IMG/VR virus record: IMGVR_UViG_3300005936_000001 | Coordinates: 62,001 to 126,000 of that record | Direction: 5' to 3' (one strand) | DNA: 64,000 nt | Source of the DNA: a virus | Shown here: positions 1 through 64,000 of the stretch, piece after piece | Position numbering within the stretch: the stretch's first letter is position 1 | Layout: every line of letters begins with the position of its first letter | Program-made: the position numbers and the translations under genes | The notes under the pieces: model-generated | Database searches by the model: none | What the model was told of the DNA's origin: nothing | Seen by the model: the letters and a program-made list of their open reading frames with translations, nothing else

Positions 1-7
1 TTTTTTT

Positions 8-214
8 ATGGATAATCTAGATTTTTTTAATGATTTTTGTAATTGTAATTATAATACAAACCCTGCTTGGATTAGGGCAAAGAGAGATGTATTTTGCTGT
101 CCCGGTGTTTGTACAAAATGTGAGTGCACCGACTGCCTGGTATCTTCAATAAATAGAAAGGCATTTTTAGTGTGGATAAAATGGCAGTTGAATAAGGTTA
201 AGGCAGATGAGTAA
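8..214 (+). CDS. Small Cys-rich protein, FQG/WQ paralogue family (member 1)
   Basis: A 68-residue protein with a CC-x3-C-x2-C-x-C-x2-C cluster followed by the family's C-terminal WIKWQLNK segment. The same Cys spacing and Trp-Gln tail recur in at least eight other small genes in this window. The FQG N-terminus seen in most members is absent, so the true start could lie upstream of the window edge. The Cys cluster suggests a small zinc-binding fold, but no function is known to me. Its 3' end overlaps the start of the next paralogue, so the two are probably translationally coupled. Confidence 0.7.
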   Translation: MDNLDFFNDFCNCNYNTNPAWIRAKRDVFCCPGVCTKCECTDCLVSSINRKAFLVWIKWQLNKVKADE

Positions 215-461
215 AGAAGCATTCCAAGGGTTAACAATTCCTTCTGAAATGTATGATTTTGTAACTACATATTTTGACGAGCTAAATCGTCCGGATACAA
301 AAAGAGATTGGACAGATCTGGACGATAAAATAAATGAAGTAATTTGTCATAATTGTAGTCAGGGTGCATGTTCGGATTGTCTGGTAAGTGAAGATAATCA
401 ACAGCCTTTTGTTGTGTGGTTGAACTGGCAGGTAAATAAAAAGAAAGGAAAAATTACATAG
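207..461 (+). CDS. Small Cys-rich protein, FQG/WQ paralogue family (member 2)
   Basis: An 84-residue protein starting MSKEAFQGLTIP, the family signature, with C-x2-C-x4-C-x2-C in the middle and VWLNWQVNKKK at the end. The start overlaps the previous gene's stop and is preceded by an AAGG-type ribosome binding site. Probably a small zinc protein; function unknown. It sits two bases ahead of the radical SAM gene, so it may belong to that operon. Confidence 0.75.
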   Translation: MSKEAFQGLTIPSEMYDFVTTYFDELNRPDTKRDWTDLDDKINEVICHNCSQGACSDCLVSEDNQQPFVVWLNWQVNKKKGKIT

Positions 462-463
462 GT

Positions 464-1579
464 ATGAAATTTATAGAAACAGAGGATACAAAAGTTTTAT
501 CCTCAAAAAAGTATAATTATGTTTTTAATAAGATAAGCGGTGATTTTATGCGCTGGGGCGAGACAGAGGAAGAGGATCCGGATATGTCTGTATACGGTCC
601 GGAGATAGCTGATATTGAGATTACTGAAATATGTCATGGAGTGCGATGTGATCTTAACGATGAATCTTCCCGTAAGGTATGCCCCATGTGCTATAAGGGA
701 AATAATCCGTCTAATACTTCTAATATGTCTTTCGAGGTATTTAAACAATTATTTGATAAGCTATGTTCCAGAGTTATAGACGGGGAGATAAAGCCCTGGA
801 AGGTATTGACTCAGATAGCTTTCGGAGCAGATGCACAGGCTACAGCTAATCCCGACTTGTGGAGGATGATGTATTACTGCCGTAATAATCCCTATACAGA
901 AGTAATTCCTAATATAACCGTGGCTGATATATCGGACGAGACCGCGGATAAGTTAGTGGAGTATGTAGGGGCTGTGAGTGTATCCTATTACCCGACACAG
1001 AATAAGAACTGCTGTTATGAATCAGTGAAGAAGCTGACTGACAGGGGTCTGAAGCAGACAAATATACATGTCTGTATCTATGAAGAAAGTTTTGAAGATA
1101 CATTGACTTTGTTTAAAGATATACAGAGTGATGAACGTCTGAGTAAGATGGGGGCTGTTGTGATGCTGTCTTTAAAGAAGAAGGGAAGAGGAGTTAATTT
1201 TACACCTCTATCTGCTGAAAAGTTTAAAGTATTAGTGGATATAGCTTTGAAAGCCAAAATAGATTTCGGCTTCGACAGTTGTTCCGCGCCTAAGTTTCTG
1301 GATGCTGTGCGGGATAGTGATATGTATCCGGAATATTTTAAGATGAGCGAGTCCTGCGAAAGCTTCGGGCTGTTCTCAAGTTATTTTAACTGGGAAGGAA
1401 AATATTTTCCATGTTCCTTCGCAGAAGGGGAAGGAGGATGGGATAAAGGTATTGATGTAATTAATTGTAATGACTTTCTGGACGATGTATGGTTTTCTCC
1501 TCTAGTAAATAAATGGAGGAAGATAAGTCTGGGAACAATTCGTGATGGTGTTCGACACTGTCCTTTATTTAACATTTAA
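464..1579 (+). CDS. Radical SAM/SPASM-like protein with atypical cysteine spacing
   Basis: A 371-residue protein. The segment ITEIC (Cys57), Cys62, then CPMCYKGN (Cys73, Cys76) resembles a radical SAM 4Fe-4S site, but a roughly 15-residue insertion replaces the usual CxxxCxxC spacing. The C-terminal region, with a Cys near residue 298 followed by NWEGKYFPCSF and a last RHCPLF, looks like a SPASM-type auxiliary cluster domain. Such enzymes often modify ribosomally made peptides. Four proteins with an identical Ser-rich leader follow directly in the same operon, making them candidate substrates. That link is inference. The unusual Cys spacing leaves the radical SAM call short of certain. Confidence 0.7.
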   Translation: MKFIETEDTKVLSSKKYNYVFNKISGDFMRWGETEEEDPDMSVYGPEIADIEITEICHGVRCDLNDESSRKVCPMCYKGNNPSNTSNMSFEVFKQLFDKLCSRVIDGEIKPWKVLTQIAFGADAQATANPDLWRMMYYCRNNPYTEVIPNITVADISDETADKLVEYVGAVSVSYYPTQNKNCCYESVKKLTDRGLKQTNIHVCIYEESFEDTLTLFKDIQSDERLSKMGAVVMLSLKKKGRGVNFTPLSAEKFKVLVDIALKAKIDFGFDSCSAPKFLDAVRDSDMYPEYFKMSESCESFGLFSSYFNWEGKYFPCSFAEGEGGWDKGIDVINCNDFLDDVWFSPLVNKWRKISLGTIRDGVRHCPLFNI

Positions 1580-1590
1580 CAGGGAATATT

Positions 1591-1890
1591 ATGAAATATA
1601 GAAGAGGATTTGTAAGTAACAGTTCCAGCAGCAGTTTCTGTATTATGGGAATTGTATTAGAAGAATCGGTCTGGGAGAATATATCTATACAGGATTCTGC
1701 CTTAACGTATTGTCATGGAATAGATGAGTTTTATGAACAGGTTGTTGTAGGGATGCATGTTGAAAACATGAAAGACGATGAAACAGTCAACCTTTTTAGA
1801 GAAAGAATTATGGAAGAACTCACACGTGCTGGAATTGCCGTAGAGTATAAAGATATAGGTTGGTGTGTCGACGGAGGACGTGATGGATGA
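1591..1890 (+). CDS. SNSSSSSF-leader protein 1
   Basis: A 99-residue protein opening MKYRRGFVSNSSSSSF, a leader shared almost unchanged by the next three genes. The remaining 80 residues are acidic and unlike those of the other three, so the leader is the conserved unit. I recall similar N-termini on hypothetical phage and bacterial proteins, but know no function. It follows the radical SAM gene by 11 nt, with an AGGGAAT ribosome binding site, and overlaps the next gene by 4 nt. Confidence 0.85.
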   Translation: MKYRRGFVSNSSSSSFCIMGIVLEESVWENISIQDSALTYCHGIDEFYEQVVVGMHVENMKDDETVNLFRERIMEELTRAGIAVEYKDIGWCVDGGRDG

Positions 1891-2162
1891 AGAATCGAAG
1901 AGGATTTGTAAGTAACAGCTCGAGCAGTTCATTTATAATACAGAAAAAATATTTGAATAATGAGCAGTTAAATATGATTTATGATCATATCAATGTCGCC
2001 AAGGGAATCCTAAAGGAAGATATGGATTATGATATGCCCTGGGATATAAAGAATCATAAAGATCACATTCGAGGAAGTACAATGATGGATAATTTCGATA
2101 TGCATTACTTCCTTACCGAGATAGTCAAGGTTGATGAAGACCATATTGAATGGGATGACTAA
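1887..2162 (+). CDS. SNSSSSSF-leader protein 2
   Basis: A 91-residue protein opening MKNRRGFVSNSSSSSF followed by an unrelated acidic body. It starts in an ATGA overlap with the preceding gene, implying coupled translation. Membership in the four-gene set is clear from the leader. Function is unknown. Confidence 0.85.
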   Translation: MKNRRGFVSNSSSSSFIIQKKYLNNEQLNMIYDHINVAKGILKEDMDYDMPWDIKNHKDHIRGSTMMDNFDMHYFLTEIVKVDEDHIEWDD

Positions 2163-2164
2163 AC

Positions 2165-2632
2165 ATGAAGAATAGAATAAGATTTGTGAGCAACAGCTCC
2201 AGTAGCAGTTTTATAGTTATTGGGGATGAGCCTTCCAGATGTAATTCTGTACTGCTGGAAAAAGAACAGCGTAAAAAAGTATTGGGATATCTTAAGCTGG
2301 ATATCCCAGACGATGAAGTAGTGTACTTAACTGACTTCGTCTGTGAAGGTGATACAGAGGTTCTGAAAGTTCCGAGAGATAAGATACACTTTTATGCTGA
2401 TGGTGGACATGGACATCCTTATAGTGAAAAGGATTACTATGAGCTGGAGGATGCCGGTGTATGGATAATGAAGGAACACTTTAGTGCTGACGGAGAAGCT
2501 GAGAAAATAATCGAGTGGATTCGCAGAGAAGTTCTCGGGGCTGGATTTACTCTGGACCGACGAAATAACACAGTCTGTCTGGAACATCCAAGAAGCGGTG
2601 CAGGATGGGAAATCATAGAAGATGAAGAATAG
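2165..2632 (+). CDS. SNSSSSSF-leader protein 3
   Basis: A 155-residue protein opening MKNRIRFVSNSSSSSF, the longest of the four. The body contains an HGHPYS segment and an acidic C-terminus, with no domain I recognise. It is spaced 2 nt from the previous stop and overlaps the next gene by 11 nt. Confidence 0.85.
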   Translation: MKNRIRFVSNSSSSSFIVIGDEPSRCNSVLLEKEQRKKVLGYLKLDIPDDEVVYLTDFVCEGDTEVLKVPRDKIHFYADGGHGHPYSEKDYYELEDAGVWIMKEHFSADGEAEKIIEWIRREVLGAGFTLDRRNNTVCLEHPRSGAGWEIIEDEE

Positions 2633-2984
2633 AAAAGGATTCGTAAGTAATAGTTCGAGCAGTAGTTTTATACTCGCTATTAAAGAAGCTATCCCCTGCT
2701 CCCTTTGCGGGAGGAGTGATTTAACATATGATAATTTTATCCAGATGATAGAAGGATCTAACGACTCGGACACTGAATTTAGGGGTGAAGGTCTTAAAGA
2801 GGCGGAAGAGTGGTTAGAATCAGGTTATATGGAGGAAGATAAGCTAAATGAAATAAAGAAAAAGATTAGAAAGTTATCTAAGGATAATGAGATAGTACGG
2901 GTGGATGTATCGTACTGCGATGAGCATATTACTGAGATTATAAAAACATCTCCTAATATTCAGATAGTTTGGAGTAATGAATAA
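2622..2984 (+). CDS. SNSSSSSF-leader protein 4
   Basis: A 120-residue protein opening MKNRKGFVSNSSSSSF. After the leader comes a CSLCG pair and a later YCDEH segment, so it may bind a metal. It is the last gene of the cassette and is followed at once by a rho-independent terminator. Confidence 0.85.
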   Translation: MKNRKGFVSNSSSSSFILAIKEAIPCSLCGRSDLTYDNFIQMIEGSNDSDTEFRGEGLKEAEEWLESGYMEEDKLNEIKKKIRKLSKDNEIVRVDVSYCDEHITEIIKTSPNIQIVWSNE

Positions 2985-2986
2985 AA

Positions 2987-3009
2987 AGAGGGCTTAGGCC
3001 CTTTTTTTA
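2987..3009 (+). terminator. Rho-independent terminator closing the SNSSSSSF operon
   Basis: GGGC-TTAG-GCCC hairpin followed by a run of seven T, starting three bases after the stop codon of the last SNSSSSSF gene. Confidence 0.85.
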
Positions 3010-3013
3010 GCTA

Positions 3014-3043
3014 CTTAATTAATGTCATATTATTGGCATAATA
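3014..3043 (+). promoter_or_regulatory. Phage bipartite promoter P1
   Basis: CTTAATTA at 3014-3021, an 11-nt spacer and TTGGCATAATA at 3033-3043. The same two boxes at the same spacing recur at 34913, 40383, 50359 and 54591. It lies directly after a terminator and before a probable small RNA, so transcription likely starts near 3050. Confidence 0.7.
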
Positions 3044-3050
3044 TAATAGG

Positions 3051-3173
3051 CGGGGAGTTTACTTCTTAGACATTATTCACGCTCTTGGCACACCCTGTGA
3101 ATAGGGTACCACCCAGGAGGATGTTACGGAAGAGTTATGGGGTTCGTAAGAACCCATCCCCGTCTACTTTTTT
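3051..3173 (+). ncRNA. Probable structured small RNA (about 123 nt)
   Basis: Begins right after promoter P1. The ends can pair: CGGGGA at 3051-3056 with TCCCCG at 3157-3162, followed by a T6 run at 3168-3173. Internal hairpins include ACCCT/AGGGT (3092-3107) and GGGTTC-GTAA-GAACCC (3140-3155). No open frame of useful length is present. Promoter, closed structure and T-run together suggest a discrete noncoding transcript; the family is unknown. Confidence 0.55.
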
Positions 3174-3207
3174 ATAAATACACCAATTAACAGGAGGAGG
3201 AGGAGGA

Positions 3208-3372
3208 ATGTCCCAAGTTAGGAAGGACACCTGGTGGAAGGACGAGACAATCAGGGATGACTTTAACCAGACAGAGCTGGAACTGGTTCTAGTTAAAAAA
3301 GAGCTTAAAGAGGTTAAAGAGGAGAACACCCTACTCAGGGCTGAGCTCTGTAACCTAAAAACAAAGGAGTAA
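3208..3372 (+). CDS. Small coiled-coil protein
   Basis: A 54-residue frame starting at ATG after an exceptionally strong purine-rich site (AGGAGGAGGAGGAGG). The second half is a leucine/charged heptad-like helix (LELVLVKKELKEVKEEN). It stops one base before the next ATG. Function unknown; small coiled-coil proteins of this kind are often phage accessory or regulatory proteins. Confidence 0.65.
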   Translation: MSQVRKDTWWKDETIRDDFNQTELELVLVKKELKEVKEENTLLRAELCNLKTKE

Positions 3373-3373
3373 A

Positions 3374-3703
3374 ATGGAAACTTATATGTTATCCATACTG
3401 GATTCAGTCCAGGCAGTGCTAATAATATCAGTTATTTTTTGTGTTGTAATTACCATAATAACGGTAATCATGAGGTGCAGCGACGTACCTTTTGAAATTA
3501 ATCGCTGGGTATTAAGATGTTCGATACCTATTGGGATATTATGTTTAATATGTTTGGCTTTTATACCCTCCCAGCAGAGTCTCATTAAGGCTTACCTGAT
3601 GGTGGAGGGATCGAAGTTGGCAACCGCAGATAATGTGGAAAAGTTGTTCACAAAAGTAGATGAGAAGATAGACAAGGCTGTCGATCTTCTTAAAACTAAA
3701 TAG
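3374..3703 (+). CDS. Two-helix membrane protein
   Basis: A 109-residue protein with hydrophobic segments at about residues 14-34 and 48-63 separated by a short charged loop, then an amphipathic Lys-rich tail. It follows the coiled-coil gene with an AAAGGAG site. Two helices plus a charged tail fit a holin-like or other inner membrane phage protein, but nothing here proves lysis function. Confidence 0.65.
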   Translation: METYMLSILDSVQAVLIISVIFCVVITIITVIMRCSDVPFEINRWVLRCSIPIGILCLICLAFIPSQQSLIKAYLMVEGSKLATADNVEKLFTKVDEKIDKAVDLLKTK

Positions 3704-3720
3704 TCTACCATGGTAGACTA
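3701..3720. repeat. Perfect 20-bp palindrome with TCTACCATGGTAGA core (copy 1)
   Basis: TAGTCTACCA followed by its exact reverse complement, straddling the stop of the membrane protein gene. The 14-bp core TCTACCATGGTAGA occurs again at 15583, 42180 and 47530. Symmetry and recurrence suggest a dimeric DNA-binding protein site. Confidence 0.6.
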
Positions 3721-3733
3721 TTGGAGATAAAGA

Positions 3734-4039
3734 ATGAAGAGTAAACTACGTGAATTAAGAAAAAAACTTAATCTTGATATCAAAGAATTAAGAGAAAGTT
3801 GTTCCCATAAAGAAAAGTACATAACAATAAGAGAAGATCGAGGAGCTATAGGTGGTGGTAGTAGTCACCCCTCCATTCATGTTGTATGTACAAATTGTGG
3901 TACGCTGAGATTAATATTTGGTCTCGATAAAGAACAACGCGCCAAAGTAAAAAAAACAATGAAGGCCCAGTTCCCTGAAGAGGATGAACGTCTTAATTGT
4001 TTCACAATGTACGATTGGGAATTAGATGAAAAAGATTAA
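3734..4039 (+). CDS. Hypothetical protein with zinc-ribbon-like CTNCG motif
   Basis: A 101-residue protein with a basic, helical N-terminus, a Cys-Ser-His near residue 23, a Gly-Ser-rich turn and CTNCG near residue 54. This looks like a small zinc-stabilised fold. It overlaps the next gene by 14 nt. Function unknown. Confidence 0.65.
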   Translation: MKSKLRELRKKLNLDIKELRESCSHKEKYITIREDRGAIGGGSSHPSIHVVCTNCGTLRLIFGLDKEQRAKVKKTMKAQFPEEDERLNCFTMYDWELDEKD

Positions 4040-4304
4040 ATGCGGAGCAAAGGGCTGTGAGTTTGTAGAGCGGTGGAGTACACTCAAGCCCCGCGGTCCT
4101 CAATATGTAGAAGTCAGAGATGACTTCCCAGAAGAAGCAAAAGCTTTTTGTTCATTCGAATGTGCTGTGTATGCAGGATACATGACAATGAATAAGAAAA
4201 GCTTTAAGGAGAAAGGCGGAATAGAGGTAGGAGGCTCGTGGTGGGTAAAGGATCCATCCGGGGGGACCGATGAGCGGTTCAAGGAATTAAGGGGGAAAGA
4301 ATGA
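4026..4304 (+). CDS. Hypothetical protein with paired Cys motifs
   Basis: A 92-residue protein with CGAKGC near the N-terminus and CSFEC near residue 43, an arrangement resembling small treble-clef zinc fingers. It is followed by a WWVKDPSGG segment and overlaps the next start by 4 nt. No specific function is recognised. Confidence 0.65.
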   Translation: MKKIKCGAKGCEFVERWSTLKPRGPQYVEVRDDFPEEAKAFCSFECAVYAGYMTMNKKSFKEKGGIEVGGSWWVKDPSGGTDERFKELRGKE

Positions 4305-4549
4305 AAATGTTAATAGTAATAATTATATGGACCATAGGGATTATCCTTGGGCTGTATGTAGGAGTATGGGTATGTTTTATTGGAGGCATCATCGATGTTG
4401 TAGAAGCTGCCCGGGCAACTGTTCTTATACCTATGGATGTCGCATTAGGTGTAGCAAAGATTGTCTTTGCAGGTGTAGCGGGCTGGATAACCTTCTTTAT
4501 ATGCTTTATTATGGGTGGAGTAGTGGGGGAGATAAGGCCATGCCGGTAG
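4301..4549 (+). CDS. Small membrane protein
   Basis: An 82-residue, strongly hydrophobic protein with two or three membrane segments (about residues 3-30 and 45-75) and glycine-rich helices. It is embedded in a run of overlapping small genes. Function unknown. Confidence 0.6.
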   Translation: MKMLIVIIIWTIGIILGLYVGVWVCFIGGIIDVVEAARATVLIPMDVALGVAKIVFAGVAGWITFFICFIMGGVVGEIRPCR

Positions 4550-4671
4550 TAATTAAGAAAACAACCCTAAAGAAGGAATGCAGGAGATGCCGTAAAGAAC
4601 GACCTATCCTGCAGGCAACGATAGGCGAGGACGTACATCTTGTATGTTCTTTCTGCGGAGAGATTATATGA
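4540..4671 (+). CDS. Small zinc-ribbon protein
   Basis: A 43-residue frame with CRRC and CSFCG knuckles about 28 residues apart, the classic spacing of a zinc ribbon. The start overlaps the upstream stop by 10 nt and is preceded by AAGG. A longer frame reaches upstream through the membrane protein gene, but only this part looks like protein. Confidence 0.6.
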   Translation: MPVVIKKTTLKKECRRCRKERPILQATIGEDVHLVCSFCGEII

Positions 4672-4823
4672 AGACATTTATGTATTTAACAACAGCTAGT
4701 ATAATTTGTATACTGTCCGCAGTATATCTGGCTGTTAGTGATGTAGAAGGTTGGGGCTGGTTTCTGTTTGTGGCATTCTTTATATTCCCTTCCTATTCTT
4801 CAACAGAGGAGAAGAAAGAATGA
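4668..4823 (+). CDS. Small two-helix membrane protein
   Basis: A 51-residue protein with hydrophobic stretches at about residues 4-25 and 32-43 around a VEGWGW turn. It has ATGA overlaps with both neighbours, typical of coupled translation. Function unknown. Confidence 0.55.
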   Translation: MKTFMYLTTASIICILSAVYLAVSDVEGWGWFLFVAFFIFPSYSSTEEKKE

Positions 4824-5014
4824 GTGAAGATTCTGAAGAAGATAATATAGATTGTGGATGTGGGTGTGCTACTTTTATCATAGTTTGTATTGTTATAATG
4901 CTATTCGCCAAGTCATGTGACGATGATAAAAATAAACCCACACCGGGAGTGATAGAGTGGGGCGGAATTAAACCGGCTGTAGATTGGCTGTGGGACGGAG
5001 GAGTAACAAAATGA
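4820..5014 (+). CDS. Small single-pass membrane protein, acidic and Cys-rich
   Basis: A 64-residue protein with an acidic N-terminus, CGCGC, one hydrophobic segment (about residues 18-33) ending KSCDDD, and a short Trp-containing tail. I chose the ATG overlapping the previous stop rather than an upstream in-frame start inside the neighbour. The Cys after the helix does not make a good lipobox. Confidence 0.55.
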   Translation: MSEDSEEDNIDCGCGCATFIIVCIVIMLFAKSCDDDKNKPTPGVIEWGGIKPAVDWLWDGGVTK

Positions 5015-5670
5015 AAAAAAACAACTGGGAACTCGATTTAAAACTATCAAAAGAAGATATAAATCACATTAGAGGTTTAGAAGAAGGTCATTTGTATGTT
5101 CTAGAGGAAATGGCTGAAAAAGGCCTAAAAACTTTAGTTCCTGATTTGCTAGGACATTATATAGTACATTTTGTCCCTCGCAATTTCTATTTCCAGGATA
5201 TGTGCGTTTATGCCCGAGATCTAGCAGATAGATTTATAAAAATATGGATAGATCTAGAGCGAGAAGTACCGGAAACTTTTTCTGCGATATTAGAAAATGT
5301 AGAGCAGCACAGAAAAATATACAATACATCTATTGAAAAATTAAAACAAAATATTGATAAAGAACAAAATGAAATAAATGAAGGGCGTAAATATTTATTT
5401 GCTAAAACTAAAGGGTTCGAATATCTGAATGATTCTATAGTGTCAAATATAAAAGCGAACGGTTGTTTTAAAGAGCTTGAAAAAAAATGGCATATTATTT
5501 TAGACTGCTGTAGGTACACATATAAGGTGGTGGGATTTAATAAAAAAGAAGAGGTAGAAGATTATCTTAATAATTTTCTACCCTCCTTACATAATGTTGA
5601 GGTATACAATATTTATTGTAATAAAAAGATTGTACCAATGAAAACTCAGATTACACTAGGGGGAAGCTAA
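5011..5670 (+). CDS. Hypothetical protein with central coiled coil
   Basis: A 219-residue protein starting MKKNNWELDL in an ATGA overlap with the previous gene. Residues about 90-150 are charged and helical (LKQNIDKEQNEINEG), suggesting a coiled coil. It is AT-rich compared with the replication genes. No family recognised. Confidence 0.65.
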   Translation: MKKNNWELDLKLSKEDINHIRGLEEGHLYVLEEMAEKGLKTLVPDLLGHYIVHFVPRNFYFQDMCVYARDLADRFIKIWIDLEREVPETFSAILENVEQHRKIYNTSIEKLKQNIDKEQNEINEGRKYLFAKTKGFEYLNDSIVSNIKANGCFKELEKKWHIILDCCRYTYKVVGFNKKEEVEDYLNNFLPSLHNVEVYNIYCNKKIVPMKTQITLGGS

Positions 5671-5912
5671 TGAATAAAAAGACATTGTATGTGGTTAAAC
5701 ACACTCATAAATATGGATGTTGTTACGGTTATTTCAAATCGGACAAGAATCCTGAGTGGATTGATAATCATATTGATAAAATATGCGATGCTTTATTATT
5801 CGACTTTGAACCGGATAACGTGTTGGAAAATGGTTTAAATGAAACGGTCGAGATTAGAAACGCAGATGATTTGACGTGTGATCTCGAAGAAGAGTTAGCA
5901 AAAAATGAATAA
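5670..5912 (+). CDS. Hypothetical protein
   Basis: An 80-residue acidic protein (VVKHTHKYGCCYGYFKS at the N-terminus). It starts on the last base of the preceding stop and overlaps the next gene by 8 nt. I do not recognise it. Confidence 0.6.
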   Translation: MNKKTLYVVKHTHKYGCCYGYFKSDKNPEWIDNHIDKICDALLFDFEPDNVLENGLNETVEIRNADDLTCDLEEELAKNE

Positions 5913-6081
5913 TAAAATAAGAAAAGCTAATAAAATATATAAACGCAATGAATTTAAAGATATTAACCCAGACGTGAAATGTCCGGAGTGCAGTAGGGAT
6001 AAATTTAGAGTAGGATATGGAAGCTGCGAATGTGTCGGTATATGTGATTGTGGACACAGGTTTTCACTCTACTCAGGATAA
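5905..6081 (+). CDS. Small zinc-ribbon protein
   Basis: A 58-residue protein: a basic N-terminal helix, then CPEC, CEC and CDCGH, enough ligands for one or two zinc ions. It starts inside the end of the previous gene. Function unknown. Confidence 0.55.
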   Translation: MNNKIRKANKIYKRNEFKDINPDVKCPECSRDKFRVGYGSCECVGICDCGHRFSLYSG

Positions 6082-6087
6082 ATTGTG

Positions 6088-6231
6088 ATGGAAAATAAAC
6101 CAAAACCTCCTATTGTGTTTGATTTTAAAAAGGAGGCTGAGAAAAAAAGAAAGAAAGAATTATATAAGTATGCTAAAAAAGCTGTAGCACACTTATATAC
6201 AAGAGAAAATCCTAAAGAGGAGGAGAGATGA
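6088..6231 (+). CDS. Small basic helical protein
   Basis: A 47-residue, Lys/Glu-rich helical peptide (FDFKKEAEKKRKKEL) ending in an ATGA overlap with the next gene. The start follows a weak site 7 nt after the previous stop. Function unknown. Confidence 0.5.
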   Translation: MENKPKPPIVFDFKKEAEKKRKKELYKYAKKAVAHLYTRENPKEEER

Positions 6232-6476
6232 AATGGAATAAACATGATTGGGAATGTATCTATTTAGGTACACGAAACGACAGAGATTATTATCTCTATG
6301 TCAGTGATATAAAAGAACTCAGTATTATTTCAAGAGTAGGTAACGAACAACATGCCTATGGTACATGTTCTATTGATAGTATTAGAAATTTGGTAAAGGA
6401 ATCAAAAATAAACATCCATGATAACACAGAAGCTGGTGACATGGTATATTTCGCGGATTTATTAAGGATTCTATAA
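6228..6476 (+). CDS. Hypothetical protein
   Basis: An 82-residue protein preceded by a strong GAGGAGGAG site and starting MKWNKHDWEC. It is the last + strand gene before the convergent - strand block. No family recognised. Confidence 0.6.
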   Translation: MKWNKHDWECIYLGTRNDRDYYLYVSDIKELSIISRVGNEQHAYGTCSIDSIRNLVKESKINIHDNTEAGDMVYFADLLRIL

Positions 6477-6497
6477 AGATATTTAAAGAATCCTTAA
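6462..6497. terminator. Hairpin between convergent genes
   Basis: TTAAGGATTC pairs with GAATCCTTAA around a 16-nt AT-rich loop, spanning the ends of two convergent genes. It has no T-run, so it may act as a bidirectional transcript end or RNA-stabilising hairpin. Confidence 0.45.
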
Positions 6498-7483
6498 CAT
6501 TTGATAGTCGCTACACGTATTTCCGAACGGTGGTACGTGTACGCGACTTCTATATTCCCGTCCGGATTCTCTATGGCGAAAGGATACGACAGTTCTCTGC
6601 TGACAGCGTCCGGATAGAATGTATCTGAAGTATCGTCGTCTATAACAATACTTTCTTTTATATCCAGATCAGCCCGCATCTTCTTAAGAACTAATCCTTT
6701 TTTTAGTATAACAGTAAATTCCATCAGAGACAGAGGACACCGGTTTCTACTATCCGGATTACATACCAGATATGTTTTTCCGGAACTGTGGTGGACGACA
6801 TCGATAGAGCTGTTAGGATTCATTACATCTGTAGGAACAGCTTTATCCCAGTTATATAGATTACTGGAAGAGCTGTAATATATACATGGAAGATCCCGGG
6901 AACTCCGCATTAATGCATGGTACTTTTCATCAGCATACCATATAGCGGGCTGTAACAGCCCCTGAGAGGTGATTGGTCCAATTATAGGGTTAGAGCGCCT
7001 TCTACCCTTAAAGTCGTTGAAGGGCTCCTTATAAGCCTCTATATAGGATGTCCAGTTCATAGCAGTTTCCACGGACGATCCGCATACCATCATATTGCCT
7101 TTAAAAATAGGCTTCGTCTTGACACAGCCGTTGAATCCTGCGGGATACATTATATAATCTTTAGGGACAACTTTCCCGCCCTTTAACTCCAGCGTAAACA
7201 GAACTGTCTGCCAGCAGTCACAGAATCTTCCATCCTTCATAAACATATACAATTTATCGTTATGTGTGAATAGAACAGGGTTCCAGCAGGAGCTGCCTCT
7301 CGACGATGGATTGAAAGTTCTCTGTATAGGATTATTATCCACCTTTGTATAGATACAGCAGAGGTATCCTTCTCTCTCCCCGCCGAACCATGCTGTTATT
7401 TTCTTTCCCTCATAATATACAATAGATGCTGCATGACAGGCGTTTGTCGGAACATTTATTCTTTCTTCAGATATTATTTTCAT
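6494..7483 (-). CDS. BNR/sialidase-like protein (exo-alpha-sialidase fold)
   Basis: A 329-residue protein whose motifs follow the BNR_2 sialidase-like beta-propeller: CHAASIV near residue 16, AWFGGEREG near 31, GLLQPAIW near 175, NPNSSIDVV near 222, CPLSL near 250 and a final SYPFAIENPDG with YTYHRSEIR. In that family these blocks line the active site of glycosidases acting on sialic acid or related sugars. Next to terL, a tail-associated glycan-cleaving role is plausible but unproven. It is unusually Cys-rich. Its start overlaps the 3' end of the upstream small gene. Confidence 0.65.
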   Translation of the reverse strand: MKIISEERINVPTNACHAASIVYYEGKKITAWFGGEREGYLCCIYTKVDNNPIQRTFNPSSRGSSCWNPVLFTHNDKLYMFMKDGRFCDCWQTVLFTLELKGGKVVPKDYIMYPAGFNGCVKTKPIFKGNMMVCGSSVETAMNWTSYIEAYKEPFNDFKGRRRSNPIIGPITSQGLLQPAIWYADEKYHALMRSSRDLPCIYYSSSSNLYNWDKAVPTDVMNPNSSIDVVHHSSGKTYLVCNPDSRNRCPLSLMEFTVILKKGLVLKKMRADLDIKESIVIDDDTSDTFYPDAVSRELSYPFAIENPDGNIEVAYTYHRSEIRVATIKC

Positions 7484-7746
7484 TATAAATCTACCACCTT
7501 ATCTATTCCGAATTTATCTTCGACTTGTTTTAATACATCTTTATTCTTCCAGAATCTTTTATCAAATTCAATGACTATCATATTTTCGTAACCTTCCTCT
7601 GTATGTTCCTTCTTATAATAATCCTTACAGCGTGTCTGGAACCATATCTCATTATCCTTATTATCTTTACTGTATACGACAACTGTATCCAGAACATCAC
7701 CTATTACTAATTCTTCGTCCCCACACACTATCTTTACTTCACTCAT
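7483..7746 (-). CDS. Hypothetical protein between terL and the sialidase-like gene
   Basis: An 87-residue acidic protein (MSEVKIVCGDEELVIGDV) ending FGIDKVVDL. It sits 11 nt after the terL stop and ends on the first base of the next start. Predicted beta strands followed by a helix; no family recognised. Confidence 0.6.
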   Translation of the reverse strand: MSEVKIVCGDEELVIGDVLDTVVVYSKDNKDNEIWFQTRCKDYYKKEHTEEGYENMIVIEFDKRFWKNKDVLKQVEDKFGIDKVVDL

Positions 7747-7757
7747 ATTATTTTCCT

Positions 7758-10700
7758 TTATACATCCCAGTTAGCTAGATGCGGGTCAGCCAGTGCCATA
7801 TCCTCGTAGGAAGGACCCTGTACACTGGTAACCAGCGACGGATACCTGCCCCTAATATGCCAGATAGCGGAACAGGCTAGATTAAGAGAGAAAGCAAAGT
7901 CATCTGTTTTGTTAGGGACTTTAATCATAAGGGTATAATCCTTACCGCGGGGAGTTTCTCTCGTCTCCTGCATTATATTCAGCAGATCACTCAATACATC
8001 CTTAGTCTTCCCGTCGTTCTTTTCCCAGTCGGGAAGAGTTACCTGCTGTTTCTTAATCATTTCGAACAGAACCAGTAAAGAACGGGTCTTATCTATATTG
8101 TAACAACTTCTACCACCATTTGCGGGCTGGTAGAAGTTGATGATACTAGTGTTAACAGGGGCGTGGACGATTTGGAAGGGTACTATTTGCTCCACGGGGT
8201 ATCCCCGTTGGACTATTGTGGCTTCCCTTATCATTCCAGCCCCTGAAAAATCGTGTGCAAAATATGTTATCTCGAACTGGTAAGCATATTCAATAAGTTT
8301 CTTAGCTTCGTCTTCTGGTTTTATCCCTATTTTAAATCTCTCAGCATATATACAGTGTACCGTTTCGCTTCCGGGTATTATACCTATTACAGCTACTGTC
8401 GTTGTCGATATACTATCTGCACCGTATCCACTCCAGTCCACTCCCATAACTACAGCATCGTACTTCTTACGTTCTTTAACAGCCTTGGAGTAATCATTGA
8501 TAAGCCCGTTACTAGCCTGTTTAAGGTGCATTACTGTCAGAGGTTTAACATTTTCATCACACGGGACCCCTAATACCTCGTTATTAAATCTAGCTTCCGG
8601 ATAAGTAGACCTCTTATAAAGCATCTCACTCCATTTAAGAGGAAATTCAGCATGCAGAGGGTGTGTTATCTGCGATAAATGATATCCGGCGAACGAATGC
8701 TGTCTATCGGGGTACGCATGCACATATTCTCCTGTACTTATATCCAGAGGCTTACCGCATTTCTTATTAGCGCAGATACAGGTCTTCTTTCCTATCATCC
8801 GTAATAAATCATGGTCCAGACTAGGTATATTATGTTTACCGCACCCACATCTGATGATCCATTCCGCCTGAGAGCTGTCTGAAAACAGAACACCCAGCGT
8901 ATTATCGATAGTTTTAGGGGTTCCGGTAAACTGATAAAATCCATATTCGGTCTGGGCACTTAAAACCTCACCTATTGTACTAATAAAGTCGTATTGTATG
9001 TCAGAAATCTCGTCAAAGCAACAATTATGAGTTAAGATGTTGTTACTAAAGAAGTTAGGTTGTTTTTCCATTTGAATATCATACACATCTTTAATACCCA
9101 CATATTCAATAGAAATCACTTTCCCTTTTGAAGAGATTCTTTCCCCTTGTGATAATTTTCCCTCTTCCGAGCTAAAAATTCCTGTCTGTATTGAGGATCC
9201 TCCTCCATACGTTTCTTTAATTTCTTGTACTGATTCTGCTTTTGAATCTTTACTTTCTCTTTGTTTCGTTTTCTCCATTCCCTGGTATAATCCGTCTCGG
9301 AGGTATCCCCTTTGACTCGTTTTTCTCGACGCCAAGCATTGTGATGATCTATTCTTTTGTTGTATTTTTCTGGATCTTCTTTCAATCTTTGATAATAAAA
9401 TTTCCGTTCCTCTTTTAGTTTTTGTTCGTATACAGGGTCTCCCTTTTTTGAATGTCTCCATTTCCTTCGAGTAGCATTGTGGAGATCTCTTTTCTGAGGA
9501 TCCTTTAAATACTCCTGTATATATTGTCTCTTCTTTTCTTTCATTTCCGGATGAGAGGCATAATATTCCCTCTTTCTTTTGTTTATTCTCTTCTGGTTTT
9601 TCTGAGTATAAATAGCCGTCCTTTTTATATGATGGTCGGTAAAACATTTTTCGGAACATGTCTTGTTGTTGCTCTGTATCTCTGTCCCACATTCTACGCA
9701 GAGTAGTTTTCGATAATCTATCTTGTAATTCATACATTTCGGAGTAAATTCCCGAATTAAATCCACGCAGGTTCTGGTTCCTAGAACAGATAAACATAGA
9801 ATATAATAATATTTCCCTATATTTCTTCTTGATTTTATAGGAACAACATTGTTTTCTATATCGAATTTTTGATAGAGCCATTTTGAAAGGAGCTCTACCT
9901 CTTCTTTTTGAAATCCCTCGGTATGTATCTGTATAGATCGTCGATCTTTTGTTCGCAAACTCCCGTCGTCGCATATCCACCACATCAGCCCTTCGGGAGT
10001 TATCAAGTCTAACCATTCCTGAGATATCGTCTTCTTTTTCTTTCCAGGGAGGTGTATCAGTTCGTGTAAAAAGAACAAATCCGTATTGGTTGTCGTGCCC
10101 CATCGACTGGACCATTCCCCGAACCCCCTGTTCTCGACTTTCTGTGGTTCTCCCAGCCCCAATTGTCTCGGAGTTAAATAATTTTTCATTATTATGTATT
10201 TCTGGGTATTGTAGTCGTGTTGAATCCATCCGTGCGCTGATTGATAACGGCAAGTTTTCTTCTTTAAACTTCCTATTTGTAAATGTCCGTCCCCTAGAAG
10301 AGTTCCCAACAACATCTGTCTTTGTTTTTCTGAAAGCATGAGTCACCATTTCCTCTATAGTTATCCAACCTACATCGCTGAATAATTTATGATCTATTGT
10401 ACATGTTAAAGTATGTCCAGTATTTAAAGTTATACGAAAACAAGGTCTTACCCCTGTTTTTTCAACTCTCTGGACTTTATTATGTATAATATATCCTTCA
10501 TTAGTGACCGATTCAAGGATTCTCCCTATTTTTAAATCTTCTATAGGAGTCCCCTGTATCAAAGTACCTTTCGCTAAACATTTAGCTGCCGCAAATCCAC
10601 GACAACGCTCACAATCTAGGAAAGCATACGAGAAATACATGTTAGAACCGTTTCTAAAGCTCTTCTGCAGGATAGATTGCTCTCTGGTTGGGTCTTCGAA

Positions 10701-11060
10701 CACCCTACCGAGGTAACTTTCCTTGATAATAGGCCCTACATAGTTAGTGGAGAACCTTTTTATCTGATCATAACGGGGCTGAATGTATAAAGTATGGAAA
10801 TTAGGTATCATTGCACTGTCTAAAAGACCTCTGGAAGCAAGCGATATACTTTTTCCCAACTGCCGGGCCACCATAAACACTACCCTACGAGGCATTGTAA
10901 GTTTAAAGAAGGGTTCCAGTGGATAATGCAGATTAAGAGTCATAGGCTTACCGTCTAACTGCAGATATGGAAGCATTGGGAGGTAGGAATTGTATGCTCC
11001 GCTATGATATCCCTGTAAAGTTTGTTTAAATTGTGTGGATAATTCTGACATGTGAAACAA
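7758..11060 (-). CDS. terL: Terminase large subunit interrupted by an intein
   Basis: An 1100-residue precursor. The N-extein (1-160) has the ATPase Walker A motif ARQLGKS (65-71). The intein occupies residues 161-679. The C-extein opens CCFDEIS, the Walker B region, and carries the RNase H-like nuclease domain with GVDWSGYGADS, FAHDFSGAG and a late DDFAFSLNLA acidic motif. After splicing the protein would be 581 residues, normal for a packaging ATPase/nuclease that cuts concatemers and drives DNA into the capsid. Insertion beside Walker B is typical of inteins choosing conserved sites. An initiation codon two residues later (MSELST) is also possible. Confidence 0.9.
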   Translation of the reverse strand: MFHMSELSTQFKQTLQGYHSGAYNSYLPMLPYLQLDGKPMTLNLHYPLEPFFKLTMPRRVVFMVARQLGKSISLASRGLLDSAMIPNFHTLYIQPRYDQIKRFSTNYVGPIIKESYLGRVFEDPTREQSILQKSFRNGSNMYFSYAFLDCERCRGFAAAKCLAKGTLIQGTPIEDLKIGRILESVTNEGYIIHNKVQRVEKTGVRPCFRITLNTGHTLTCTIDHKLFSDVGWITIEEMVTHAFRKTKTDVVGNSSRGRTFTNRKFKEENLPLSISARMDSTRLQYPEIHNNEKLFNSETIGAGRTTESREQGVRGMVQSMGHDNQYGFVLFTRTDTPPWKEKEDDISGMVRLDNSRRADVVDMRRREFANKRSTIYTDTYRGISKRRGRAPFKMALSKIRYRKQCCSYKIKKKYREILLYSMFICSRNQNLRGFNSGIYSEMYELQDRLSKTTLRRMWDRDTEQQQDMFRKMFYRPSYKKDGYLYSEKPEENKQKKEGILCLSSGNERKEETIYTGVFKGSSEKRSPQCYSKEMETFKKGRPCIRTKTKRGTEILLSKIERRSRKIQQKNRSSQCLASRKTSQRGYLRDGLYQGMEKTKQRESKDSKAESVQEIKETYGGGSSIQTGIFSSEEGKLSQGERISSKGKVISIEYVGIKDVYDIQMEKQPNFFSNNILTHNCCFDEISDIQYDFISTIGEVLSAQTEYGFYQFTGTPKTIDNTLGVLFSDSSQAEWIIRCGCGKHNIPSLDHDLLRMIGKKTCICANKKCGKPLDISTGEYVHAYPDRQHSFAGYHLSQITHPLHAEFPLKWSEMLYKRSTYPEARFNNEVLGVPCDENVKPLTVMHLKQASNGLINDYSKAVKERKKYDAVVMGVDWSGYGADSISTTTVAVIGIIPGSETVHCIYAERFKIGIKPEDEAKKLIEYAYQFEITYFAHDFSGAGMIREATIVQRGYPVEQIVPFQIVHAPVNTSIINFYQPANGGRSCYNIDKTRSLLVLFEMIKKQQVTLPDWEKNDGKTKDVLSDLLNIMQETRETPRGKDYTLMIKVPNKTDDFAFSLNLACSAIWHIRGRYPSLVTSVQGPSYEDMALADPHLANWDV
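9024..10580 (-). mobile_element. Intein in TerL with out-of-frame nested endonuclease
   Basis: The splicing element runs from Cys161 (CLAKGTLIQ, block A) to Asn679 in NNILTHN, followed by Cys+1. Block B is seen as HTLTCTIDHKLF and block F as VYDIQMEKQPNFFSNN. Only about 80 N-terminal and 35 C-terminal residues look like a Hint domain. The roughly 400 residues between are a low-complexity basic translation of the LAGLIDADG gene lying in another frame. Precise splice residues are inferred from the conserved motifs. Confidence 0.85.
9116..10339 (-). CDS. LAGLIDADG homing endonuclease nested in the intein in an alternate frame
   Basis: A 407-residue protein with two LAGLIDADG-type helices, MLLGTLLGDGHLQIG at the N-terminus and LMWWICDDGSLR near residue 117, followed by a C-x2-C/C-x3-C zinc element (CVECG, CSEKC) and a long Lys/Arg-rich helical tail with YYxxxLKEDPEKY-type repeats that may bind DNA. 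Its frame is offset from terL, so it cannot be part of the intein polypeptide without a frameshift. A GAGG site lies 12 nt before the ATG. The stop falls just before intein block F. The host frame stays open over all 1.2 kb. Confidence 0.85.
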   Translation of the reverse strand: MLSEKQRQMLLGTLLGDGHLQIGSLKKKTCRYQSAHGWIQHDYNTQKYIIMKNYLTPRQLGLGEPQKVENRGFGEWSSRWGTTTNTDLFFLHELIHLPGKKKKTISQEWLDLITPEGLMWWICDDGSLRTKDRRSIQIHTEGFQKEEVELLSKWLYQKFDIENNVVPIKSRRNIGKYYYILCLSVLGTRTCVDLIREFTPKCMNYKIDYRKLLCVECGTEIQSNNKTCSEKCFTDHHIKRTAIYTQKNQKRINKRKREYYASHPEMKEKKRQYIQEYLKDPQKRDLHNATRRKWRHSKKGDPVYEQKLKEERKFYYQRLKEDPEKYNKRIDHHNAWRREKRVKGDTSETDYTREWRKRNKEKVKIQKQNQYKKLKKRMEEDPQYRQEFLARKRENYHKGKESLQKGK

Positions 11061-11093
11061 TATATCAGCCCTTCCGGGAAATACAAGCGCATG

Positions 11094-11123
11094 CTAAAAA
11101 AAAGCTGTTTTTTTGGCATAATA
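11094..11123 (+). promoter_or_regulatory. Phage promoter P2
   Basis: TTGGCATAATA at 11113-11123 preceded at 11 nt by CTAAAAAA, a weaker match to the CTTAATTA box. It lies in the gap between divergent terL and the small + strand genes. On the - strand the same A/T tract gives a run of T followed by AGCAT, so promoters may fire both ways. Confidence 0.55.
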
Positions 11124-11194
11124 AACTACCTGGCAGAGGTTTATCTGCTAAACTTTTTAGATTTAATGAAATTTTAGAATGAATTTTACTTTAT

Positions 11195-11258
11195 GATTGG
11201 ACACTATGGCAAGCAATCCGCGGAAAGATGCGGTATATTAACTTGTAACCAATCGGAG
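11195..11258 (+). promoter_or_regulatory. Structured leader next to a ribosome binding site
   Basis: Three nested stems can form: GATTGG/CCAATC (11195-11200 with 11249-11254), CAAG/CTTG and CCGC/GCGG. The outer stem ends one base before the GGAG ribosome binding site of the next gene, so folding could affect its translation. Confidence 0.45.
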
Positions 11259-11263
11259 TAACA

Positions 11264-11449
11264 ATGAGTACCAACAGTAGACAAGCAATGAGAAGGGAAG
11301 GGCTGGATTTCGCCTATCCTTCTGAAACGGACAGGTATAACCTGGAAGAATTGAAATCCACAAAGAGACCTTACACAGAACAGTTAGACGAGATCCTGCC
11401 ACGGGCTGCGGATCAACGTGGACTTACTGTTTCTACAGACGATGAGTAA
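11264..11449 (+). CDS. Hypothetical small protein
   Basis: A 61-residue charged protein (MSTNSRQAMRREGLDFAYPS) with a GGAG site. It is the first gene after promoter P2 and overlaps the next start by 8 nt. It resembles short phage structural or accessory peptides in composition only; no family recognised. Confidence 0.6.
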   Translation: MSTNSRQAMRREGLDFAYPSETDRYNLEELKSTKRPYTEQLDEILPRAADQRGLTVSTDDE

Positions 11450-11606
11450 CGAAAACTCATTTTCAAAGCTGTGTGAGCTGATAAAACAATTCCAAGGGGG
11501 TACACCTGTACCTACAGAGGATAAAACAGCTGATCTCGAAAAACCCGAAGCCCGTAAACAGACAATGCATAAAGAAGTTAACATAAGTATTGTCATCAAT
11601 CAGTAG
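11442..11606 (+). CDS. Hypothetical small protein
   Basis: A 54-residue protein starting MSNENSFSKLCELIKQFQ with a helical N-terminus and Pro/Glu-rich middle. I chose the ATG overlapping the upstream gene's last codons rather than an earlier in-frame start. A long hairpin and T-run follow it. Confidence 0.55.
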   Translation: MSNENSFSKLCELIKQFQGGTPVPTEDKTADLEKPEARKQTMHKEVNISIVINQ

Positions 11607-11614
11607 TACATTTT

Positions 11615-11703
11615 GCGAATCACCGGTATATCAGTCAATTTCTCCCTCTCTCCAGGCTGATCGGTATTGTTTCTAATAATACCTGCCGGTGGTTCGTTTT
11701 TTC
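11615..11703 (+). terminator. Long terminator-like structured RNA
   Basis: An 11-bp stem (11616-11626 with 11686-11696, one G-T pair) encloses a second hairpin, GGTATT/AATACC, and is followed by six T. The stem is far longer than a minimal terminator, so the roughly 90-nt tail could be a stable RNA released by processing. Confidence 0.6.
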
Positions 11704-11733
11704 TTTCCAATAAAAACCAAAAAGGAAACTATT

Positions 11734-11961
11734 ATGTTTGAACTATTATTAATATTAGGCCTTCTATGGTCTTTTCTAGGATTGTCTTTTTTTGCTAATT
11801 ACATTGATAAGTGGGAAGCAAGATATGAATATGTAATGGGAATATTTATATCAGGACCTATTATATGGGTGGGAGCTGTAGTGGTAGGTGTAATAAAGTT
11901 TTTTGACTTAGCGAGAGTATATCTTAATAAGTTTGTTAAAATATTCGGAAAAAAGAACTAA
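11734..11961 (+). CDS. Small membrane protein
   Basis: A 75-residue protein with hydrophobic segments at about residues 2-20 and 34-52 and a basic C-terminus (FVKIFGKKN). The ATG follows AAAGGAAA; an earlier in-frame start lacks a site. Function unknown. Confidence 0.6.
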   Translation: MFELLLILGLLWSFLGLSFFANYIDKWEARYEYVMGIFISGPIIWVGAVVVGVIKFFDLARVYLNKFVKIFGKKN

Positions 11962-11977
11962 AACAGACATGGCCGTA

Positions 11978-12066
11978 ACAGCCCTTCTAAGCTATTTAAT
12001 GGACAGACCCTATACTGTTATCAGGAACTGTGTTAAGTCTTCTCAGAGGGTGCTTAGAAGGGCTGT
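11978..12066. repeat. 15-bp perfect inverted repeat (structured RNA or DNA site)
   Basis: ACAGCCCTTCTAAGC at 11978-11992 is exactly complementary to 12052-12066, enclosing 59 nt in which ACCCT and AGGGT can pair. There is no T-run after it. The perfect long arm is unlikely by chance. Confidence 0.55.
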
Positions 12067-12176
12067 ATGAGAGATTGTGTAGTTTATTAATATATCTTTT
12101 TTAACAACAGGGATAATAATAGTATTTTACAAGATGTATTATTTCAAAAGAAAAAAGTAGCAAAAAAGAAATATTC

Positions 12177-12204
12177 GTATTTGGGGGACTACGTCCCCAA
12201 ATAC
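12177..12204. repeat. Hairpin GTATTTGGGG/CCCCAAATAC
   Basis: A ten-base perfect stem, extended by GAC/GTC with one bulged G, around a three-base loop. No T-run follows, so it is not a standard terminator. Confidence 0.5.
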
Positions 12205-12266
12205 TCATAAGGGTATTCTAAACTGTAGTATTAAAAATACGGCTATATATGTAATATATATAGACA

Positions 12267-12317
12267 TGATATTGTCGAGAATCTCCGCGCTTGGGGCGCT
12301 TCGATTCTCTCATATCA
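12267..12317. repeat. Triple nested stem TGATAT, GAGAATC, GCGC
   Basis: TGATAT/ATATCA, GAGAATC/GATTCTC and GCGC/GCGC are nested in order with short internal loops, giving a 51-nt interrupted hairpin. It lies about 80 nt before the first gene of the replication block and could be an RNA leader structure or a DNA element. Confidence 0.5.
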
Positions 12318-12396
12318 GCAGGGGGGAGAAGTTAAAAAGCACAGCCCTTTATATATATACTATATATAAACTTAACAAAAAAAGAGAGGAAGTAAT

Positions 12397-13302
12397 ATGA
12401 CAAGTATTGAGCGAAGAGTTAGAAAAATAAAAAGTAATGAATATATGTTAGAAGCAGACAGTGATACAAAGAAGGGTGATCTGTATTATTTATCAAAGTT
12501 TCATCATGACAATAAGCTGAGTAATACACAGTTAGATAATTCTCATAGGATAATTTTAGACAGAGCACATATATATACAAGTGTAGAAGCAAATGATAGA
12601 CAGCGTACTCAAAGAGCGGTACAAACTGTGTTTAACGGATTAGAGATGTTTAACGTATATTTAGCTAGAGGTAATCATACACAGTATAAATCCTGGGATT
12701 GTCTTAATAGTGTAAGAATTCCTCCTTTAAGACCTTTATATATTAGATACAATCATAAACCCAGAGAAAAGTACAGGGCTAGAGTTACATACGATTTAAC
12801 AGCCCATTATCCTTATCTGGTATCTAATACAGGCGAGATTAATTTTACCTGGGAAAAATGGACTGAATTTATAATGAATAATCGGGGGTTTTATAATACT
12901 ATATTACACGACTGTGCTCGAGGACAACACTCTTATATTAGAAATATTGCCAGTTCAAATATACAGTGTCTGATTAGAAGCAATCCGGGGGATTTAGTCG
13001 GATTTAAGATAACATGTCCTTTATGTGGGGTACCTGTGAAGTATCTGTTAAAATTAAGAACTTCCTTAGACAGGGGTCTATATATATCAAATACAGAGAA
13101 TGTTATTAAACTAAGTTCAGGCCACTATACATTTTATCGTTCTACAGGTTATCAGTATAACAATTATTTATACCGTAACGAAGAACTTACAGGAAACAGA
13201 AGTATTGTAAGAGGTGACGAACTGGCTTCTATTGTTTTCGGACCGGGTGCTATACGGTATGCTATTTCAAACAATATTCCAATAGAGGTTATTAACTCAT
13301 GA
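12397..13302 (+). CDS. Hypothetical protein heading the replication block
   Basis: A 301-residue, Tyr/Asn/Arg-rich protein starting MTSIERRVRKIKSNEYM after a GAGAGGAAG site. A CPLCG pair near residue 208 could be half of a zinc site. It overlaps the SbcD-like gene by 4 nt, so it is probably co-expressed with recombination functions. AT-rich codon use compared with its neighbours. No family recognised. Confidence 0.65.
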   Translation: MTSIERRVRKIKSNEYMLEADSDTKKGDLYYLSKFHHDNKLSNTQLDNSHRIILDRAHIYTSVEANDRQRTQRAVQTVFNGLEMFNVYLARGNHTQYKSWDCLNSVRIPPLRPLYIRYNHKPREKYRARVTYDLTAHYPYLVSNTGEINFTWEKWTEFIMNNRGFYNTILHDCARGQHSYIRNIASSNIQCLIRSNPGDLVGFKITCPLCGVPVKYLLKLRTSLDRGLYISNTENVIKLSSGHYTFYRSTGYQYNNYLYRNEELTGNRSIVRGDELASIVFGPGAIRYAISNNIPIEVINS

Positions 13303-14393
13303 TATGGTTTATCTCGGATGCACATCTATCCGGAGGAATGTATGTACATCGTCCGCTTATAAAGGGAGATTCATACAGGGCACTGGATAGTATAACGGCT
13401 GATATTTTATCTAAAGACCAGCCCGGATCTGTTATATTCTGTGGAGATAATTTCAATACACCGAAACCGTCTCCGGAAGATGTACAGCATATGACGGATG
13501 TTATCAATTGTTTCAGAGAAAAAGGTATTCCAGTATATGCGGTACAGGGGAATCACGATTTATGTTGCGGGCTGTCCTGGATGCATATCTGCGGAGCTCT
13601 GGACTTAACAGAGAAGGTATACGATATAGAAGGACGAAAGGTGTGCGGGCTGGACTACACTCCGGGCACAAAGATCATTGACGAGCTGAACCGTATTGAC
13701 GGTGAAATTGAGTGCGATATATTGGTAATACATCAGGCTTTCAGACATTTAAGTCCCTTCGACACATTCTCTTTAAGTATAGAGGATGTACCCGGGTCTG
13801 TTCTGGAAGCGGTAGTATCAGGACACATTCATGTTCCCGACAAGCGGGATAACAGCGCCGGTGTATCTATTGTGTCTCCCGGAGCCACACACCCCTGTAA
13901 TATAGCAGAGCCTCCCGGAACGTACATACAATACGACGGCACTGCTTTCATGCATATCAGTACTCCGGTATCCAGACCTATTAAAAAGCTGGTTATCGAA
14001 AAGGAAGAAGATATACAGGGGGTATTGGAATATCTGGAAAGTCTTAAATATCTGGAGGATAAATCTCCGGACGAATGGCCTCTGGTCAGGATAAGATATG
14101 CTTCGGAACTTATCGAGCTTATCAGAAAACTCTCCAAGTTTAAATCCAGATGCCACTTGTTTATAGAAGCTGTGACTGCAGAGGTTCCCGATGTTTCAGA
14201 GGTGGAAGTAAGTATAGCTGCATCTACGGAAGATATTCTTAAACAATGTATCGATGAACACAGTCTGGAGTATAAAACGATTCTGGGATTAACCGATGGA
14301 AATTATCAGGTTATTCTGGAGAATATAAATAAAGCGTTTATAGAACGTTTGGAAAGAATACAAGATGAAATTAAAAAAGCTGCGCCTGTTTAA
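13299..14393 (+). CDS. sbcD: SbcD/Mre11-like exonuclease subunit (T4 gp47 type)
   Basis: A 364-residue calcineurin-type phosphoesterase. The metal-binding motifs occur in order: SDAHLSG near residue 5, CGDN near 48, QGNHD near 84 and SGHIH near 174. With the SbcC-like ATPase encoded next (29-nt overlap) it should form the SbcCD/Mre11-Rad50 nuclease, which processes DNA ends for recombination-dependent replication in T4-like phages. The C-terminal third has the helical and acidic character of the Rad50-binding region. Confidence 0.85.
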   Translation: MIWFISDAHLSGGMYVHRPLIKGDSYRALDSITADILSKDQPGSVIFCGDNFNTPKPSPEDVQHMTDVINCFREKGIPVYAVQGNHDLCCGLSWMHICGALDLTEKVYDIEGRKVCGLDYTPGTKIIDELNRIDGEIECDILVIHQAFRHLSPFDTFSLSIEDVPGSVLEAVVSGHIHVPDKRDNSAGVSIVSPGATHPCNIAEPPGTYIQYDGTAFMHISTPVSRPIKKLVIEKEEDIQGVLEYLESLKYLEDKSPDEWPLVRIRYASELIELIRKLSKFKSRCHLFIEAVTAEVPDVSEVEVSIAASTEDILKQCIDEHSLEYKTILGLTDGNYQVILENINKAFIERLERIQDEIKKAAPV

Positions 14394-16383
14394 TTACTGC
14401 CAATACTCCGATAGAGAGATTACTTTCGAAAAGGGTCTGGCAGTATTAACGGGCTGTAACGGGGCTGGTAAATCGAATCTGCTGAACGCAATATTCTATT
14501 CGCTTACCGGAGAAAGCCTCACAGAAAAGAAGACACGTTCAGGCATGCTTAAGTGGGGTACTGAAAAAGGATTTATCGAATTACTATTCGAAGTGGACAC
14601 AGTTGAATATACTGTTAAGCGTAACATGCATAATGCTTCTGCTTCTATGTCCTGGAAAATAGACGATACTAAATTATCTGCTAATAAAGCTACGGATATC
14701 AATAAAAAGATATCAGAGCTGTTACAGGCGGATGCAGGACTATTGACGTTATCCAGTTTCATGTCTCAGACAGGGACTACGAAACTTATTTTCGGTAACA
14801 ACATGGAACGTCTTAAGGAATACAGCAGACTGTTCGGGTATCTTCGTTTCGAGAAGATCAGAGAGTTACTGCAGTCTTTAAGCGGACAGGTAGATACGTA
14901 TCAGGATTTCTCAGAAGAAGTACAGTCTATCGGGGAAAACATAGCTTTGTTTAAACTGGAGGCGAATCTTCTCAGAGGTACCTTACTTGGACACAGAGAT
15001 CAACTCGCTCAGTTCAAAGAGAGATACGAGAATCTTACACAGGTATCTGTATCCTATACAAAGAAGGAATGGGAAGATGCTGTAGAAGGTATAGAAGCTG
15101 ATATCCAAGGACTGGCTTCTAAGCATCAGCAGAAGGCGCTCGATCTAAAGGGGTGTGGAGATACGGTAATCGTAACAGAAGCCGAGAGGGCTGTGTACAG
15201 CACGTATACGAAGGCTATGGATGCCGGTAGAAGACTTCTCGGTATACAGGAAGAATTAGTAAAGGTAGGTTTCATTGAAAAGCCGGATGCTTTTTCCGAA
15301 GAAGGGCTGGAGGAAGCTGTTAAGAACGCTATACATTACAAACAGAAATACGAAGCGTTTTCAAGAGGTGTCTGTTCTACATGCGATCAGGAAGCAAGTC
15401 TTCCAGATGGGGAACTGGCTGTATTATGTGGTGAGATGGAAACTTCTGAGAGGTTTGTCTCTCATTTGAAAAGAGCTAAACAGGAAGCTTCCGGTGAGAT
15501 GGAAACTTATCTAAAGAATAGACAGATGTATGACTCCTTAACGGAGCAGAGTACAAGAGAAGAAAAAATATTTGTTGAATTATCTACCATGGTAGAAAAT
15601 TTCAATGAGAAGGAATATCTGGAAAAAGTAGGAGAAGCGGAAGCATTCTCCAATACAGAAGAGCTTAGAAAACAATTGGTTGAAGAAATACACCAATTAA
15701 AAATGATGATAGAAATAGATCAACGTAATCTGAAAGAACTTATAGATAAAGGACACACTGAAATAAGTGCCTCCGATATAAAATTCATTAAAGATTATGA
15801 AGAACTTAGAGATTCTCTTATAATGTCAGCAGCAAGTGAGCTGGCAGGTAAAGAGAAAGAAATTGAGATGCTTAATAAGCAGCTAATAGAGAAGGAAGGT
15901 TATATACAATTGAGAGGGCTGTGCGAAGAATATCGTGGCTTTCTCAGAAATGTGCGTGAAGTATTGCACGTTGATAACTTTCCCAGAAAGATGATATCGG
16001 CATATAGAGGTATACTGACCGGATTGGTCGGTAAATATCTTAATGTCTTTAAACAACCTTTCTGTATTAGTATCAATGAAGATCTCGCTGTCGTCTGCTC
16101 GTTCCCGGATAATCCCGAAGTTAGTATTTCGGACTTATCAGGTGGACAGCGGATGTTATTAACTATCGCTTTTCGTTTAGCTATATCAGAAATGCTTGCT
16201 TCTAAGATAAACATGATAATATTTGACGAACCTACTAATCATATGGATTCTGACTCTAAGGACTATCTGGCTGAGACATTCAGTCTTGTCAAGGAGTACT
16301 TGAAGATAAAGGATATTCAGATGATAGTGGCAACGCACGAAGAGAAGATAACAAATATTGCAGACTATGTAATTGAAGTTTAA
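14365..16383 (+). CDS. sbcC: SbcC/Rad50-like ATPase subunit (T4 gp46 type)
   Basis: A 672-residue SMC-like ATPase. Walker A is GCNGAGKS near residue 30. Two coiled-coil arms flank a zinc-hook CSTC (Cys337/Cys340). The ABC signature LSGGQR lies near residue 592 and Walker B with IIFDEPTNHMD near 620, followed by an H-loop ATHEE. It should pair with the SbcD-like nuclease. Oddity: the TCTACCATGGTAGA palindrome lies inside the coding sequence at 15583. Confidence 0.9.
   Translation: MKLKKLRLFNYCQYSDREITFEKGLAVLTGCNGAGKSNLLNAIFYSLTGESLTEKKTRSGMLKWGTEKGFIELLFEVDTVEYTVKRNMHNASASMSWKIDDTKLSANKATDINKKISELLQADAGLLTLSSFMSQTGTTKLIFGNNMERLKEYSRLFGYLRFEKIRELLQSLSGQVDTYQDFSEEVQSIGENIALFKLEANLLRGTLLGHRDQLAQFKERYENLTQVSVSYTKKEWEDAVEGIEADIQGLASKHQQKALDLKGCGDTVIVTEAERAVYSTYTKAMDAGRRLLGIQEELVKVGFIEKPDAFSEEGLEEAVKNAIHYKQKYEAFSRGVCSTCDQEASLPDGELAVLCGEMETSERFVSHLKRAKQEASGEMETYLKNRQMYDSLTEQSTREEKIFVELSTMVENFNEKEYLEKVGEAEAFSNTEELRKQLVEEIHQLKMMIEIDQRNLKELIDKGHTEISASDIKFIKDYEELRDSLIMSAASELAGKEKEIEMLNKQLIEKEGYIQLRGLCEEYRGFLRNVREVLHVDNFPRKMISAYRGILTGLVGKYLNVFKQPFCISINEDLAVVCSFPDNPEVSISDLSGGQRMLLTIAFRLAISEMLASKINMIIFDEPTNHMDSDSKDYLAETFSLVKEYLKIKDIQMIVATHEEKITNIADYVIEV
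15583..15596. repeat. TCTACCATGGTAGA palindrome (copy 2)
   Basis: Exact 14-bp copy of the core palindrome, here inside the SbcC-like coding sequence in the coiled-coil region, where it encodes STMVE. Confidence 0.5.
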
Positions 16384-16400
16384 AACAAAGGAGTAGTAAA

Positions 16401-17816
16401 ATGGAACTGAGTCTATCTGGAAACCTTCTGATGATAAGACCCTGGATGCCTGAGCTGGAGGGGGAGCTCTTTTTCTGGCGCAGGGAGTTCAGCCCTTCCG
16501 GAGGCAAGCCTAAGATGCGTAAGGAAACAATGTATTACACGCACGAGGTGGATGGCGAACAGGTAGGATATATTCCTGAGGGTCTTCTGGACAGAGTCAG
16601 GAACTATCTGAATAAGCGTAATATTGTATATACATTTAAAGATTATAGAGTATGGAGTACACTCCCGGTCCCTGACTTCTCGAAGGTGGATGTTCTTGAA
16701 CTGAGGGATGGGCAGGATGTGGCGCTTGTCAGAATAGCTGAGAACTACAATGGAGTCATAGAGGCTCCGACATCGTTTGGTAAATCCTATCTGATACAAC
16801 AGATCTGTAAGATGTATCCCTATCTGAAGATAGTAATATGTACTCCACGTAAGTCGGTAGTTAAATCTCTGTATGAACGTTTGATATCTGATATTGTGCT
16901 TAAGGAAAACGTGGGTATAATATCTTCGTGGAAGAACACAGGTTCTGACTGGAGGATAGTTGTATCGACAGTAAAGTCTCTTCTGAAGACAGACTATGAG
17001 AAGACTGATCTATTGATGTTCGATGAATGCCACGGTGTCGGGGCTGTTACAACTTCAGGAGCGCTGGCTAAGTTTTCCAGAGCCAGGAAGTTTGGTTTCA
17101 GCGCCTCCCCTGAAGGCAGATGTGATGGAGCGGATATGGCACTTGAATCTATGTTCGGACCGGTACGCTTTGATTATACATATATGGAAGCTGTTGACGC
17201 AGGTTCTGTAGTACCTATAGAAGTACATATGTATACAATGCGTGGAGACACTCTGGACACGTCAGGCAGAATAGCTATAAAAAGGTGGGGGCTGTGGAAG
17301 AACGTCAATCGTAATAAAAAGATTGCCGAGATAGTTAATAAGTACGGTCCCGACGAGCAGGTGTTGATAATGGTAGAGACACTTGAGCATGCTATGAATC
17401 TGAAGAAGGAACTCCCTGACTACACAGTTGTATATTCCAATTGCTCTGAGAAGAGATATGCGGGATTCGTCAAAAGAGGGCTGACTTCCGATAAACGTAT
17501 GTCAGACAGAGAGATGATGGAGTGTCAGAATAAGTTTGAGACGGCGGAATTGACTAAAGTGATTTCAACAAGTGTGTTCCGTGAGGGGGTAAATTTTGTT
17601 CATTTAAGAGCACTTGTGAGGGGAGATGGGCTGTCTGGAGCTATTCCTAACATTCAGATACCGGGACGTTTAAGCAGACTGGACAAAAACAAGGAAAAAG
17701 GAATTCTTATTGACTTTAAGGATACTTTTAACGAAACATTGGAAAGAAGTAGTGAAAGCCGTATAAAGCATTATCAAAAGGCAGGGTGGAAAGTGATATA
17801 TGATGATAAATTGTAA
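16401..17816 (+). CDS. uvsW: UvsW-like superfamily 2 helicase
   Basis: A 471-residue SF2 helicase. Motif I is APTSFGKSY near residue 127, motif II DECH near 210, motif III FSAS near 233 and motif VI QIPGRLSR near 428. The N-terminal 80 residues resemble the DNA-binding region of T4 UvsW, which unwinds branched DNA and R-loops and helps switch from origin to recombination-dependent replication. It lies directly after SbcCD. A DEAD-type helicase of another phage family is the alternative. Confidence 0.8.
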   Translation: MELSLSGNLLMIRPWMPELEGELFFWRREFSPSGGKPKMRKETMYYTHEVDGEQVGYIPEGLLDRVRNYLNKRNIVYTFKDYRVWSTLPVPDFSKVDVLELRDGQDVALVRIAENYNGVIEAPTSFGKSYLIQQICKMYPYLKIVICTPRKSVVKSLYERLISDIVLKENVGIISSWKNTGSDWRIVVSTVKSLLKTDYEKTDLLMFDECHGVGAVTTSGALAKFSRARKFGFSASPEGRCDGADMALESMFGPVRFDYTYMEAVDAGSVVPIEVHMYTMRGDTLDTSGRIAIKRWGLWKNVNRNKKIAEIVNKYGPDEQVLIMVETLEHAMNLKKELPDYTVVYSNCSEKRYAGFVKRGLTSDKRMSDREMMECQNKFETAELTKVISTSVFREGVNFVHLRALVRGDGLSGAIPNIQIPGRLSRLDKNKEKGILIDFKDTFNETLERSSESRIKHYQKAGWKVIYDDKL

Positions 17817-17845
17817 TTGACAACCTTCTTTATACAGTGTATTGT
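17817..17845 (+). promoter_or_regulatory. Sigma70-like promoter before the HNH gene
   Basis: TTGACA, a 17-nt spacer and TATTGT in the gap after the helicase gene. This differs from the phage bipartite promoter and may serve the HNH gene on its own, as expected for a mobile insertion. Confidence 0.45.
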
Positions 17846-17882
17846 ATCTTATAATTAATTTATTAATAAAAAGGATACAGAC

Positions 17883-18755
17883 ATGGATACAACAAATATT
17901 GATGCAGGTGTTGTAGAAGTTAGTAAAAAGAAGGAATATACTTATAAATTTGATAATACTAAGTTTGAATTGCTGGAAGAATTACCTATTAAAATGTATA
18001 ACTATACTGATAAATATGGTAAATTTAGTCCCGCTAAACAACATATGGTAAAACTTAAATGTAAGAAATGTGGGCATGAAAAAATAGTTTGTGATAAAAG
18101 TAAACTTAGTTGTAAAGAAGGTATTTGTAATATCAGGTTTGTTGATAGAACAGGTATAAAATATGGTAATTTAACTGCTCTAAAACCTGTTAAAACAGAT
18201 AATGCTATACACCCTTGGCAATGGTTGTGTAGATGCTCTTGTGGGGAAAAAGAATTAGTTGCCGCAGCTATTTTAGTGAGTGGTAAAGAGAGTTGTCGCA
18301 AATGTGGAAAAGAACATCGTATAGAACATAATTTATTAAAGGGAGATGCAGCTAAGTGGCATAGAATAATACGAACCTATAAAAAGAATGCATTAAAAAG
18401 AGGTAGATGTTTCGAATTATTAGAAGAAGAATGTATGTCTCTTTTTAAAGGCGATTGTTTTTATTGTAGTGAACCTCCCGCAGTAGATTCCGCTGGGCTA
18501 ATTAGAAGTGGAATAGATTGTAAAAATGCTCTAAAAGGATATACCACAGATAATACAGTTAGTTGTTGTCCCGTGTGTAATATTATGAAAGCGGCTCATT
18601 CAATACCTTCTTTTCTAAGCCATATTCTTAAAATAGTAAACAGTAGCAAGGATATGATAGAATTATTGGACGAAGATATTAAAAAAGAGGGGTCTCTGCA
18701 GTATAGTTTTCATAGGGACCGCTATGTGATGTTTGGTGAAAAAAGGAATAAATAA
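17883..18755 (+). CDS. HNH-type homing endonuclease (free-standing)
   Basis: A 290-residue protein with zinc pairs CKKCG near residue 60, CRCSCG and CRKCG near 118-140, and an HNH-like core: CFYCS near 197, a GIDCKN strand, then CCPVCNIMKAAHS near 222. The first catalytic position is less clear than in classical HNH enzymes. AT-rich codon use and a private promoter set it apart from the replication genes around it, which suggests later acquisition. Its stop overlaps the start of the next gene. Confidence 0.7.
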   Translation: MDTTNIDAGVVEVSKKKEYTYKFDNTKFELLEELPIKMYNYTDKYGKFSPAKQHMVKLKCKKCGHEKIVCDKSKLSCKEGICNIRFVDRTGIKYGNLTALKPVKTDNAIHPWQWLCRCSCGEKELVAAAILVSGKESCRKCGKEHRIEHNLLKGDAAKWHRIIRTYKKNALKRGRCFELLEEECMSLFKGDCFYCSEPPAVDSAGLIRSGIDCKNALKGYTTDNTVSCCPVCNIMKAAHSIPSFLSHILKIVNSSKDMIELLDEDIKKEGSLQYSFHRDRYVMFGEKRNK

Positions 18756-19258
18756 TGACATACAATGATATAAACAGAGAGGTACATGAATTCAATGTTC
18801 CGTACCGTCTTAAGGACAGTGAGAAGGTGAAAGAGCTTATTGTCAAACTGGAATCTACAGGTATATCCCCCTACGAGTATTGTCATTATGTATACAGGTA
18901 CTGGGGGCCTGATAAACTTGTGGAAGGTATAGTATGTTCTGATAAGGCATGGGAGGAATTCCAGGCATTCAGAAATATTCGTATCGGTGAAAATAGAATA
19001 AAGACAGAGCTGGAGAAGAAACGTCTCAGATATTTATTACAGTCAGGACAGTCTGTAAAAGAGATAATCAGCTCAAATCTGGAGACATTTTTCACCCTGT
19101 TCAAATACATCCTAGCCTCTATAGAAGGGCTGGAGGATAAAGAAAAATATAATGAGGGAGCTATCTATGAGCTGAGAAGTATGCCTGAGTTGAGGCAATA
19201 CTTTGATGAGTTTGGCGAGAGATATTTTCCGGAATACAAAGAGGTAGCGCATGAGTGA
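18755..19258 (+). CDS. Hypothetical protein upstream of the replicative helicase
   Basis: A 167-residue, mainly helical, charged protein. It overlaps the DnaB-like helicase gene by 8 nt, a position where phages often encode a helicase loader, but I see no AAA+ or T4 gp59 motif. Treat the loader idea as positional inference only. Confidence 0.6.
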   Translation: MTYNDINREVHEFNVPYRLKDSEKVKELIVKLESTGISPYEYCHYVYRYWGPDKLVEGIVCSDKAWEEFQAFRNIRIGENRIKTELEKKRLRYLLQSGQSVKEIISSNLETFFTLFKYILASIEGLEDKEKYNEGAIYELRSMPELRQYFDEFGERYFPEYKEVAHE

Positions 19259-20744
19259 TATTTTAAGTAAGTGCGATTATGATATACTTCTTCTACATAT
19301 TCTGAAAGACCCTAAGACATTTTTAAATTTTGTTGAGAAAACAGATGAGCCGGTTTTTGATCCGGTTAAGTATACAGCCCATGACTTTATAGCTAAGGTC
19401 ATCCGGGATATTTACTACCAGCACAATGAGTTTATGGCGGTAGGAAGTCTTAAATATAAAGTATATGAACGTCTGGAAGAATCAGGGTTTGACGACACTA
19501 TAAAAAATCTGGTAAAACAGACTTTTGAATACGCTTCCAAAATTGACACCGAAGAACTAAGTCCCTCTATAGCTAATAATATACTTGAAAAAGTTATTAA
19601 TAACCAGATAGCCAGGGATACTACGAAGAAGCTGGAAATGGTTCTTGAAAGAGGTACAACTACTGGAAGTATATTGAAGGAAATGTCTTCGGAGATCGAC
19701 AGTCGCAGGTTGGGGATGTCCGATCAGATGAGTATTATGAATCCTCTGGAAAACATGGGGGAGTACATGACGCACAGTGAAGTATTTCCTACTGGTGTTG
19801 AATTTGTAGATACAATGCTTCGAGGAGGCCCCTGGAGACACGATCTGCTGGGGTTGTTGGCACCCTCCGGCGGAGGTAAAACTACCTTTGCTATACAAGT
19901 TCTTATCTCATGGATACGACAGCATCCGGACAGACACTCTGTATTACTATCGTACGAACAGCCCCTGGAGGGTGATATATCTTCCAGACTGTGTTCGGCT
20001 GTAACAGGTCTTTCCACTGAATTATTCAGAGGGAAGACAATGGAGGAGCTGAAAGACGGTGTCCGTGAAAAGTATACGAAGTCTATTGAAGGAATAAAAG
20101 GTAGATTTCATATGGCGGATATGAGTAAGGGGATAGCGGGAACAAAGGGTCTGGAAGATATACAGTATATTCTAGACCAGTTTAATCTTCCCGAAGAAGG
20201 CCCCCCTACGTTGGTAGTAATAGATTGGCTGCTTCCTCTGGTACAGAGAGCTATGGTGGGAGAAGGAGTGACAAGTTTAACAAACGAGTCTTTCCGTCTC
20301 TATTCGACACAGTTTATGGATGCTCTGAAAGTTATGAAGAACAACCGTAATATAATAATAATAGTCAATCACCAGTTGACAGCTGACAAGGCAGGAGCTT
20401 CCTCTAACAGGAAACCTAACTGGACAGATGCGGCTGAATGGAAAGGATTCGCGTGGTATATGGATGTTTGTTTTGCGATAGGAGTATTGTCTGAGGAACA
20501 GATAGCATGGTTCTGTGCTTCTAAAGTAAGAGCTACAGCGTCTTCTGATATACTCGTAAAACTTAGAGGGGATTATATAAAGTTTGTGAAAGCGGATAAT
20601 GATTTTATGCTTACAAACGGAAAGATAGTTCCTAAAGTTAAAACAATGGACAACCGTGATAATTCCGGTAACCGCAGTAAAGCGGATGTCGGACATCTTA
20701 AAGGGCTGGACAGTGAGTCGGCGACGGCTCAGTTCGGTGAATAG
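19251..20744 (+). CDS. DnaB-like replicative DNA helicase
   Basis: A 497-residue protein with an N-terminal helical domain and a RecA-like ATPase: Walker A APSGGGKTT near residue 205, a YEQP motif near 231, Walker B LVVIDWL near 323 and a NHQL sensor near 375, the usual order in DnaB/T4 gp41 helicases. It unwinds DNA at the fork and partners with the primase encoded next. The C-terminal tail is charged and probably disordered. Confidence 0.8.
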   Translation: MSDILSKCDYDILLLHILKDPKTFLNFVEKTDEPVFDPVKYTAHDFIAKVIRDIYYQHNEFMAVGSLKYKVYERLEESGFDDTIKNLVKQTFEYASKIDTEELSPSIANNILEKVINNQIARDTTKKLEMVLERGTTTGSILKEMSSEIDSRRLGMSDQMSIMNPLENMGEYMTHSEVFPTGVEFVDTMLRGGPWRHDLLGLLAPSGGGKTTFAIQVLISWIRQHPDRHSVLLSYEQPLEGDISSRLCSAVTGLSTELFRGKTMEELKDGVREKYTKSIEGIKGRFHMADMSKGIAGTKGLEDIQYILDQFNLPEEGPPTLVVIDWLLPLVQRAMVGEGVTSLTNESFRLYSTQFMDALKVMKNNRNIIIIVNHQLTADKAGASSNRKPNWTDAAEWKGFAWYMDVCFAIGVLSEEQIAWFCASKVRATASSDILVKLRGDYIKFVKADNDFMLTNGKIVPKVKTMDNRDNSGNRSKADVGHLKGLDSESATAQFGE

Positions 20745-20752
20745 GAGTATTT

Positions 20753-21781
20753 ATGAATAAAGAAAATATAATGAACGTACCCCTGTTCAATGCGCTCTGC
20801 ACAATATTCGATGATGATGTGAGTGTGGTGAACATGGGAGGTGAAGGGGCCCTTGAGACGGTTAAGGATGGTAAGTCTCTAAGGGCTGTACGGTGTCAGG
20901 ACGGGGAAGAGTATAAGGTAAACTGCCCGTCCTGCGGTGATAGGAAACACAGACTGTTTATCAGCCACTGGGCATTTAAAAAGGTTCAGAGGGGTGATTT
21001 CAAAGTAAAGACCAACAGTCTGTTCTACTGTCATAATGAAAGATGTTCTAACTATGAACTTAAACAACAGATAGGAAAGGAAATAAATTTTGATGATTAT
21101 AAAGCAGAGATACTACCGGCAAATTATAAGAAGAAGAAAGTAGCCGCGTTTAAATTTCCGGATAATTGTATTCCGGTAAACTCTCCGGAAGCTCCGGGGC
21201 AGGTCAAAGAATACCTTACAGGTAGAAAGTTTGATCTGGATATTCTGTATAACAGCTGGGACGTACATTGCTGTGAGGTTCTGGAAGAGTATCCGTACAA
21301 CGGGCCTAAGATTATCTACCCTGTATATTATAACGGGGAAATGGCCTTTTGGCAGGCTCGTCTGTGTTGGGAGCCAACAAAGGATCAGCAGAGGCAGGGA
21401 GTTCGCAAGTATTACTTTCCCGAAGGGTCTCTTAAAAGTCAGGTTATATACAACAGAGACATGAATCGCAGGGAACTGTGGACAATCATAGTTGAAGGTA
21501 TAACCGATGTACACAGGATAGGAGCGAAGGCTATTAGCTGCCTGGGTAAATCTCCTTCCACCCGGCAGGCTCAGATTATTAAGCATTCTCTGGGAGGTAA
21601 TGCCGGAGTACTTTTGCTGGATGCAGATGCGGCGGAAGAGGCGTTGGAATTCTACGAGAAGTACAGGGAAGGGCTATTCGATAAAGGTTTCTATTTAGTA
21701 CAATTATCTAAAGGAGACCCCGCAGATTACACAGTTGATGAACTGTGGGAACTTATAATTGAGAAAGTTAAAGGTGGTTGA
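20753..21781 (+). CDS. DNA primase (DnaG-like, zinc finger plus Toprim)
   Basis: A 342-residue protein. The N-terminal zinc-binding region has CPSCGDRKH near residue 61 and CHNERC near 93. The Toprim core has VEGITD near 249 and LLLDADAAEEA near 288, matching the catalytic Glu and Asp-x-Asp positions. Shorter than bacterial DnaG, as is normal for phage primases. It sits 8 nt after the helicase gene. Confidence 0.8.
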   Translation: MNKENIMNVPLFNALCTIFDDDVSVVNMGGEGALETVKDGKSLRAVRCQDGEEYKVNCPSCGDRKHRLFISHWAFKKVQRGDFKVKTNSLFYCHNERCSNYELKQQIGKEINFDDYKAEILPANYKKKKVAAFKFPDNCIPVNSPEAPGQVKEYLTGRKFDLDILYNSWDVHCCEVLEEYPYNGPKIIYPVYYNGEMAFWQARLCWEPTKDQQRQGVRKYYFPEGSLKSQVIYNRDMNRRELWTIIVEGITDVHRIGAKAISCLGKSPSTRQAQIIKHSLGGNAGVLLLDADAAEEALEFYEKYREGLFDKGFYLVQLSKGDPADYTVDELWELIIEKVKGG

Positions 21782-21782
21782 A

Positions 21783-22001
21783 ATGACTGAATGTATATAT
21801 CAAGGAGGAGATTGTCATAATTTCGAACCTAGATATCATAGTATATGGCCTGATAATCTAGATTCAAAAGATATCAAGAACATAGTATGGGAGACTCCTA
21901 ATGAAATAGAACGCTCTCAAGATAAAATATATGTGCATGATGTATGTACACGATGTGGTGAAATAACAAAAGGAATAAACAATGGACAAGACAGTAAGTA
22001 G
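21783..22001 (+). CDS. Small zinc-ribbon-like protein
   Basis: A 72-residue protein with YQGGDCHNF near the N-terminus and CTRCGEI near the C-terminus, consistent with one zinc site. It starts two bases after the primase stop. Function unknown. Confidence 0.6.
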   Translation: MTECIYQGGDCHNFEPRYHSIWPDNLDSKDIKNIVWETPNEIERSQDKIYVHDVCTRCGEITKGINNGQDSK

Positions 22002-22134
22002 TATACAACAGTTGATAGACAGTGCAGCTGATCTATGTAAGAAGGGGTTTAACCTTCTGATGGATTACACGACTGGAAAAATTAAAGAAAAGATGGATTC
22101 AGATAAAAAGGAGGGGCGGGCTGAAGATGAATAG
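21982..22134 (+). CDS. Small hypothetical protein
   Basis: A 50-residue, helical, Lys-rich protein starting MDKTVSSIQQLID with an AGGAATAAAC site, overlapping both neighbours. No family recognised. Confidence 0.5.
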   Translation: MDKTVSSIQQLIDSAADLCKKGFNLLMDYTTGKIKEKMDSDKKEGRAEDE

Positions 22135-22303
22135 AGAAGAGTGTTCTGAATGTATATTCTGGTTTGAAAAAGAATATGCTAATATACAACTGAGATGGGG
22201 AAAGTGTAAAAGATACCCCCCTCCCATAGCGCAGAGTAATTTAATAGGTCTATGGCTTGAAACAGAGAGTACCGAATGGTGTGGAGAATTTAAAAAGGAG
22301 TAG
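22127..22303 (+). CDS. Small Cys/Trp-rich protein
   Basis: A 58-residue protein with CSEC, a later Cys-Lys and a C-terminal WCGEF, enough ligands for a zinc site. It overlaps the preceding gene by 8 nt and ends 3 nt before the DNA polymerase start. Function unknown. Confidence 0.55.
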   Translation: MNREECSECIFWFEKEYANIQLRWGKCKRYPPPIAQSNLIGLWLETESTEWCGEFKKE

Positions 22304-22306
22304 ATA

Positions 22307-24076
22307 ATGGCTAAATATGTATTGTGGTGCCCCGGAGAAAGTGTACATTGTGCTCCGGACATAGCCATAGATACCGAGACAGAACTTATCGTCGATCATA
22401 CAATCCCCAATGTAGTTCTGATGCAGGTATACGATGGGAATATAGTGCATCTGGTAGAGTGGCCTGATATCCCAGGATATCTGAATGAACTGAATACGTG
22501 GAATCCTAAAGGAAGATTCATATTTCATAACGCGGCATTTGATATGGCTGTGTTAGGATATCCCGAGTTTCTGATAAAAGCTGTGGATGAAGGAAGAATA
22601 GTCGACACGATGCTTAGATTTGTTCTGATGCAGATTGAACGACAAGGCTATCTGACAAAGCGATCTCTGAAATATGTATGTAAGCATGTTCTGAATAGAG
22701 AGATAGATAAGAATGAGGACATACGTCTTACATTCAGCAGGAGTGAAGACCCCAGCACAGCCCATCTTGAATACGCGGCTGATGATCCGGTACATACATA
22801 TGATATAGCTATGAAGCTTGAATATCAGGCTACAGAGGATGTACAGGTTAAAGGTGCTATCGCTCTTGACTATATAAGCCGATTGGGGCTGAGAGTTGAT
22901 GAGTCTGAACGAAGTCGTTTGGAAACAAAGTTTCAGACTGCACTATATGACTGTCTTCTTATAATGGAGGATAATGGCTTCATTCCGGGACAGAAGGGCA
23001 ATCAATTGGTTATGCAGCAGTATATGGAGGATTTGGAATTTAAGTATAATATTAAATTGCCCCGTACTGTTAAGACTAATAAAATAAAGACTGGTCAGGA
23101 AGTACTGGACGGGCTGGATATTACGGATCCCTTTCTGGATGCCTATTCAAAGCAGGCACATCTCAATAAGATGATTAAGACTTATCTTGGCGAAGATGTT
23201 ATTGGAAAGGACGGTAGGGTACATACACGGTTTAATAGCTGTGTTGTAACTGGTCGCACATCCAGCTCAAAGCCTAACTGCCAAAACCTTCCAAAGGCTG
23301 AAGGACTTAGAGGAATCTTTATTCCGACAGAGGGGCATTGGTTTAATGCTAGTGATTACTCTCAGGTAGAATTATGTGCTTTAGCACAGGATACTTTGAT
23401 TAAGCAGGGAAAGAGTGTATTGGCAGATAAAATAAATGAAGGTATAGATTGTCATAAATATCTAGGTTCATTTATATTCTCTAAAGATGAGGATAAAATA
23501 ACAAAATCAGAACGTCAGAAATCTAAGATTCCGAATTTTGGATTTCCAGGAGGCCTATCTGCTAAAACATTTGTTCAGTATGCTAAAGGATTTGGATTAA
23601 CTGTCTCGTATATGGAGGCGGAGCATATGAGGAATATGTGGTTGAAAGCGTTTCCGGAAATGAAAGAACATCTTTGTCCTGAACAACAGCTCGAGTATCC
23701 CGGTAAATATATTAGTAAAACACTAACCGGTAGAATTCGTGGAATGTGTTCATACACAGAGAGTTGTAATAATTCTTTCCAGAGTTTAGCCAGTGACGGA
23801 GCTAAAGAAGCACTGTGGTTAATGTTTAAAGAACGTATACGAACAGTTGCATTTATCCATGATGAGACAATCAACGAAATAAAAATAACCAACCCACAAC
23901 AAATGTCTGAAGAGGTAGGGCATGTAGAAGAGTTAATGATTAAAGGAATGACTAAGGTAATTCCGGACGTCGCGATAAGAACAGAATCGGTTTTGATGGA
24001 CCGTTGGTACAAAGAGGCGGAACCGATACATAATGAACAGGGATTTCTACTTAAGTGGGATCCCCCACAACAATAA
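22307..24076 (+). CDS. polA: Family A DNA polymerase with 3'-5' exonuclease
   Basis: A 589-residue PolA-type enzyme without a 5' nuclease domain. The exonuclease has IDTETE near residue 22, FHNAAFD near 72 and YAADDPVHTYD near 151. Polymerase motif A is DYSQVELCAL near 344, motif B carries R-x3-K with NFGFPGGLSAKTF near 400, and motif C is FIHDETINEI near 518. The fingers motif (FGFPGG) and the VELCALA ending of motif A depart from E. coli Pol I. It is the likely replicative polymerase. An aminoadenine-phage DpoZ is a family A enzyme too, which matters given the PurA/PurZ-type gene further on. Confidence 0.85.
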   Translation: MAKYVLWCPGESVHCAPDIAIDTETELIVDHTIPNVVLMQVYDGNIVHLVEWPDIPGYLNELNTWNPKGRFIFHNAAFDMAVLGYPEFLIKAVDEGRIVDTMLRFVLMQIERQGYLTKRSLKYVCKHVLNREIDKNEDIRLTFSRSEDPSTAHLEYAADDPVHTYDIAMKLEYQATEDVQVKGAIALDYISRLGLRVDESERSRLETKFQTALYDCLLIMEDNGFIPGQKGNQLVMQQYMEDLEFKYNIKLPRTVKTNKIKTGQEVLDGLDITDPFLDAYSKQAHLNKMIKTYLGEDVIGKDGRVHTRFNSCVVTGRTSSSKPNCQNLPKAEGLRGIFIPTEGHWFNASDYSQVELCALAQDTLIKQGKSVLADKINEGIDCHKYLGSFIFSKDEDKITKSERQKSKIPNFGFPGGLSAKTFVQYAKGFGLTVSYMEAEHMRNMWLKAFPEMKEHLCPEQQLEYPGKYISKTLTGRIRGMCSYTESCNNSFQSLASDGAKEALWLMFKERIRTVAFIHDETINEIKITNPQQMSEEVGHVEELMIKGMTKVIPDVAIRTESVLMDRWYKEAEPIHNEQGFLLKWDPPQQ

Positions 24077-24087
24077 GGAAACAAATA

Positions 24088-25314
24088 ATGAGTTATGCAA
24101 GAAAAGATGCAGGAGGAGGAAGAGAAGCCTTTGGTAATTTCACGGTGCTTTCACAGCACCCACACAGGGTCTATTCTCCTAAAAGTAGTACCGCTGGTAA
24201 ACTAACGGAAATAAAATTGTTCTGTGCTGTCGATACAGACGGGGAATTTATTCCGCAGGTAGTTCCGGTAGACGGTGATCCTATGGAAGGTATTTCAGAT
24301 GCATTCCACGCGGTTGAGTATGTAAGTTTTCTGGGATCCAGAAAATTTCAGTTTGTAACAGATACAACTGACTTCCCTGACAAAGACAGCCCTTCTAAAA
24401 TATTCTACAACAAGCTGGGTACTTTTGTAAAGGAAGAAGGAAGTAAAGCCAGGCCTGAGTGGGCTGAATGGCTAAAGTGGGGCGGTCAGGCAAGTTTACC
24501 GCTGTGTGTAATGATGGCGCAGGGTGTGCTTATTAAGCTGGACGGGGAAGCGTGTACAGATAAAAATACAGGGGCTGTTATTCAGATTGCTCCTATTATC
24601 ATGGCGTTTCAGAGATCTGCTACTATGGATATGGAAAATAAACTTATCCAGATATTAGATAAGTCACAGCCCTTATCAGCACTTAATTCAGAGATGGGTG
24701 ATATTACGACTCCTGAGACAGGAAGAACTGTTTTAGTGGATTCTTTCCTGAATGCTGAGAGCCGTAAGCGGTATACTGTAAGAGCAGGGGAACCTGTTAA
24801 ACTGGCAGATAAATATGTCAAAGAAACATTCGTACCGTGGGATAACCTGTTGAGAGTTGAATCAGCGGCATGGCAGATTGCCAGACTGTGTGAATCGTTT
24901 GACAGTGCTTCTGTGGATTATGCATTCAGGTCTGATCCTGAATATGCACAGTTCATTCCGGAACATGTAAAAGGAGCTTTTGATGGTAAACCTGCTACAG
25001 TTAATGTGCCTGGAACAACCGGACCTATTGCTGATAGTATAGGTTCTTCATCAGTTGCTGATGCGAAGCCTGTTGTAAAGCCTCCGGCACCTCCGGTAAC
25101 GCCTATTGCGACGCCTCAGGAACCTCTGGCTGTGCCGGTTGAAACACCTGCACTTAATATTATAAGTCCGTCAGAGATAGACGCTGCTCCGGTAGTTGTT
25201 AATGATGGTACCGCAAATAACGAGGATGTCAAGCCTACAGCGCTTGATGAAAATCCTATAATGAAATCTCTGATAGCCGAGAAGGAAGCGGCTCTCGCGA
25301 GAGCTAACGGTTAG
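24088..25314 (+). CDS. Candidate single-stranded DNA-binding protein (position-based)
   Basis: A 408-residue protein with a folded N-terminal part of about 300 residues and a Pro/Ala/Val-rich linker ending in an acidic tail. It lies between the DNA polymerase and the RecA/UvsX gene, where an SSB would fit, and the disordered acidic tail suits SSB-type proteins. I see no definite OB-fold motif, so the role is inference. I chose the ATG after AAGGAAAC, not the earlier frame inside the polymerase gene. Confidence 0.5.
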   Translation: MSYARKDAGGGREAFGNFTVLSQHPHRVYSPKSSTAGKLTEIKLFCAVDTDGEFIPQVVPVDGDPMEGISDAFHAVEYVSFLGSRKFQFVTDTTDFPDKDSPSKIFYNKLGTFVKEEGSKARPEWAEWLKWGGQASLPLCVMMAQGVLIKLDGEACTDKNTGAVIQIAPIIMAFQRSATMDMENKLIQILDKSQPLSALNSEMGDITTPETGRTVLVDSFLNAESRKRYTVRAGEPVKLADKYVKETFVPWDNLLRVESAAWQIARLCESFDSASVDYAFRSDPEYAQFIPEHVKGAFDGKPATVNVPGTTGPIADSIGSSSVADAKPVVKPPAPPVTPIATPQEPLAVPVETPALNIISPSEIDAAPVVVNDGTANNEDVKPTALDENPIMKSLIAEKEAALARANG

Positions 25315-25324
25315 GAGGTATATC

Positions 25325-26440
25325 ATGGTCGAAGTTAGTGCTTTTTTTCAAGGATTCCTTGATGAGGGACGCGCTAAATTCGGAGATGACAGAGTACTTG
25401 TGGGGACACAGGAGGAGGAGAACCAGGTAGGCCTGGAACTCCCCTCCTTCGCCCTGCAGTATTTGTTTCATTCGAATATAATGTCGTTAGGAAAAATAAT
25501 GGGTCTTGCGGGACCTCAGGCAAGTAGTAAAAGCGCATTCGGATTTTTTGCGATGCGTCTGGCTATAGAAGCCGGAGGAGTAGCCCACTTAATAGAAACG
25601 GAGAATAAACTTAATCTTCATTTTCTGAATTCTATTATAGGGTCTAAGAATAGAGACCGTATACGCATAGACACTGTTTCTACAGTCCAGGAAGCTCAAT
25701 TAGCAGTATCAGGAGCCTTGGCATATTATAAAAAGAATTGTCCTGAAAAGGATTTGCCTTTCGTAATATGTGTGGATAGTCTGGCAGGTAGTACTACGGA
25801 GGATATTCAGAACGATATCCGTAAAGCAGGATTTGCCGAAAGGAGTTTTCCTGAGGCGGCCCTCCTTTGGTCAAACTACTACAAGGCGTTATCCAGTGAG
25901 CTGATTAATCAGCCCATTATACTGGCGTTCACGAATCATCTTAAAGACAAGATAGATTCAACGGGTCCAGCTAAGGTTAAGACTAAGTCAGGTGGTTCAT
26001 CTCAGGACTTCCATGCGGCTCAGTATATCTATATGAATAAGATAAAGGCTATCGATCTGGTATCCAGAGAAGGTAACCTTATAGGTATGAAAGCTGAGAA
26101 GTGTGGGATGGGTCCGGCTAACAGGAAAATAAGTGTTCCTGTTCTGTGGGATTTCGATGAAGAGGACGAAGATGGAAATCCTATACAGAATACAGTATGG
26201 GACTGGCATGCGGCTACAGCCCGTCTATTGGTAGATAAACAAGTATCAGGTAGAGTGGCGAAAGCCAGTGATGTCACATGTAATGCTAATAAGTATTCTT
26301 CTCAGCGGTTAGGGAAAGTCCGGGTATCTGATACGGAACTGGGACAGACTCTGTTCGAAGACAAAGAATACATGCATGATCTGCAGAAGGCGGCAGGCTT
26401 CAGAACATGGAAGGTATTCGGCGATGGGACTCAAACCTGA
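25325..26440 (+). CDS. uvsX: RecA/UvsX-like recombinase
   Basis: A 371-residue RecA-fold ATPase. Walker A is GPQASSKS near residue 64, with an ETE motif near 92 and Walker B FVICVDSLAG near 141. A NHLKDK segment near 200 precedes a Gly/Ser-rich region where RecA has DNA-binding loop 2. It should carry out strand exchange in recombination-dependent replication with the SbcCD and UvsW-like proteins. Preceded by an AGGAGG site. Confidence 0.8.
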   Translation: MVEVSAFFQGFLDEGRAKFGDDRVLVGTQEEENQVGLELPSFALQYLFHSNIMSLGKIMGLAGPQASSKSAFGFFAMRLAIEAGGVAHLIETENKLNLHFLNSIIGSKNRDRIRIDTVSTVQEAQLAVSGALAYYKKNCPEKDLPFVICVDSLAGSTTEDIQNDIRKAGFAERSFPEAALLWSNYYKALSSELINQPIILAFTNHLKDKIDSTGPAKVKTKSGGSSQDFHAAQYIYMNKIKAIDLVSREGNLIGMKAEKCGMGPANRKISVPVLWDFDEEDEDGNPIQNTVWDWHAATARLLVDKQVSGRVAKASDVTCNANKYSSQRLGKVRVSDTELGQTLFEDKEYMHDLQKAAGFRTWKVFGDGTQT

Positions 26441-26918
26441 TAATTTCATGCAGGGGTTTGCTTCAGCTATGGAATCCAAAAAGAGTGTATCGGTCAGTGC
26501 ATATCGGAAAAAGATACTTGCTAAGTATTTCGGAAGTATACTTAAAGATGTTTCACTGATTGATATCTGGAAGGACGACAGGGTTGAAGACAAGCTGGAA
26601 GAAGTAAAGCATAGATCCGGGGATCCTTTTATTAATAAATTATTTATTAATAAGTATCCGAATCTGTATATTTATAATCTATATAAGGGAATATCTATTA
26701 CACCCTTGTGGAAGGAAATGATGTCTCTGTTAAAAACTAATGAGGAAGTAGGTATTATCTTTCCTCTTAAGTTTTGTGGGGATCATATTTTTCATAACTT
26801 CACAAGGGGCTGTGAGGAGATTCTGAAGAAACCTAGAATTATTTATCCAGGAAATTCAGGAAAAGATTTGTATATTTTGAATTTGGGTGTATTTGTAAAA
26901 GAGAACGAATTAAATTAA
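26424..26918 (+). CDS. Hypothetical protein downstream of the recombinase
   Basis: A 164-residue basic protein starting MGLKPDNFMQGFASAM, overlapping the recombinase gene by 17 nt. No recognised motif. Tight coupling suggests a recombination or replication accessory role, but there is no direct evidence. Confidence 0.6.
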   Translation: MGLKPDNFMQGFASAMESKKSVSVSAYRKKILAKYFGSILKDVSLIDIWKDDRVEDKLEEVKHRSGDPFINKLFINKYPNLYIYNLYKGISITPLWKEMMSLLKTNEEVGIIFPLKFCGDHIFHNFTRGCEEILKKPRIIYPGNSGKDLYILNLGVFVKENELN

Positions 26919-26928
26919 GGAAAGTAAT

Positions 26929-27684
26929 ATGTCAGAAGAAAAGAAACAAGAAGCTGCAGTAGTAGAGCCGGGCGATGATAAATCTAAAGGCTCATTTAAA
27001 GGCTGGGATGAAATGGTGGAGTACTTCAAAACTAATATTGAAGGTATTTCTAAATCGACTCTCAGAGTATGTTGGGAAATGGGATATGAAACTAATCTCA
27101 TTAAAGAAGCTGCAGTATACGGGGAAAAGACGATTGAAAATTTTGCTGAACAGCTGGAACTTCCGGATATGAATGTTAAACGTTTATACCGGTATGCACA
27201 GTTTGCTAAGGAATACAGTCGTAAGGAACTTGATTCTGCTATGGATAAGAAACATATCGGTTGGGGTATTATCAATAAACTTATCTCGGTTAAAGATAAA
27301 GAGGATCGTATTGATTTCGAAAATAAGATCGCCGAGGAAAGTATCAGACCTTCAGAACTGGAACAGGAACTCAGTGAGTATATGAATAGACTGAATCCTC
27401 CGGAAGATGGTGGTGGAAATACAGCCCCTACAGAAGGAACTGAAGAACATTCGGAAGCGAGACGCAGTTATACTAATAATTGTAAAAAGATAACCGCGAC
27501 CCTTGAAATTATTAAAAACACAATACCTCTGGCGGCTAAGGACATGACTGATTTAAATGAAATAGCTGGCAACGAGGAGAAATATTCGAAAGCTCTGGAT
27601 ATTGTGTTTAGTCTTAGGGAAGTATCGGAGGAAGTTCTTCCGTCTCTAAGGGCTCTGCATAAACAGGCTACCGGAATAGCTTAA
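26929..27684 (+). CDS. Putative DNA-associated protein resembling DUF1016/DUF3102 N-termini
   Basis: A 251-residue acidic protein. Residues about 45-130 (WEMGYETNLI, YGEKTIENFAEQL, VKRLYRYAQFAKEY) resemble the helical N-terminal module of DUF1016/DUF3102-type proteins, which often accompanies DNA-acting enzymes. The nuclease part of DUF1016 is absent. The C-terminus is helical. The likeness is by eye and only moderate. Confidence 0.5.
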   Translation: MSEEKKQEAAVVEPGDDKSKGSFKGWDEMVEYFKTNIEGISKSTLRVCWEMGYETNLIKEAAVYGEKTIENFAEQLELPDMNVKRLYRYAQFAKEYSRKELDSAMDKKHIGWGIINKLISVKDKEDRIDFENKIAEESIRPSELEQELSEYMNRLNPPEDGGGNTAPTEGTEEHSEARRSYTNNCKKITATLEIIKNTIPLAAKDMTDLNEIAGNEEKYSKALDIVFSLREVSEEVLPSLRALHKQATGIA

Positions 27685-27696
27685 AGGAATACGAAG

Positions 27697-28131
27697 ATGT
27701 CGCGAACCGCTCTGAGAAGGTGTTTATACAAAGATTGCGGAGAACTGTTTTCAAGCAGTTCTCCCGCAGAGCGGGTTTGTAGACTGTGTCGTAAAAAACA
27801 TAAAGCTAAACGTAAAGGGTCTGTGAATATGGATACAATAGCTGTTAATAACGATATGGAAAGACATATGACTTCTGTGGAGTTGTATGGGACTTCCGGA
27901 TATAAGGATCCTGTTTCGTTCGGAGATGATGTTTATAAATTTCTAGATGATGAAACATGTTCTGATTTTGATGATAGTGAGATATACAATGAGATAGATG
28001 GTCATAAGAAAGATTATGATTATAACAGTGTTCCTGATAAGAAGGAAGACGAGAAATATGTAGAAAAATTTGAAAAGAAAATTATAAAAAGGTTGACTGT
28101 AAAAATTAAAGACGATGCGTTTGAATTCTGA
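27697..28131 (+). CDS. Zinc-finger protein with acidic tail
   Basis: A 144-residue protein with CLYKDCG and CRLCRKKH near the N-terminus, a probable zinc finger followed by a basic patch (KKHKAKRKG), then a very acidic Asp/Tyr-rich tail. The basic finger could bind nucleic acid. It overlaps the next gene by 17 nt. Confidence 0.6.
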   Translation: MSRTALRRCLYKDCGELFSSSSPAERVCRLCRKKHKAKRKGSVNMDTIAVNNDMERHMTSVELYGTSGYKDPVSFGDDVYKFLDDETCSDFDDSEIYNEIDGHKKDYDYNSVPDKKEDEKYVEKFEKKIIKRLTVKIKDDAFEF

Positions 28132-29098
28132 TGAAAAGAATCTACATATATTTGACGAAGTAAGTTCCCCCCGCTTTCACCCGGAAAAAGGTACTATACC
28201 CTTATTGGTGGAAGCCCCCTCTTTTTCTCTTTCTAAGCTGTCTAAAATACGCTTAAGTGTATATTCAGACTTACTTATGAATAGGGATAAGTTTGATCGT
28301 ATAGTTACTCCAGGCACATGTGAGAAAATATCTAAGTGCATGTGCCACACTCTTAATTACCCTCTTAATAAATTCACAACGATATATAATTCTCTGTATA
28401 GATCTTTTCTGATGCGGGAAGTTAATCCGAAATCTTTATTTCAGATGGCTGTTCGTATATCAGGAAATATGGAATATATCAGGAGCGATAAGGTTATTCC
28501 AGTATGGATGGATACAAATATACCGGTGTGGGTACCTGTGGAGGTATTAGGAAGTACAGAATTCTATGGGATGTATAGAGGTAAGGAACTTACAGTTTTT
28601 GTAACGGCAGGTATACCTGCCGGAATGTCTGTAATACAGAAGATGTCTAACAAGTTTATAAAGTATATGCTTCGTGAGATAGGGTATCCTAAATATGCTC
28701 AGTTTGATGCAGGTGAAGCGTACAACACACGGTTCACATGTAATCTTGTGAAGAATAAGGGGGCTGCTAAAATGGTAGCCTTCAGTGTATCTAATTCTCA
28801 GAAGAAGCATAACAATACTTTATATCATATAAGACATGGGGATTGTAATATAGAATGTGTAGATTGTTTAAATGGGCTGGATGAGTGCCCCGGAGCTTTA
28901 CACAAGGTAACCTATATTCTAGGGAACTGTGCGGAAGGGCATCCTGGGGTTATGAAGCCGGGCAATGAAACATGTAATCAATGTATTGAAACAGATCGCT
29001 GGTTAGAAGCTAAGGATTTGTTTGAAAAAAGAAAGGTAGTAAATAATGGCGAAAAAGAAAAAGAAGTCGGAGACGTCGTACATGCGTGTACGTCCTAA
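28115..29098 (+). CDS. Hypothetical protein with C-terminal Cys cluster
   Basis: A 327-residue protein. The C-terminal region carries CNIECVDCLNGLDECPG near residue 245 and a further CNQC near 290, suggesting a metal-binding domain. The rest shows no motif I recognise. It overlaps both neighbours, including 53 nt with the next gene. Confidence 0.6.
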   Translation: MRLNSDEKNLHIFDEVSSPRFHPEKGTIPLLVEAPSFSLSKLSKIRLSVYSDLLMNRDKFDRIVTPGTCEKISKCMCHTLNYPLNKFTTIYNSLYRSFLMREVNPKSLFQMAVRISGNMEYIRSDKVIPVWMDTNIPVWVPVEVLGSTEFYGMYRGKELTVFVTAGIPAGMSVIQKMSNKFIKYMLREIGYPKYAQFDAGEAYNTRFTCNLVKNKGAAKMVAFSVSNSQKKHNNTLYHIRHGDCNIECVDCLNGLDECPGALHKVTYILGNCAEGHPGVMKPGNETCNQCIETDRWLEAKDLFEKRKVVNNGEKEKEVGDVVHACTS

Positions 29099-29606
29099 GG
29101 ACAAAGGTAATATAGCCTTCTATGCTCCTGCTGCAGATATAACACAAGGCATGCGGGGAGTTTTGAGTTCTGCGTTTAAAATATTCAAGGATATGAATGA
29201 GGGAGAAAATAAAGATCACGACGCAGCCCGACAGATGTCTAGAGATTTGGCGTATTTTATGAAATCAGCAGTGTTGTCGGATAAGACATGGGCAGATGAC
29301 GGACTTCCTCAACTGGAATTTCTGTTTAATAGAATGCACCCGATGGATGCTTCGGAATTTCTATATAAATTCTTTATATGTATGATGGATTTCTATTGGC
29401 ACAGTATGCGTCTGACGACGGATGCTCCGGAAATAAACCCTGCTAAGATGGAGGAAGCTGTTCAGCTATCTCTGGTACTAAGAACTATGCCTAAAGAATT
29501 AAGGGATGCGTACCTGGATCATCTTAACACATATAATATATTACCTCCGGTATTTAAAGAAGGTGCATTATTTAATTACGGAAAGGTGGATAAAGATGAT
29601 AATTAG
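29046..29606 (+). CDS. Hypothetical protein with Lys-rich N-terminus
   Basis: A 186-residue, mostly helical protein starting MAKKKKKSETSYM. The basic N-terminus suggests nucleic acid contact. It starts inside the previous gene and ends 11 nt into the next. No family recognised. Confidence 0.6.
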   Translation: MAKKKKKSETSYMRVRPKDKGNIAFYAPAADITQGMRGVLSSAFKIFKDMNEGENKDHDAARQMSRDLAYFMKSAVLSDKTWADDGLPQLEFLFNRMHPMDASEFLYKFFICMMDFYWHSMRLTTDAPEINPAKMEEAVQLSLVLRTMPKELRDAYLDHLNTYNILPPVFKEGALFNYGKVDKDDN

Positions 29607-29883
29607 CGATTGTGTATTTACACAGGTGCAGAAGAATGTACCGAGAGGTGTCATATGCGATATATGTCAAAAAGCATATATGCATAACGATATTGAGGAC
29701 AGTATGGAGCTACAGGACTTTCTGCATATAAATTTTATATGTGGTTGTAATTCTGTATTCGGAGACGGTCATAGAGTGGAAGCTGATATATGCCAACATT
29801 GCCTGAAGAAAAAAATGGGTGAGTATATGATAATAACTGATTATATGAAGACTGAGCTGAAGGAGACTATTGATGAAGACTGA
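29596..29883 (+). CDS. Zinc-binding protein with FGDGHRVEADICQHC motif
   Basis: A 95-residue protein. CDIC near residue 20, the phrase MELQDFLHINF, and a C-terminal DICQHCLKKKMGEY match a small zinc protein type that I recall from many proteobacterial and phage genomes, usually without a function. The ATG overlaps the upstream gene; a longer frame begins inside that gene and was not chosen. Confidence 0.65.
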   Translation: MIISDCVFTQVQKNVPRGVICDICQKAYMHNDIEDSMELQDFLHINFICGCNSVFGDGHRVEADICQHCLKKKMGEYMIITDYMKTELKETIDED

Positions 29884-30649
29884 GGATATTATAGGAAGTG
29901 TAGCGGAATATTTTGAGAACAACCCCGACTCATGTCTTATAACATGGAAAGGGGTAGCTCCTCTTAACGATAGCTTCTACAGACTGAACATGGTCTTCGT
30001 ATATGTGACGTTCTTATATAAAGGAACAGTGATGGCCCGTAAGATAGCCGGAACTACCCAGCGTATAGATAAGACTAAGAAGATTATATTCAGTACTGAC
30101 CTTCTGCGGGCTGTTAACAAACAGAACAGTAGAAAGAGAGTTGTTATGCCTGCTGATCTATATGTCGGTGAGGATGCTTATCCCGCGGGGCTTATAAAGA
30201 ACGTGGAGTATGGCAGTCTTCCTTATCAGCTGAGTGACGTAAGATCCGGAGATATAAACATCCTTCGTGTATTGAGACTGATGGTGGAGTCAGAGAATAA
30301 GATAGCGACAGATAGGGTAGTACCTCCGTCTTTTTACCTTTCAGCATACGAGAAAGAAGTATATTTTCCAAGACCTTCAGGAGATCTGATAAACATACTT
30401 AAATCCAGTTCCAATTTTAAACCGGAGGATTCACTCCAGAGAAACTTTGAGAACTGTTTTGAAGATTGTTTTACCAAGCTCGAAGATGATAGGTGGCTTG
30501 TGAACTTCAATTGGGTCACAGGTAAAGGAATCCCGTATATGGATCTGGACAGTCTGTTCGAGGTATACGAATATAAAGGAAGTGCGGAAAAACTGGATTA
30601 TGAGGATGATAATTTTATATTCCACATATCCGGATCTTTAAATCGATAG
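29873..30649 (+). CDS. Hypothetical protein
   Basis: A 258-residue protein starting MKTEDIIGSVAEYF after an AAGGAG site within the previous gene. Mixed alpha/beta composition with an acidic C-terminus. It ends the long replication-side operon. I do not recognise it. Confidence 0.6.
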   Translation: MKTEDIIGSVAEYFENNPDSCLITWKGVAPLNDSFYRLNMVFVYVTFLYKGTVMARKIAGTTQRIDKTKKIIFSTDLLRAVNKQNSRKRVVMPADLYVGEDAYPAGLIKNVEYGSLPYQLSDVRSGDINILRVLRLMVESENKIATDRVVPPSFYLSAYEKEVYFPRPSGDLINILKSSSNFKPEDSLQRNFENCFEDCFTKLEDDRWLVNFNWVTGKGIPYMDLDSLFEVYEYKGSAEKLDYEDDNFIFHISGSLNR

Positions 30650-30678
30650 TATATAATAAACATATAAGGTAACAAATA

Positions 30679-31335
30679 ATGAATATAAGACAGGCGAAAG
30701 AGATTACAGGGGGGCTGGGGAATCCTTCCAAGATGCCGGGTTATAGTTATAATCTACCCACATCACATTGCCCTACTGGAAAATATCTACGGAAAGTAAA
30801 AGAATCCGTATGTTATAGTTGTTATGCGTGTAAAGGCAGATATCGTTTTAAGAACGTTCAGAACGCCCTCTCGCGTCGATTAGCGGCAATCAGGTATCCT
30901 GAATGGGTGGATGCTATGTCGTTCCTTATAACGCACTACTGTGCTAAAGTACCCTATTTCAGATTTCATGATAGCGGGGACCTGCAGGACAAGGCACATC
31001 TGGAAAGGATTCTGGAGGTATGTAATAACTGTAAGGATATACATTTTTGGCTTCCTACACTGGAGCACAATACAGTGTACTTTACATTTGCGGATAAGGA
31101 AATACCTGACAATCTGAATATCAGGCTGAGTACTGCGATGGTGAATGATGCTCCTCTGGATAATGTGATGGAGTTTGTTACCAGAAAGGGTGCGTCTTCC
31201 TCTTCTGTGGCATCGGATATATCGATATATCCTAAGACAATAATATGTCCTGCTACAATGAATCATACTGACTGCGGAGCATGCCGAAGATGCTGGGATA
31301 GTGATTTCAAGCATGTGATATATATGAAACATTAA
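30679..31335 (+). CDS. GP88-like Cys-rich phage protein
   Basis: A 218-residue protein. SHCPTGKYL, CYSCYACKGRY near residue 48, RFHDSGDL near 95 and HFWLPT near 119 follow the pattern of the phage Gene product 88 family, and the C-terminus adds CGACRRCW. The family's biochemical role is not known to me; the Cys pattern suggests an iron-sulfur or zinc site. It starts a new block after a 29-nt gap. Confidence 0.65.
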   Translation: MNIRQAKEITGGLGNPSKMPGYSYNLPTSHCPTGKYLRKVKESVCYSCYACKGRYRFKNVQNALSRRLAAIRYPEWVDAMSFLITHYCAKVPYFRFHDSGDLQDKAHLERILEVCNNCKDIHFWLPTLEHNTVYFTFADKEIPDNLNIRLSTAMVNDAPLDNVMEFVTRKGASSSSVASDISIYPKTIICPATMNHTDCGACRRCWDSDFKHVIYMKH

Positions 31336-31354
31336 CAGGGATAGCGGGGCATTT

Positions 31355-31534
31355 ATGATACTTACAGCTGAAATAGATATAGACAGTACAGATGGAACAG
31401 CCGTATCGGAGTGGGAGGTGATGCGGGCTGTTGAAGAAGAAATAGATAAAGTTTTAGACAATGTAAAAATATATGATACCGAGCTCGGAAGAGATATTCC
31501 GATGTGTGGTAGCATAACTATAAAGGAAAATTAA
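31355..31534 (+). CDS. Small acidic hypothetical protein
   Basis: A 59-residue protein starting MILTAEIDIDSTDG, with an AGCGGGG-type site upstream, ending 1 nt before the next start. Predicted beta-alpha-beta. Function unknown. Confidence 0.55.
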   Translation: MILTAEIDIDSTDGTAVSEWEVMRAVEEEIDKVLDNVKIYDTELGRDIPMCGSITIKEN

Positions 31535-31535
31535 G

Positions 31536-32021
31536 ATGGGTTATACAACAGATTTCAGAGGAATGTTTAATCTGGATAAGAAATTAAGACCAGAGCATAA
31601 CGCTTATTTACATGCCTTCTCTGATATACGGCATATGAAAAGAGATGTCAAGCAACTTAGAAAGTTGAAGGACCCTCTCCGGACAGCTGTTAATTTGGGG
31701 CTGGGTGTGGATGGTGAGTTTTTTATAGGAACAGGTGGATTAGCTGGTGAGCAGCTTGAATCTGTTCTGGAGAATAATAACCCGGGAGGAACACAACCGG
31801 GGCTGTGGTGTAGCTGGGTGCCTACTGAGGAAGAAGATGGTATAGAATGGAACTATGCAGAAAAGTTCTATGATTATACAGAGTGGATGCAGTACATAAT
31901 TGATAAGTTTATAAAACGCTGGGGGTATGTGCTTAACGGAGAAGTTGAATGGCGCGGTGAAGAATGGGAAGATACCGGTACGATAATTGTTACAGATAAT
32001 GTGATGAATGTAAATTATTAA
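31536..32021 (+). CDS. Conserved phage hypothetical protein (MGYTTDF type)
   Basis: A 161-residue protein starting MGYTTDFRGMFNLDKKL. I recall this N-terminus and the LHAFSDIRHMKRD stretch from hypothetical proteins of many unrelated phages. Trp and acidic residues dominate the C-terminal half. Function unknown. Confidence 0.65.
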   Translation: MGYTTDFRGMFNLDKKLRPEHNAYLHAFSDIRHMKRDVKQLRKLKDPLRTAVNLGLGVDGEFFIGTGGLAGEQLESVLENNNPGGTQPGLWCSWVPTEEEDGIEWNYAEKFYDYTEWMQYIIDKFIKRWGYVLNGEVEWRGEEWEDTGTIIVTDNVMNVNY

Positions 32022-32037
32022 ATAAGAGATATATGAA

Positions 32038-32637
32038 ATGGGTAAGATATTGGTAGCATGTGAGGAAAGCCAAGTTGTTACACAAGCGTTTCGCAAGCTG
32101 GGGCATGAAGCATATTCATGCGATATAATAGAGTGTAGTGAAGGAGGAAATCCTGATTGGCATTTTCAACAGGATGTGACACCTTTACTTAAAGAGGAGT
32201 GGGATGTGATTCTCGCTTTTCCTCCCTGCACTCATCTAGCATGCAGCGGTGCGGCATGGTTTAAACAAAAGAGAGCGGATGGACGACAGCAACAAGGTAT
32301 AGATTTCTTTATGAAATTTACTAATGTCAACTGTCCCTTAACAGTTATTGAAAATCCTATTGGAATAATGTCTACACACTACCGTAAGCCGGATCAGATT
32401 ATCCAGCCATGGCAGTTCGGACATCCGGAAAGTAAGGCTACCTGTCTATGGTTGAAAGGTCTACCTAAACTGGTCCCTACTAATATAGTCAAAGAGGAGA
32501 TGGAGAAACTGCCTAAAAATAAACAGCAGAGACTGCATTACCTACCTCCGTCACCGGAAAGGGCTAAGCTGAGAAGCAAGACTTTTCAAGGTGTAGCGGA
32601 TGCGTTGGCTAACCAGTATGGAAAATTGATAACTTAA
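32038..32637 (+). CDS. DNA cytosine methyltransferase-like protein (compact)
   Basis: A 199-residue protein. An N-terminal VACEESQVVTQAF segment looks like the SAM-binding motif I region, and FPPCTHLACSGAAWF near residue 60 matches the catalytic PPC loop of C5-cytosine methyltransferases, with VIENPIG near 103 as the ENV-type motif. It is much shorter than classical enzymes and lacks a clear target recognition domain, so the substrate is uncertain. Confidence 0.65.
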   Translation: MGKILVACEESQVVTQAFRKLGHEAYSCDIIECSEGGNPDWHFQQDVTPLLKEEWDVILAFPPCTHLACSGAAWFKQKRADGRQQQGIDFFMKFTNVNCPLTVIENPIGIMSTHYRKPDQIIQPWQFGHPESKATCLWLKGLPKLVPTNIVKEEMEKLPKNKQQRLHYLPPSPERAKLRSKTFQGVADALANQYGKLIT

Positions 32638-32651
32638 ATAAGAGATATATA

Positions 32652-33269
32652 ATGATAAAAATATTGAATAATTATTCTGGAATTGGAGGAAATAGGAAGT
32701 TGTGGGGCGAAGGTGTTGAGGTGACAGCTGTAGAGATGAATGAAGACATAGCTGGTTTTTATCATACACAGTTTCCTGAGGACACAATAGTTATAGGGGA
32801 CGCACATGAGTATTTGAGACTGCATTATAAAGAATATGATTTCATATGGAGCAGTCCCCCGTGTCAGAGTCATTCGTCTTTCCGGCAGAATATATGTGTA
32901 CGGTATAGAGGTACGGAACCTAAATATCCAGATATGCAGTTATACGAGGAGATACTATTTCTGAAGTATAATGCTAATTGTCCGTGGGTTGTGGAGAATG
33001 TGAAACCTTATTATACTCCCCTGATCGAACCGGATAAGGTTCTGCAGAGACACCTGTTCTGGTGTAACTTTTCTATTGGGGATAAGTCTTTTGCTAAGGA
33101 TAATATAAGGAAAGCACAGATACCTGACCTACAGGATAAGTATGGTTTCGACCTATCGGAATATAAAATTAAGAATAAGAGGCAGGTACTGAGGAATTGT
33201 GTACTGCCTGAACTCGGTAAGTATATATACGATTGTATGGAAGCTGAGTTTTATAATAATAGAGGATAA
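32652..33269 (+). CDS. C5-cytosine DNA methyltransferase-like protein
   Basis: A 205-residue protein with YSGIGGNR near residue 8 (SAM binding), SSPPCQSHSSF near 67 (catalytic Cys in PPCQS) and VVENVKPYY near 112 (ENV motif). The order matches Dcm-type enzymes, though compact. A second methyltransferase-like gene precedes it, 14 nt away. Together they may protect phage DNA from restriction. A role in base hypermodification is an alternative. Confidence 0.75.
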   Translation: MIKILNNYSGIGGNRKLWGEGVEVTAVEMNEDIAGFYHTQFPEDTIVIGDAHEYLRLHYKEYDFIWSSPPCQSHSSFRQNICVRYRGTEPKYPDMQLYEEILFLKYNANCPWVVENVKPYYTPLIEPDKVLQRHLFWCNFSIGDKSFAKDNIRKAQIPDLQDKYGFDLSEYKIKNKRQVLRNCVLPELGKYIYDCMEAEFYNNRG

Positions 33270-33270
33270 T

Positions 33271-33819
33271 ATGAGTCGAAAATATATGAATGACAGATGG
33301 TGCGTAAGATGTTCCAGGGAAGATCCTACCCCCTATCTGGTGAAGAAGATCGATCTCCTAAAGAGAGGAGAAACCTGGGCGGAAGAGGTCGTGATGGATA
33401 TTGGATGCGGTAATGGACGCAACTCGAACTACCTGATGGAACAGGGGTTTCATAATATCTCCGGATACGATATGGCAGGGGATGTAGGGGAAAAACTTGT
33501 TCTGGGTAAGGAAGCATTCCCGACAGGTATGTCGACAGTGAACATAATACTTGCTAATTACGTCCTGATGTTTCTCGACACATGGGAGATAGCATATACC
33601 ATGGGGGAAATAGACCGGGTAGCCCGTGACGATTGTCTACTGATGGTGGAGCTGTATCCCGCGAAGGATAGCAATTATCCCGGAGCTGAGGAAATAGCAG
33701 GTCTGCAGAAGGAGCTTATAAGTTTGATGAAGCGTAAGGACTGGGGTGTCGAACACGAAGTGAAGGAACGGTTTATTATGCGTAAGGAGAGCTATGGGTA
33801 TTATCAGGGAGTTTCTTAA
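33271..33819 (+). CDS. Class I SAM-dependent methyltransferase
   Basis: A 182-residue protein with DIGCGNGRNSNYL near residue 43, the glycine-rich SAM-binding loop, and a later GYDM acidic strand end. The CVRCS pair at the N-terminus is extra. Substrate unknown; neighbours point to nucleic acid modification. The ATG after AGAGGATAAT was chosen over an earlier frame inside the previous gene. Confidence 0.65.
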   Translation: MSRKYMNDRWCVRCSREDPTPYLVKKIDLLKRGETWAEEVVMDIGCGNGRNSNYLMEQGFHNISGYDMAGDVGEKLVLGKEAFPTGMSTVNIILANYVLMFLDTWEIAYTMGEIDRVARDDCLLMVELYPAKDSNYPGAEEIAGLQKELISLMKRKDWGVEHEVKERFIMRKESYGYYQGVS

Positions 33820-34465
33820 AGAGAAGGCAGGGGTACAGGATCCTGATAATTATATAGTATTGAACATGGCGTCTGATTCAGTAAAAGCAGACGCCGCTAT
33901 TGTTCAGGTAGCTTATATGCTTAAAGGAGTTCTGTATAACGAATATGTTCTGGGAGGTAATGTAAGGGGCAACATGCAGTATACCGGAATATCTATCAAC
34001 AGTTATTATGCAGAGGCTGTCCTGCCCGAAGTAGTAGAAAATAAACTGGTCGGGCTTATGCAGGAGAATAACATATCCTACATAGTATACAATAATGACT
34101 GGTGGAACAGAAAGCTGATAGCCGGTAATAGTTGGGTCGGGCTGAAAGAGTACATGAACTACAAGCCCTGCCTGGCTATATCTGACTACGAATCTGTACG
34201 TAGATCTTTTGGAGAAACTCTAGCTAGTTTTAAAGGGCCTCTTAAGGACATATGCAAGCTTGTAAGTAAGAAAGCGTCTTCCGGATATCGGTGTCCTCTG
34301 AATACTAATTACGAAGACCGGCTGGGGGAAGAGTATGATTGTAAGATGGGTCCGTATACAGTGGCGGAACAGAATACGGTAATGATGGATGAAATACTAA
34401 AAAACATACTGGGAAGAACAAGTGATGAAGAGGTGTATATTCCCGGAAGAAAGGTAATGACATGA
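33794..34465 (+). CDS. Hypothetical protein
   Basis: A 223-residue protein overlapping the methyltransferase by 26 nt. The opening strand YIVLNMASDS and a YIVYNNDWWNRKL segment faintly recall a DnaQ-like exonuclease fold with catalytic acids replaced, but this is weak. It overlaps the RuvC-like gene by 4 nt. Confidence 0.55.
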   Translation: MGIIREFLKEKAGVQDPDNYIVLNMASDSVKADAAIVQVAYMLKGVLYNEYVLGGNVRGNMQYTGISINSYYAEAVLPEVVENKLVGLMQENNISYIVYNNDWWNRKLIAGNSWVGLKEYMNYKPCLAISDYESVRRSFGETLASFKGPLKDICKLVSKKASSGYRCPLNTNYEDRLGEEYDCKMGPYTVAEQNTVMMDEILKNILGRTSDEEVYIPGRKVMT

Positions 34466-34917
34466 TAATATTAGGAGTAGACCCCGGAACTACGGAATCT
34501 GGGTATGTTACGTATAATAATGAGACAGAGGAAATTTATGCATTCGGTAAAATAAGTAATGAGAGAATGCTGGGTATTGTAGAAGGTGGACAGGCTGATG
34601 TAATGGCGATAGAGACCATATGTTCGTATGGAGCCCGAGTCGGAAAAGAGACTTTTGAAACCTGTTTCTTTATAGGAAAATGTATGCAGGCTTTTAAAGG
34701 AACACACTACAGAATAAAGCGTGTCGACGAGAAAAAGTATATCTGCGGCACAGGAGCCGCTAAAGACTGTGGAATACGTCAGGAGCTACTCGATCGATTC
34801 GAACCTGACCTAATTCCGGGAAAACGACCTAAAGGTAAACTTAAAGGATTTAAGTCGGATATATATTCAGCCCTAGCTGTTGCGATAACTTGTGACGAGC
34901 AGTATCTTCGAACTTAA
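34462..34917 (+). CDS. ruvC: RuvC-like Holliday junction resolvase
   Basis: A 151-residue RNase H-fold protein. GVDPGTTESGY at the N-terminus supplies the first catalytic Asp (residue 6), MAIETICSY near residue 50 the Glu, and SDIYSALAVA near 132 the final acid. The length is typical for RuvC. It should resolve four-way junctions before packaging. Its stop overlaps the upstream box of promoter P3. Confidence 0.75.
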   Translation: MIILGVDPGTTESGYVTYNNETEEIYAFGKISNERMLGIVEGGQADVMAIETICSYGARVGKETFETCFFIGKCMQAFKGTHYRIKRVDEKKYICGTGAAKDCGIRQELLDRFEPDLIPGKRPKGKLKGFKSDIYSALAVAITCDEQYLRT

Positions 34918-34942
34918 TTTATCGCGTTTTTGTGGCATAATA
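34913..34942 (+). promoter_or_regulatory. Phage bipartite promoter P3
   Basis: CTTAATTT at 34913-34920, an 11-nt spacer ending in T5, and GTGGCATAATA at 34932-34942. It drives the ubiquitin-like conjugation operon. Confidence 0.65.
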
Positions 34943-34976
34943 GATTACTAAGATGATATAACTATCATTGTTTTTA

Positions 34977-35059
34977 GCGGATATGAGGCCGAGTATTTTT
35001 ATACAAAATGGTGGTCATGAAACAGGGTTTTGCCCAGACGGCCTGCCACCCTTATCTGC
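34977..35059 (+). ncRNA. Structured leader RNA of the ubiquitin-like operon
   Basis: GCGGATA (34977-34983) pairs with TATCTGC (35053-35059). Inside, GGTGG/CCACC encloses a GGG-TTTT-GCCC-type hairpin, and GGCC can pair with a downstream GGCC as an alternative. No reading frame is present. A leader, riboswitch or processed RNA is possible; the class is not recognised. Confidence 0.45.
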
Positions 35060-35104
35060 TTTATCTATATAAAACGAAATTAATTTTAACATAGAAAGGG
35101 ATAA

Positions 35105-36595
35105 ATGTATTTCGTAACACGAGAACAACTAGACAAACTAACTGAATTGGGCTGGGCTGGTAGCTCACCTACATTCAACATCAATGATGTGGACGGATTT
35201 CTGATACCTCGGGTAGAAGTACATCCGGTAATGGGACAGAATATAGAGTTTAATGATGAACGAACAATGTTTGAAGGTATTTCTTTTCTAAGAACAACTT
35301 TCCGGGAAAGAACCAATAATGATACTCCACAAGTAGAAGTAACGGCTGAAGAAGTAGTTCCTGATCCTCTGGAAGATATACCGCCCGTTGCACCTCCAGC
35401 CCCTAATGAGGCCGAGGTAGTAAGTGCGGGATCTGGAAGTATCACAGTACAATCATCTCCCGATAAGTGGGATGGACGTGGTCGTGAAGACTTCATAAAA
35501 GTTGTTGAAGAAGTGTTACAGGATGTATATACGAATGTATCTGTTACAGTTCCTAACGGGGATATTGAACTTCCTGAGGACTGTGAGCATGACCTGAATA
35601 TTAGAGTATGGTCTTCTCCTAAAGCAGATAGTCTGATAGGCGGAGCTGATGGTAAGTTAATTCCTCCATCAAGTCTATTCGGAAAGAAAGTAGGCTGTGA
35701 AGATCCTATGTTCCCTCTTACAGACAGTGGGGTGGGAATTAATGATCCTAAGACAGGTGTTGCAATAATGGAATATGTTAAACCGAATCATCTCTATTTT
35801 CTATGGGATGCGGTTCAGAAGCCTTCCATTTCAGCAATCACCATTTTCAGAAAATCTTTGGAGCTATTCAAAGAGCAACTGGGAACGGAGCAACTCAAGT
35901 CAGAAGTCGCTGATATCGCCAAGACCCGTGAGAAGAAAGATCGGGAAAGGCTGATAAAGTTTGTTGAGGATGTTCTTTCAGTCGAGTATAAAGGGCTGCA
36001 GGACACAATTGATAAACTTTCAAAAGAGATTGAAAAGCATCAGGGACATTTGACGCTTAAATTAAGAGATCGTACTGCAAAGATGCAGATGGTTGAAGCA
36101 GGTACATCGAATAATTTTGATGAAAGAGCTAACAAAATGATTCGTGACCTGTATTCCCAGAAGCATGTCAGAGGAGTACGGATTGTTAAGGACGGGGTAC
36201 ATATAATAACAGATACAGTATATGTTATTGACCCACGTACGAAACTTAACCACGAGGTCGGAGCTTTTCGTATTGAAGTTCCTACAGATGTTAATAAAGA
36301 AATACTAATGTTAAATACTACTCAGCAGATTACGGGATATAACTCCAGAGGGATGCATGCTCCGCATGTATTTCCTGATGGTAAACCCTGTCTGGGAGAT
36401 CTGGTGGAATCGCTCCCTCAGATCAGAGCAGCTCATAACTACAGTGCCATAGCAGCTCTGTGTATACTCTACCTCGAAAACGTTAATGTTGACGATGCCG
36501 CTGGTAAGTATGTAAACAGATGGCCTTTGGTCAAAGAGGACGGAACGGTTGTTGCTTGGAAAGACCGTGACGATAAAGATAAGGACATAATGTAA
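35105..36595 (+). CDS. E2-like ubiquitin-conjugating protein with N-terminal phage module
   Basis: A 496-residue protein. Residues 1-50 (MYFVTREQLDKLTELGW, DVDGFLIPR) are a module shared with two small genes downstream. A Pro/acidic linker leads to a middle domain and a coiled coil at about 255-330. The C-terminal domain has FRIEVPTDVN, then HAPHVFPDGKPCLGDL, matching the E2 pattern of a His-Pro-type turn before the catalytic Cys in G-x-CLG; the candidate nucleophile is Cys429. E2 proteins carry an activated ubiquitin-like protein as a thioester. Neighbouring JAB, E1 and Ubl genes make the call firm. Confidence 0.8.
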   Translation: MYFVTREQLDKLTELGWAGSSPTFNINDVDGFLIPRVEVHPVMGQNIEFNDERTMFEGISFLRTTFRERTNNDTPQVEVTAEEVVPDPLEDIPPVAPPAPNEAEVVSAGSGSITVQSSPDKWDGRGREDFIKVVEEVLQDVYTNVSVTVPNGDIELPEDCEHDLNIRVWSSPKADSLIGGADGKLIPPSSLFGKKVGCEDPMFPLTDSGVGINDPKTGVAIMEYVKPNHLYFLWDAVQKPSISAITIFRKSLELFKEQLGTEQLKSEVADIAKTREKKDRERLIKFVEDVLSVEYKGLQDTIDKLSKEIEKHQGHLTLKLRDRTAKMQMVEAGTSNNFDERANKMIRDLYSQKHVRGVRIVKDGVHIITDTVYVIDPRTKLNHEVGAFRIEVPTDVNKEILMLNTTQQITGYNSRGMHAPHVFPDGKPCLGDLVESLPQIRAAHNYSAIAALCILYLENVNVDDAAGKYVNRWPLVKEDGTVVAWKDRDDKDKDIM

Positions 36596-37741
36596 TGCCT
36601 ACAGTCGAATGGTTAAATGAAGGAATGCCCTCGGTAGTATTACTACCTGAGGTCAAAAAAGACATGGACATTATAATTAATAACTGCGATGATGAAATAG
36701 GATGGTTAGGTCTTGTACGTAAAGAAGAGGATAATGTATTTTTAGTTTATAATATATTACCTCTTCCCCAACAGGATGTTAACGGTGGAACAACCGAAAT
36801 AACTCCTGATGGACTGGCTGAATTAATGGGGGAACTTATAACTTCCGGAGATATGACAACCGATGAAGCTAATAATATTCGCCTTTGGGGGCATAAAATA
36901 TGTGACGCTGCGTAAGCAGTAGGTGAGTGCCCCGTGACTGGTAACAGTCACTAGAAAAATCTTCTCTGATTGAGGGGGAAGCCCTAACGGTAAAGCCGAG
37001 GGTAATCCTGCCGAACCTTTAAGATATTTAAAGGACGGTCAACGACTAAGCGAGAAGAACCCTACAGGTAATGCTGAGGGCCGAGCGATAGTCTGATCTC
37101 TATGGAGACATAGAGAGGTATCAGGAAACTGGATACCCGCCTACATTAGTAGGTTATTAAGTAACAGAATGTCACACATAAGCGGCGGAGTTGGTCCGTC
37201 CGGCCAGGATAACACACAGATGGAAGTATTTTCTGATAATCTTAAGGGTTCCGAAGGAGCTCTAAACAGATTCTTTATAAGATGTATCGGAAACAATAAA
37301 GGCGAATATGGGTTCGCTATTTTTCAGTATGATATAGGGCTTGCTCTCAAGGATGCCCCATGGAGTATTCAGGTAAATGAAGATGATGATCCTAAGGTAG
37401 AATACTGGAAAGGACAGATCGAGGAAAAGGTTACCAAGATGGTGTATGGTGGCCTAAAAAACGCCGCTGGGTATCACCAGGGTATGAACCAGAGTGGGAT
37501 TGGTTTTCAAGGACATGGTTCCGAGCATGGATATGGTGGTTCACCTAATGGCTATGGAAATAATGGCTATCAGGGAAGACCTGTAGGAGGAAACAATGTT
37601 CATAAGACATACCCATTGGATAATGTGGACGATGGAGTTGAAGGAGCTACTCCTTTAAAAAAAGTAGGTAAAAAGAGAAAACCAGGTCGTCCTCCTAAAA
37701 ATAAGAAGGTCGGTAAGTATTCCTTTCAGGAAATTGACTGA
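36595..37741 (+). CDS. JAB/JAMM metalloprotease gene split by a group I intron
   Basis: Exon 1 is 36595-36894 and exon 2 is 37172-37741. Joining them gives 289 residues and rebuilds a perfect JAMM site: Glu34, then His100-Ser-His102, seven residues, Ser110, two residues, Asp113. Without splicing, exon 1 ends after six missense residues at a stop. JAB proteases cleave ubiquitin-like precursors or conjugates. The C-terminal part is Gly/Tyr-rich, then Lys-rich (KKRKPGRPPKNKK), like an AT-hook. The start overlaps the E2 stop and the end overlaps the E1 start. Confidence 0.88.
36895..37171 (+). ncRNA. Group I intron (277 nt, no endonuclease gene)
   Basis: The 5' exon end GGGGCAT pairs with GTGCCCC at 36927-36933, giving the canonical U-G pair at the splice site (P1). 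The 3' end is the terminal G at 37171. GGTCAACGACTAAGCG near 37037 matches the conserved R region, and GACTA there pairs with TAGTC near 37090 to form P7. The size is typical of a minimal group I ribozyme. It contains no reading frame, so any homing endonuclease must be supplied elsewhere. Confidence 0.9.
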
Positions 37742-38430
37742 TGGGTATACCTGCCAGTATCTCCTATAATAGACAGCTATCTGTTTTTAAACCTAATTTG
37801 TTTACAAAGAAGGTTGACATAATAGGGGCTGGAGCAACAGGTTCACACGTAGCTTATTTACTCGCTAAGATGGGAGTGAAAAAGATACGTGTGTTCGATT
37901 ATGATAAGGTGGAAGAACACAATATTCCTAATCAAATGTTCCGACTGTCTGATGTAGGGAAGTACAAAGTTGACGCTCTTAAAGAGCTCATAAAACAATT
38001 GACGGAAATTGAAATAGAAGCTGTCAATGAAAAAGTGGAGACGGGTTGCGGATATGTCCCGGGGAATATTGTATTTCTCCTGACAGATACAATGTCTTCA
38101 CGTAAGGAAATTTTCACTGAATTTCTAAAGATGAAGTTCGGTGTTAATTTAATAGTAGAAACAAGAATGGGGGATGATAACGGAAGAATTTATTCTTTCG
38201 TTCCGACAATGCTTAATCAGGCAGAGAAGTGGGAGGCTACTCTATATGATGATGATACGGCGGAAGAATCTCTCTGTGGCTCTTCTGTTTCAGTAATTGC
38301 TACAGCAGTTAATATATCCACAATAGCTGTTTGGCAGATGCTGAAGCATAATAATGGAGACCCAATCGAGAACGAAATCATATACGGCATGCGGCCATAT
38401 ATGTCTATAACACAAACCTTTAAGTTATAA
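37741..38430 (+). CDS. E1-like ubiquitin-activating protein (ThiF/MoeB family)
   Basis: A 229-residue Rossmann protein. IIGAGATGSHVAYLL (residues 27-41) is the nucleotide-binding loop, DYDKVEEHNIPNQMF (53-67) the conserved acidic and Asn/Arg region, and LLTDTMSSRK follows strand 6. Cys179 in SLCGSS is a candidate for thioester formation. E1 enzymes adenylate the C-terminal Gly of a Ubl, which this operon also encodes. The compact size resembles bacterial ThiF-type E1s, not eukaryotic ones. Confidence 0.85.
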   Translation: MGIPASISYNRQLSVFKPNLFTKKVDIIGAGATGSHVAYLLAKMGVKKIRVFDYDKVEEHNIPNQMFRLSDVGKYKVDALKELIKQLTEIEIEAVNEKVETGCGYVPGNIVFLLTDTMSSRKEIFTEFLKMKFGVNLIVETRMGDDNGRIYSFVPTMLNQAEKWEATLYDDDTAEESLCGSSVSVIATAVNISTIAVWQMLKHNNGDPIENEIIYGMRPYMSITQTFKL

Positions 38431-38444
38431 CAAAGGAATAAGTA

Positions 38445-38858
38445 ATGAAACAAATCACAGTAGGAAAAGTACCAGGAACACTTTCAGAAGTAGCCGTCGA
38501 AAATGGCGCTACAGTTGCAGATGCCCTGGCAGCAGGAAACCTCGATGCAGAGGGTTTCGAAATTAAAGTCAACGGCAGTACCGCATCTTTGACAGACGAT
38601 GCTCCTGACGGCGCAAATATTTTCCTGGTCAAGCAGATCAAAGGAAATCAATGCGTAGTAACAGTTGGTAAAGTTCCTGGAACACTCTCGGAATTAGCTG
38701 TTGAATCTGGCACGACCATTGAGGCCGTACTGGAACTTGCAGATCTCGACGCCGAAGGCTTTGAGATTAAGATGAATGGTAGTACCGTATCCGAAGACAC
38801 AGCAGTTGTTGACGGTGCAAATATTTTCTTGGTCAAACAGATCAAGGGAAACAACTAG
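38445..38858 (+). CDS. Tandem ubiquitin-like protein (two beta-grasp repeats)
   Basis: A 137-residue protein made of two near-identical halves, each starting ITVGKVPGTLSE or VTVGKVPGTLSE and ending NIFLVKQIKGN. The VNGS turn and the DGANIFLV strand match ThiS/MoaD-type beta-grasp proteins. The first half runs to about residue 68, and the second ends KGNN. A C-terminal Gly followed by Asn-Asn implies trimming before activation, a job for the operon's JAB protease, which could also cut between the repeats. Preceded by an AAAGGAATAAG site and followed by a terminator. Confidence 0.85.
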   Translation: MKQITVGKVPGTLSEVAVENGATVADALAAGNLDAEGFEIKVNGSTASLTDDAPDGANIFLVKQIKGNQCVVTVGKVPGTLSELAVESGTTIEAVLELADLDAEGFEIKMNGSTVSEDTAVVDGANIFLVKQIKGNN

Positions 38859-38864
38859 TATAAC

Positions 38865-38901
38865 TGGATCCCTCTCCTCCCTTTAGAGGGATCCATTTTT
38901 T
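38865..38901 (+). terminator. Rho-independent terminator of the ubiquitin-like operon
   Basis: TGGATCCCTCT pairs with AGAGGGATCCA across a nine-base loop, followed by six T. Confidence 0.9.
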
Positions 38902-38906
38902 CTATT

Positions 38907-39221
38907 ATGACAGGAGAATTGTTTAATCTTAATTGTATACTTGAATGTCTGGAAGATACAATGGTGGAGAGGCTGAGAGAACTGGGGATTGATGTTGATA
39001 ATATGGATCCTGAAGTGGCTCCTGAAGCATTGGTAAATATAGACAGTTCCCTCGAATCCAACATATGGCTGGCAGATATGTACGAGTGTATAAGAAGAAT
39101 TATAACAGAAGAATTAGAAGCATCATCCGACGAGGAAACAATAGAGGATGAAACACCCGGACATGCTATGGATTCTGATTCCAGTACTGCAGCTTACTTA
39201 GCAAAAGAGGGTGAAGTTTAA
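38907..39221 (+). CDS. Acidic hypothetical protein
   Basis: A 104-residue, strongly acidic protein starting MTGELFNLNCILECLEDTMV with a GGAG site just after the terminator. The C-terminal third is Asp/Ser/Glu-rich and likely disordered. No family recognised. Confidence 0.6.
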   Translation: MTGELFNLNCILECLEDTMVERLRELGIDVDNMDPEVAPEALVNIDSSLESNIWLADMYECIRRIITEELEASSDEETIEDETPGHAMDSDSSTAAYLAKEGEV

Positions 39222-39241
39222 CTTAAAACCCAGGAGGGTTT

Positions 39242-39610
39242 ATGGACGAAGCATTTTTTGTTTCGAATAGTATTTACGAAGAATTAAAAAAGATGGGACT
39301 TAAAAAAGAAAAAGATATTGTCCCTTTCAAAATAGAAACAGTAGACGGGGTATTAGTACCTCGGAAAAAGATCGAAGAATTAATTAAGAGAGAAGGAATA
39401 ATATTATCCAAGGCTACAACTGTGTACGAAGATATTTATGCAGTAGCCGGATACACAATCCCTAAAAGCGGGGGTATTTCGGAAGCGGTAGTTACACCTC
39501 CTGTGGAAGTATTTGATGAGGGGCAGAGGACTGATCCTTCGTTAGTGGAAAAAATGAATGATGCGATACAAGCGCTAAGTGCTGTAAGAGATTGTTTAGC
39601 AGGCGCATAA
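39242..39610 (+). CDS. Protein sharing the VDGxLVPR N-terminal module
   Basis: A 122-residue protein. Its first 50 residues (FFVSNSIYEELKKMGL, TVDGVLVPRKKIEEL) align by eye with the N-terminus of the E2-like protein, including spacing to the VDGFLIPR element. The remainder has a short linker and a C-terminal helix. It may interact with the same partner as the E2-like protein. AGGAGG-type site upstream. Confidence 0.65.
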   Translation: MDEAFFVSNSIYEELKKMGLKKEKDIVPFKIETVDGVLVPRKKIEELIKREGIILSKATTVYEDIYAVAGYTIPKSGGISEAVVTPPVEVFDEGQRTDPSLVEKMNDAIQALSAVRDCLAGA

Positions 39611-39671
39611 AATAAGAATTAATCTAGGGGAGTATGCTGCTGGAGCTTGAGCTGACTCCTTCCTTTCAGGC

Positions 39672-39715
39672 GGGTCCGGAAGAATTTCGATGGTGGTTCT
39701 TCCGGACCCTTTTTA
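39672..39715 (+). terminator. Rho-independent terminator
   Basis: GGGTCCGGAAGAA pairs perfectly with TTCTTCCGGACCC, followed by TTTTT. Confidence 0.9.
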
Positions 39716-39734
39716 CATTTAAAGGAGAGATGGA

Positions 39735-39848
39735 ATGAAAAAATTATTAAATAAGATATTCAGAAAAAAGAGTCGATATGGAACACTCCCTGTTATACGT
39801 AAGAAGAACAGGAAAAGTCCATACACACGTCATGAATCGAGAGGATAA
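39735..39848 (+). CDS. Small, highly basic peptide
   Basis: A 37-residue protein with 14 Lys/Arg (MKKLLNKIFRKKSRYG). AAAGGAGA site upstream, and it ends 2 nt before the next gene. Could bind nucleic acid or membrane; function unknown. Confidence 0.5.
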   Translation: MKKLLNKIFRKKSRYGTLPVIRKKNRKSPYTRHESRG

Positions 39849-39850
39849 AT

Positions 39851-40198
39851 ATGGTTTTTATTTCAAATGATGATTATGAGAACATACTGAAGGACAGACA
39901 GTTTCATCAACAGGTTCTTAAAAGATATAGTTTAGATGGAGTTGACGGGTTTTTTATTTCTGATAAATCCTTCGGGTTGTACGCAGCTCTGCATTTAAGA
40001 AGTGATGAATTCAGTATATCTTATTATTCAACTGATAAGGTATTAAATATGGTTAGCAGTACAGTTAATAAGCCATCTCGATACCGTCGGCTGGAAGCCC
40101 TTATTAAGATGGCTGCGGAAAAAATAGATAACTGTCCTGATTTTATGCTGGACGAATATCTTACGGAACACCACATAGTGGACTTGCTTACGTTTTAA
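39851..40198 (+). CDS. Protein with a VDGFFIS variant of the E2 N-terminal module
   Basis: A 115-residue protein opening MVFISNDDYENIL and reaching YSLDGVDGFFISDKS near residue 38, a third copy of the module seen in the E2-like protein and the gene at 39242. The C-terminal helix is amphipathic. Function unknown. Confidence 0.6.
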   Translation: MVFISNDDYENILKDRQFHQQVLKRYSLDGVDGFFISDKSFGLYAALHLRSDEFSISYYSTDKVLNMVSSTVNKPSRYRRLEALIKMAAEKIDNCPDFMLDEYLTEHHIVDLLTF

Positions 40199-40224
40199 AA
40201 AAAATCCATTTTTTTGGCATAATA
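40195..40224 (+). promoter_or_regulatory. Phage promoter P4
   Basis: TTGGCATAATA at 40214-40224 preceded by a T-run. The upstream box is a weaker TTAAAAAA at the usual spacing. A 38-residue gene follows with an AGGAGG site 25 nt downstream. Confidence 0.55.
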
Positions 40225-40248
40225 TATTAACCCGCAAAGGAGGTTAAT

Positions 40249-40365
40249 ATGTTGGATTTCCTGATTATAATAGCGGCATCTTCGTCGGTAGTGATACCGA
40301 TAGTATGCATTAAAATCTTTGCTGAGGCCGTTTGTTGGCTCGGCAGAGTTAAAAGGAAGCCTTAG
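40249..40365 (+). CDS. Single-pass membrane peptide
   Basis: A 38-residue protein with a hydrophobic helix (LIIIAASSSVVIPIVCIKIF) and a basic C-terminus (GRVKRKP). Strong AGGAGG site right after promoter P4. Small phage membrane peptides of this shape are common; function unknown. Confidence 0.6.
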   Translation: MLDFLIIIAASSSVVIPIVCIKIFAEAVCWLGRVKRKP

Positions 40366-40382
40366 GGTTTCTTTTTTAGGTG

Positions 40383-40412
40383 CTTAATTAGTGCTGTTTT
40401 TTTGGCATTATA
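40383..40412 (+). promoter_or_regulatory. Phage bipartite promoter P5
   Basis: CTTAATTA at 40383-40390, an 11-nt spacer (GTGCTGTTTTT) and TTGGCATTATA at 40402-40412. It lies shortly after a weak hairpin with T6 that ends the previous peptide gene. Confidence 0.65.
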
Positions 40413-40449
40413 TATTAATGGATATTAATTCGAGGGGACTTTGTATAAC

Positions 40450-40554
40450 ATGGTGAATCTCCTAAAGTTAATAATGTTTATCGCGTCCGGCGTGGTAGGC
40501 ATTATAATTATAATAATGGGAATCCTGGTCGCTCTGGATTTCCGTAAAAAGTGA
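40450..40554 (+). CDS. Single-pass membrane peptide
   Basis: A 34-residue peptide, almost wholly one hydrophobic helix (IASGVVGIIIIIMGILVAL) with a basic DFRKK end. A GAGGGGAC site precedes it. It parallels the 38-residue membrane peptide just upstream. Confidence 0.55.
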   Translation: MVNLLKLIMFIASGVVGIIIIIMGILVALDFRKK

Positions 40555-40565
40555 AAGGAAATTAT

Positions 40566-40892
40566 ATGACACAAGAGGAAAAAGCGGATCTAGTATCTGC
40601 AGCAGAAGAATTGATGGGGAAGACATTCCCCAGTCAGAAGTACCTGGCCTGGAGAGACCGTTTCTCCGAGGCAGAAGCTGTCGTTGTACAAGACGACGGG
40701 ACATATCTGTATGCCTGTGGGCATGCAGAAGCACCTTCTCATCGTGAGGCAGTAAAAATGTCTCTCGCAGGGTTTAGACAACCCTGCTGCTCTGTTTGTA
40801 GAGTAGCCTCTTTTGAGAAAATTCAGAAGCGCGCTGCTTCTAAAGAGCGCGCAAAAAATACGTTAGGCCTTCATTGGCCTAGTGTAGACTAA
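40566..40892 (+). CDS. Hypothetical protein with C-terminal CCSVC motif
   Basis: A 108-residue protein with YACGH near residue 50 and CCSVC near 75, possibly a zinc site, then a basic Lys/Arg/Ala helix. The ATG after AAAGGAAATT was preferred to an upstream GTG lacking a site. Confidence 0.65.
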   Translation: MTQEEKADLVSAAEELMGKTFPSQKYLAWRDRFSEAEAVVVQDDGTYLYACGHAEAPSHREAVKMSLAGFRQPCCSVCRVASFEKIQKRAASKERAKNTLGLHWPSVD

Positions 40893-40899
40893 CAATGTA

Positions 40900-40928
40900 A
40901 ACCCCGGAGCGACACGGGGTTTTTTTAA
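40900..40928 (+). terminator. Rho-independent terminator
   Basis: AACCCCG pairs with CGGGGTT around a short loop, followed by T-rich sequence. Confidence 0.85.
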
Positions 40929-40965
40929 TACTCTATAGAGGAACAAACTAAAAGAAAGGAAGAAC

Positions 40966-41415
40966 TTGAAGTATAAAAAGTATTATCTAAAAGAGGATGA
41001 TTTCAGACTATTTGTAGAGGAGTGCGAAAAGGTTCTGAGTTTATTGGGGATAAGAAATGCTCCTATAACATTCGCTTTTGAAAAACCGCCGGATCTGGAT
41101 AGTACACATCTGGCGGGAAGTATTATCTACGAGGACAGTCAGAAAATTTTAATCTATCTGTCTCCGGAATGGCCTAGAGAAATATCAGATACACGAATAA
41201 GATATGAAGCAGTCCACGAAGCTGTGGAAATACATTTAATAAACAAGTTTTATACGTTCTGTGAAGAGTGTGTAAAAGAAGGTAAAGTGGATAATAGTAA
41301 GTGGGAGAAGGTTGTTCACGAAGCATTGAATAGTCTTGTTATGCTGTACGACGAAACACTGCTAAAAGAAGTTACTACCTTTCCAATATTTGAAAGTGTG
41401 ATAAGAAAGAAGTAA
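40966..41415 (+). CDS. Hypothetical protein with a VHEAVE (zincin-like) motif
   Basis: A 149-residue protein. The helix YEAVHEAVEIHLI near residue 85 resembles the HExxE/HExxH helix of small metallopeptidases, with a further VHEALN near 124. Catalysis is unproven. The start is a TTG codon eight bases after AAAGGA; no ATG fits. Confidence 0.55.
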   Translation: MKYKKYYLKEDDFRLFVEECEKVLSLLGIRNAPITFAFEKPPDLDSTHLAGSIIYEDSQKILIYLSPEWPREISDTRIRYEAVHEAVEIHLINKFYTFCEECVKEGKVDNSKWEKVVHEALNSLVMLYDETLLKEVTTFPIFESVIRKK

Positions 41416-41483
41416 ATTATTTTTATAATGGGGACTAATTAGAGTCTCCACCATTTAACAATAACTTAACTAGGAGTACGCTT

Positions 41484-41609
41484 ATGAATACAGGACGAAA
41501 ATATGTTAAGAAAAATGGGTATTATAATAGTATTACAGTCAAATCAATAAAAACAACTTCTTTTACTGAGCTTTTCCCGAAAAGGGAAAACGCTTGTTTT
41601 AGCTGGTAA
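41484..41609 (+). CDS. Small basic peptide
   Basis: A 41-residue protein starting MNTGRKYVKKNGYYNS with a TAGGAG site. No family recognised, and coding status rests on the ribosome binding site alone. Confidence 0.4.
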   Translation: MNTGRKYVKKNGYYNSITVKSIKTTSFTELFPKRENACFSW

Positions 41610-41639
41610 CAGAAGTTATTTACATTAAAGGGATTTAAA

Positions 41640-41852
41640 ATGAATGGCGTTCATCAAGCGTTGGTAGATGCATCCCCTATAGATCCGGAGAATATAACTC
41701 TGGATAGAAATCTGGATGCTCTGAAAATATCGGATGAAGATTGGTTAGCAATATTTAAAGATGTAGCCAGAATGTCTGGTAATGAATATGGTTTTCATGA
41801 TCTTGCGGATATGCAGACAGTTGGAGATCTAATGGAATACTTTGGAGAATAA
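41640..41852 (+). CDS. Acyl-carrier-protein-like fold without the phosphopantetheine serine
   Basis: A 70-residue acidic protein. ENITLDRNLDALKISDEDW followed later by MQTVGDLMEYF has the helix pattern and ending of acyl carrier proteins. At the place of the DSL motif it reads SDED, so the usual modified Ser appears lost or shifted. A binding or regulatory role is more likely than acyl transfer. The likeness is by eye. Confidence 0.45.
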   Translation: MNGVHQALVDASPIDPENITLDRNLDALKISDEDWLAIFKDVARMSGNEYGFHDLADMQTVGDLMEYFGE

Positions 41853-41854
41853 TA

Positions 41855-41992
41855 ATGAGTTGTAAAGATGTAAAAAGAGACGAACGAACAGTAGGAAGTT
41901 CTACTAAACCTAAAGGAAGTCGGGATGGTATGCGTGGTTCAGGACGTCCTGCTGGTAAAGAATATGAAGAATCAAAAAAGACTGTTCGGTAA
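41855..41992 (+). CDS. Small Gly/Lys/Arg-rich peptide
   Basis: A 45-residue, disordered, basic peptide (GSRDGMRGSGRPAGKE) starting 2 nt after the previous stop. The GRPAGK segment resembles an AT-hook. Overlaps the next gene by 29 nt. Confidence 0.45.
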   Translation: MSCKDVKRDERTVGSSTKPKGSRDGMRGSGRPAGKEYEESKKTVR

Positions 41993-42212
41993 TCTGGGGG
42001 ATATTACAGATCCCGGACCGGACATAGTATTGGAGACAGAGCATTTTATAGATCCTCTGCTCGAAAAATACAGTTCAGTAGACAGTATTGATATGGAGCA
42101 TCTTATTAAATCAGTTATTTCACTGAGAATGTCCCGGGATAGAGTACAAAGATCTATCCAGATACTGGAAACTGAAAAGTCTACCATGGTAGAAAATGTA
42201 GTAGATAATTAA
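41964..42212 (+). CDS. Hypothetical acidic protein
   Basis: An 82-residue protein starting MKNQKRLFGNLGDITDPG with a C-terminal helix. Its last codons contain the TCTACCATGGTAGA palindrome (encoding STMVE). No family recognised. Confidence 0.5.
   Translation: MKNQKRLFGNLGDITDPGPDIVLETEHFIDPLLEKYSSVDSIDMEHLIKSVISLRMSRDRVQRSIQILETEKSTMVENVVDN
42180..42193. repeat. TCTACCATGGTAGA palindrome (copy 3)
   Basis: Exact 14-bp copy near the 3' end of the acidic protein gene. As in the SbcC-like gene, it is read as STMVE. Confidence 0.5.
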
Positions 42213-42235
42213 ATATGTGGAGCGCATAGCGTAAC

Positions 42236-42463
42236 ATGGCTGATACAAAAACAGAGATAGTTATATCAGGTCCCTGCTGTAAGCAATGCGGCAGGGAGGG
42301 GTATTCAAGAATAGCTGTAACCAATAAGCTGTCTGAATATGAAAATGCGGTAAAGACAAAGAAGGGGGAACTTTACTGCGAGGAATGTTTCATGGAGAAA
42401 TTAACCGGGTTGTCCATGGGCACTATACAGAAGGCCGGTCTTTCATCCTCTTCGGGGGAATAA
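42236..42463 (+). CDS. Zinc-ribbon protein
   Basis: A 75-residue protein with CCKQCG near residue 14 and CEECF near 48, a standard two-knuckle zinc ribbon, and a Ser-rich tail. Function unknown. Confidence 0.6.
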   Translation: MADTKTEIVISGPCCKQCGREGYSRIAVTNKLSEYENAVKTKKGELYCEECFMEKLTGLSMGTIQKAGLSSSSGE

Positions 42464-42490
42464 AAAAACAACTTACAAAGGAAATCGAGT

Positions 42491-43435
42491 ATGAAGTACA
42501 AAGTCAGGAAATGTAAAATTTTTGGAATGTCCGTGTATACATTCACGTACAAAAAAGTTAAATACATAATATCAGAAGAGTTAAACAGAGATGTGGGATC
42601 GCCTTATTTTGCTCCCAGTGTTATGAAGAGAAGACTTAGGCGGGATGTTGTATCTGTGTCTGTCTTTGTTAGATATGAAGGTGGAAAAGAATGTGTAAGA
42701 ACAGGTATCCTGCCTTTGGATATTATTGAAATGATATGGACAAGAGTTATGAATAATCGTAAGGACAGACTGCGATCAGTATGGTTGGATGAGGCTGATA
42801 GAGTATTACTGAAACGGTTCACTCATTACAGTAGTAAATTAGGTATGCTGGTGGATACGGATATTGCCGACGCCGCTAAAGAGGAAAGTAAAGAAATGAT
42901 CCAGCCCCAACTGGACTTCCAGGACAATGTAGTAGCTCCGGAACCTTCAGTACCTTCTGAAACTGTTAAAGCTAATAAAACTGCTGTAGAGCATATTGAG
43001 GAACTACAGGGTTTGATACTGGGGTTTGTAAAAGCTGTTCTTAAGGAGAATGAAGACCTGATGGCTATAAATACAGGGCTGGAAGAACAACGGGTACTTT
43101 TCAGTATGAGTCCTCCTCTGAAAGCAAGAGTGAAGATGCACAGGACTAAGTCTGAAATACATTCTATGATAGTGAAGCATAGTGCGGCATATGCCCGTGC
43201 CTTAGGTATCAAAGAAATGGACGGATCGCTTATATGGAACGCTATGTATGACAGGTTCAATGTTGTTACCGGATTAAATCCGCACCAGCTTAAAGTCGAT
43301 CACGACTGTAACTGCTGTATTGAAGCGGTAAAACGGGAAGGTAGGTTGGGTGACCTGAATGATTGTATGATGTACGTGCTGAATAATGAATATCGTATTC
43401 CGCATGCAGGGCAGGCCACTGTAAATACAGGCTGA
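42491..43435 (+). CDS. Antirepressor-like protein (ORF6C-type C-terminus)
   Basis: A 314-residue protein with a basic N-terminal part, a Pro/Val linker and a coiled-coil middle. The C-terminal segment HSMIVKHSAAYARALG then SLIWNAMYDRFNVVTGLNP resembles the ORF6C domain found at the end of phage antirepressors. There is no clear Rha or Bro domain, so the call is tentative. Preceded by AAAGGAAATC and followed by a terminator. Confidence 0.45.
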   Translation: MKYKVRKCKIFGMSVYTFTYKKVKYIISEELNRDVGSPYFAPSVMKRRLRRDVVSVSVFVRYEGGKECVRTGILPLDIIEMIWTRVMNNRKDRLRSVWLDEADRVLLKRFTHYSSKLGMLVDTDIADAAKEESKEMIQPQLDFQDNVVAPEPSVPSETVKANKTAVEHIEELQGLILGFVKAVLKENEDLMAINTGLEEQRVLFSMSPPLKARVKMHRTKSEIHSMIVKHSAAYARALGIKEMDGSLIWNAMYDRFNVVTGLNPHQLKVDHDCNCCIEAVKREGRLGDLNDCMMYVLNNEYRIPHAGQATVNTG

Positions 43436-43448
43436 TAGTATTTGTTTA

Positions 43449-43482
43449 AACCCCCGGAAGCTATTAACTCCGGGGGTTTTGT
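43449..43482 (+). terminator. Rho-independent terminator
   Basis: AACCCCCGGA pairs with TCCGGGGGTT, followed by TTT-G-T-rich sequence. Confidence 0.85.
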
Positions 43483-43516
43483 ATTTTATAGATATAACTA
43501 TTAAAAGGAAGGTTGA

Positions 43517-43663
43517 ATGAAAAAATTAAAAGTAATATGGGAAGAAATTACGTTCACCTTTAAAGAGCTGACAAAATCTGAATTATGGAAAGAAATTACG
43601 TTTGCTATTAAAGAGCTGACAAAGGTGGCCTGGGTGGTAGTTAGATTATTGAGATATTTATGA
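43517..43663 (+). CDS. Small helical peptide with internal duplication
   Basis: A 48-residue peptide in which WEEITFTFKELTKSE is followed by WKEITFAIKELTKVA, a direct repeat of about 16 residues, then a hydrophobic end. AAGGAAGG site upstream; it ends in an ATGA overlap with the next gene. Confidence 0.55.
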   Translation: MKKLKVIWEEITFTFKELTKSELWKEITFAIKELTKVAWVVVRLLRYL

Positions 43664-44070
43664 ATTACTTATACATGTCTTATTATAATGTTTCCGGAGG
43701 AGTGATGATCCGTGTGGATGAGAAATCCCCCAGAATGTTTCCTAATTCCACAACTAATACTCATTTCTATTATGCATGCGGCGATTGGAATATAAAACTG
43801 TATGAGGCTGATAGACATTTTCGTGTAAAGTACAGTATGGTTAGTAATAGGTATCTTATACAGGTACCTCGGCGTTTAGATAGGGGTTTTGGTAATTCAG
43901 TTTTGGTATCTAAAGTATGTTTTCCATTTGTTAAGAATGTGGTGACAGCATATAATAATAAACATTCTAATAATAAGGTACTAAATGAGGATGTCTGGAA
44001 TAACGATAATAAGCTAGAGAATGTATTTAAACACTACAATTTTACAGTACAGCCCGAGGAGACAACATGA
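43660..44070 (+). CDS. MNYLYMSY-family protein (paralogue 1)
   Basis: A 136-residue protein starting MNYLYMSYYNVSGGVMIRVDE. The next gene has a matching N-terminus, and both end in a YNNKHSNNK...DVWNND-type motif also seen at the end of the protein at 45575. Basic, beta-rich appearance. Function unknown. Confidence 0.6.
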   Translation: MNYLYMSYYNVSGGVMIRVDEKSPRMFPNSTTNTHFYYACGDWNIKLYEADRHFRVKYSMVSNRYLIQVPRRLDRGFGNSVLVSKVCFPFVKNVVTAYNNKHSNNKVLNEDVWNNDNKLENVFKHYNFTVQPEETT

Positions 44071-44435
44071 ATTACATATACATGTCTTATAAAAAGATAC
44101 CTGACGGAGTTATAGTGCGTCTGGACGAACGGACATATCCACTTAATTCACCGTTGCATCCCAATCCTTTTATATGGGAGATATGTGGGAAGACTATAAT
44201 CATAATGGGATCGGTAGAGAGTAAATTACATATTAGAAAGGCCCCTAATGAATATAAATTAGTTATTCCTATGTTAGCAGACGAGCAATTAACAAGGGGT
44301 GATAAACTTATGATAATAAAAGAGAAAGATTTTAAATATATAAAGAAAGTTGTATTCGAGTTTAATAATTATTATTCTAATAATAAATTAAAAATGACTG
44401 ATGTCTGGGACAATGATTTTTCATTAAGGCGGTAA
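44067..44435 (+). CDS. MNYLYMSY-family protein (paralogue 2)
   Basis: A 122-residue protein starting MNYIYMSYKKIPDGVIVRLDE and ending FNNYYSNNKLKMTDVWDND. Clearly a diverged duplicate of the preceding gene, which it overlaps by 4 nt. Confidence 0.6.
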   Translation: MNYIYMSYKKIPDGVIVRLDERTYPLNSPLHPNPFIWEICGKTIIIMGSVESKLHIRKAPNEYKLVIPMLADEQLTRGDKLMIIKEKDFKYIKKVVFEFNNYYSNNKLKMTDVWDNDFSLRR

Positions 44436-44468
44436 CCAGACAAACATAAGAAAAGGGGGTGATGCCAT

Positions 44469-45241
44469 ATGTCCGATATCTATTTTACGTCGGACACGTA
44501 ACGCATTTCTCACATCCAAGTATACTTATCCACTGTCATAGACCATGGCTGCAGGAAGGCGATGTAGACGGGAAGGGCTGGTGGGCAAGTGATGAGATTA
44601 AAGAAAGGCGTACAAACGAGATGGACGCAGCATTGGTAGATAATTGGAATGATGTTGTAGGTAGGAAAGATATGGTATATATTCTGGGCGATTTTGCCTG
44701 GAAGAATCATTCCCGTTTTATACAGGCTGTGAATGGTAAGAAGATTCTTATTCTGGGTAACCATGATAAGATGTCTCAGGATGTGTATAGCTCATTTACA
44801 GAGGTATATGCCGGTATAAAGGACATCAATGTAAAAGGACAGGGAGTAGCATTGTGTCATTACCCCATGTATAGCTGGCGCGGTAGTAACAGAGGTGGCT
44901 GGCATTTCCATGGACATACACACAACAGCCCGTTTAGACACCCCGGGATGGCTCTGAACGTCGGAACAGATGTTCACGGGTACAGACCAGTGTCCTGGGA
45001 AGAACTCGCTGAGGAGTGTGTTACTAAGAAGATAGAGCAGTTATCGGATAAAGACGCGGATAATTATCGTACTCCGGTAAAGGTAGCTTATCAACAGATA
45101 GTATCAGCCACGACTAAAGCGTGGTATATCGAGACTGGATTCTGCGGGAAGAAATGGTTCCCTAAGTCTCCCTGTGTTCTCGACGAAGAAAATAAAATAA
45201 TCAAAATACCTAAATGGTTAAAGGAGCGAATGGAATTATGA
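44469..45241 (+). CDS. Calcineurin-like metallophosphatase requiring a 5-nt hop or frameshifted
   Basis: An AAGGGGGTGAT ribosome binding site points to the ATG at 44469, which encodes MSDIYFTSDT and then TAA at 44499. Skipping five bases (44499-44503) continues HFSHPS and rebuilds the conserved D-x-H motif SDTHFSH. The remaining 240 codons are intact, with GDFAW near residue 75, LGNHD near 100, HYPMYSW and HFHGHTH near 155. The bases around the stop read ACG-TA-ACG, so take-off and landing codons are identical. Either translational bypassing or a recent 5-nt insertion explains it. An ATG at 44462 in the main frame exists but has only a 1-2 nt spacing to the site and gives a nonsense N-terminus. 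Confidence 0.75.
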
Positions 45242-45522
45242 CAGATGAACAAAAGAAAATATTAACAAAGCAGATATTGGACTCCATGGAATATAAACAG
45301 TGGGGATATGGTGGGAACAGAGCTTCCTGTGGAAAAGTTACTATTAAGATTATCGGAGGAAATTGGAATAGTCATTTAAGTATACACTGTAAAGGACATT
45401 CCACCCTTGAACTTAGAGGGAATCTTGCTTCTCAGATAAAAGATGTTATGAATATCAAACATCAGGCACTTATTTTAAAGGAAGAAGAAGAGGCTCTGGT
45501 TACTATTATGCAGGAGTTGTAA
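45238..45522 (+). CDS. Hypothetical protein
   Basis: A 94-residue protein starting MTDEQKKILTKQILDSM, overlapping the phosphatase stop. GYGGNRASCGKVTIKIIGG suggests beta strands, then a C-terminal helix. No family recognised. Confidence 0.6.
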   Translation: MTDEQKKILTKQILDSMEYKQWGYGGNRASCGKVTIKIIGGNWNSHLSIHCKGHSTLELRGNLASQIKDVMNIKHQALILKEEEEALVTIMQEL

Positions 45523-45553
45523 AAGGAAGGGGGGATAAATTCCCCCTTCCTTT
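45522..45553 (+). terminator. Terminator-like hairpin
   Basis: AAAGGAAGGGGG pairs with CCCCCTTCCTTT around a seven-base loop, directly after the stop codon. The T-run is short. Confidence 0.7.
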
Positions 45554-45574
45554 AATTATGAGGAGAAAAACTGA

Positions 45575-45994
45575 GTGAAGCTTAAAAACTACTATCATAT
45601 ATCTTTTGAGAAGTGGAGTAAGAATAACTGTACAATATATACTTCCAGACAGAACAGGTTTAGAGATTTCCCGCGTAGACGTATAGATATAGGGACACGG
45701 ACTGTTAATTTTGTATGGGAACATGATCCGGATGAATATATATCGTATGATGATTACAATTGTATGACAATATACGTAGCTAAGAGTGAGAGTGAACTTG
45801 AGCATAAATATGGATTTATTATAAATCCCTCTGATTGTTTTATACTTATGAAAGCTGTTTTGATATACAATCAGGAGTTCAATAATAATAAACTTGACAT
45901 AACGGATGTGGTGGATGATTGTCCTAACTATGTTATGGAGGACTATCTTAAGCAGGACAGACATTTTAACGATAACGATATAGCTGTTACATAA
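45575..45994 (+). CDS. MNYLYMSY-related protein (paralogue 3)
   Basis: A 139-residue protein with a GTG start after GAGGAG. Its middle and end (LIYNQEFNNNKLDITDVVDD) match the end of the proteins at 43660 and 44067, so it belongs to the same family despite a diverged N-terminus. Function unknown. Confidence 0.55.
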   Translation: MKLKNYYHISFEKWSKNNCTIYTSRQNRFRDFPRRRIDIGTRTVNFVWEHDPDEYISYDDYNCMTIYVAKSESELEHKYGFIINPSDCFILMKAVLIYNQEFNNNKLDITDVVDDCPNYVMEDYLKQDRHFNDNDIAVT

Positions 45995-46002
45995 GGAGAA
46001 AT

Positions 46003-46149
46003 ATGAGTGAGCGGGAAATAATAGATCGTATTATTGAGTCTGAGATGCGTGATCAGCGGATGCTGATGAATGCGTTGAGAAGGGCTGAGAAAAGTGTTGA
46101 AGAGGGGGACTTGACGGCGGAGATTCCGAAAGAGTTATTAGAGAAATAA
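46003..46149 (+). CDS. Small helical peptide
   Basis: A 48-residue charged helix (MSEREIIDRIIESEMRDQRM) with an AAGGAGAA site. Followed by a strong bidirectional terminator. Function unknown. Confidence 0.55.
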   Translation: MSEREIIDRIIESEMRDQRMLMNALRRAEKSVEEGDLTAEIPKELLEK

Positions 46150-46178
46150 AAAAAGAGGGGGACATGCCCCCTCTTTTA
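46150..46178. terminator. Bidirectional rho-independent terminator
   Basis: AAAAGAGGGGG and CCCCCTCTTTT form a hairpin with A-run and T-run on either side, separating convergent genes. Confidence 0.9.
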
Positions 46179-46183
46179 AACTA

Positions 46184-46711
46184 CTAGGCAGTTACTATTT
46201 CTTTAGGAATAAAGTCAAGAGGTTTAACGTCTACGACAGATATAAAACCTGTAAGTAATTTAACTATACGGGCGTGTTCGTCATCTTCAATAACTAGTAT
46301 GGCACTTTCTTTCTTCTTATGCAGATCCTGTACCCATATTCTAGCAGGTACATCACTGTAAGACCCGTTAAGCTCCTGTATTCTGGATGCGCGGATAGTA
46401 AAGGAAGCGTAGCCTTTAGGATGTACTATGATAAAAGGGTCTTCCGCATATGCATACGAAGGCACATCATATTTATCAGCCATCTCTTTCTCTGAGCATA
46501 TCAGATCCTGAATAGCTTTTGTCTGTTCTTCTGAAGGCTGTACAGGCTCGGAAGAGGCACTGTCCTTGGCGAAGTCCTTAAGAAATTCTATAATTTCTTC
46601 GGGGGTGGGTTCGGAATCATTGATTCGTAATTCCTCGCTCTCGTTAACGGTTAACTTTGTTCCGTTCTTCATTGTCAGTACCAGAGGTACCAGTCCTATG
46701 GGTGTGTCCAT
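46184..46711 (-). CDS. Hypothetical protein on the minus strand
   Basis: A 175-residue acidic protein starting MDTPIGLVPLVLTMKNG with an AAAGGAGAAC site on the - strand. Its second half resembles a small beta-barrel (SFTIRASRIQELNGSY, ARIWVQDLHKK). One of only a few - strand genes, with a TATATTAT element upstream, so it may be expressed separately, perhaps as a regulator or superinfection gene. No family recognised. Confidence 0.6.
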   Translation of the reverse strand: MDTPIGLVPLVLTMKNGTKLTVNESEELRINDSEPTPEEIIEFLKDFAKDSASSEPVQPSEEQTKAIQDLICSEKEMADKYDVPSYAYAEDPFIIVHPKGYASFTIRASRIQELNGSYSDVPARIWVQDLHKKKESAILVIEDDEHARIVKLLTGFISVVDVKPLDFIPKEIVTA

Positions 46712-46793
46712 AGTGTTCTCCTTTTGTTGTTTGTATAATATATATCCGTACGTAAGAAAAGCAAGCTAATATAATTTTATTTTAAGGAGTTAA

Positions 46794-47018
46794 ATGAATA
46801 AATTAAAAGAGGAAAAGTTTCAGGGGCTGGTTATACCTGTCTGGGATAAAGAATTATTCGGGGGTACCGGATATTGTACTGGAGAACCTAACAGCACTCT
46901 CTGCTCTGTATCTGTGGTTATTGTTAATTGTGATAATTGTTTATATTCAAAACATAATACAAAAATGTATAAAAAATGGAAGGGCTGGCAGGAAAGGATG
47001 AATAATGAAGAAGGTTAA
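46794..47018 (+). CDS. Small Cys-rich protein, FQG/WQ paralogue family (member 3)
   Basis: A 74-residue protein with KFQGLVIPVWD near the N-terminus, then C-x2-C-LYS and a KGWQERM end. AAGGAG site upstream. It overlaps the next gene by 14 nt. Confidence 0.65.
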   Translation: MNKLKEEKFQGLVIPVWDKELFGGTGYCTGEPNSTLCSVSVVIVNCDNCLYSKHNTKMYKKWKGWQERMNNEEG

Positions 47019-47238
47019 GGTAATTAAGTATGGTAAAAAAGAATTAGTAAAATGGTTAAGGGAACACAGATATTATAAAGAAGGTAACTGGTTGGAAAAT
47101 TATGAGACTGGTCTTTTAAAAACTAAGATGGTTTTCTTATCTAGTTTTCTTCAGAATTATTTTATGTGGGATACGTCTCCTCAGGGAGATAAAGTCTGGT
47201 ATGATATATATAAGGAAATTATGAAGGATGAAAGATAA
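47005..47238 (+). CDS. Hypothetical basic protein between two FQG paralogues
   Basis: A 77-residue Lys/Trp/Tyr-rich protein starting MKKVKVIKYGKKELVKWL. No Cys, so not itself a member of the neighbouring family. Function unknown. Confidence 0.5.
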   Translation: MKKVKVIKYGKKELVKWLREHRYYKEGNWLENYETGLLKTKMVFLSSFLQNYFMWDTSPQGDKVWYDIYKEIMKDER

Positions 47239-47453
47239 TGGATACATTCCAGGATTTATATATCCCCTTTCTAAGAGATGATTATATTCGTAGGGGATAT
47301 ATAAATAGATGTAATGAAATACGCAATGTATATGAATCACTTAAATGCAATTCAATGGAATGTTGTGAGTGTCTTTACTCTTCCCATAATTTTAAAATGT
47401 ATAATATATGGATGGATTGGAGAAAAAGAAAAGAATCTAAATCTATTAAATAA
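47238..47453 (+). CDS. Small Cys-rich protein, FQG/WQ paralogue family (member 4)
   Basis: A 71-residue protein with MDTFQDLYIP replacing the FQG start, then CNSMECCECLYS and a WMDWRKRK ending. A diverged member closest to member 3 (both have CLYS followed by H-N-x-KMY). Confidence 0.6.
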   Translation: MDTFQDLYIPFLRDDYIRRGYINRCNEIRNVYESLKCNSMECCECLYSSHNFKMYNIWMDWRKRKESKSIK

Positions 47454-47492
47454 AAACAGCTCTTTCCTTTATTGTATTTAGCTGTTTTTTTA
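47452..47492 (+). terminator. Terminator-like hairpin, possibly merged with a promoter
   Basis: AAAACAGCT and AGCTGTTTT pair around a 18-nt loop and a T-run follows. The downstream TTAGCTATATT resembles a degenerate version of the phage promoter's second box. Confidence 0.55.
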
Positions 47493-47529
47493 GCTATATT
47501 AAAGTATATAGAATTTTTCTACCACACTT

Positions 47530-47543
47530 TCTACCATGGTAGA
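47530..47543. repeat. TCTACCATGGTAGA palindrome (copy 4)
   Basis: Exact copy in the noncoding gap about 30 nt before the next start, the best placed of the four to act as an operator. Confidence 0.55.
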
Positions 47544-47573
47544 CTTTTTAAATAATAAACAATGGAGTTAAAA

Positions 47574-48122
47574 ATGAGTACTAAAGCATTAAAAGAAGCA
47601 ATTTTATGGCGTATGGAAAAACGAGCTAGAAGTTTTGATGAGGAAATATCAGAGCGTGGAGATGCTTATAGGCAAATTGCTTCAGACATAGGTTCTGTAG
47701 GTTCTACAGCGGCAGGAGTTATTGGGTCAGCTGGAAAAGCTGCTGGTAATACTGCTGGAAGTGCAGCTTATGGTGCGAGTAGATTAGTAGATCCTGGACT
47801 TTTATATAGGTCTTTAAGAGGAGGAGTTACAGAAGGAGCTAAAGGAGCAGGTATAGGCGCATTAGCAGGGGGCGGATTAGGCTTCGGGCATGGCGCTAAA
47901 CAGGGCTGGGACTACGAAGCTTTAACTAACCAAGATTTAAAAACTAAGCTCATTGCTGCTTTATTAAGTGGGGCTTTACATGGTGGTGTTGGCGCAGTAG
48001 CTGGTGGAGTGGCAGGAGGAACAGCTGGTTCTTTATATGGAGCTTTGAGAGATAATCCTCTGACACATAAAGATAATAAGGATAAAATTTTGAAACTTTT
48101 AGCTGATAAACAAGTGGCCTAG
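47574..48122 (+). CDS. Gly/Ala-rich probable virion or membrane-active protein
   Basis: A 182-residue protein. After a charged N-terminus (ALKEAILWRMEKRA) come two Gly/Ala-rich stretches with glycine-zipper spacing (about residues 45-65 and 95-155), typical of proteins that insert into membranes or form channels. Together with the next two genes it may be a virion protein delivered with DNA. GGAG site upstream. Confidence 0.5.
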   Translation: MSTKALKEAILWRMEKRARSFDEEISERGDAYRQIASDIGSVGSTAAGVIGSAGKAAGNTAGSAAYGASRLVDPGLLYRSLRGGVTEGAKGAGIGALAGGGLGFGHGAKQGWDYEALTNQDLKTKLIAALLSGALHGGVGAVAGGVAGGTAGSLYGALRDNPLTHKDNKDKILKLLADKQVA

Positions 48123-48133
48123 ATATATTCAGA

Positions 48134-49159
48134 ATGCCTACTCAAAAAACATATTTATATACTACTCTTTCCGAAGGTATAGATAAAGAAGCCTCTATAG
48201 ATAAAGAAGCTATAATAGCTTCAGCGACAGCTGCCGCATTTACCGCAATGATGCTCTGGAGTGCGTACGACGCATATAAAAGTGGTAAGTCAGCTATTCG
48301 TAATTTCTCTCAGGGTAATAGTAAACAAGCTTGGAGAGATGTGGGCTGGACGGCTATAGATCTAGTAGGTACAGCCACTGGGTCGGGCTGGGCACTTAAG
48401 TCTCTGGGTAAAGCTACTAAATTAGCAGCACATGCTTCCAGATTACTAAAGGCAGGTAAAGTCGCACAGGCAGTGCCTATTCTTAGAAGGGCAACTAAGT
48501 TGAGAAAAGGTATCCTGGCAGCTAGAATACCCAAGCTTAAGGAGATGGCAGTTATTGCTAAGAAGTCTGGTAAGATGGATGACTATGCTAAATACATGAC
48601 GGATTTAGCAGGTCTTCAGAAGGGTAACGAAGCTGTTATAGCAGCAGGGGAAGCTATTAAGTTTACTACCGGTAAAAGTAATAGAGTAGCTAAATCTTTA
48701 TTAAAGACAATAGAAAGCAGTAACAAGGCCCATACAGCACAGTTAGCTAGGCAAAGTAGGCCCCTATATAAAAACACAATAGGTAAGGTAGCTCCGATTT
48801 ACAAAAATGTTAAGGGAGGTCTGGATGCCACAGTAGGTGAGACTGGTAGAAAAGCGGCTGATCTTTTTAATACTGTAAATATGGCCCCGGCTATGGGAGC
48901 AGCCTGGGTGGCTCCGGGTAAATCTTTAGCTAAAGTTAATAAAATTGTACAGAAGGGTATAAAAAGCAAATATGGAAAAACAGTTACTGAAATGGATAAA
49001 TTGAAATATGTAGCCCCTATAATAGCCCTTGAATTTGGAGTAGCAGGTAAAACATTAGGGAAAAGATATTCCGATAGAGTACAGGATATTGATTTTAATA
49101 GTCAGAATAAATATAAACAAGCACTTTGGTCCGCTAGAAAAGCTAGTAGAGTTATATAG
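48134..49159 (+). CDS. Probable virion protein, basic and Ala/Lys-rich
   Basis: A 341-residue protein with LSEGIDKEASIDKEA at the N-terminus, a hydrophobic helix at about residues 30-45, then Lys/Ala-rich helices. The IDKEA/MEKRA/LEKTA-like motifs at the start of the three neighbouring proteins could mark a shared capsid-targeting or protease-processed leader. No enzyme motif visible. Confidence 0.5.
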   Translation: MPTQKTYLYTTLSEGIDKEASIDKEAIIASATAAAFTAMMLWSAYDAYKSGKSAIRNFSQGNSKQAWRDVGWTAIDLVGTATGSGWALKSLGKATKLAAHASRLLKAGKVAQAVPILRRATKLRKGILAARIPKLKEMAVIAKKSGKMDDYAKYMTDLAGLQKGNEAVIAAGEAIKFTTGKSNRVAKSLLKTIESSNKAHTAQLARQSRPLYKNTIGKVAPIYKNVKGGLDATVGETGRKAADLFNTVNMAPAMGAAWVAPGKSLAKVNKIVQKGIKSKYGKTVTEMDKLKYVAPIIALEFGVAGKTLGKRYSDRVQDIDFNSQNKYKQALWSARKASRVI

Positions 49160-49167
49160 GAGATAAA

Positions 49168-50271
49168 ATGAGTTATTTATTAAAATATTTAGAAAAGACA
49201 GCTTTGGGTAAATCTTTAAGTAGTTTTAACAGCGGAGCAAGAACAACAAAAAGAGTTAAGCCCTCTAGAAGTAATATATCCAGACACCTTAGAGGAAGTA
49301 GATACAGTCGTCCGGGTATACAGACGGAAGGTAGACGTACTACTTCTACAGGAGGCACCCCTTCATCTAAACACAATGTTCAGTCTTTTGTAGGTGATAA
49401 ACCTGAAAGATATAGCCCTCGTACAGATCCTGTTAAAGATACAAGCCCTAATCCTGTAACTGTAAATAAACGTAAAAAACCACCTAAGGACCCATCCAAA
49501 GCCGCATACGGGCTGGTTAATCCTTGGCAGAAAGACACTCCCGGTCTGGGTTCTATGGATCAATCTCATTCTGGCTTAAGAGATAAACAGGAGTCTCCCA
49601 CTGCTCCTGAATATAGTAGTAATGAATCTAAAATAAAAGAAGATATCGCAAAAATGCGTCCTACTAATGACGCAGGTATAGGCACAGGGATGGGACAGGC
49701 GCAGCTCGATAAGACCCAACTTAAACAAACACAGGAGCAGGATAAATATAAACAGATGCAGGATGCCTGGGCAAAGCAGAGACAACTAATAGCTAAAGGA
49801 CATGTCCGTAATTATGCTATGAATCAGTCTAATCCTACACGGGCAAATAGAATGTACCCGAGACCTGAAGACAGAGCTTATGCAGGGTATATGCATAATA
49901 GGAGTGAGGCTTTAGATAAAGCTTCTCCTGCGATGTCCTCTTCTCAGCTATATGGGGCACTACAGGGGCACGGTGACTGGCAGACACCTACAGCTTCCAG
50001 CTTCGGTATGGGTGGAATGATGAATAGACCTAATCCGATGTTCCCTCAGGCATCCACAAATAATATTTTCATACCTCCTAAGCCTCCTTTCCAGCCCCAA
50101 GGTTCCATGACAGGGATAGGCCCACGTATGTCTAATGTAGATCAAACACAGGGAGGATGGGGTAACGCTTCGTGGCCTACAGGTGTACAGAATCTGATAC
50201 CTAAAGATCAAATACAGTTTACAGACCCGAACAGACTTCCATATAGTCAGAGGTTTGCTAATGCACAGTAA
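49168..50271 (+). CDS. Probable virion protein, Pro/Gln/Ser-rich and disordered
   Basis: A 367-residue low-complexity protein. It starts MSYLLKYLEKTALGKSL, then is rich in Pro, Gln, Ser, Arg and Met-Gly turns with almost no hydrophobic core. That composition suits an internal virion or scaffold-like protein. It closes the three-gene operon. Confidence 0.5.
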   Translation: MSYLLKYLEKTALGKSLSSFNSGARTTKRVKPSRSNISRHLRGSRYSRPGIQTEGRRTTSTGGTPSSKHNVQSFVGDKPERYSPRTDPVKDTSPNPVTVNKRKKPPKDPSKAAYGLVNPWQKDTPGLGSMDQSHSGLRDKQESPTAPEYSSNESKIKEDIAKMRPTNDAGIGTGMGQAQLDKTQLKQTQEQDKYKQMQDAWAKQRQLIAKGHVRNYAMNQSNPTRANRMYPRPEDRAYAGYMHNRSEALDKASPAMSSSQLYGALQGHGDWQTPTASSFGMGGMMNRPNPMFPQASTNNIFIPPKPPFQPQGSMTGIGPRMSNVDQTQGGWGNASWPTGVQNLIPKDQIQFTDPNRLPYSQRFANAQ

Positions 50272-50322
50272 CACATTATGATAAGAACGAGGTAACTTAA
50301 TTGTTACTTTCCTTTGTTGTTT

Positions 50323-50357
50323 CTCTCTCCTTGTCCTCCAGGGAGAGAGTTTTTTTT
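50323..50357 (+). terminator. Rho-independent terminator
   Basis: CTCTCTCC pairs with GGGAGAGAG around a ten-base loop, followed by eight T. Confidence 0.9.
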
Positions 50358-50358
50358 G

Positions 50359-50388
50359 CTTAATTTTTGCCCTTTTTTTGTCACTATA
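50359..50388 (+). promoter_or_regulatory. Phage bipartite promoter P7 (diverged)
   Basis: CTTAATTT at 50359-50366, an 11-nt spacer ending in a T-run and TTGTCACTATA at 50378-50388. The spacing matches the other copies although the second box has three changes. Confidence 0.5.
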
Positions 50389-50468
50389 TATTAGAGATAA
50401 AGTATATCTCGTGTGTTCTTTTTCATCCGGAAAAGGAATATGTGAAATATACGAACAGGGGAAGTACT

Positions 50469-50600
50469 ATGATGAAGACAAAAGCTATACTCGAAGTGGT
50501 AATTTTGAGCGTCTACGCCCTCGTAGGGGTTGTTTTCTGTGTATTCAGTGGTGTCGGGATTGTAAAATCTTGGTTTTCTAAACCTGCAGAACAGGCCTAA
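50469..50600 (+). CDS. Single-pass membrane peptide
   Basis: A 43-residue protein with one hydrophobic helix (VVILSVYALVGVVFCVFSGV) followed by KSWFSKPAEQA. GGGGAAG site upstream. Like the peptides at 40249 and 40450, it is the first gene after a phage promoter. Confidence 0.6.
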   Translation: MMKTKAILEVVILSVYALVGVVFCVFSGVGIVKSWFSKPAEQA

Positions 50601-50610
50601 CAGTAAAATC

Positions 50611-50671
50611 AGCCTCTTAATCTAATTAGAGGCTTATACAACATTAAAGAGGAGTTTACTCCTCTTTTTTT
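50611..50671 (+). terminator. Double hairpin terminator
   Basis: AGCCTCT/AGAGGCT forms a first hairpin, and AAAGAGGAG-TTTA-CTCCTCTTT with a T-run a second, stronger one. Confidence 0.85.
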
Positions 50672-50693
50672 AATTTAACTATAAAGGAATATT

Positions 50694-51734
50694 ATGAGGA
50701 CACTAGCTAGTATTGTACAGGTCGAAGAAGTAAAGCCTATCGCGGGGGCTGATTTTATTGAAATGGCTACGCTTAAGGGTAAAGCATGGCAGTGTGTTAT
50801 TAAGAAGGGAGATCTTAAAGCTTCTGAATATGGAGTGTTTATGGAAATTGATTCTTTTTTGCCTGAAGAGCCCCGATATGAATTTTTAAGGAAGGGCTGT
50901 TACAGAGAAATGAATGGGGTAGGTGGGTTCAGACTAAGAACCATAGCTCTCCGTAAACAAATCTCACAGGGGTTATTACTTCCTCTGGAGGATTTTGAGG
51001 AATTGCGTGGATATGGTGTGGGATTTGATGCGACGGAACTTCTAGGGGTTAAGTTATATGAGCCACCTTTATCAGCACAGTTATCCGGAGAAGTAAAAGG
51101 AAGTTTTCCGAGCTGGTTACATAACTCTGAGCAACCTCGTATTCAGAATTTTTTGGAGTATTTTGATACTATGAAAGGAGTGGGCTGGGAGCGCACACTA
51201 AAGATGGACGGGTCGAGTCTTTCTCTATATTGCAGGGATGGTGAGTTCGGAGTATGTTCCCGTACTCGTGAGCTTAAAGAAACAGAAGGTAACACATTCT
51301 GGGAAGTAGCACGTAGACTGGATATGGAAGAACGGATGTGTAAGCTTAACAGGAACCTTATGGTACAGGCGGAACTCTGCGGAGAAGGAATACAGAGTAA
51401 CCGATGTAAACTTAAGGGACATAATATGTTTGTATATGATATCTTTGACATAGACAAGTATGCTTATCTATGTAAGCAGGAGCGTCTGGAGATAATGGAT
51501 AAACTTAATCAGATGCCTGGTGAAGAGATACAGCATGTACCTATAATAGATGATGAGTATGTATTTGATCGTTTCGAAGCGTTTGATGAACTGCATGCAT
51601 GGGTGACATCTGTTAAAGGATACAATGGGACGTCTCCCGAAGGAGTTGTATTCAAAGCATTGCTTCCGGTAGACGGACATATTATTTCTTTTAAAGTTAT
51701 CAATAACAAATATCTGCTGAAACATAATGAGTGA
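50694..51734 (+). CDS. RNA ligase, DRB0094/Rnl5-like family
   Basis: A 346-residue nucleotidyltransferase. An N-terminal OB-like domain (residues about 1-120) precedes the ligase core, with KMDGSS (nucleophile Lys170), an RTREL segment near 193, a QAELCG motif near 224 and EGVVFK near 310, plus a final FKVINNKYLL. The N-terminal OB domain ahead of the adenylyltransferase is the layout of the DRB0094-type family. It probably repairs host-cleaved tRNA or other nicked RNA. Confidence 0.75.
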   Translation: MRTLASIVQVEEVKPIAGADFIEMATLKGKAWQCVIKKGDLKASEYGVFMEIDSFLPEEPRYEFLRKGCYREMNGVGGFRLRTIALRKQISQGLLLPLEDFEELRGYGVGFDATELLGVKLYEPPLSAQLSGEVKGSFPSWLHNSEQPRIQNFLEYFDTMKGVGWERTLKMDGSSLSLYCRDGEFGVCSRTRELKETEGNTFWEVARRLDMEERMCKLNRNLMVQAELCGEGIQSNRCKLKGHNMFVYDIFDIDKYAYLCKQERLEIMDKLNQMPGEEIQHVPIIDDEYVFDRFEAFDELHAWVTSVKGYNGTSPEGVVFKALLPVDGHIISFKVINNKYLLKHNE

Positions 51735-51969
51735 GTTTCAGGGACTAATAATATCTAAAGGAGCTTATGAAGATGTAAGCTCCTATTTATCAGAACATAT
51801 GAATCACGCTTCAAAGGACACATTCATTTCAGCTACATTATCAAGGATGGGCTGTACACTACCAAATTGCCCAGGTTGTCCCTGTTCTGAATGTCTATTT
51901 TTTGTAAGTAATGATTCCGCTTTAAAAAAATGGATAGCGTGGCAGATAAGGAGGATAAAGAATGAGTGA
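51727..51969 (+). CDS. Small Cys-rich protein, FQG/WQ tandem cluster copy A
   Basis: An 80-residue protein: MSEFQGLIISKGAYEDV at the start, CTLPNCPGCPCSECLFF in the middle and WQIRRIKNE at the end. First of five tandem copies. The final Arg-Arg-Ile codons (AGG AGG ATA) double as the ribosome binding site of the next copy, which starts 8 nt before this one stops. Confidence 0.8.
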   Translation: MSEFQGLIISKGAYEDVSSYLSEHMNHASKDTFISATLSRMGCTLPNCPGCPCSECLFFVSNDSALKKWIAWQIRRIKNE

Positions 51970-52201
51970 GTTTCAGGGACTAATAATAAGTGAATGTAGT
52001 TTTAAGAGAATATTGGAAGCAATTAATCATAGAGATATTAGTAATATATCAGAAGAAGCTCTTGAATATTTTAGGGGGGTAGGATGTATCCAGAATTCGT
52101 GTATCGCTAGTAATTGTAAAGGTTGTTTACTCGATACATATCATATACATATATTTAAGAAGTGGATTCAATGGCAGATGAGGAGGATAAAGAATGAATG
52201 A
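51962..52201 (+). CDS. Small Cys-rich protein, FQG/WQ tandem cluster copy B
   Basis: A 79-residue paralogue with identical first nine residues to copy A, a C-x4-C-x4-C-x2-C cluster and the WQMRRIKNE end. The central region differs strongly from copy A, so only the ends and Cys are held constant. Confidence 0.8.
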   Translation: MSEFQGLIISECSFKRILEAINHRDISNISEEALEYFRGVGCIQNSCIASNCKGCLLDTYHIHIFKKWIQWQMRRIKNE

Positions 52202-52436
52202 GTTTCAGGGATTAAAAATATCTAAAGGAGCTTATAAGGATGTACGCTCCTATTTATTAAGAAGTATAAATAACATTTCACAGTATGATTACTTTTTTGT
52301 TAACATAACAAATAAGGGCTGTACATCATCAAATTGTCCGGGCTGTGCCTGTTCGAAATGTCTATTTTTTACACCCAATAAATCTGTTCTAAAAAAATAC
52401 ATACAGTGGCAATTAAGGAGGATAAGGTATGAATGA
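52194..52436 (+). CDS. Small Cys-rich protein, FQG/WQ tandem cluster copy C
   Basis: An 80-residue paralogue closest to copy A (shared ISKGAYKDV and CPGCACSKCLFF), ending WQLRRIRYE. Translationally coupled to both neighbours. Confidence 0.8.
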   Translation: MNEFQGLKISKGAYKDVRSYLLRSINNISQYDYFFVNITNKGCTSSNCPGCACSKCLFFTPNKSVLKKYIQWQLRRIRYE

Positions 52437-52671
52437 GTTTCAGGGATGTGCGATATCTGAACCAGCTTATAAGCAGGCTATCCTTAGTTTATCAGAGGGT
52501 CGTATCCAAGGGGTAATGTCCTTAGTTCATACGGTCTGTACAATAAGGAACTGTCCCAACTGCATTCCATGCGCAGACTGTTTATTTAATGTACGAAATA
52601 GACGTAAGTTAACAAAGTGGATGCTCTGGCAGAAAAGGAGGATATACTATGAACGAGTTCCAAGGGTGTAA
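52429..52671 (+). CDS. Small Cys-rich protein, FQG/WQ tandem cluster copy D
   Basis: An 80-residue paralogue with CTIRNCPNCIPCADCLF. It reads through the usual RRIxYE end and adds five residues, overlapping the next copy by 23 nt. Confidence 0.75.
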   Translation: MNEFQGCAISEPAYKQAILSLSEGRIQGVMSLVHTVCTIRNCPNCIPCADCLFNVRNRRKLTKWMLWQKRRIYYERVPRV

Positions 52672-52918
52672 AATTACAGATGGATCCCTCCGTGATATAC
52701 ATAATTTTCTACTAGAGGTTTTTGAAGATACAGATGTAGGAGATATAATTTACAGGGCTCGTGATATAGGGTGTACCATTAAATATTGTGGTACCGGGGT
52801 CGAATGTAATGAGTGTCTATTATCTAATTTTAACAGACGTATATATGTAAAATACATACAGTGGCAGTTAAGGAGGATAAGGTATGAAAGAACTGGAAGT
52901 ACAGAAGTACCTTCGTAG
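52649..52918 (+). CDS. Small Cys-rich protein, FQG/WQ tandem cluster copy E
   Basis: An 89-residue paralogue (MNEFQGCKITDGSL, CTIKYCGTGVECNECLLS, WQLRRIRYE) with a nine-residue extension that overlaps the following RNA ligase gene by 35 nt. The ligase uses this copy's C-terminal AGGAGG as its ribosome binding site, as the paralogues use each other's. Confidence 0.75.
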   Translation: MNEFQGCKITDGSLRDIHNFLLEVFEDTDVGDIIYRARDIGCTIKYCGTGVECNECLLSNFNRRIYVKYIQWQLRRIRYERTGSTEVPS

Positions 52919-54062
52919 CGGTAAAACGCCGGAGGAGTTAAAAGAGGAGTTGGGGATTAAGTTCGGTCTCTATGAAGATATGATAATATTAAATTATTCT
53001 CAAATAAATTCCGTTAAATCAAATACTATAGTACAGGAGTGCCGGTCTCTGATACTGGAACAGGATACATGGGATCTGGTGTCTATGGCATTCCGGAGAT
53101 TCTTTAATAAGGGTGAGATGCTGGAGATAACAGACAGCTTTAATTTTAACGGGGCTGTAGCTCAGGAGAAGATAGATGGGTCTATAATATCGTTATTCCA
53201 TAGACATGACAGATGGTATATGTCGACTCGTTCCAGCATTGAAGGCAGAGGACAGGTGATGTTTAATGATATAACCTTTAAGAGCCTGTTTGAAAGAACT
53301 CTGAGGGATACAAAGTATTACGATAGATTTAACAAAGAATACATCTATATATTCGAACTGGTTTCTCTGGACAACAAAGTAGTTCGGGTGTACGAAGAAG
53401 ACACACTATATCTATTAGGCATGCGGGATGCATCTTCTTTCGAGGAGTCTGAATACAGGGAAATACAGTCAGAATATGGTAGACTTAATATACCGACTGT
53501 CAAGCTTCCCAAGTTATACAACTTCGATAACATTGAAGAGTTACTGCAGATGCATAAAGATATGGAAGCTACAGAGGAAGGTTTTGTAGTCGTCAATTAC
53601 AACAAGAGAGAGCAGGGTAATTTCGCCCGGCTTAAAGTCAAGAATCCAGCACATGTGGCAATAGCCCATATGAAAGACCATGGGGGAGCCAGTATGAGAT
53701 GTATCCTGCAGTTGATTATTCTAGGGGAGGAACAGGAATTTCTTTCTTATTTTCCTGAGTTCATGCCCTTGTTTAATCCTCTTAAGAAAGTGTACGACGA
53801 GTACTTGTTAAGGATAAATAATGACACGTTGTACATACAGGAAGATCTTAATAATAAGCTGGGGCGTAAAGAATACGCTATGATAGTTAAAAGCATGACA
53901 TGTCCTGCTCTGATGTTTGAGATGTATGACGGAAGGGCTTCATCGTTCAGAGATTATGTAGATAATTATACAGCTCTGAAAGGTCTGAAGATATTCGCTA
54001 AGAATCTGTTAAAGATTCTTAAGTTTAAAGACAAAGAACTTAGTACTAGTCAGGAGGGGTAG
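52884..54062 (+). CDS. rnlA: T4 RNA ligase 1-like enzyme
   Basis: A 392-residue ATP-dependent RNA ligase. ECRSLILEQ near residue 52 and FFNKGE near 73 match Rnl1 motifs, and EKIDGSIIS carries the nucleophile Lys96, close to Lys99 of T4 Rnl1. Later motifs are FELVS near 157, GFVVVNY near 231 and LKVKNP near 249. The C-terminal helical region fits the tRNA-binding domain of T4 Rnl1. In T4 this enzyme reseals host tRNA cut in the anticodon loop. A second ligase of another family lies in the same operon. Confidence 0.8.
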   Translation: MKELEVQKYLRSGKTPEELKEELGIKFGLYEDMIILNYSQINSVKSNTIVQECRSLILEQDTWDLVSMAFRRFFNKGEMLEITDSFNFNGAVAQEKIDGSIISLFHRHDRWYMSTRSSIEGRGQVMFNDITFKSLFERTLRDTKYYDRFNKEYIYIFELVSLDNKVVRVYEEDTLYLLGMRDASSFEESEYREIQSEYGRLNIPTVKLPKLYNFDNIEELLQMHKDMEATEEGFVVVNYNKREQGNFARLKVKNPAHVAIAHMKDHGGASMRCILQLIILGEEQEFLSYFPEFMPLFNPLKKVYDEYLLRINNDTLYIQEDLNNKLGRKEYAMIVKSMTCPALMFEMYDGRASSFRDYVDNYTALKGLKIFAKNLLKILKFKDKELSTSQEG

Positions 54063-54072
54063 TGAAACAAGT

Positions 54073-54234
54073 ATGAATAGTTTAAAAGCAATGCCGGTAG
54101 CGGAACTTATGGGATTGAGAGTTAAGTATTCCGCAGATGTTATCGAAAAAAGTAAAGAGCGTCTTTATCTTATAGATAAGGAGCTGGAGCATAGACGGGC
54201 TGTTGATGAGCCTGAAATTACAGAAACCCCTTAA
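54073..54234 (+). CDS. Small helical peptide
   Basis: A 53-residue protein starting MNSLKAMPVAELMGLRV, with a charged helix and acidic end. The upstream site is weak (GAAACAAGT). Function unknown. Confidence 0.5.
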   Translation: MNSLKAMPVAELMGLRVKYSADVIEKSKERLYLIDKELEHRRAVDEPEITETP

Positions 54235-54246
54235 CCAAGGAGACTT

Positions 54247-54456
54247 ATGCCAGGTAGTAGTGGTGGTTCCTCACGTAAGATAGGGAGAGAGAAGCGCAAG
54301 GCTTCTCACATGGGATATAATTCCCGCAACCAACGAGTGAAGAATAAATTACGTAAAGTCCGTAAGCTTGTTCGGAGATTTCCGAACTACTGGGCTATCG
54401 TAAATGTCGGGACCAGAAGTGTTCCCGATATGAAGAAGATTCAGAAAACAGCCTAG
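54247..54456 (+). CDS. Small, very basic protein
   Basis: A 69-residue protein with about 22 Lys/Arg (SSGGSSRKIGREKRK, RVKNKLRKVRKLVRR). CAAGGAGA site upstream. Could be a nucleic-acid-binding or virion-packaged protein; no family recognised. Confidence 0.6.
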   Translation: MPGSSGGSSRKIGREKRKASHMGYNSRNQRVKNKLRKVRKLVRRFPNYWAIVNVGTRSVPDMKKIQKTA

Positions 54457-54478
54457 GTTGTTTTCTAGGTTAGGTTCC

Positions 54479-54588
54479 TTTCCGCTGGGAATACTAGCCG
54501 TATGTGAGAACAGCGGAAAAGTTGAATTGTTAGTGTTTAGGGCCTTCGAACGGGGGTCCGGAAAGAGAGACCTCTCGTCTCTCTTTTT
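54479..54588 (+). terminator. Structured 3' region ending in a rho-independent terminator
   Basis: TTTCCGCTG/CAGCGGAAA (54479-54519) forms a first hairpin. The terminator is AAAGAGAGAC-CTCTC-GTCTCTCTTT (54562-54586) plus T. About 40 nt between them show no gene. Confidence 0.75.
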
Positions 54589-54590
54589 AG

Positions 54591-54620
54591 CTTAATTAAA
54601 GGCTGTTTATTGGCATAATA
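54591..54620 (+). promoter_or_regulatory. Phage bipartite promoter P6
   Basis: CTTAATTA at 54591-54598, an 11-nt spacer and TTGGCATAATA at 54610-54620, directly after a terminator. Confidence 0.7.
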
Positions 54621-54626
54621 ACTAAC

Positions 54627-54866
54627 GTAGGGTTTTAACCTCCTAAGCCTCTCAACGATGCTTAAATCGGGATGTCGCGAAAGGTCGACTAAGTAGCGTC
54701 ACGGAGTTTTCGGTCTCTGGGTAAAGCCGTTCAATCTTTAAATACCGGATCTATTCAGTTATGGCGCTATAGGAACCCACTGAATATGAAGGTCGTGCAG
54801 TCCAAATGCGTCTGGGAATCCAGCGGTATTTATTTTACTTTAATCTTTAAAAAGGAGGGGGGGGGT
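54627..54866 (+). promoter_or_regulatory. Long structured 5' leader
   Basis: About 240 nt between promoter P6 and the chosen start. GATGC/GCGTC encloses GTCG/CGAC near 54657-54704, and ATTCAGT (54753-54759) pairs perfectly with ACTGAAT (54779-54785). The leader ends in an unusually rich AAAAAGGAGGGGGGGGT site. It may be a cis-regulatory RNA for the zinc protein and radical SAM genes; no known riboswitch class recognised. Confidence 0.45.
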
Positions 54867-55256
54867 ATGAAAATAGGGGTAATGAAACCACCAAAAATTG
54901 AATGGAGAATATTAGATGAATCTGACCACACGTATTATATGACCTGTAATAAGTGTGGTCAAACAGGGGACATAGCATACAGCTGGGAAGCAAGCGATAA
55001 GCCATTTGATTGGATAAATAACAAGGGGTCATGGATACAGACAGAGGAATATACTTGCCGTACCTGTCTAGATAAGTTCATGGAGCAGTTTATTAATAAT
55101 AATTGCTCCAATGTTAATAGTGATATTTGTGATACTTGTATATTGACAAACTGTCGTTCAAATAGAACACCAAAAGTTATGCAACTAAAAGCAAATCGAT
55201 TAAGAGATAAATTATTAATATTTGAATATTATTTAAATCAAAAAGGAGAAGTATGA
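54867..55256 (+). CDS. Cys-rich zinc protein upstream of a radical SAM gene
   Basis: A 129-residue protein with CNKCGQ near residue 29, CRTCLDK near 67 and C-x2-C/C pairs (DICDTCILTNC) near 90. The last part (C-x2-C-x4-C, then a basic helix) loosely resembles the FQG/WQ proteins. I chose the ATG after the AAGGAGG run; an in-frame ATG at 54786 lies just after a hairpin and lacks a site. Overlaps the radical SAM start by 4 nt. Confidence 0.6.
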   Translation: MKIGVMKPPKIEWRILDESDHTYYMTCNKCGQTGDIAYSWEASDKPFDWINNKGSWIQTEEYTCRTCLDKFMEQFINNNCSNVNSDICDTCILTNCRSNRTPKVMQLKANRLRDKLLIFEYYLNQKGEV

Positions 55257-56251
55257 AACTGGAGGAGATTGGGTTTTATACTCTGGAGGATAGAAGGGCT
55301 GCAAATGTTTCTTTAGACAGCCCGCTCTGGAGATGTGAGCTTTTGTTAACGGACAAATGTAATTTCTCCTGTCCGTACTGTAGGGGATCAAATGGATACA
55401 CCAAGGGAGAATTGACTGATGAGGAAGCCAAGCATGTTGTTGACTTATGGTCTTCTCACCGACTTAAGAATATTCGTTTCTCCGGTGGAGAACCTACTAT
55501 GGTTGAGTATCTTCCTAAGCTTGTAAGACACACTCGGGCTAGAGGAGTGGGGAGGATAGCAATCTCAACGAACGGTTCTGCAGAAACAGCCCTATATGAA
55601 GAGCTGCTGAATGCCGGAGTCAATGATTTCTCTATATCCCTGGATGCATGCTGTGCTTCTACGGGGGATATGATGTCCGGAGGTGTACAAGGCTCGTGGG
55701 ATATCGTAAAGGAGAATATCAAATTCCTGTCGGAGCATACCTATGTAACAGTAGGGGTGGTAATGACAGAGGATAATCTAGGAGAGCTTCTTGATATTAT
55801 CAAGTTCGCGGCTTCTCTGGGAGTTAAGGATATAAGAATAGTATCCTCAGCACAGTGGAATTCTAAAGAAGATATAAAAAATCTTCTATTAGACACTGGA
55901 GTTAATATTACAGACTACCCTATCCTCAAGTATAGGGTAGAAAATTATTGTAATAATAACAATGTCAGGGGAATAAAGGATACTGATTGTGACAGATGCT
56001 GGTTAGCTCTGGACGATATGGCGATTGCCGGTAACTATCACTTCCCATGCATTATTGCTATGCGGGAAGGGGCTGAACCCATAGGCACTGTTCAGGGTAA
56101 GACAATGACCCAGATACGCAGGGAGCGTCTGGAATGGGTTAAAGCAAACAGAACAATTGAGAATCGTATATGTCGGGAAAGCTGCCTCGATGTGTGTATT
56201 TTCTACTCAAATAAAGTGGAGGAACTTAATAGTGGAGTGCGAAGTTTGTAA
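55253..56251 (+). CDS. Radical SAM protein (MoaA/SPASM-like)
   Basis: A 332-residue enzyme. CNFSCPYC (Cys36, Cys40, Cys43) is the canonical 4Fe-4S site, followed by FSGGEPT near 75 (SAM binding), ISTNGSA near 101 and SISLDA near 126. A C-terminal CDRCW...FPC and RICRESCLDVC region fits auxiliary clusters. It resembles peptide- or nucleotide-modifying radical SAM enzymes, with no sign of QueE specifics. The substrate is unknown; its zinc-protein neighbour is a candidate partner. Confidence 0.75.
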   Translation: MKLEEIGFYTLEDRRAANVSLDSPLWRCELLLTDKCNFSCPYCRGSNGYTKGELTDEEAKHVVDLWSSHRLKNIRFSGGEPTMVEYLPKLVRHTRARGVGRIAISTNGSAETALYEELLNAGVNDFSISLDACCASTGDMMSGGVQGSWDIVKENIKFLSEHTYVTVGVVMTEDNLGELLDIIKFAASLGVKDIRIVSSAQWNSKEDIKNLLLDTGVNITDYPILKYRVENYCNNNNVRGIKDTDCDRCWLALDDMAIAGNYHFPCIIAMREGAEPIGTVQGKTMTQIRRERLEWVKANRTIENRICRESCLDVCIFYSNKVEELNSGVRSL

Positions 56252-56654
56252 GGATCTTATAGATAATCTATGTCAGGACAAAGCCTTCGGAATCCTTACC
56301 CGGAACGGGTTTGAATATAAACTAGCCGAAGGGGGAGACTTCTTTGGCTATCAACTCATTTTAATGGATTTCTTCGATGTATCTATCCTTAATACAACTT
56401 GGGGATATCTTAACGTCAATGAAAAATTCAGGGATTTGTTCAGTCCCTTTATCGAGACAAATATAATAGGCAGGTGTTTCTCAGGGGATGAAATAATTAT
56501 CCTGACAAAAAAGCCTTCTATTGTGGATGACCTCTTTAAGAGGGGTAACGATATTGGTTTAAATTTCAGATACTGCAGGTTGATATACAGCGGTAATCTA
56601 AATCAAGATTTGGAAGTGATGTATGACAGAATCGCTAAGCTTGATACCTGCTGA
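56232..56654 (+). CDS. Hypothetical protein
   Basis: A 140-residue protein with a GTG start after AGGAAC inside the radical SAM gene's end, opening with a CEVC pair. The middle is Phe/Leu-rich and may form a compact alpha/beta fold. Overlaps the next gene by 32 nt. No family recognised. Confidence 0.5.
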   Translation: MECEVCKDLIDNLCQDKAFGILTRNGFEYKLAEGGDFFGYQLILMDFFDVSILNTTWGYLNVNEKFRDLFSPFIETNIIGRCFSGDEIIILTKKPSIVDDLFKRGNDIGLNFRYCRLIYSGNLNQDLEVMYDRIAKLDTC

Positions 56655-56919
56655 TAGTTTTCACTGGCTTCGTTGGAGACGGTGCGATGTCCGGGCTATG
56701 TTCGGATGTGTCTGCAGGGAAAGTAACTTAATAAACAAAAAGCATACTTTAAGAAAGTATGCTATCGGATATCATCCTTCAGAACGATTAGCATGTAGAC
56801 CCAAGAAGGGCTGTGTTGCTGTTATGTTTCTGAAGGATGATATATTCAGTTGGTTCCACCTGACTAACAGAGAGTTTTCATTAATATTTATCACAGAAGT
56901 TAAAAATCAAATTAATTAA
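56623..56919 (+). CDS. Hypothetical basic protein
   Basis: A 98-residue protein starting MTESLSLIPADSFHWLRWRR, with several Cys and an FSLIF end. No motif recognised. Confidence 0.5.
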   Translation: MTESLSLIPADSFHWLRWRRCDVRAMFGCVCRESNLINKKHTLRKYAIGYHPSERLACRPKKGCVAVMFLKDDIFSWFHLTNREFSLIFITEVKNQIN

Positions 56920-56931
56920 GAGGAGAAGATT

Positions 56932-57096
56932 ATGGAATGGGCGACACAATTGATGGTGAGTCCGGAAGAAGCAAAGTTACGCAGAGAGGACGAAAGAGGT
57001 CCTTTACAGATAATACCTGAGGTCTGTTGTGAAAGCAAAATAGAGAGATTAGTACTCAACGGGCGGTTAGATGAAGAATATTTCGCCTGTAACTGA
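56932..57096 (+). CDS. Small acidic protein
   Basis: A 54-residue protein starting MEWATQLMVSPEEAKLRRED after a strong GAGGAGAAG site. It overlaps the next start by 26 nt. Function unknown. Confidence 0.55.
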   Translation: MEWATQLMVSPEEAKLRREDERGPLQIIPEVCCESKIERLVLNGRLDEEYFACN

Positions 57097-57406
57097 GCTG
57101 GAAATTCCAGGGGAGGTGTATTGTGGGGAATGTAATAAACACATCCCAAATTATCTTAAGTACAAATATACGGGCAGACTCTGTATGGAGTGCTTAAAGA
57201 AAAACAAATCCTTCCAGAAGACATATGATATGGAAACCCCTGTTTCATATTGCTGGAAACACGGTGGAATACCTTCCGCAGATCCTCCGGGAAAAATGGG
57301 GAGTTGGGGAATAAGATTGTCACAGGGGCACCGGATGATATCGGAAAACGATCCTGAAACTGCTTCTAAAAGAGATCGTTTTCGATATTTAATGGATTCT
57401 AGATAA
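57071..57406 (+). CDS. Zinc-ribbon protein
   Basis: A 111-residue protein with CGECNKHI near residue 18 and CMECLKKN near 38, a good zinc-binding pair, then a CWKHGG turn and a charged C-terminus. Function unknown. Confidence 0.6.
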   Translation: MKNISPVTELEIPGEVYCGECNKHIPNYLKYKYTGRLCMECLKKNKSFQKTYDMETPVSYCWKHGGIPSADPPGKMGSWGIRLSQGHRMISENDPETASKRDRFRYLMDSR

Positions 57407-57439
57407 AACATTAACCTTAACAAACAAGGAGAAAGTAAC

Positions 57440-57811
57440 ATGCCAGAAGAAATAATCGTAGTACCTGATACAGGAGCAGCACTGACAGAGGGAGCTTTCA
57501 TACAGTCCTTAAAAAGGAATAATAAACAAATAAGGGCAGATCGGGCTGAGAGTATTAGCGAAGATACTCAGACAATCTACAAGAGAACTATTGAAGATCT
57601 CGAAATAAACATACGAAAAATGAAAAGGGAGCGGGAGAACATGATGGATCTGTCTCCTACAACAGCTCAGAGTCTTGTGCTTGCCAGTGACTTTGATTCT
57701 TCAGAGTTTTGCGCTAAAGATATAGAGTTAGGCGTAAAAATCAGAAATGATGAGATCAAACTCGGAATTGCTCAGGATAGATATAATAGTCTGTTTGGAG
57801 GGAGTCAGTAA
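57440..57811 (+). CDS. Coiled-coil partner of the vWA protein
   Basis: A 123-residue protein, mainly two long charged helices (residues about 25-72 and 90-118). CAAGGAGAAAG site, and it ends on the first base of the vWA gene's start codon, so the two are surely co-translated. A shared complex is a reasonable inference. Confidence 0.6.
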   Translation: MPEEIIVVPDTGAALTEGAFIQSLKRNNKQIRADRAESISEDTQTIYKRTIEDLEINIRKMKRERENMMDLSPTTAQSLVLASDFDSSEFCAKDIELGVKIRNDEIKLGIAQDRYNSLFGGSQ

Positions 57812-58671
57812 TGGGTGGCGGAGGTTATTCTACAAGAAATAGGATGACTCGCTCAGCTTCTCTGGGATACACAACAAAGTCTTCCCAGGAGTTATTTCAG
57901 AGCAGGTCTATTAACAATGCAATGGACCCAGGCGGAATAAAACTGAGAGAGTCTCGGGATTCACAAGAACATCCAAACAGCGTACCCATTATACTGGCTC
58001 TGGATGTAACAGGGTCTATGGGATCTATCCCGCACGCTCTGGTAAAGCAAGGCTTACCTGATATCATGGATAGTATCATAAAGTCCGGTATCGAGGATCC
58101 TCAACTACTCTTTCTGGGTATTGGAGATCACGAGTGCGACCAAGCGCCTCTGCAAGTCGGTCAATTTGAATCGAGTGATGAACTGCTCGACAAATGGCTG
58201 ACAACTATCTACCTCGAAGGCGGAGGTGGTGGTAACGATGGGGAGAGTTATATGCTCGCTTGGTATTTCGCTGCGAAGCATACTGCTCTTGACTGTTTCG
58301 AGAAACGCCAGAAGAAGGGGTTTCTATTTACAATCGGGGATGAACATGTCTTAGACAATATCCCTAGCCGAAGTATCAAGACCATAATGGGGCTGAAGCA
58401 GTGTGAAAGCTTCACAAGTCTTGAATTGTTGGATGAAGCACGTAAAACATATAACGTGTATCATCTGCATATCAAGGAAACAACCTCCGGTGCGAGACAA
58501 ATTGTTATAGACCGCTGGAAACAGCTGATGCAGGATAATCTAATAATAGTGGAGAATAAGGATGATGTCTCTTCTATTATAAGTGGTATTGTCAGTAAAG
58601 GGGCTGTTGCTGAAGAAGTTCTTTCAGCGCCTGTAGCAGCACCTACTGCAGAACCTGAAATTATCCTGTGA
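57811..58671 (+). CDS. von Willebrand factor A domain protein
   Basis: A 286-residue protein. After a Gly/Ser/Arg-rich N-terminus, PIILALDVTGSMGSIP (about residues 59-74) is the MIDAS metal site D-x-T-G-S, with a later GIGDHECD and a Gly-rich loop (LEGGGGGNDGESYM) supplying further ligands. vWA domains mediate protein contacts, often with ATPases. It is flanked by a coiled-coil gene and the PurA/PurZ-like gene. Confidence 0.75.
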   Translation: MGGGGYSTRNRMTRSASLGYTTKSSQELFQSRSINNAMDPGGIKLRESRDSQEHPNSVPIILALDVTGSMGSIPHALVKQGLPDIMDSIIKSGIEDPQLLFLGIGDHECDQAPLQVGQFESSDELLDKWLTTIYLEGGGGGNDGESYMLAWYFAAKHTALDCFEKRQKKGFLFTIGDEHVLDNIPSRSIKTIMGLKQCESFTSLELLDEARKTYNVYHLHIKETTSGARQIVIDRWKQLMQDNLIIVENKDDVSSIISGIVSKGAVAEEVLSAPVAAPTAEPEIIL

Positions 58672-59789
58672 TCAGTAGCCTCGTCGTGGGGCTGGGAGCA
58701 GGGGATGAAGCTAAGGGTCTGGTGACAGACTACTTAGCTCATTCCTGGTTTTCCACTAAAGCCCTCAACATTAGGTTTTCAGGGGGTCACCAAGCTGGGC
58801 ATACTGTTGTATCCGGGGATTTTAGACATGTATTCTCTAATTTCGGTTCGGGTACTTTCAGGGGATTACCTACATACTGGTCTAAGTATTGTACAGTGGA
58901 GCCTGTAGGTTTGATGGTAGAATATGAATTACTTAAGAGTAAAGGTTTGAAGCCTGTAATTTATATAGATGCCAAGTGTCCTGTGACTACTCCTAATGAT
59001 ATAGGAAGTAACAGAGAAACAGAAGAGGTCAATAAGCATGGTTCGTGTGGTGTTGGAGTAGGGCAGACTTTCCAGAGAGAAGAGGATCATTATTCCTTAA
59101 CTTTCATGGATTTGTTCTATCCGGAGATTCTAAAAAAAAGAATTCGTCTCATCGCACATTATTACATGACTAAGAAAAGAGATACATATTCTCTCACTGC
59201 ATTCTATGAAAGCTGTGAGAAGATAGCAAGATGTGATGATATAAAACTGGTCCACGAGATGCCTGAGTATTCTTCTACTATTTACGAGGGGTCACAGGGA
59301 TTACTACTGGATCAGAACTTTGGGTTTTTCCCGAATGTCACACGTTCAAACACGGGAAGTAAGAATGCTGTCGCTATACAAGGTTCATCCGACTTTCATA
59401 TATATCTGGTAACCAGAGCCTATCAGACCAGGCACGGTAACGGATTTATGTCTAAGGAAGATATCAAACATAATATATTGACAGACCCCCTGGAAACAAA
59501 CCAAACAGGTAAGTATCAGGGGGAGTTTCGAAGAGCTATACTCGATGTGTCTATGCTCGAGTATGCTATTAATAAAGATGATGTTATTCGTAACGCAGGT
59601 TCCCGGACATTGGTAGTAACATGTCTCGACCATCTGTCGGAGTATTGTCTTTATTATAAAGGTTGTTTCCTACGATGTAATAATGAGTCAGACTTCATTA
59701 CATTTATTTCCAGTACATTGGGAATAGATAACGTACTCATAAGTAGGAGTAATGACTCAAAAAACATAGAGGAGTTTAACAGTTCATAA
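58668..59789 (+). CDS. Adenylosuccinate synthetase-like enzyme (PurA/PurZ type)
   Basis: A 373-residue protein with a GTG start overlapping the vWA stop. Family motifs: LGAGDEAKGL near residue 9 with the catalytic Asp kept, SGGHQAGHTV near 40, EGSQGLLLDQNFG near 206 with SNT, TRAYQTRHGNGF near 246 and NQTGKYQGEFRRAILD near 276. The length fits the short archaeal and phage PurZ branch, not bacterial PurA at about 430 residues. PurZ enzymes make the precursor of 2-aminoadenine in some phage genomes. Retention of the Asp leaves a plain PurA-like activity possible. Confidence 0.75.
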   Translation: MISSLVVGLGAGDEAKGLVTDYLAHSWFSTKALNIRFSGGHQAGHTVVSGDFRHVFSNFGSGTFRGLPTYWSKYCTVEPVGLMVEYELLKSKGLKPVIYIDAKCPVTTPNDIGSNRETEEVNKHGSCGVGVGQTFQREEDHYSLTFMDLFYPEILKKRIRLIAHYYMTKKRDTYSLTAFYESCEKIARCDDIKLVHEMPEYSSTIYEGSQGLLLDQNFGFFPNVTRSNTGSKNAVAIQGSSDFHIYLVTRAYQTRHGNGFMSKEDIKHNILTDPLETNQTGKYQGEFRRAILDVSMLEYAINKDDVIRNAGSRTLVVTCLDHLSEYCLYYKGCFLRCNNESDFITFISSTLGIDNVLISRSNDSKNIEEFNSS

Positions 59790-59891
59790 CTTTTTGGATG
59801 GGTGGTCTCTAAAAACGTTAAACTAACGGAAAAGATATAAGTAAGTGCTGCCCATCCATCTTAACCATTAACCAGAAAGGATATATGATAT

Positions 59892-60128
59892 ATGATATAT
59901 GTAGTTAGTACTTCAGAAGGAGATACATTTGTTAAGGAAGTAACCGAACAAGAGTTAGTGAAAAATCTAGATGAAGGTCGGTATGGTGAACCGGAGTTTG
60001 TGAAAGATGTAAAAGGAAGAGACGGCGACACTGAGAACTGGGAAGATAAACTTCTTATTATTAAGGGCGAAATAATTACCCCCAAGCCAAGAGCAAAGGT
60101 AGTAAACTGGGAAATACCTGAGAAATAG
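59892..60128 (+). CDS. Hypothetical protein
   Basis: A 78-residue acidic protein starting MIYVVSTSEGDTFVKEVTEQE, with an AAAGGA site in an ATAT-rich leader. Upstream (59798-59860), GGATGGG and CCCATCC can pair. Function unknown. Confidence 0.55.
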   Translation: MIYVVSTSEGDTFVKEVTEQELVKNLDEGRYGEPEFVKDVKGRDGDTENWEDKLLIIKGEIITPKPRAKVVNWEIPEK

Positions 60129-60189
60129 ATTTTGGACAGGTAGAGCAGTAACCATTTATAAGAAAAGGAAAATAACAAAGGAGTACAGA

Positions 60190-60546
60190 GTGGCAAATTT
60201 TCTACGAGTAGTTGGTCTATGTGTAGCCGCTATATTAATTATTGCGGTTATGGTCGGTACGTTCTTCGGAGCACTGTATCTCAAGAGGTATGTGTATTCT
60301 CTGGAACGCGAAGCAGTTAAAGAATCGTTGCCTTACAAGGAGGGTAAGACAGCCCAGATGATGCAGTTGGCGTCTGAATATAACAGACTTGAAATTGAGA
60401 TAGCCAAAACTGATTCTGAAAAACTAATAGAAGCACTAAAATCACAACAAGTATGTATCATCGAAAAACTAAAGATCGAACGAGAAAAGATGCATGGAAA
60501 AGACATTCCGTCAGAAGTTCAAAAAATAATTAACTATCACGAATAA
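60190..60546 (+). CDS. Membrane-anchored coiled-coil protein (inner spanin-like shape)
   Basis: A 118-residue protein with a GTG start after AAAGGAG, one N-terminal membrane helix (about residues 8-30) and a long charged coiled coil. That is the architecture of inner membrane spanin subunits, and the next gene encodes a lipoprotein, as an outer spanin would. The lipoprotein is larger than usual, so the spanin idea stays tentative. Confidence 0.5.
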   Translation: MANFLRVVGLCVAAILIIAVMVGTFFGALYLKRYVYSLEREAVKESLPYKEGKTAQMMQLASEYNRLEIEIAKTDSEKLIEALKSQQVCIIEKLKIEREKMHGKDIPSEVQKIINYHE

Positions 60547-60558
60547 GGGAGTAAAGTT

Positions 60559-61119
60559 ATGAAACGTTTTATAGCGTTAATACTCATCATCCAGGTTATC
60601 TTTCTAACTGGGTGTGACGACAAAAGCAGTGATGCTAAAGATCAGGAGCTGGTTAACAAGCAGCAGGGGCAGTATGGAAAGGTGCACCCGTTGCCGTTCT
60701 TCGACCACAGTATTCCACGGGATGTCTATACCCAGATTTACGAGGTAGTGACAACCAAGGCGTATACAACCTACACCATCATCGAATCGATCACAGGCAT
60801 GACTAAGTTTCATGGCGTATCGATTGGATATGGGATACCGGTTGATACAAGCCTGACAAATCCGCTTCAAAAATATAGTGGAAGACACCTTGCCGATGCT
60901 GTGATAGAACAGGCGGAGCCGAATGGCTTATTCTCCTCTAAGAATACAGATGGAACCTGGGTACTCTTTGTACAGAGTGACGGGAGTGTTACTCCGATAT
61001 ATACGGAACATAAAGTAACCACCTTCCCATTCCCTGTAGTCCCTGATGGTTCAGGGGGCTGGTGTAGGCCGGATAATACCCCATCGAAATTCAAGGTTAA
61101 AATAAAATCGAGGAAGTAG
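60559..61119 (+). CDS. Lipoprotein
   Basis: A 186-residue protein with a signal peptide (MKRFIALILIIQVIF) ending in the lipobox LTGC (Cys19), then a polar mature domain containing IESITGMTKFHGVSIGYG and a Trp/Pro-rich end. I recall similar lipoproteins on plasmids and phages without known function. Its GC content and codon use look higher than those of its neighbours, a possible sign of transfer. Confidence 0.65.
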   Translation: MKRFIALILIIQVIFLTGCDDKSSDAKDQELVNKQQGQYGKVHPLPFFDHSIPRDVYTQIYEVVTTKAYTTYTIIESITGMTKFHGVSIGYGIPVDTSLTNPLQKYSGRHLADAVIEQAEPNGLFSSKNTDGTWVLFVQSDGSVTPIYTEHKVTTFPFPVVPDGSGGWCRPDNTPSKFKVKIKSRK

Positions 61120-61129
61120 TATAGTTTTT

Positions 61130-61217
61130 GGACGGTCTGGCTGATAATAGCACCGGTCCTCTAAACCGGAGAATGCAGGTGAGTCCAGGTTCTAACGGAC
61201 AAGTCCTGCACCGTCCA
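61130..61217 (+). tRNA. tRNA-like gene, anticodon TCT (Arg), with abnormal arms
   Basis: GGACGGT pairs with ACCGTCC as a 7-bp acceptor. The anticodon arm CCGGT-CCTCTAA-ACCGG is perfect and puts TCT in the anticodon position. The D-arm is short (GCT/AGC) and lacks the GG pair. The T-stem GCAGG/CCTGC encloses 25 nt instead of 7, including a GTCC/GGAC hairpin. It may be a degenerate or interrupted tRNA. Confidence 0.55.
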
Positions 61218-61223
61218 TTTTAT

Positions 61224-61332
61224 GAGTAGTGTATGCAAGAAAGGCTCCTCTTGAGAAGGAGGGAAGGTGTCTGCTGATGGTTGACAACAGAGGCACTGAA
61301 TCGCGGGTAATAAATCCCGCCACTACTCGCCA
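61224..61332 (+). tRNA. tRNA-like gene, anticodon TGA (Ser), with abnormal D-arm
   Basis: GAGTAGTG pairs with CACTACTC, followed by an encoded G-CCA end. The anticodon arm CTCCT-CTTGAGA-AGGAG is perfect with TGA. A long variable arm (GTGTCTG/CAGAGGCAC with a bulge) is expected for tRNA-Ser. The T-stem GCGGG/CCCGC has a TAATAAAT loop without TTC, and no D-stem is visible. Only 6 nt from the previous tRNA-like gene. Confidence 0.55.
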
Positions 61333-61363
61333 TTTTTTGTTTGTAATAGGCAGGAGGCGAAAG

Positions 61364-61519
61364 ATGTTACCGATGGTACTGTTCTGGGTACTTGCAGTTG
61401 GAAGATGGTCAAAAGAGATTATAGTACAGAGGATTGATATGTTTCCTGATATCATGAGAAAAATAATCAGATCACTGACCAAGACGCTATGGGTGAAAAA
61501 AGCTTCCAACCAAAGCTAA
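61364..61519 (+). CDS. Small hydrophobic/basic protein
   Basis: A 51-residue protein starting MLPMVLFWVLAVGRWSKE after a strong AGGAGG site, with a basic helical C-terminus. The N-terminus could insert into a membrane. Function unknown. Confidence 0.5.
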   Translation: MLPMVLFWVLAVGRWSKEIIVQRIDMFPDIMRKIIRSLTKTLWVKKASNQS

Positions 61520-61572
61520 CAATAACCATTACTATTATAAACATATTTTATTTAACAGAAAGGAATTACAGT

Positions 61573-62106
61573 ATGAAGTGGGATCATCTTTTTATTAATA
61601 TGTGTGATTGTATCGCACAGAAGTCGAAAGACTTAAGTACCAAAGTTGGGGCTGTTATTGTCAGTCAGGACAACAAGGTCCGAAGTGTCGGCTTCAATGG
61701 TTTTCCTCGCGGAGCTATTGATAAGGTTGACAACGATGCCTACATACAGCTCTGTAAGCTACATAAAAAAAAGAATGGTTCTGTCGATACAGTTGCAGTA
61801 AAGCAACATTTGGCAGATATAATGTCGAAGAGGTATGAGCGTCCATTGAAGTATAAGTGGACTGAGCATGCTGAGCGTAATGCTATTTATAATGCAGAGA
61901 TGACACTAAAAGGGTGTAAGATTTACATCAATAGTCTACCACCGTGCTGTGATTGTGCCAGAGCTATTATTCAGGCTGGAATCGTTGAAGTTATTACGGT
62001 TGAAAATGAAATACCGGAGCGTTGGAAAGAGGATTGTACTATTGCTCTGGAAATGCTCAGAGAATGTAATGTATATATAAGAGAGGGAAATGAAAACAAT
62101 ATCTGA
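61573..62106 (+). CDS. Deoxycytidylate deaminase
   Basis: A 177-residue zinc-dependent deaminase. TEHAERNAIY near residue 98 gives the zinc His and proton-shuttling Glu, and LPPCCDCARAI near 125 the two zinc Cys. The extra N-terminal Cys/His residues recall the structural zinc site of T4 dCMP deaminase. It converts dCMP to dUMP for dTMP synthesis. The ATG after AAAGGAATTACAGT was chosen over an upstream frame. Confidence 0.8.
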   Translation: MKWDHLFINMCDCIAQKSKDLSTKVGAVIVSQDNKVRSVGFNGFPRGAIDKVDNDAYIQLCKLHKKKNGSVDTVAVKQHLADIMSKRYERPLKYKWTEHAERNAIYNAEMTLKGCKIYINSLPPCCDCARAIIQAGIVEVITVENEIPERWKEDCTIALEMLRECNVYIREGNENNI

Positions 62107-62275
62107 TTTACTTGATTCATTTAAGAAGGAACTCGGCACTCAGTCATATATCAATAAGGTACAGATGATGATGGCTATTGAAGTGATTCGTGATAGATTA
62201 TGTGGAGAAGATTCTGAAGAGGACTACAATAAAGCCACAGAGATTAGAGAAACGTTACACGGTGAAAAGAAATGA
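62090..62275 (+). CDS. Small helical protein
   Basis: A 61-residue, charged helical protein starting MKTISDLLDSFKKELG inside the deaminase gene's end. Overlaps the next gene by 4 nt. No family recognised. Confidence 0.55.
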   Translation: MKTISDLLDSFKKELGTQSYINKVQMMMAIEVIRDRLCGEDSEEDYNKATEIRETLHGEKK

Positions 62276-62493
62276 AAACACAAAAACAAGCCTCTGAAAA
62301 AATAGAGAACTTAAAGAATGGGGAGCATTGCTACTTTAACACTTTTCAAGATGGAGGTGCGGTTTGTTATAGGTGTAACGATATGTATTTACTATTTGAA
62401 GTCCCGAATTACGGCGGTGATGAAAGGTATGTGGGTACTTATTTTGAAAATCAACTCAACGATATGATTGGTAAAGCGTTTAGCTGGACTTAA
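62272..62493 (+). CDS. Small hypothetical protein
   Basis: A 73-residue protein with GEHCYFNTFQDGGAVCYRCND, a possible metal site, and a Tyr/Gly-rich second half. Coupled to the previous gene by an ATGA overlap. Function unknown. Confidence 0.55.
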   Translation: MKTQKQASEKIENLKNGEHCYFNTFQDGGAVCYRCNDMYLLFEVPNYGGDERYVGTYFENQLNDMIGKAFSWT

Positions 62494-62506
62494 CAATGGA
62501 GAATTA

Positions 62507-63415
62507 ATGAAAACAAAAGTAAACGTAGGAGTAATAGTCGGTAGGTTTCAGGTAGCCGAACTGCACGAGGGACACAAGCAGTTAATTCAAAGTGTCCGGA
62601 ACGAGCACAATAAGGTTATTATATTTCTAGGGCTGTCTGTATGTGTCGGGACAAAGAACAACCCTCTAGATTACGAAGCCCGTAAGCAGATGATACTCCA
62701 GACATTTCCGGAGATCATTGTAGGGTATATACAGGACATGCGTAACGACGAAGTATGGTCTACAACCCTGGACAGAGAGATCAACAAACTCAAGAGTCCC
62801 GCGGAAAACGTAACCCTGTATGGAGGCAGAGATGCTTTCATTAAGCATTATTCAGGTTATTTCCCTGTAGTAGAGCTGGAGCCTGAGATATATATCTCCG
62901 GTTCTCAGGAGCGGGAGAAGGTAAGTTCTAAGGTAGTTTCTTCTCAGGAATTCAGAATGGGTGTCATATGGAGAGCATACCATCAATACCCCAGATGTAT
63001 TCCTACAGTGGATATCGCTATAATCAGGGATAATGAGGTACTTCTTGCACAGAAGCCCGGAGAGGACACGTGGCGCTTCGTAGGGGGTTTCGCGGACGGT
63101 AAGACGTCTTTTGACGTAGATGCCCGCAGAGAGGTGTTGGAGGAGACAGGATTGGAAGTTGGAGATATGGAATATATCTGCAGCTTGCCTATCGATGATT
63201 GGAGATATAAGGGTGAACAGGACAATATCGTAACGACATTCTTTAAAGCCAAGTATGTATTCGGCTCTCCTAAACCGATGGATGATATATGCGGGCTGAA
63301 GTGGTTTGATATGACACATATCAAAGTAGAGGAAATCAATGAGGTACACCGTCCGCTAATGGAAAAACTATTGGGGATGGGATTATTAATAATGGAGGGA
63401 GATTCTATAGTATAG
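62507..63415 (+). CDS. Bifunctional NMN adenylyltransferase/Nudix hydrolase
   Basis: A 302-residue two-domain protein. The N-terminal nucleotidyltransferase has GRFQVAELHEGH near residue 11 (HxGH-type site) and an SGSQEREKVS-like ISGSQ turn near 130. The C-terminal Nudix domain has a GFADGKTSFDVDARREVLEETGLE box near 190. Such fusions make NAD from NMN and hydrolyse ADP-ribose. In phages they help restore NAD+ after host NAD-depleting defence. GGAG site before the chosen ATG. Confidence 0.85.
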   Translation: MKTKVNVGVIVGRFQVAELHEGHKQLIQSVRNEHNKVIIFLGLSVCVGTKNNPLDYEARKQMILQTFPEIIVGYIQDMRNDEVWSTTLDREINKLKSPAENVTLYGGRDAFIKHYSGYFPVVELEPEIYISGSQEREKVSSKVVSSQEFRMGVIWRAYHQYPRCIPTVDIAIIRDNEVLLAQKPGEDTWRFVGGFADGKTSFDVDARREVLEETGLEVGDMEYICSLPIDDWRYKGEQDNIVTTFFKAKYVFGSPKPMDDICGLKWFDMTHIKVEEINEVHRPLMEKLLGMGLLIMEGDSIV

Positions 63416-63432
63416 TTGTAATTGTATCTTTT

Positions 63433-63465
63433 GTGTGTTAGCTTATATGATATAAGCTAACACAC
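63433..63465. repeat. 15-bp perfect hairpin before the HNH gene
   Basis: GTGTGTTAGCTTATA and its exact complement separated by TGA. It ends one base before the GGAGG ribosome binding site. There is no T-run, so it may insulate or regulate translation of the endonuclease, or mark the insertion boundary. Confidence 0.6.
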
Positions 63466-63476
63466 GGAGGTACTAA

Positions 63477-64000
63477 GTGAACAACGTAGGACTATACAAC
63501 AATTTAATTTCTAAAGCACAGCAGTCTAACAGAAGTATAGATGATGATATCTATTATGAGCGTCATCATATTATACCTAAATGTATGAATGGAACCAATG
63601 ATATAAATAATCTGGTTCTACTCACAGCAAGAGAACATTTTCTAGCCCATTGGATATTAGTTAAAATACATAGGGGAAATTTTAAACTGATATATGCTTT
63701 TAATAGCTTTTGCATGTCTTTAGGGGATAGACCAAACTCACATATATATAAATACGCTCGAGACAGGTATATAAAAATGCTTAAGGAGAATGATGAGTGG
63801 AAATTAAAAATTTCTGAGACAAACAAAAAAAAGATATGGGTAAAGAGAGGGGATACTTGTAGGCGTATTGTTCAAGAAGAAATGGATAAATATGTCGAGA
63901 AGGGCTGGGTTAAAGGTAGAATTATTTTACATAGGAAAACCCATAGCCAAATTACCAGAGATAAAATAGGGCTTGGAAATAAAGGACATATTCATGGACT
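63477..64000 (+). CDS. HNH homing endonuclease (partial, runs off the window)
   Basis: At least 174 residues with a GTG start after CGGAGG. YYERHHIIPKCMNGTND followed by NLVLLTAREHFLAHWIL is the HNH motif of phage homing endonucleases. The remaining visible part is basic with NUMOD-like repeats (RGDTCRRIVQEEMDKYV). AT-rich. The 3' end lies beyond the window. Confidence 0.8.
   Translation, partial: MNNVGLYNNLISKAQQSNRSIDDDIYYERHHIIPKCMNGTNDINNLVLLTAREHFLAHWILVKIHRGNFKLIYAFNSFCMSLGDRPNSHIYKYARDRYIKMLKENDEWKLKISETNKKKIWVKRGDTCRRIVQEEMDKYVEKGWVKGRIILHRKTHSQITRDKIGLGNKGHIHG

Follow-up and report, generated by a model that had tools for sequence, protein, structure and literature searches.

Two RNA ligase genes enclose five small genes in tandem in this stretch of a large uncultured phage, and all seven overlap in one chain. 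The window, that is the whole stretch of 64,000 bases that was analysed, covers bases 62001-126000 in a virus record of 185,256 bases; the rest of the record was also read, in stretches, for the whole-genome counts. The record ends overlap by approximately 110 bases and a contig from a second sample crosses them, 100% identical over the regions compared, indicating an essentially complete genome that is either circular or terminally redundant. Other contigs of the same phage are likewise 100% identical. The five tandem copies (c1 to c5) and four genes at two further loci make up the FQG family, and the features discussed below are as follows (window coordinates; E-values are from leave-one-out profiles unless stated otherwise).

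1..214 in the window, GTG start at genome 61957, + strand: m8, FQG-family protein, 85 aa; profile E=4.7e-20, leave-one-out E=8.3e-13
207..461, + strand: m207, FQG-family protein, 84 aa, with an 8-nt overlap with m8 and 2 nt 5' of the radical SAM gene 464; E=6.4e-14
46794..47018, + strand: m46794, FQG-family protein, 74 aa; E=1.3e-9
47238..47453, + strand: m47238, FQG-family protein, 71 aa, FQD start, WR end; E=1.6e-7
50646..50667, no strand: terminator-like inverted repeat directly 5' of the chain
50694..51734, + strand: RNA ligase 1, PHA02142/RNA_ligase, PHROG 968; first gene of the chain, 8-nt overlap with c1
51727..51969, + strand: tandem copy c1, 80 aa; E=3.6e-25
51962..52201, + strand: tandem copy c2, 79 aa; E=2.2e-16
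52194..52436, + strand: tandem copy c3, 80 aa; AlphaFold pLDDT 81.6; E=1.2e-23
52429..52671, + strand: tandem copy c4, 80 aa; E=8.8e-16
52649..52918, + strand: tandem copy c5, 89 aa; E=7e-20
52884..54062, + strand: RNA ligase 2, T4 Rnl1-type, RNA_lig_T4_1, PHROG 562
51949..51954, + strand: AGGAGG, Arg-Arg codons of c1 and Shine-Dalgarno of c2, 7 nt 5' of the ATG
52181..52186, + strand: AGGAGG, Arg-Arg codons of c2 and Shine-Dalgarno of c3
52416..52421, + strand: AGGAGG, Arg-Arg codons of c3 and Shine-Dalgarno of c4
52636..52641, + strand: AGGAGG, Arg-Arg codons of c4 and Shine-Dalgarno of c5
52871..52876, + strand: AGGAGG, Arg-Arg codons of c5 and Shine-Dalgarno of RNA ligase 2

A profile of the nine-row alignment, searched against the whole 185,256-base record, returned exactly nine paralogues at three loci and none elsewhere in the genome; the weakest member was m8 (E=4.7e-20), the next best open reading frame stood at 0.14, and a full-genome repeat gave the same result. 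In leave-one-out profiles, every member was recovered by the other eight (E = 1.6e-7 to 3.6e-25), with no non-member scoring better than 0.013; the five tandem copies alone also retrieved the four distant members, and the reverse profile worked as well. This kinship is far beyond chance, and the nine genes are one paralogous family. The original prediction had described an expanded family of at least nine genes at these places, arisen by tandem duplication, with four or more Cys in each protein and its largest cluster between two RNA ligases. All of this holds: the nine genes are present, five of them in a row, 4-8 Cys were counted in each of the nine translations, and Pfam assigns PHA02142/RNA_ligase to the gene on one side of the cluster, which lies in an accessory region, and RNA_lig_T4_1 to that on the other.

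The proteins measure 71-89 aa. Their alignment has the invariant columns F, Q, I, C, C, L and W, and common to all nine are an F-Q-(G/D)-x2-I start, a cluster of four Cys ending in CxxCL, and a Trp in the C-terminal helix. The FQG-type start and the basic Trp-Gln tail that had been named as shared marks are only partly so. The start reads FQ in every member, including m8, whose gene is cut by the window edge and begins at a GTG 44 bases before the window (window position -43) that has a GAGGAG-type site, the protein beginning MGTFQDKDIHP..., and two of the nine read FQD instead of FQG. Likewise the Trp is present throughout, but m47238 ends in WR and the tail of m46794 (WQERMNNEEG) is not basic. 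These two genes are split by an unrelated gene at 47005-47238. We claim no branching order for the family, since the inner branches of its tree have no support and the end branches are too long.

The chain of RNA ligase 1, c1 to c5 and RNA ligase 2 has no gaps, its successive overlaps being 8, 8, 8, 8, 23 and 35 nt (8 between ligase 1 and c1, 35 between c5 and ligase 2); each 8-nt junction is a NTGNNTGA overlap. All five tandem copies end in TGG-CAR-NNN-AGG-AGG-AT, placing AGGAGG 7 nt 5' of the next ATG, and the conserved Arg-Arg of their tails, encoded AGG AGG in five of five, is at the same time the Shine-Dalgarno of the following gene. AGG makes up 15% of the Arg codons in the genome; a count of 122 Arg-Arg dicodons over the gene list places every AGGAGG in c1 to c4, and c5, which lies outside the filtered list, has it as well. 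The four members outside the array have no Arg-Arg and their junctions differ. Part of the conserved tail of the tandem copies, and with it of the proposed basic tail, is therefore an RNA signal and not a protein motif. Because each copy contains in its 3' end both the Shine-Dalgarno and the start of the next, joint production is expected, and from this arrangement we infer that the tandem copies should be made together by coupled translation. An 8-nt overlap belongs to the spacing classes that are enriched among prokaryotic gene pairs, and a nearby Shine-Dalgarno influences translational coupling (PMC12548453). The FQG junctions share this known spacing class and the internal Shine-Dalgarno with such pairs, and differ from them in that every tandem copy holds the next Shine-Dalgarno in the same conserved codons.

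The family is probably new and specific to this lineage, having no counterpart in the libraries searched. No member scanned had a significant match in Pfam, PHROGs, NCBIfam, PADLOC or the PDB sequences; searches of IMG/VR contigs with single members and with the five-copy alignment returned only 100% identical contigs of the same phage; and no relative was found in GTDB genome contigs, or by tblastn with four members and the consensus against 50,697 GenBank phage records. Weak tblastn matches in Bacillus phage phi18 and Limnohabitans phage DC31 (E 2-5) were rejected, there being no profile match in those records. A DNA pattern of the junction likewise had zero matches in IMG/VR contigs. The family is absent from phages with a related capsid protein (50-82% identity), most records of which may be incomplete, the 146 kb record of the relative with 82% capsid identity being certainly so, and from ten phages picked mostly for having the same ligase or capsid protein. 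By capsid, the nearest cultured relatives are the Vibrio phages D69, D181 and D148 and Salmonella phage Arash, at 28%.

AlphaFold models made with the nine-row alignment reached a mean pLDDT of 81.6 for c3 and 77.3 for m207 and agree in how their elements follow one another (hairpin, helix, helix, Cys loop, long helix), although the two models are not independent, being built on one common alignment. Foldseek gave no match at E <= 0.001 in the PDB for either model or in a viral model library for c3, and the best VIA score (Z 4.0, to a homeodomain chain) was within background, which does not establish a new fold. Most members resemble zinc ribbons and knuckles in having four Cys, spaced roughly C-x(2-5)-C-x(4-5)-C-x2-C, beside helices. 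They differ in having no Pfam, NCBIfam, PHROG, PDB sequence or structural match, and in an order of hairpin, helix, helix, knuckle and helix that has no counterpart in the libraries searched. Judging from the Cys spacing in a presumed cytoplasmic protein, the cluster is likely a Cys4 site binding one zinc ion.

Divergence between the copies was measured with pairwise codon models under a shared neutral rate, comparing the middle (residues 11 to about 42) with the rest of the protein. The dN/dS of middle and rest was 1.57 vs 0.61 for c1-c3 (p=0.006), 0.69 vs 0.24 for c1-c4 (p=0.001), 1.47 vs 0.50 for c3-c4 (p=0.002) and 0.68 vs 0.14 for c3-c5 (p=1e-5); the middle cannot be aligned with certainty, and this would inflate its values. 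Several pairs stood at parameter bounds because their synonymous sites are saturated and were left out, and a middle dN/dS significantly below 1 in c2-c5 (0.30, p=0.005) comes from a saturated pair. The middles thus evolve faster, or are less constrained, than the ends, and the highly variable middles of the original prediction are confirmed as regions of weaker constraint than the scaffold. Across the informative pairs the middle dN/dS ranges over 0.66-1.57, never significantly above 1 (p(not 1) >= 0.29), so that positive selection is not demonstrated. An arms race between phage and host, proposed earlier for these genes, finds agreement in the relaxed middles and none in a dN/dS above 1, and should be taken as possible rather than demonstrated; at about 1, the middles do not show the values well below 1 that, along with a housekeeping partner, would speak against it. 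None of the nine copies has lost its reading frame, its FQ start or its set of at least four Cys, despite saturated synonymous sites in most pairs, indicating that the proteins are under selection.

The ends of the copies have a mosaic appearance. C1 and c2 are identical over 28 nt across the start and then fall to 30% identity, and c3 and c5 match exactly over 18 and 21 nt at their ends with the remainder saturated. This pattern suggests junction recombination or gene conversion between copies, which would explain the mosaic ends, though it may be due in part to constraint on the start region and Shine-Dalgarno.

The 15 kb around the cluster hold the two RNA ligases, a radical SAM gene, a homologue of adenylosuccinate synthetase and a NadM-Nudix gene, with NAMPT just past the window. 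Phages are known to counter host defences by regenerating NAD and by repairing RNA, and the setting makes an accessory, host-facing role of the FQG family plausible, though nothing stronger. The NadM-Nudix gene (window 62507-63415) and NAMPT are likely a pair for NAD salvage or counter-defence. The adenylosuccinate synthetase homologue (window 58914-59789; PF00709, E=2.2e-23) is possibly PurZ-like, and at window 54786-55256, near the cluster, is a 156-aa Cys-rich protein with a CDTCILTNC stretch that the FQG profile does not recover. At least four radical SAM or radical SAM-like genes are present (genome 24425, 62464, 117253 and 132651), one of which resembles B12-binding radical SAM enzymes.

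Other small genes have been amplified in the same genome. The largest set consists of 44 KGQL open reading frames, genes of 65-95 aa with the motif YNxxxQPIxYKGQLxxGDxV, nearly all of them in one array outside the window (genome 129213-144858) with single outliers at genome 21642 and 166210; as an array of paralogous small proteins it is much larger than the FQG family, and among the capsid relatives its pattern occurs in a single open reading frame beyond this phage's own contigs. Twelve proteins (genome 144898-172344) have the N-terminus MNKxAYYxGYMxKEA, which resembles a capsid-targeting or protease-processed inner-head signal, and a tandem pair of paralogues starting MNYxYMSYxxxxxGVxxRxDE lies at window 43660-44435. 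Four tandem genes starting MKxRxxFVSNSSSSSF (window 1591-2984) directly follow the radical SAM-like gene 464 on its 3' side; in Vibrio phage D479 the same SNSSSSSF N-terminus is found 1.4 kb from the homologue of gene 464, and the two may be functionally linked. Given the 44 amplified KGQL frames, amplification by itself argues only weakly for an inhibitor set or an arms race.

We suggest, with a probability of roughly 0.45, that the FQG proteins are lineage-specific small accessory proteins, amplified in tandem, that serve as adaptors or inhibitors for host takeover or counter-defence; the role is drawn from their context, size, diversification and absence in relatives. Each would be a single-domain, cytoplasmic protein with a predicted anatomy of an N-terminal beta-hairpin (FQGxxI), a helix, a variable helix or loop, a four-Cys knuckle and a C-terminal helix with W..WQ. 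Hairpin, knuckle and last helix would form the conserved scaffold, and the fast-changing middle would be the likely partner-specific surface. The family would have grown by duplication inside each locus, each copy becoming an intracellular adaptor or inhibitor with its own target. A bolder version, which we consider rather unlikely, sees the array as self-chaining cassettes: with tail codons doubling as the ribosome-binding site of the next unit, junction recombination could insert units, remove them or supply them with new middles and leave expression intact, yielding an expandable set of zinc scaffolds with different targets.

The main rival to the accessory-protein reading, and one with a considerable though lesser chance of being correct, is that the expansion is mainly mutational. 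The lineage would readily duplicate small genes, and the middles would drift with no arms race, the ends staying conserved through the demands of the fold and of the next ribosome-binding site. The 44 KGQL frames, the four SNSSSSSF proteins and the twelve proteins with the MNKxAYY start, all in one genome, fit such a tendency; a middle dN/dS of about 1 is what relaxed constraint predicts, and the Shine-Dalgarno constraint accounts for part of the tail. However, the frames, FQ start and Cys kept in all nine copies point to selection at work, and relaxed middles on a kept scaffold equally fit diversification of partners. It is improbable that the FQG proteins instead assist the flanking ligases in an RNA repair module, by binding RNA or the ligases themselves. 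In T4, tRNA cleaved by anticodon nucleases is repaired by Rnl1 together with Pnk (PMC2610378); five copies are chained between two RNA ligases, and in other phages homologues of the T4-type ligase adjoin Pnk and NAD genes. Against this, four of the nine members occupy two other loci that have no ligases, no Pnk was recognised in the genome with phage Pnk queries, and the family is absent from phages with the same ligases.

Two further alternatives concern what the small proteins might be made for. That they are minor virion or ejected proteins is very unlikely: the genes at 47562-50271, between two of the loci, have short N-terminal stretches that by eye loosely recall head-region proteins, but the FQG proteins do not have this stretch and lie outside the structural gene block. 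Least probable of all is that they are RiPP-like precursor peptides of a radical SAM enzyme, composed of a conserved leader and a variable core. The likeness to known precursors consists in small Cys-rich products adjoining a radical SAM gene at one FQG locus, where m8 and m207 stand directly 5' of gene 464, homologues of which carry a radical SAM annotation, and another radical SAM gene is found 2.3 kb 3' of the cluster. A RiPP core should vary, whereas the C-terminal half is the most conserved part of the FQG proteins and is predicted to be a folded helix. The link is also missing in other phages with the same radical SAM gene, the gene 464 homologues in Vibrio phage D479 and Cronobacter phage GAP161 having no such neighbour, and no radical SAM gene adjoins the locus of m46794 and m47238.

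For the reading of the FQG proteins as amplified accessory proteins, the closest documented precedent of amplification is T4 tifA, a small ToxN inhibitor amplified in tandem by recombination (PMC9391042). In the tifA/dmd antitoxin locus, too, a small accessory protein of a phage (85 aa) acts on a host defence toxin, and copy number grows by tandem amplification, via short homologies, among other counter-defence genes (PMC9391042). The tifA repeats are identical copies of one segment and recent in origin, while the FQG genes are coding paralogues that have diverged and are linked in a chain by their own ribosome-binding sites, and the likeness would be one of outcome, not of homology.

Expanded sets of small accessory proteins are well worth searching for new phage inhibitors of bacterial functions. 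The FQG array adds an example in which a conserved "protein motif" is in part the translation signal of the neighbouring gene, a trap for anyone who reads function into the motifs of short phage genes that overlap. Should the copies indeed have different targets, the design of the junctions would constitute a simple natural route to a growing set of co-expressed binders.
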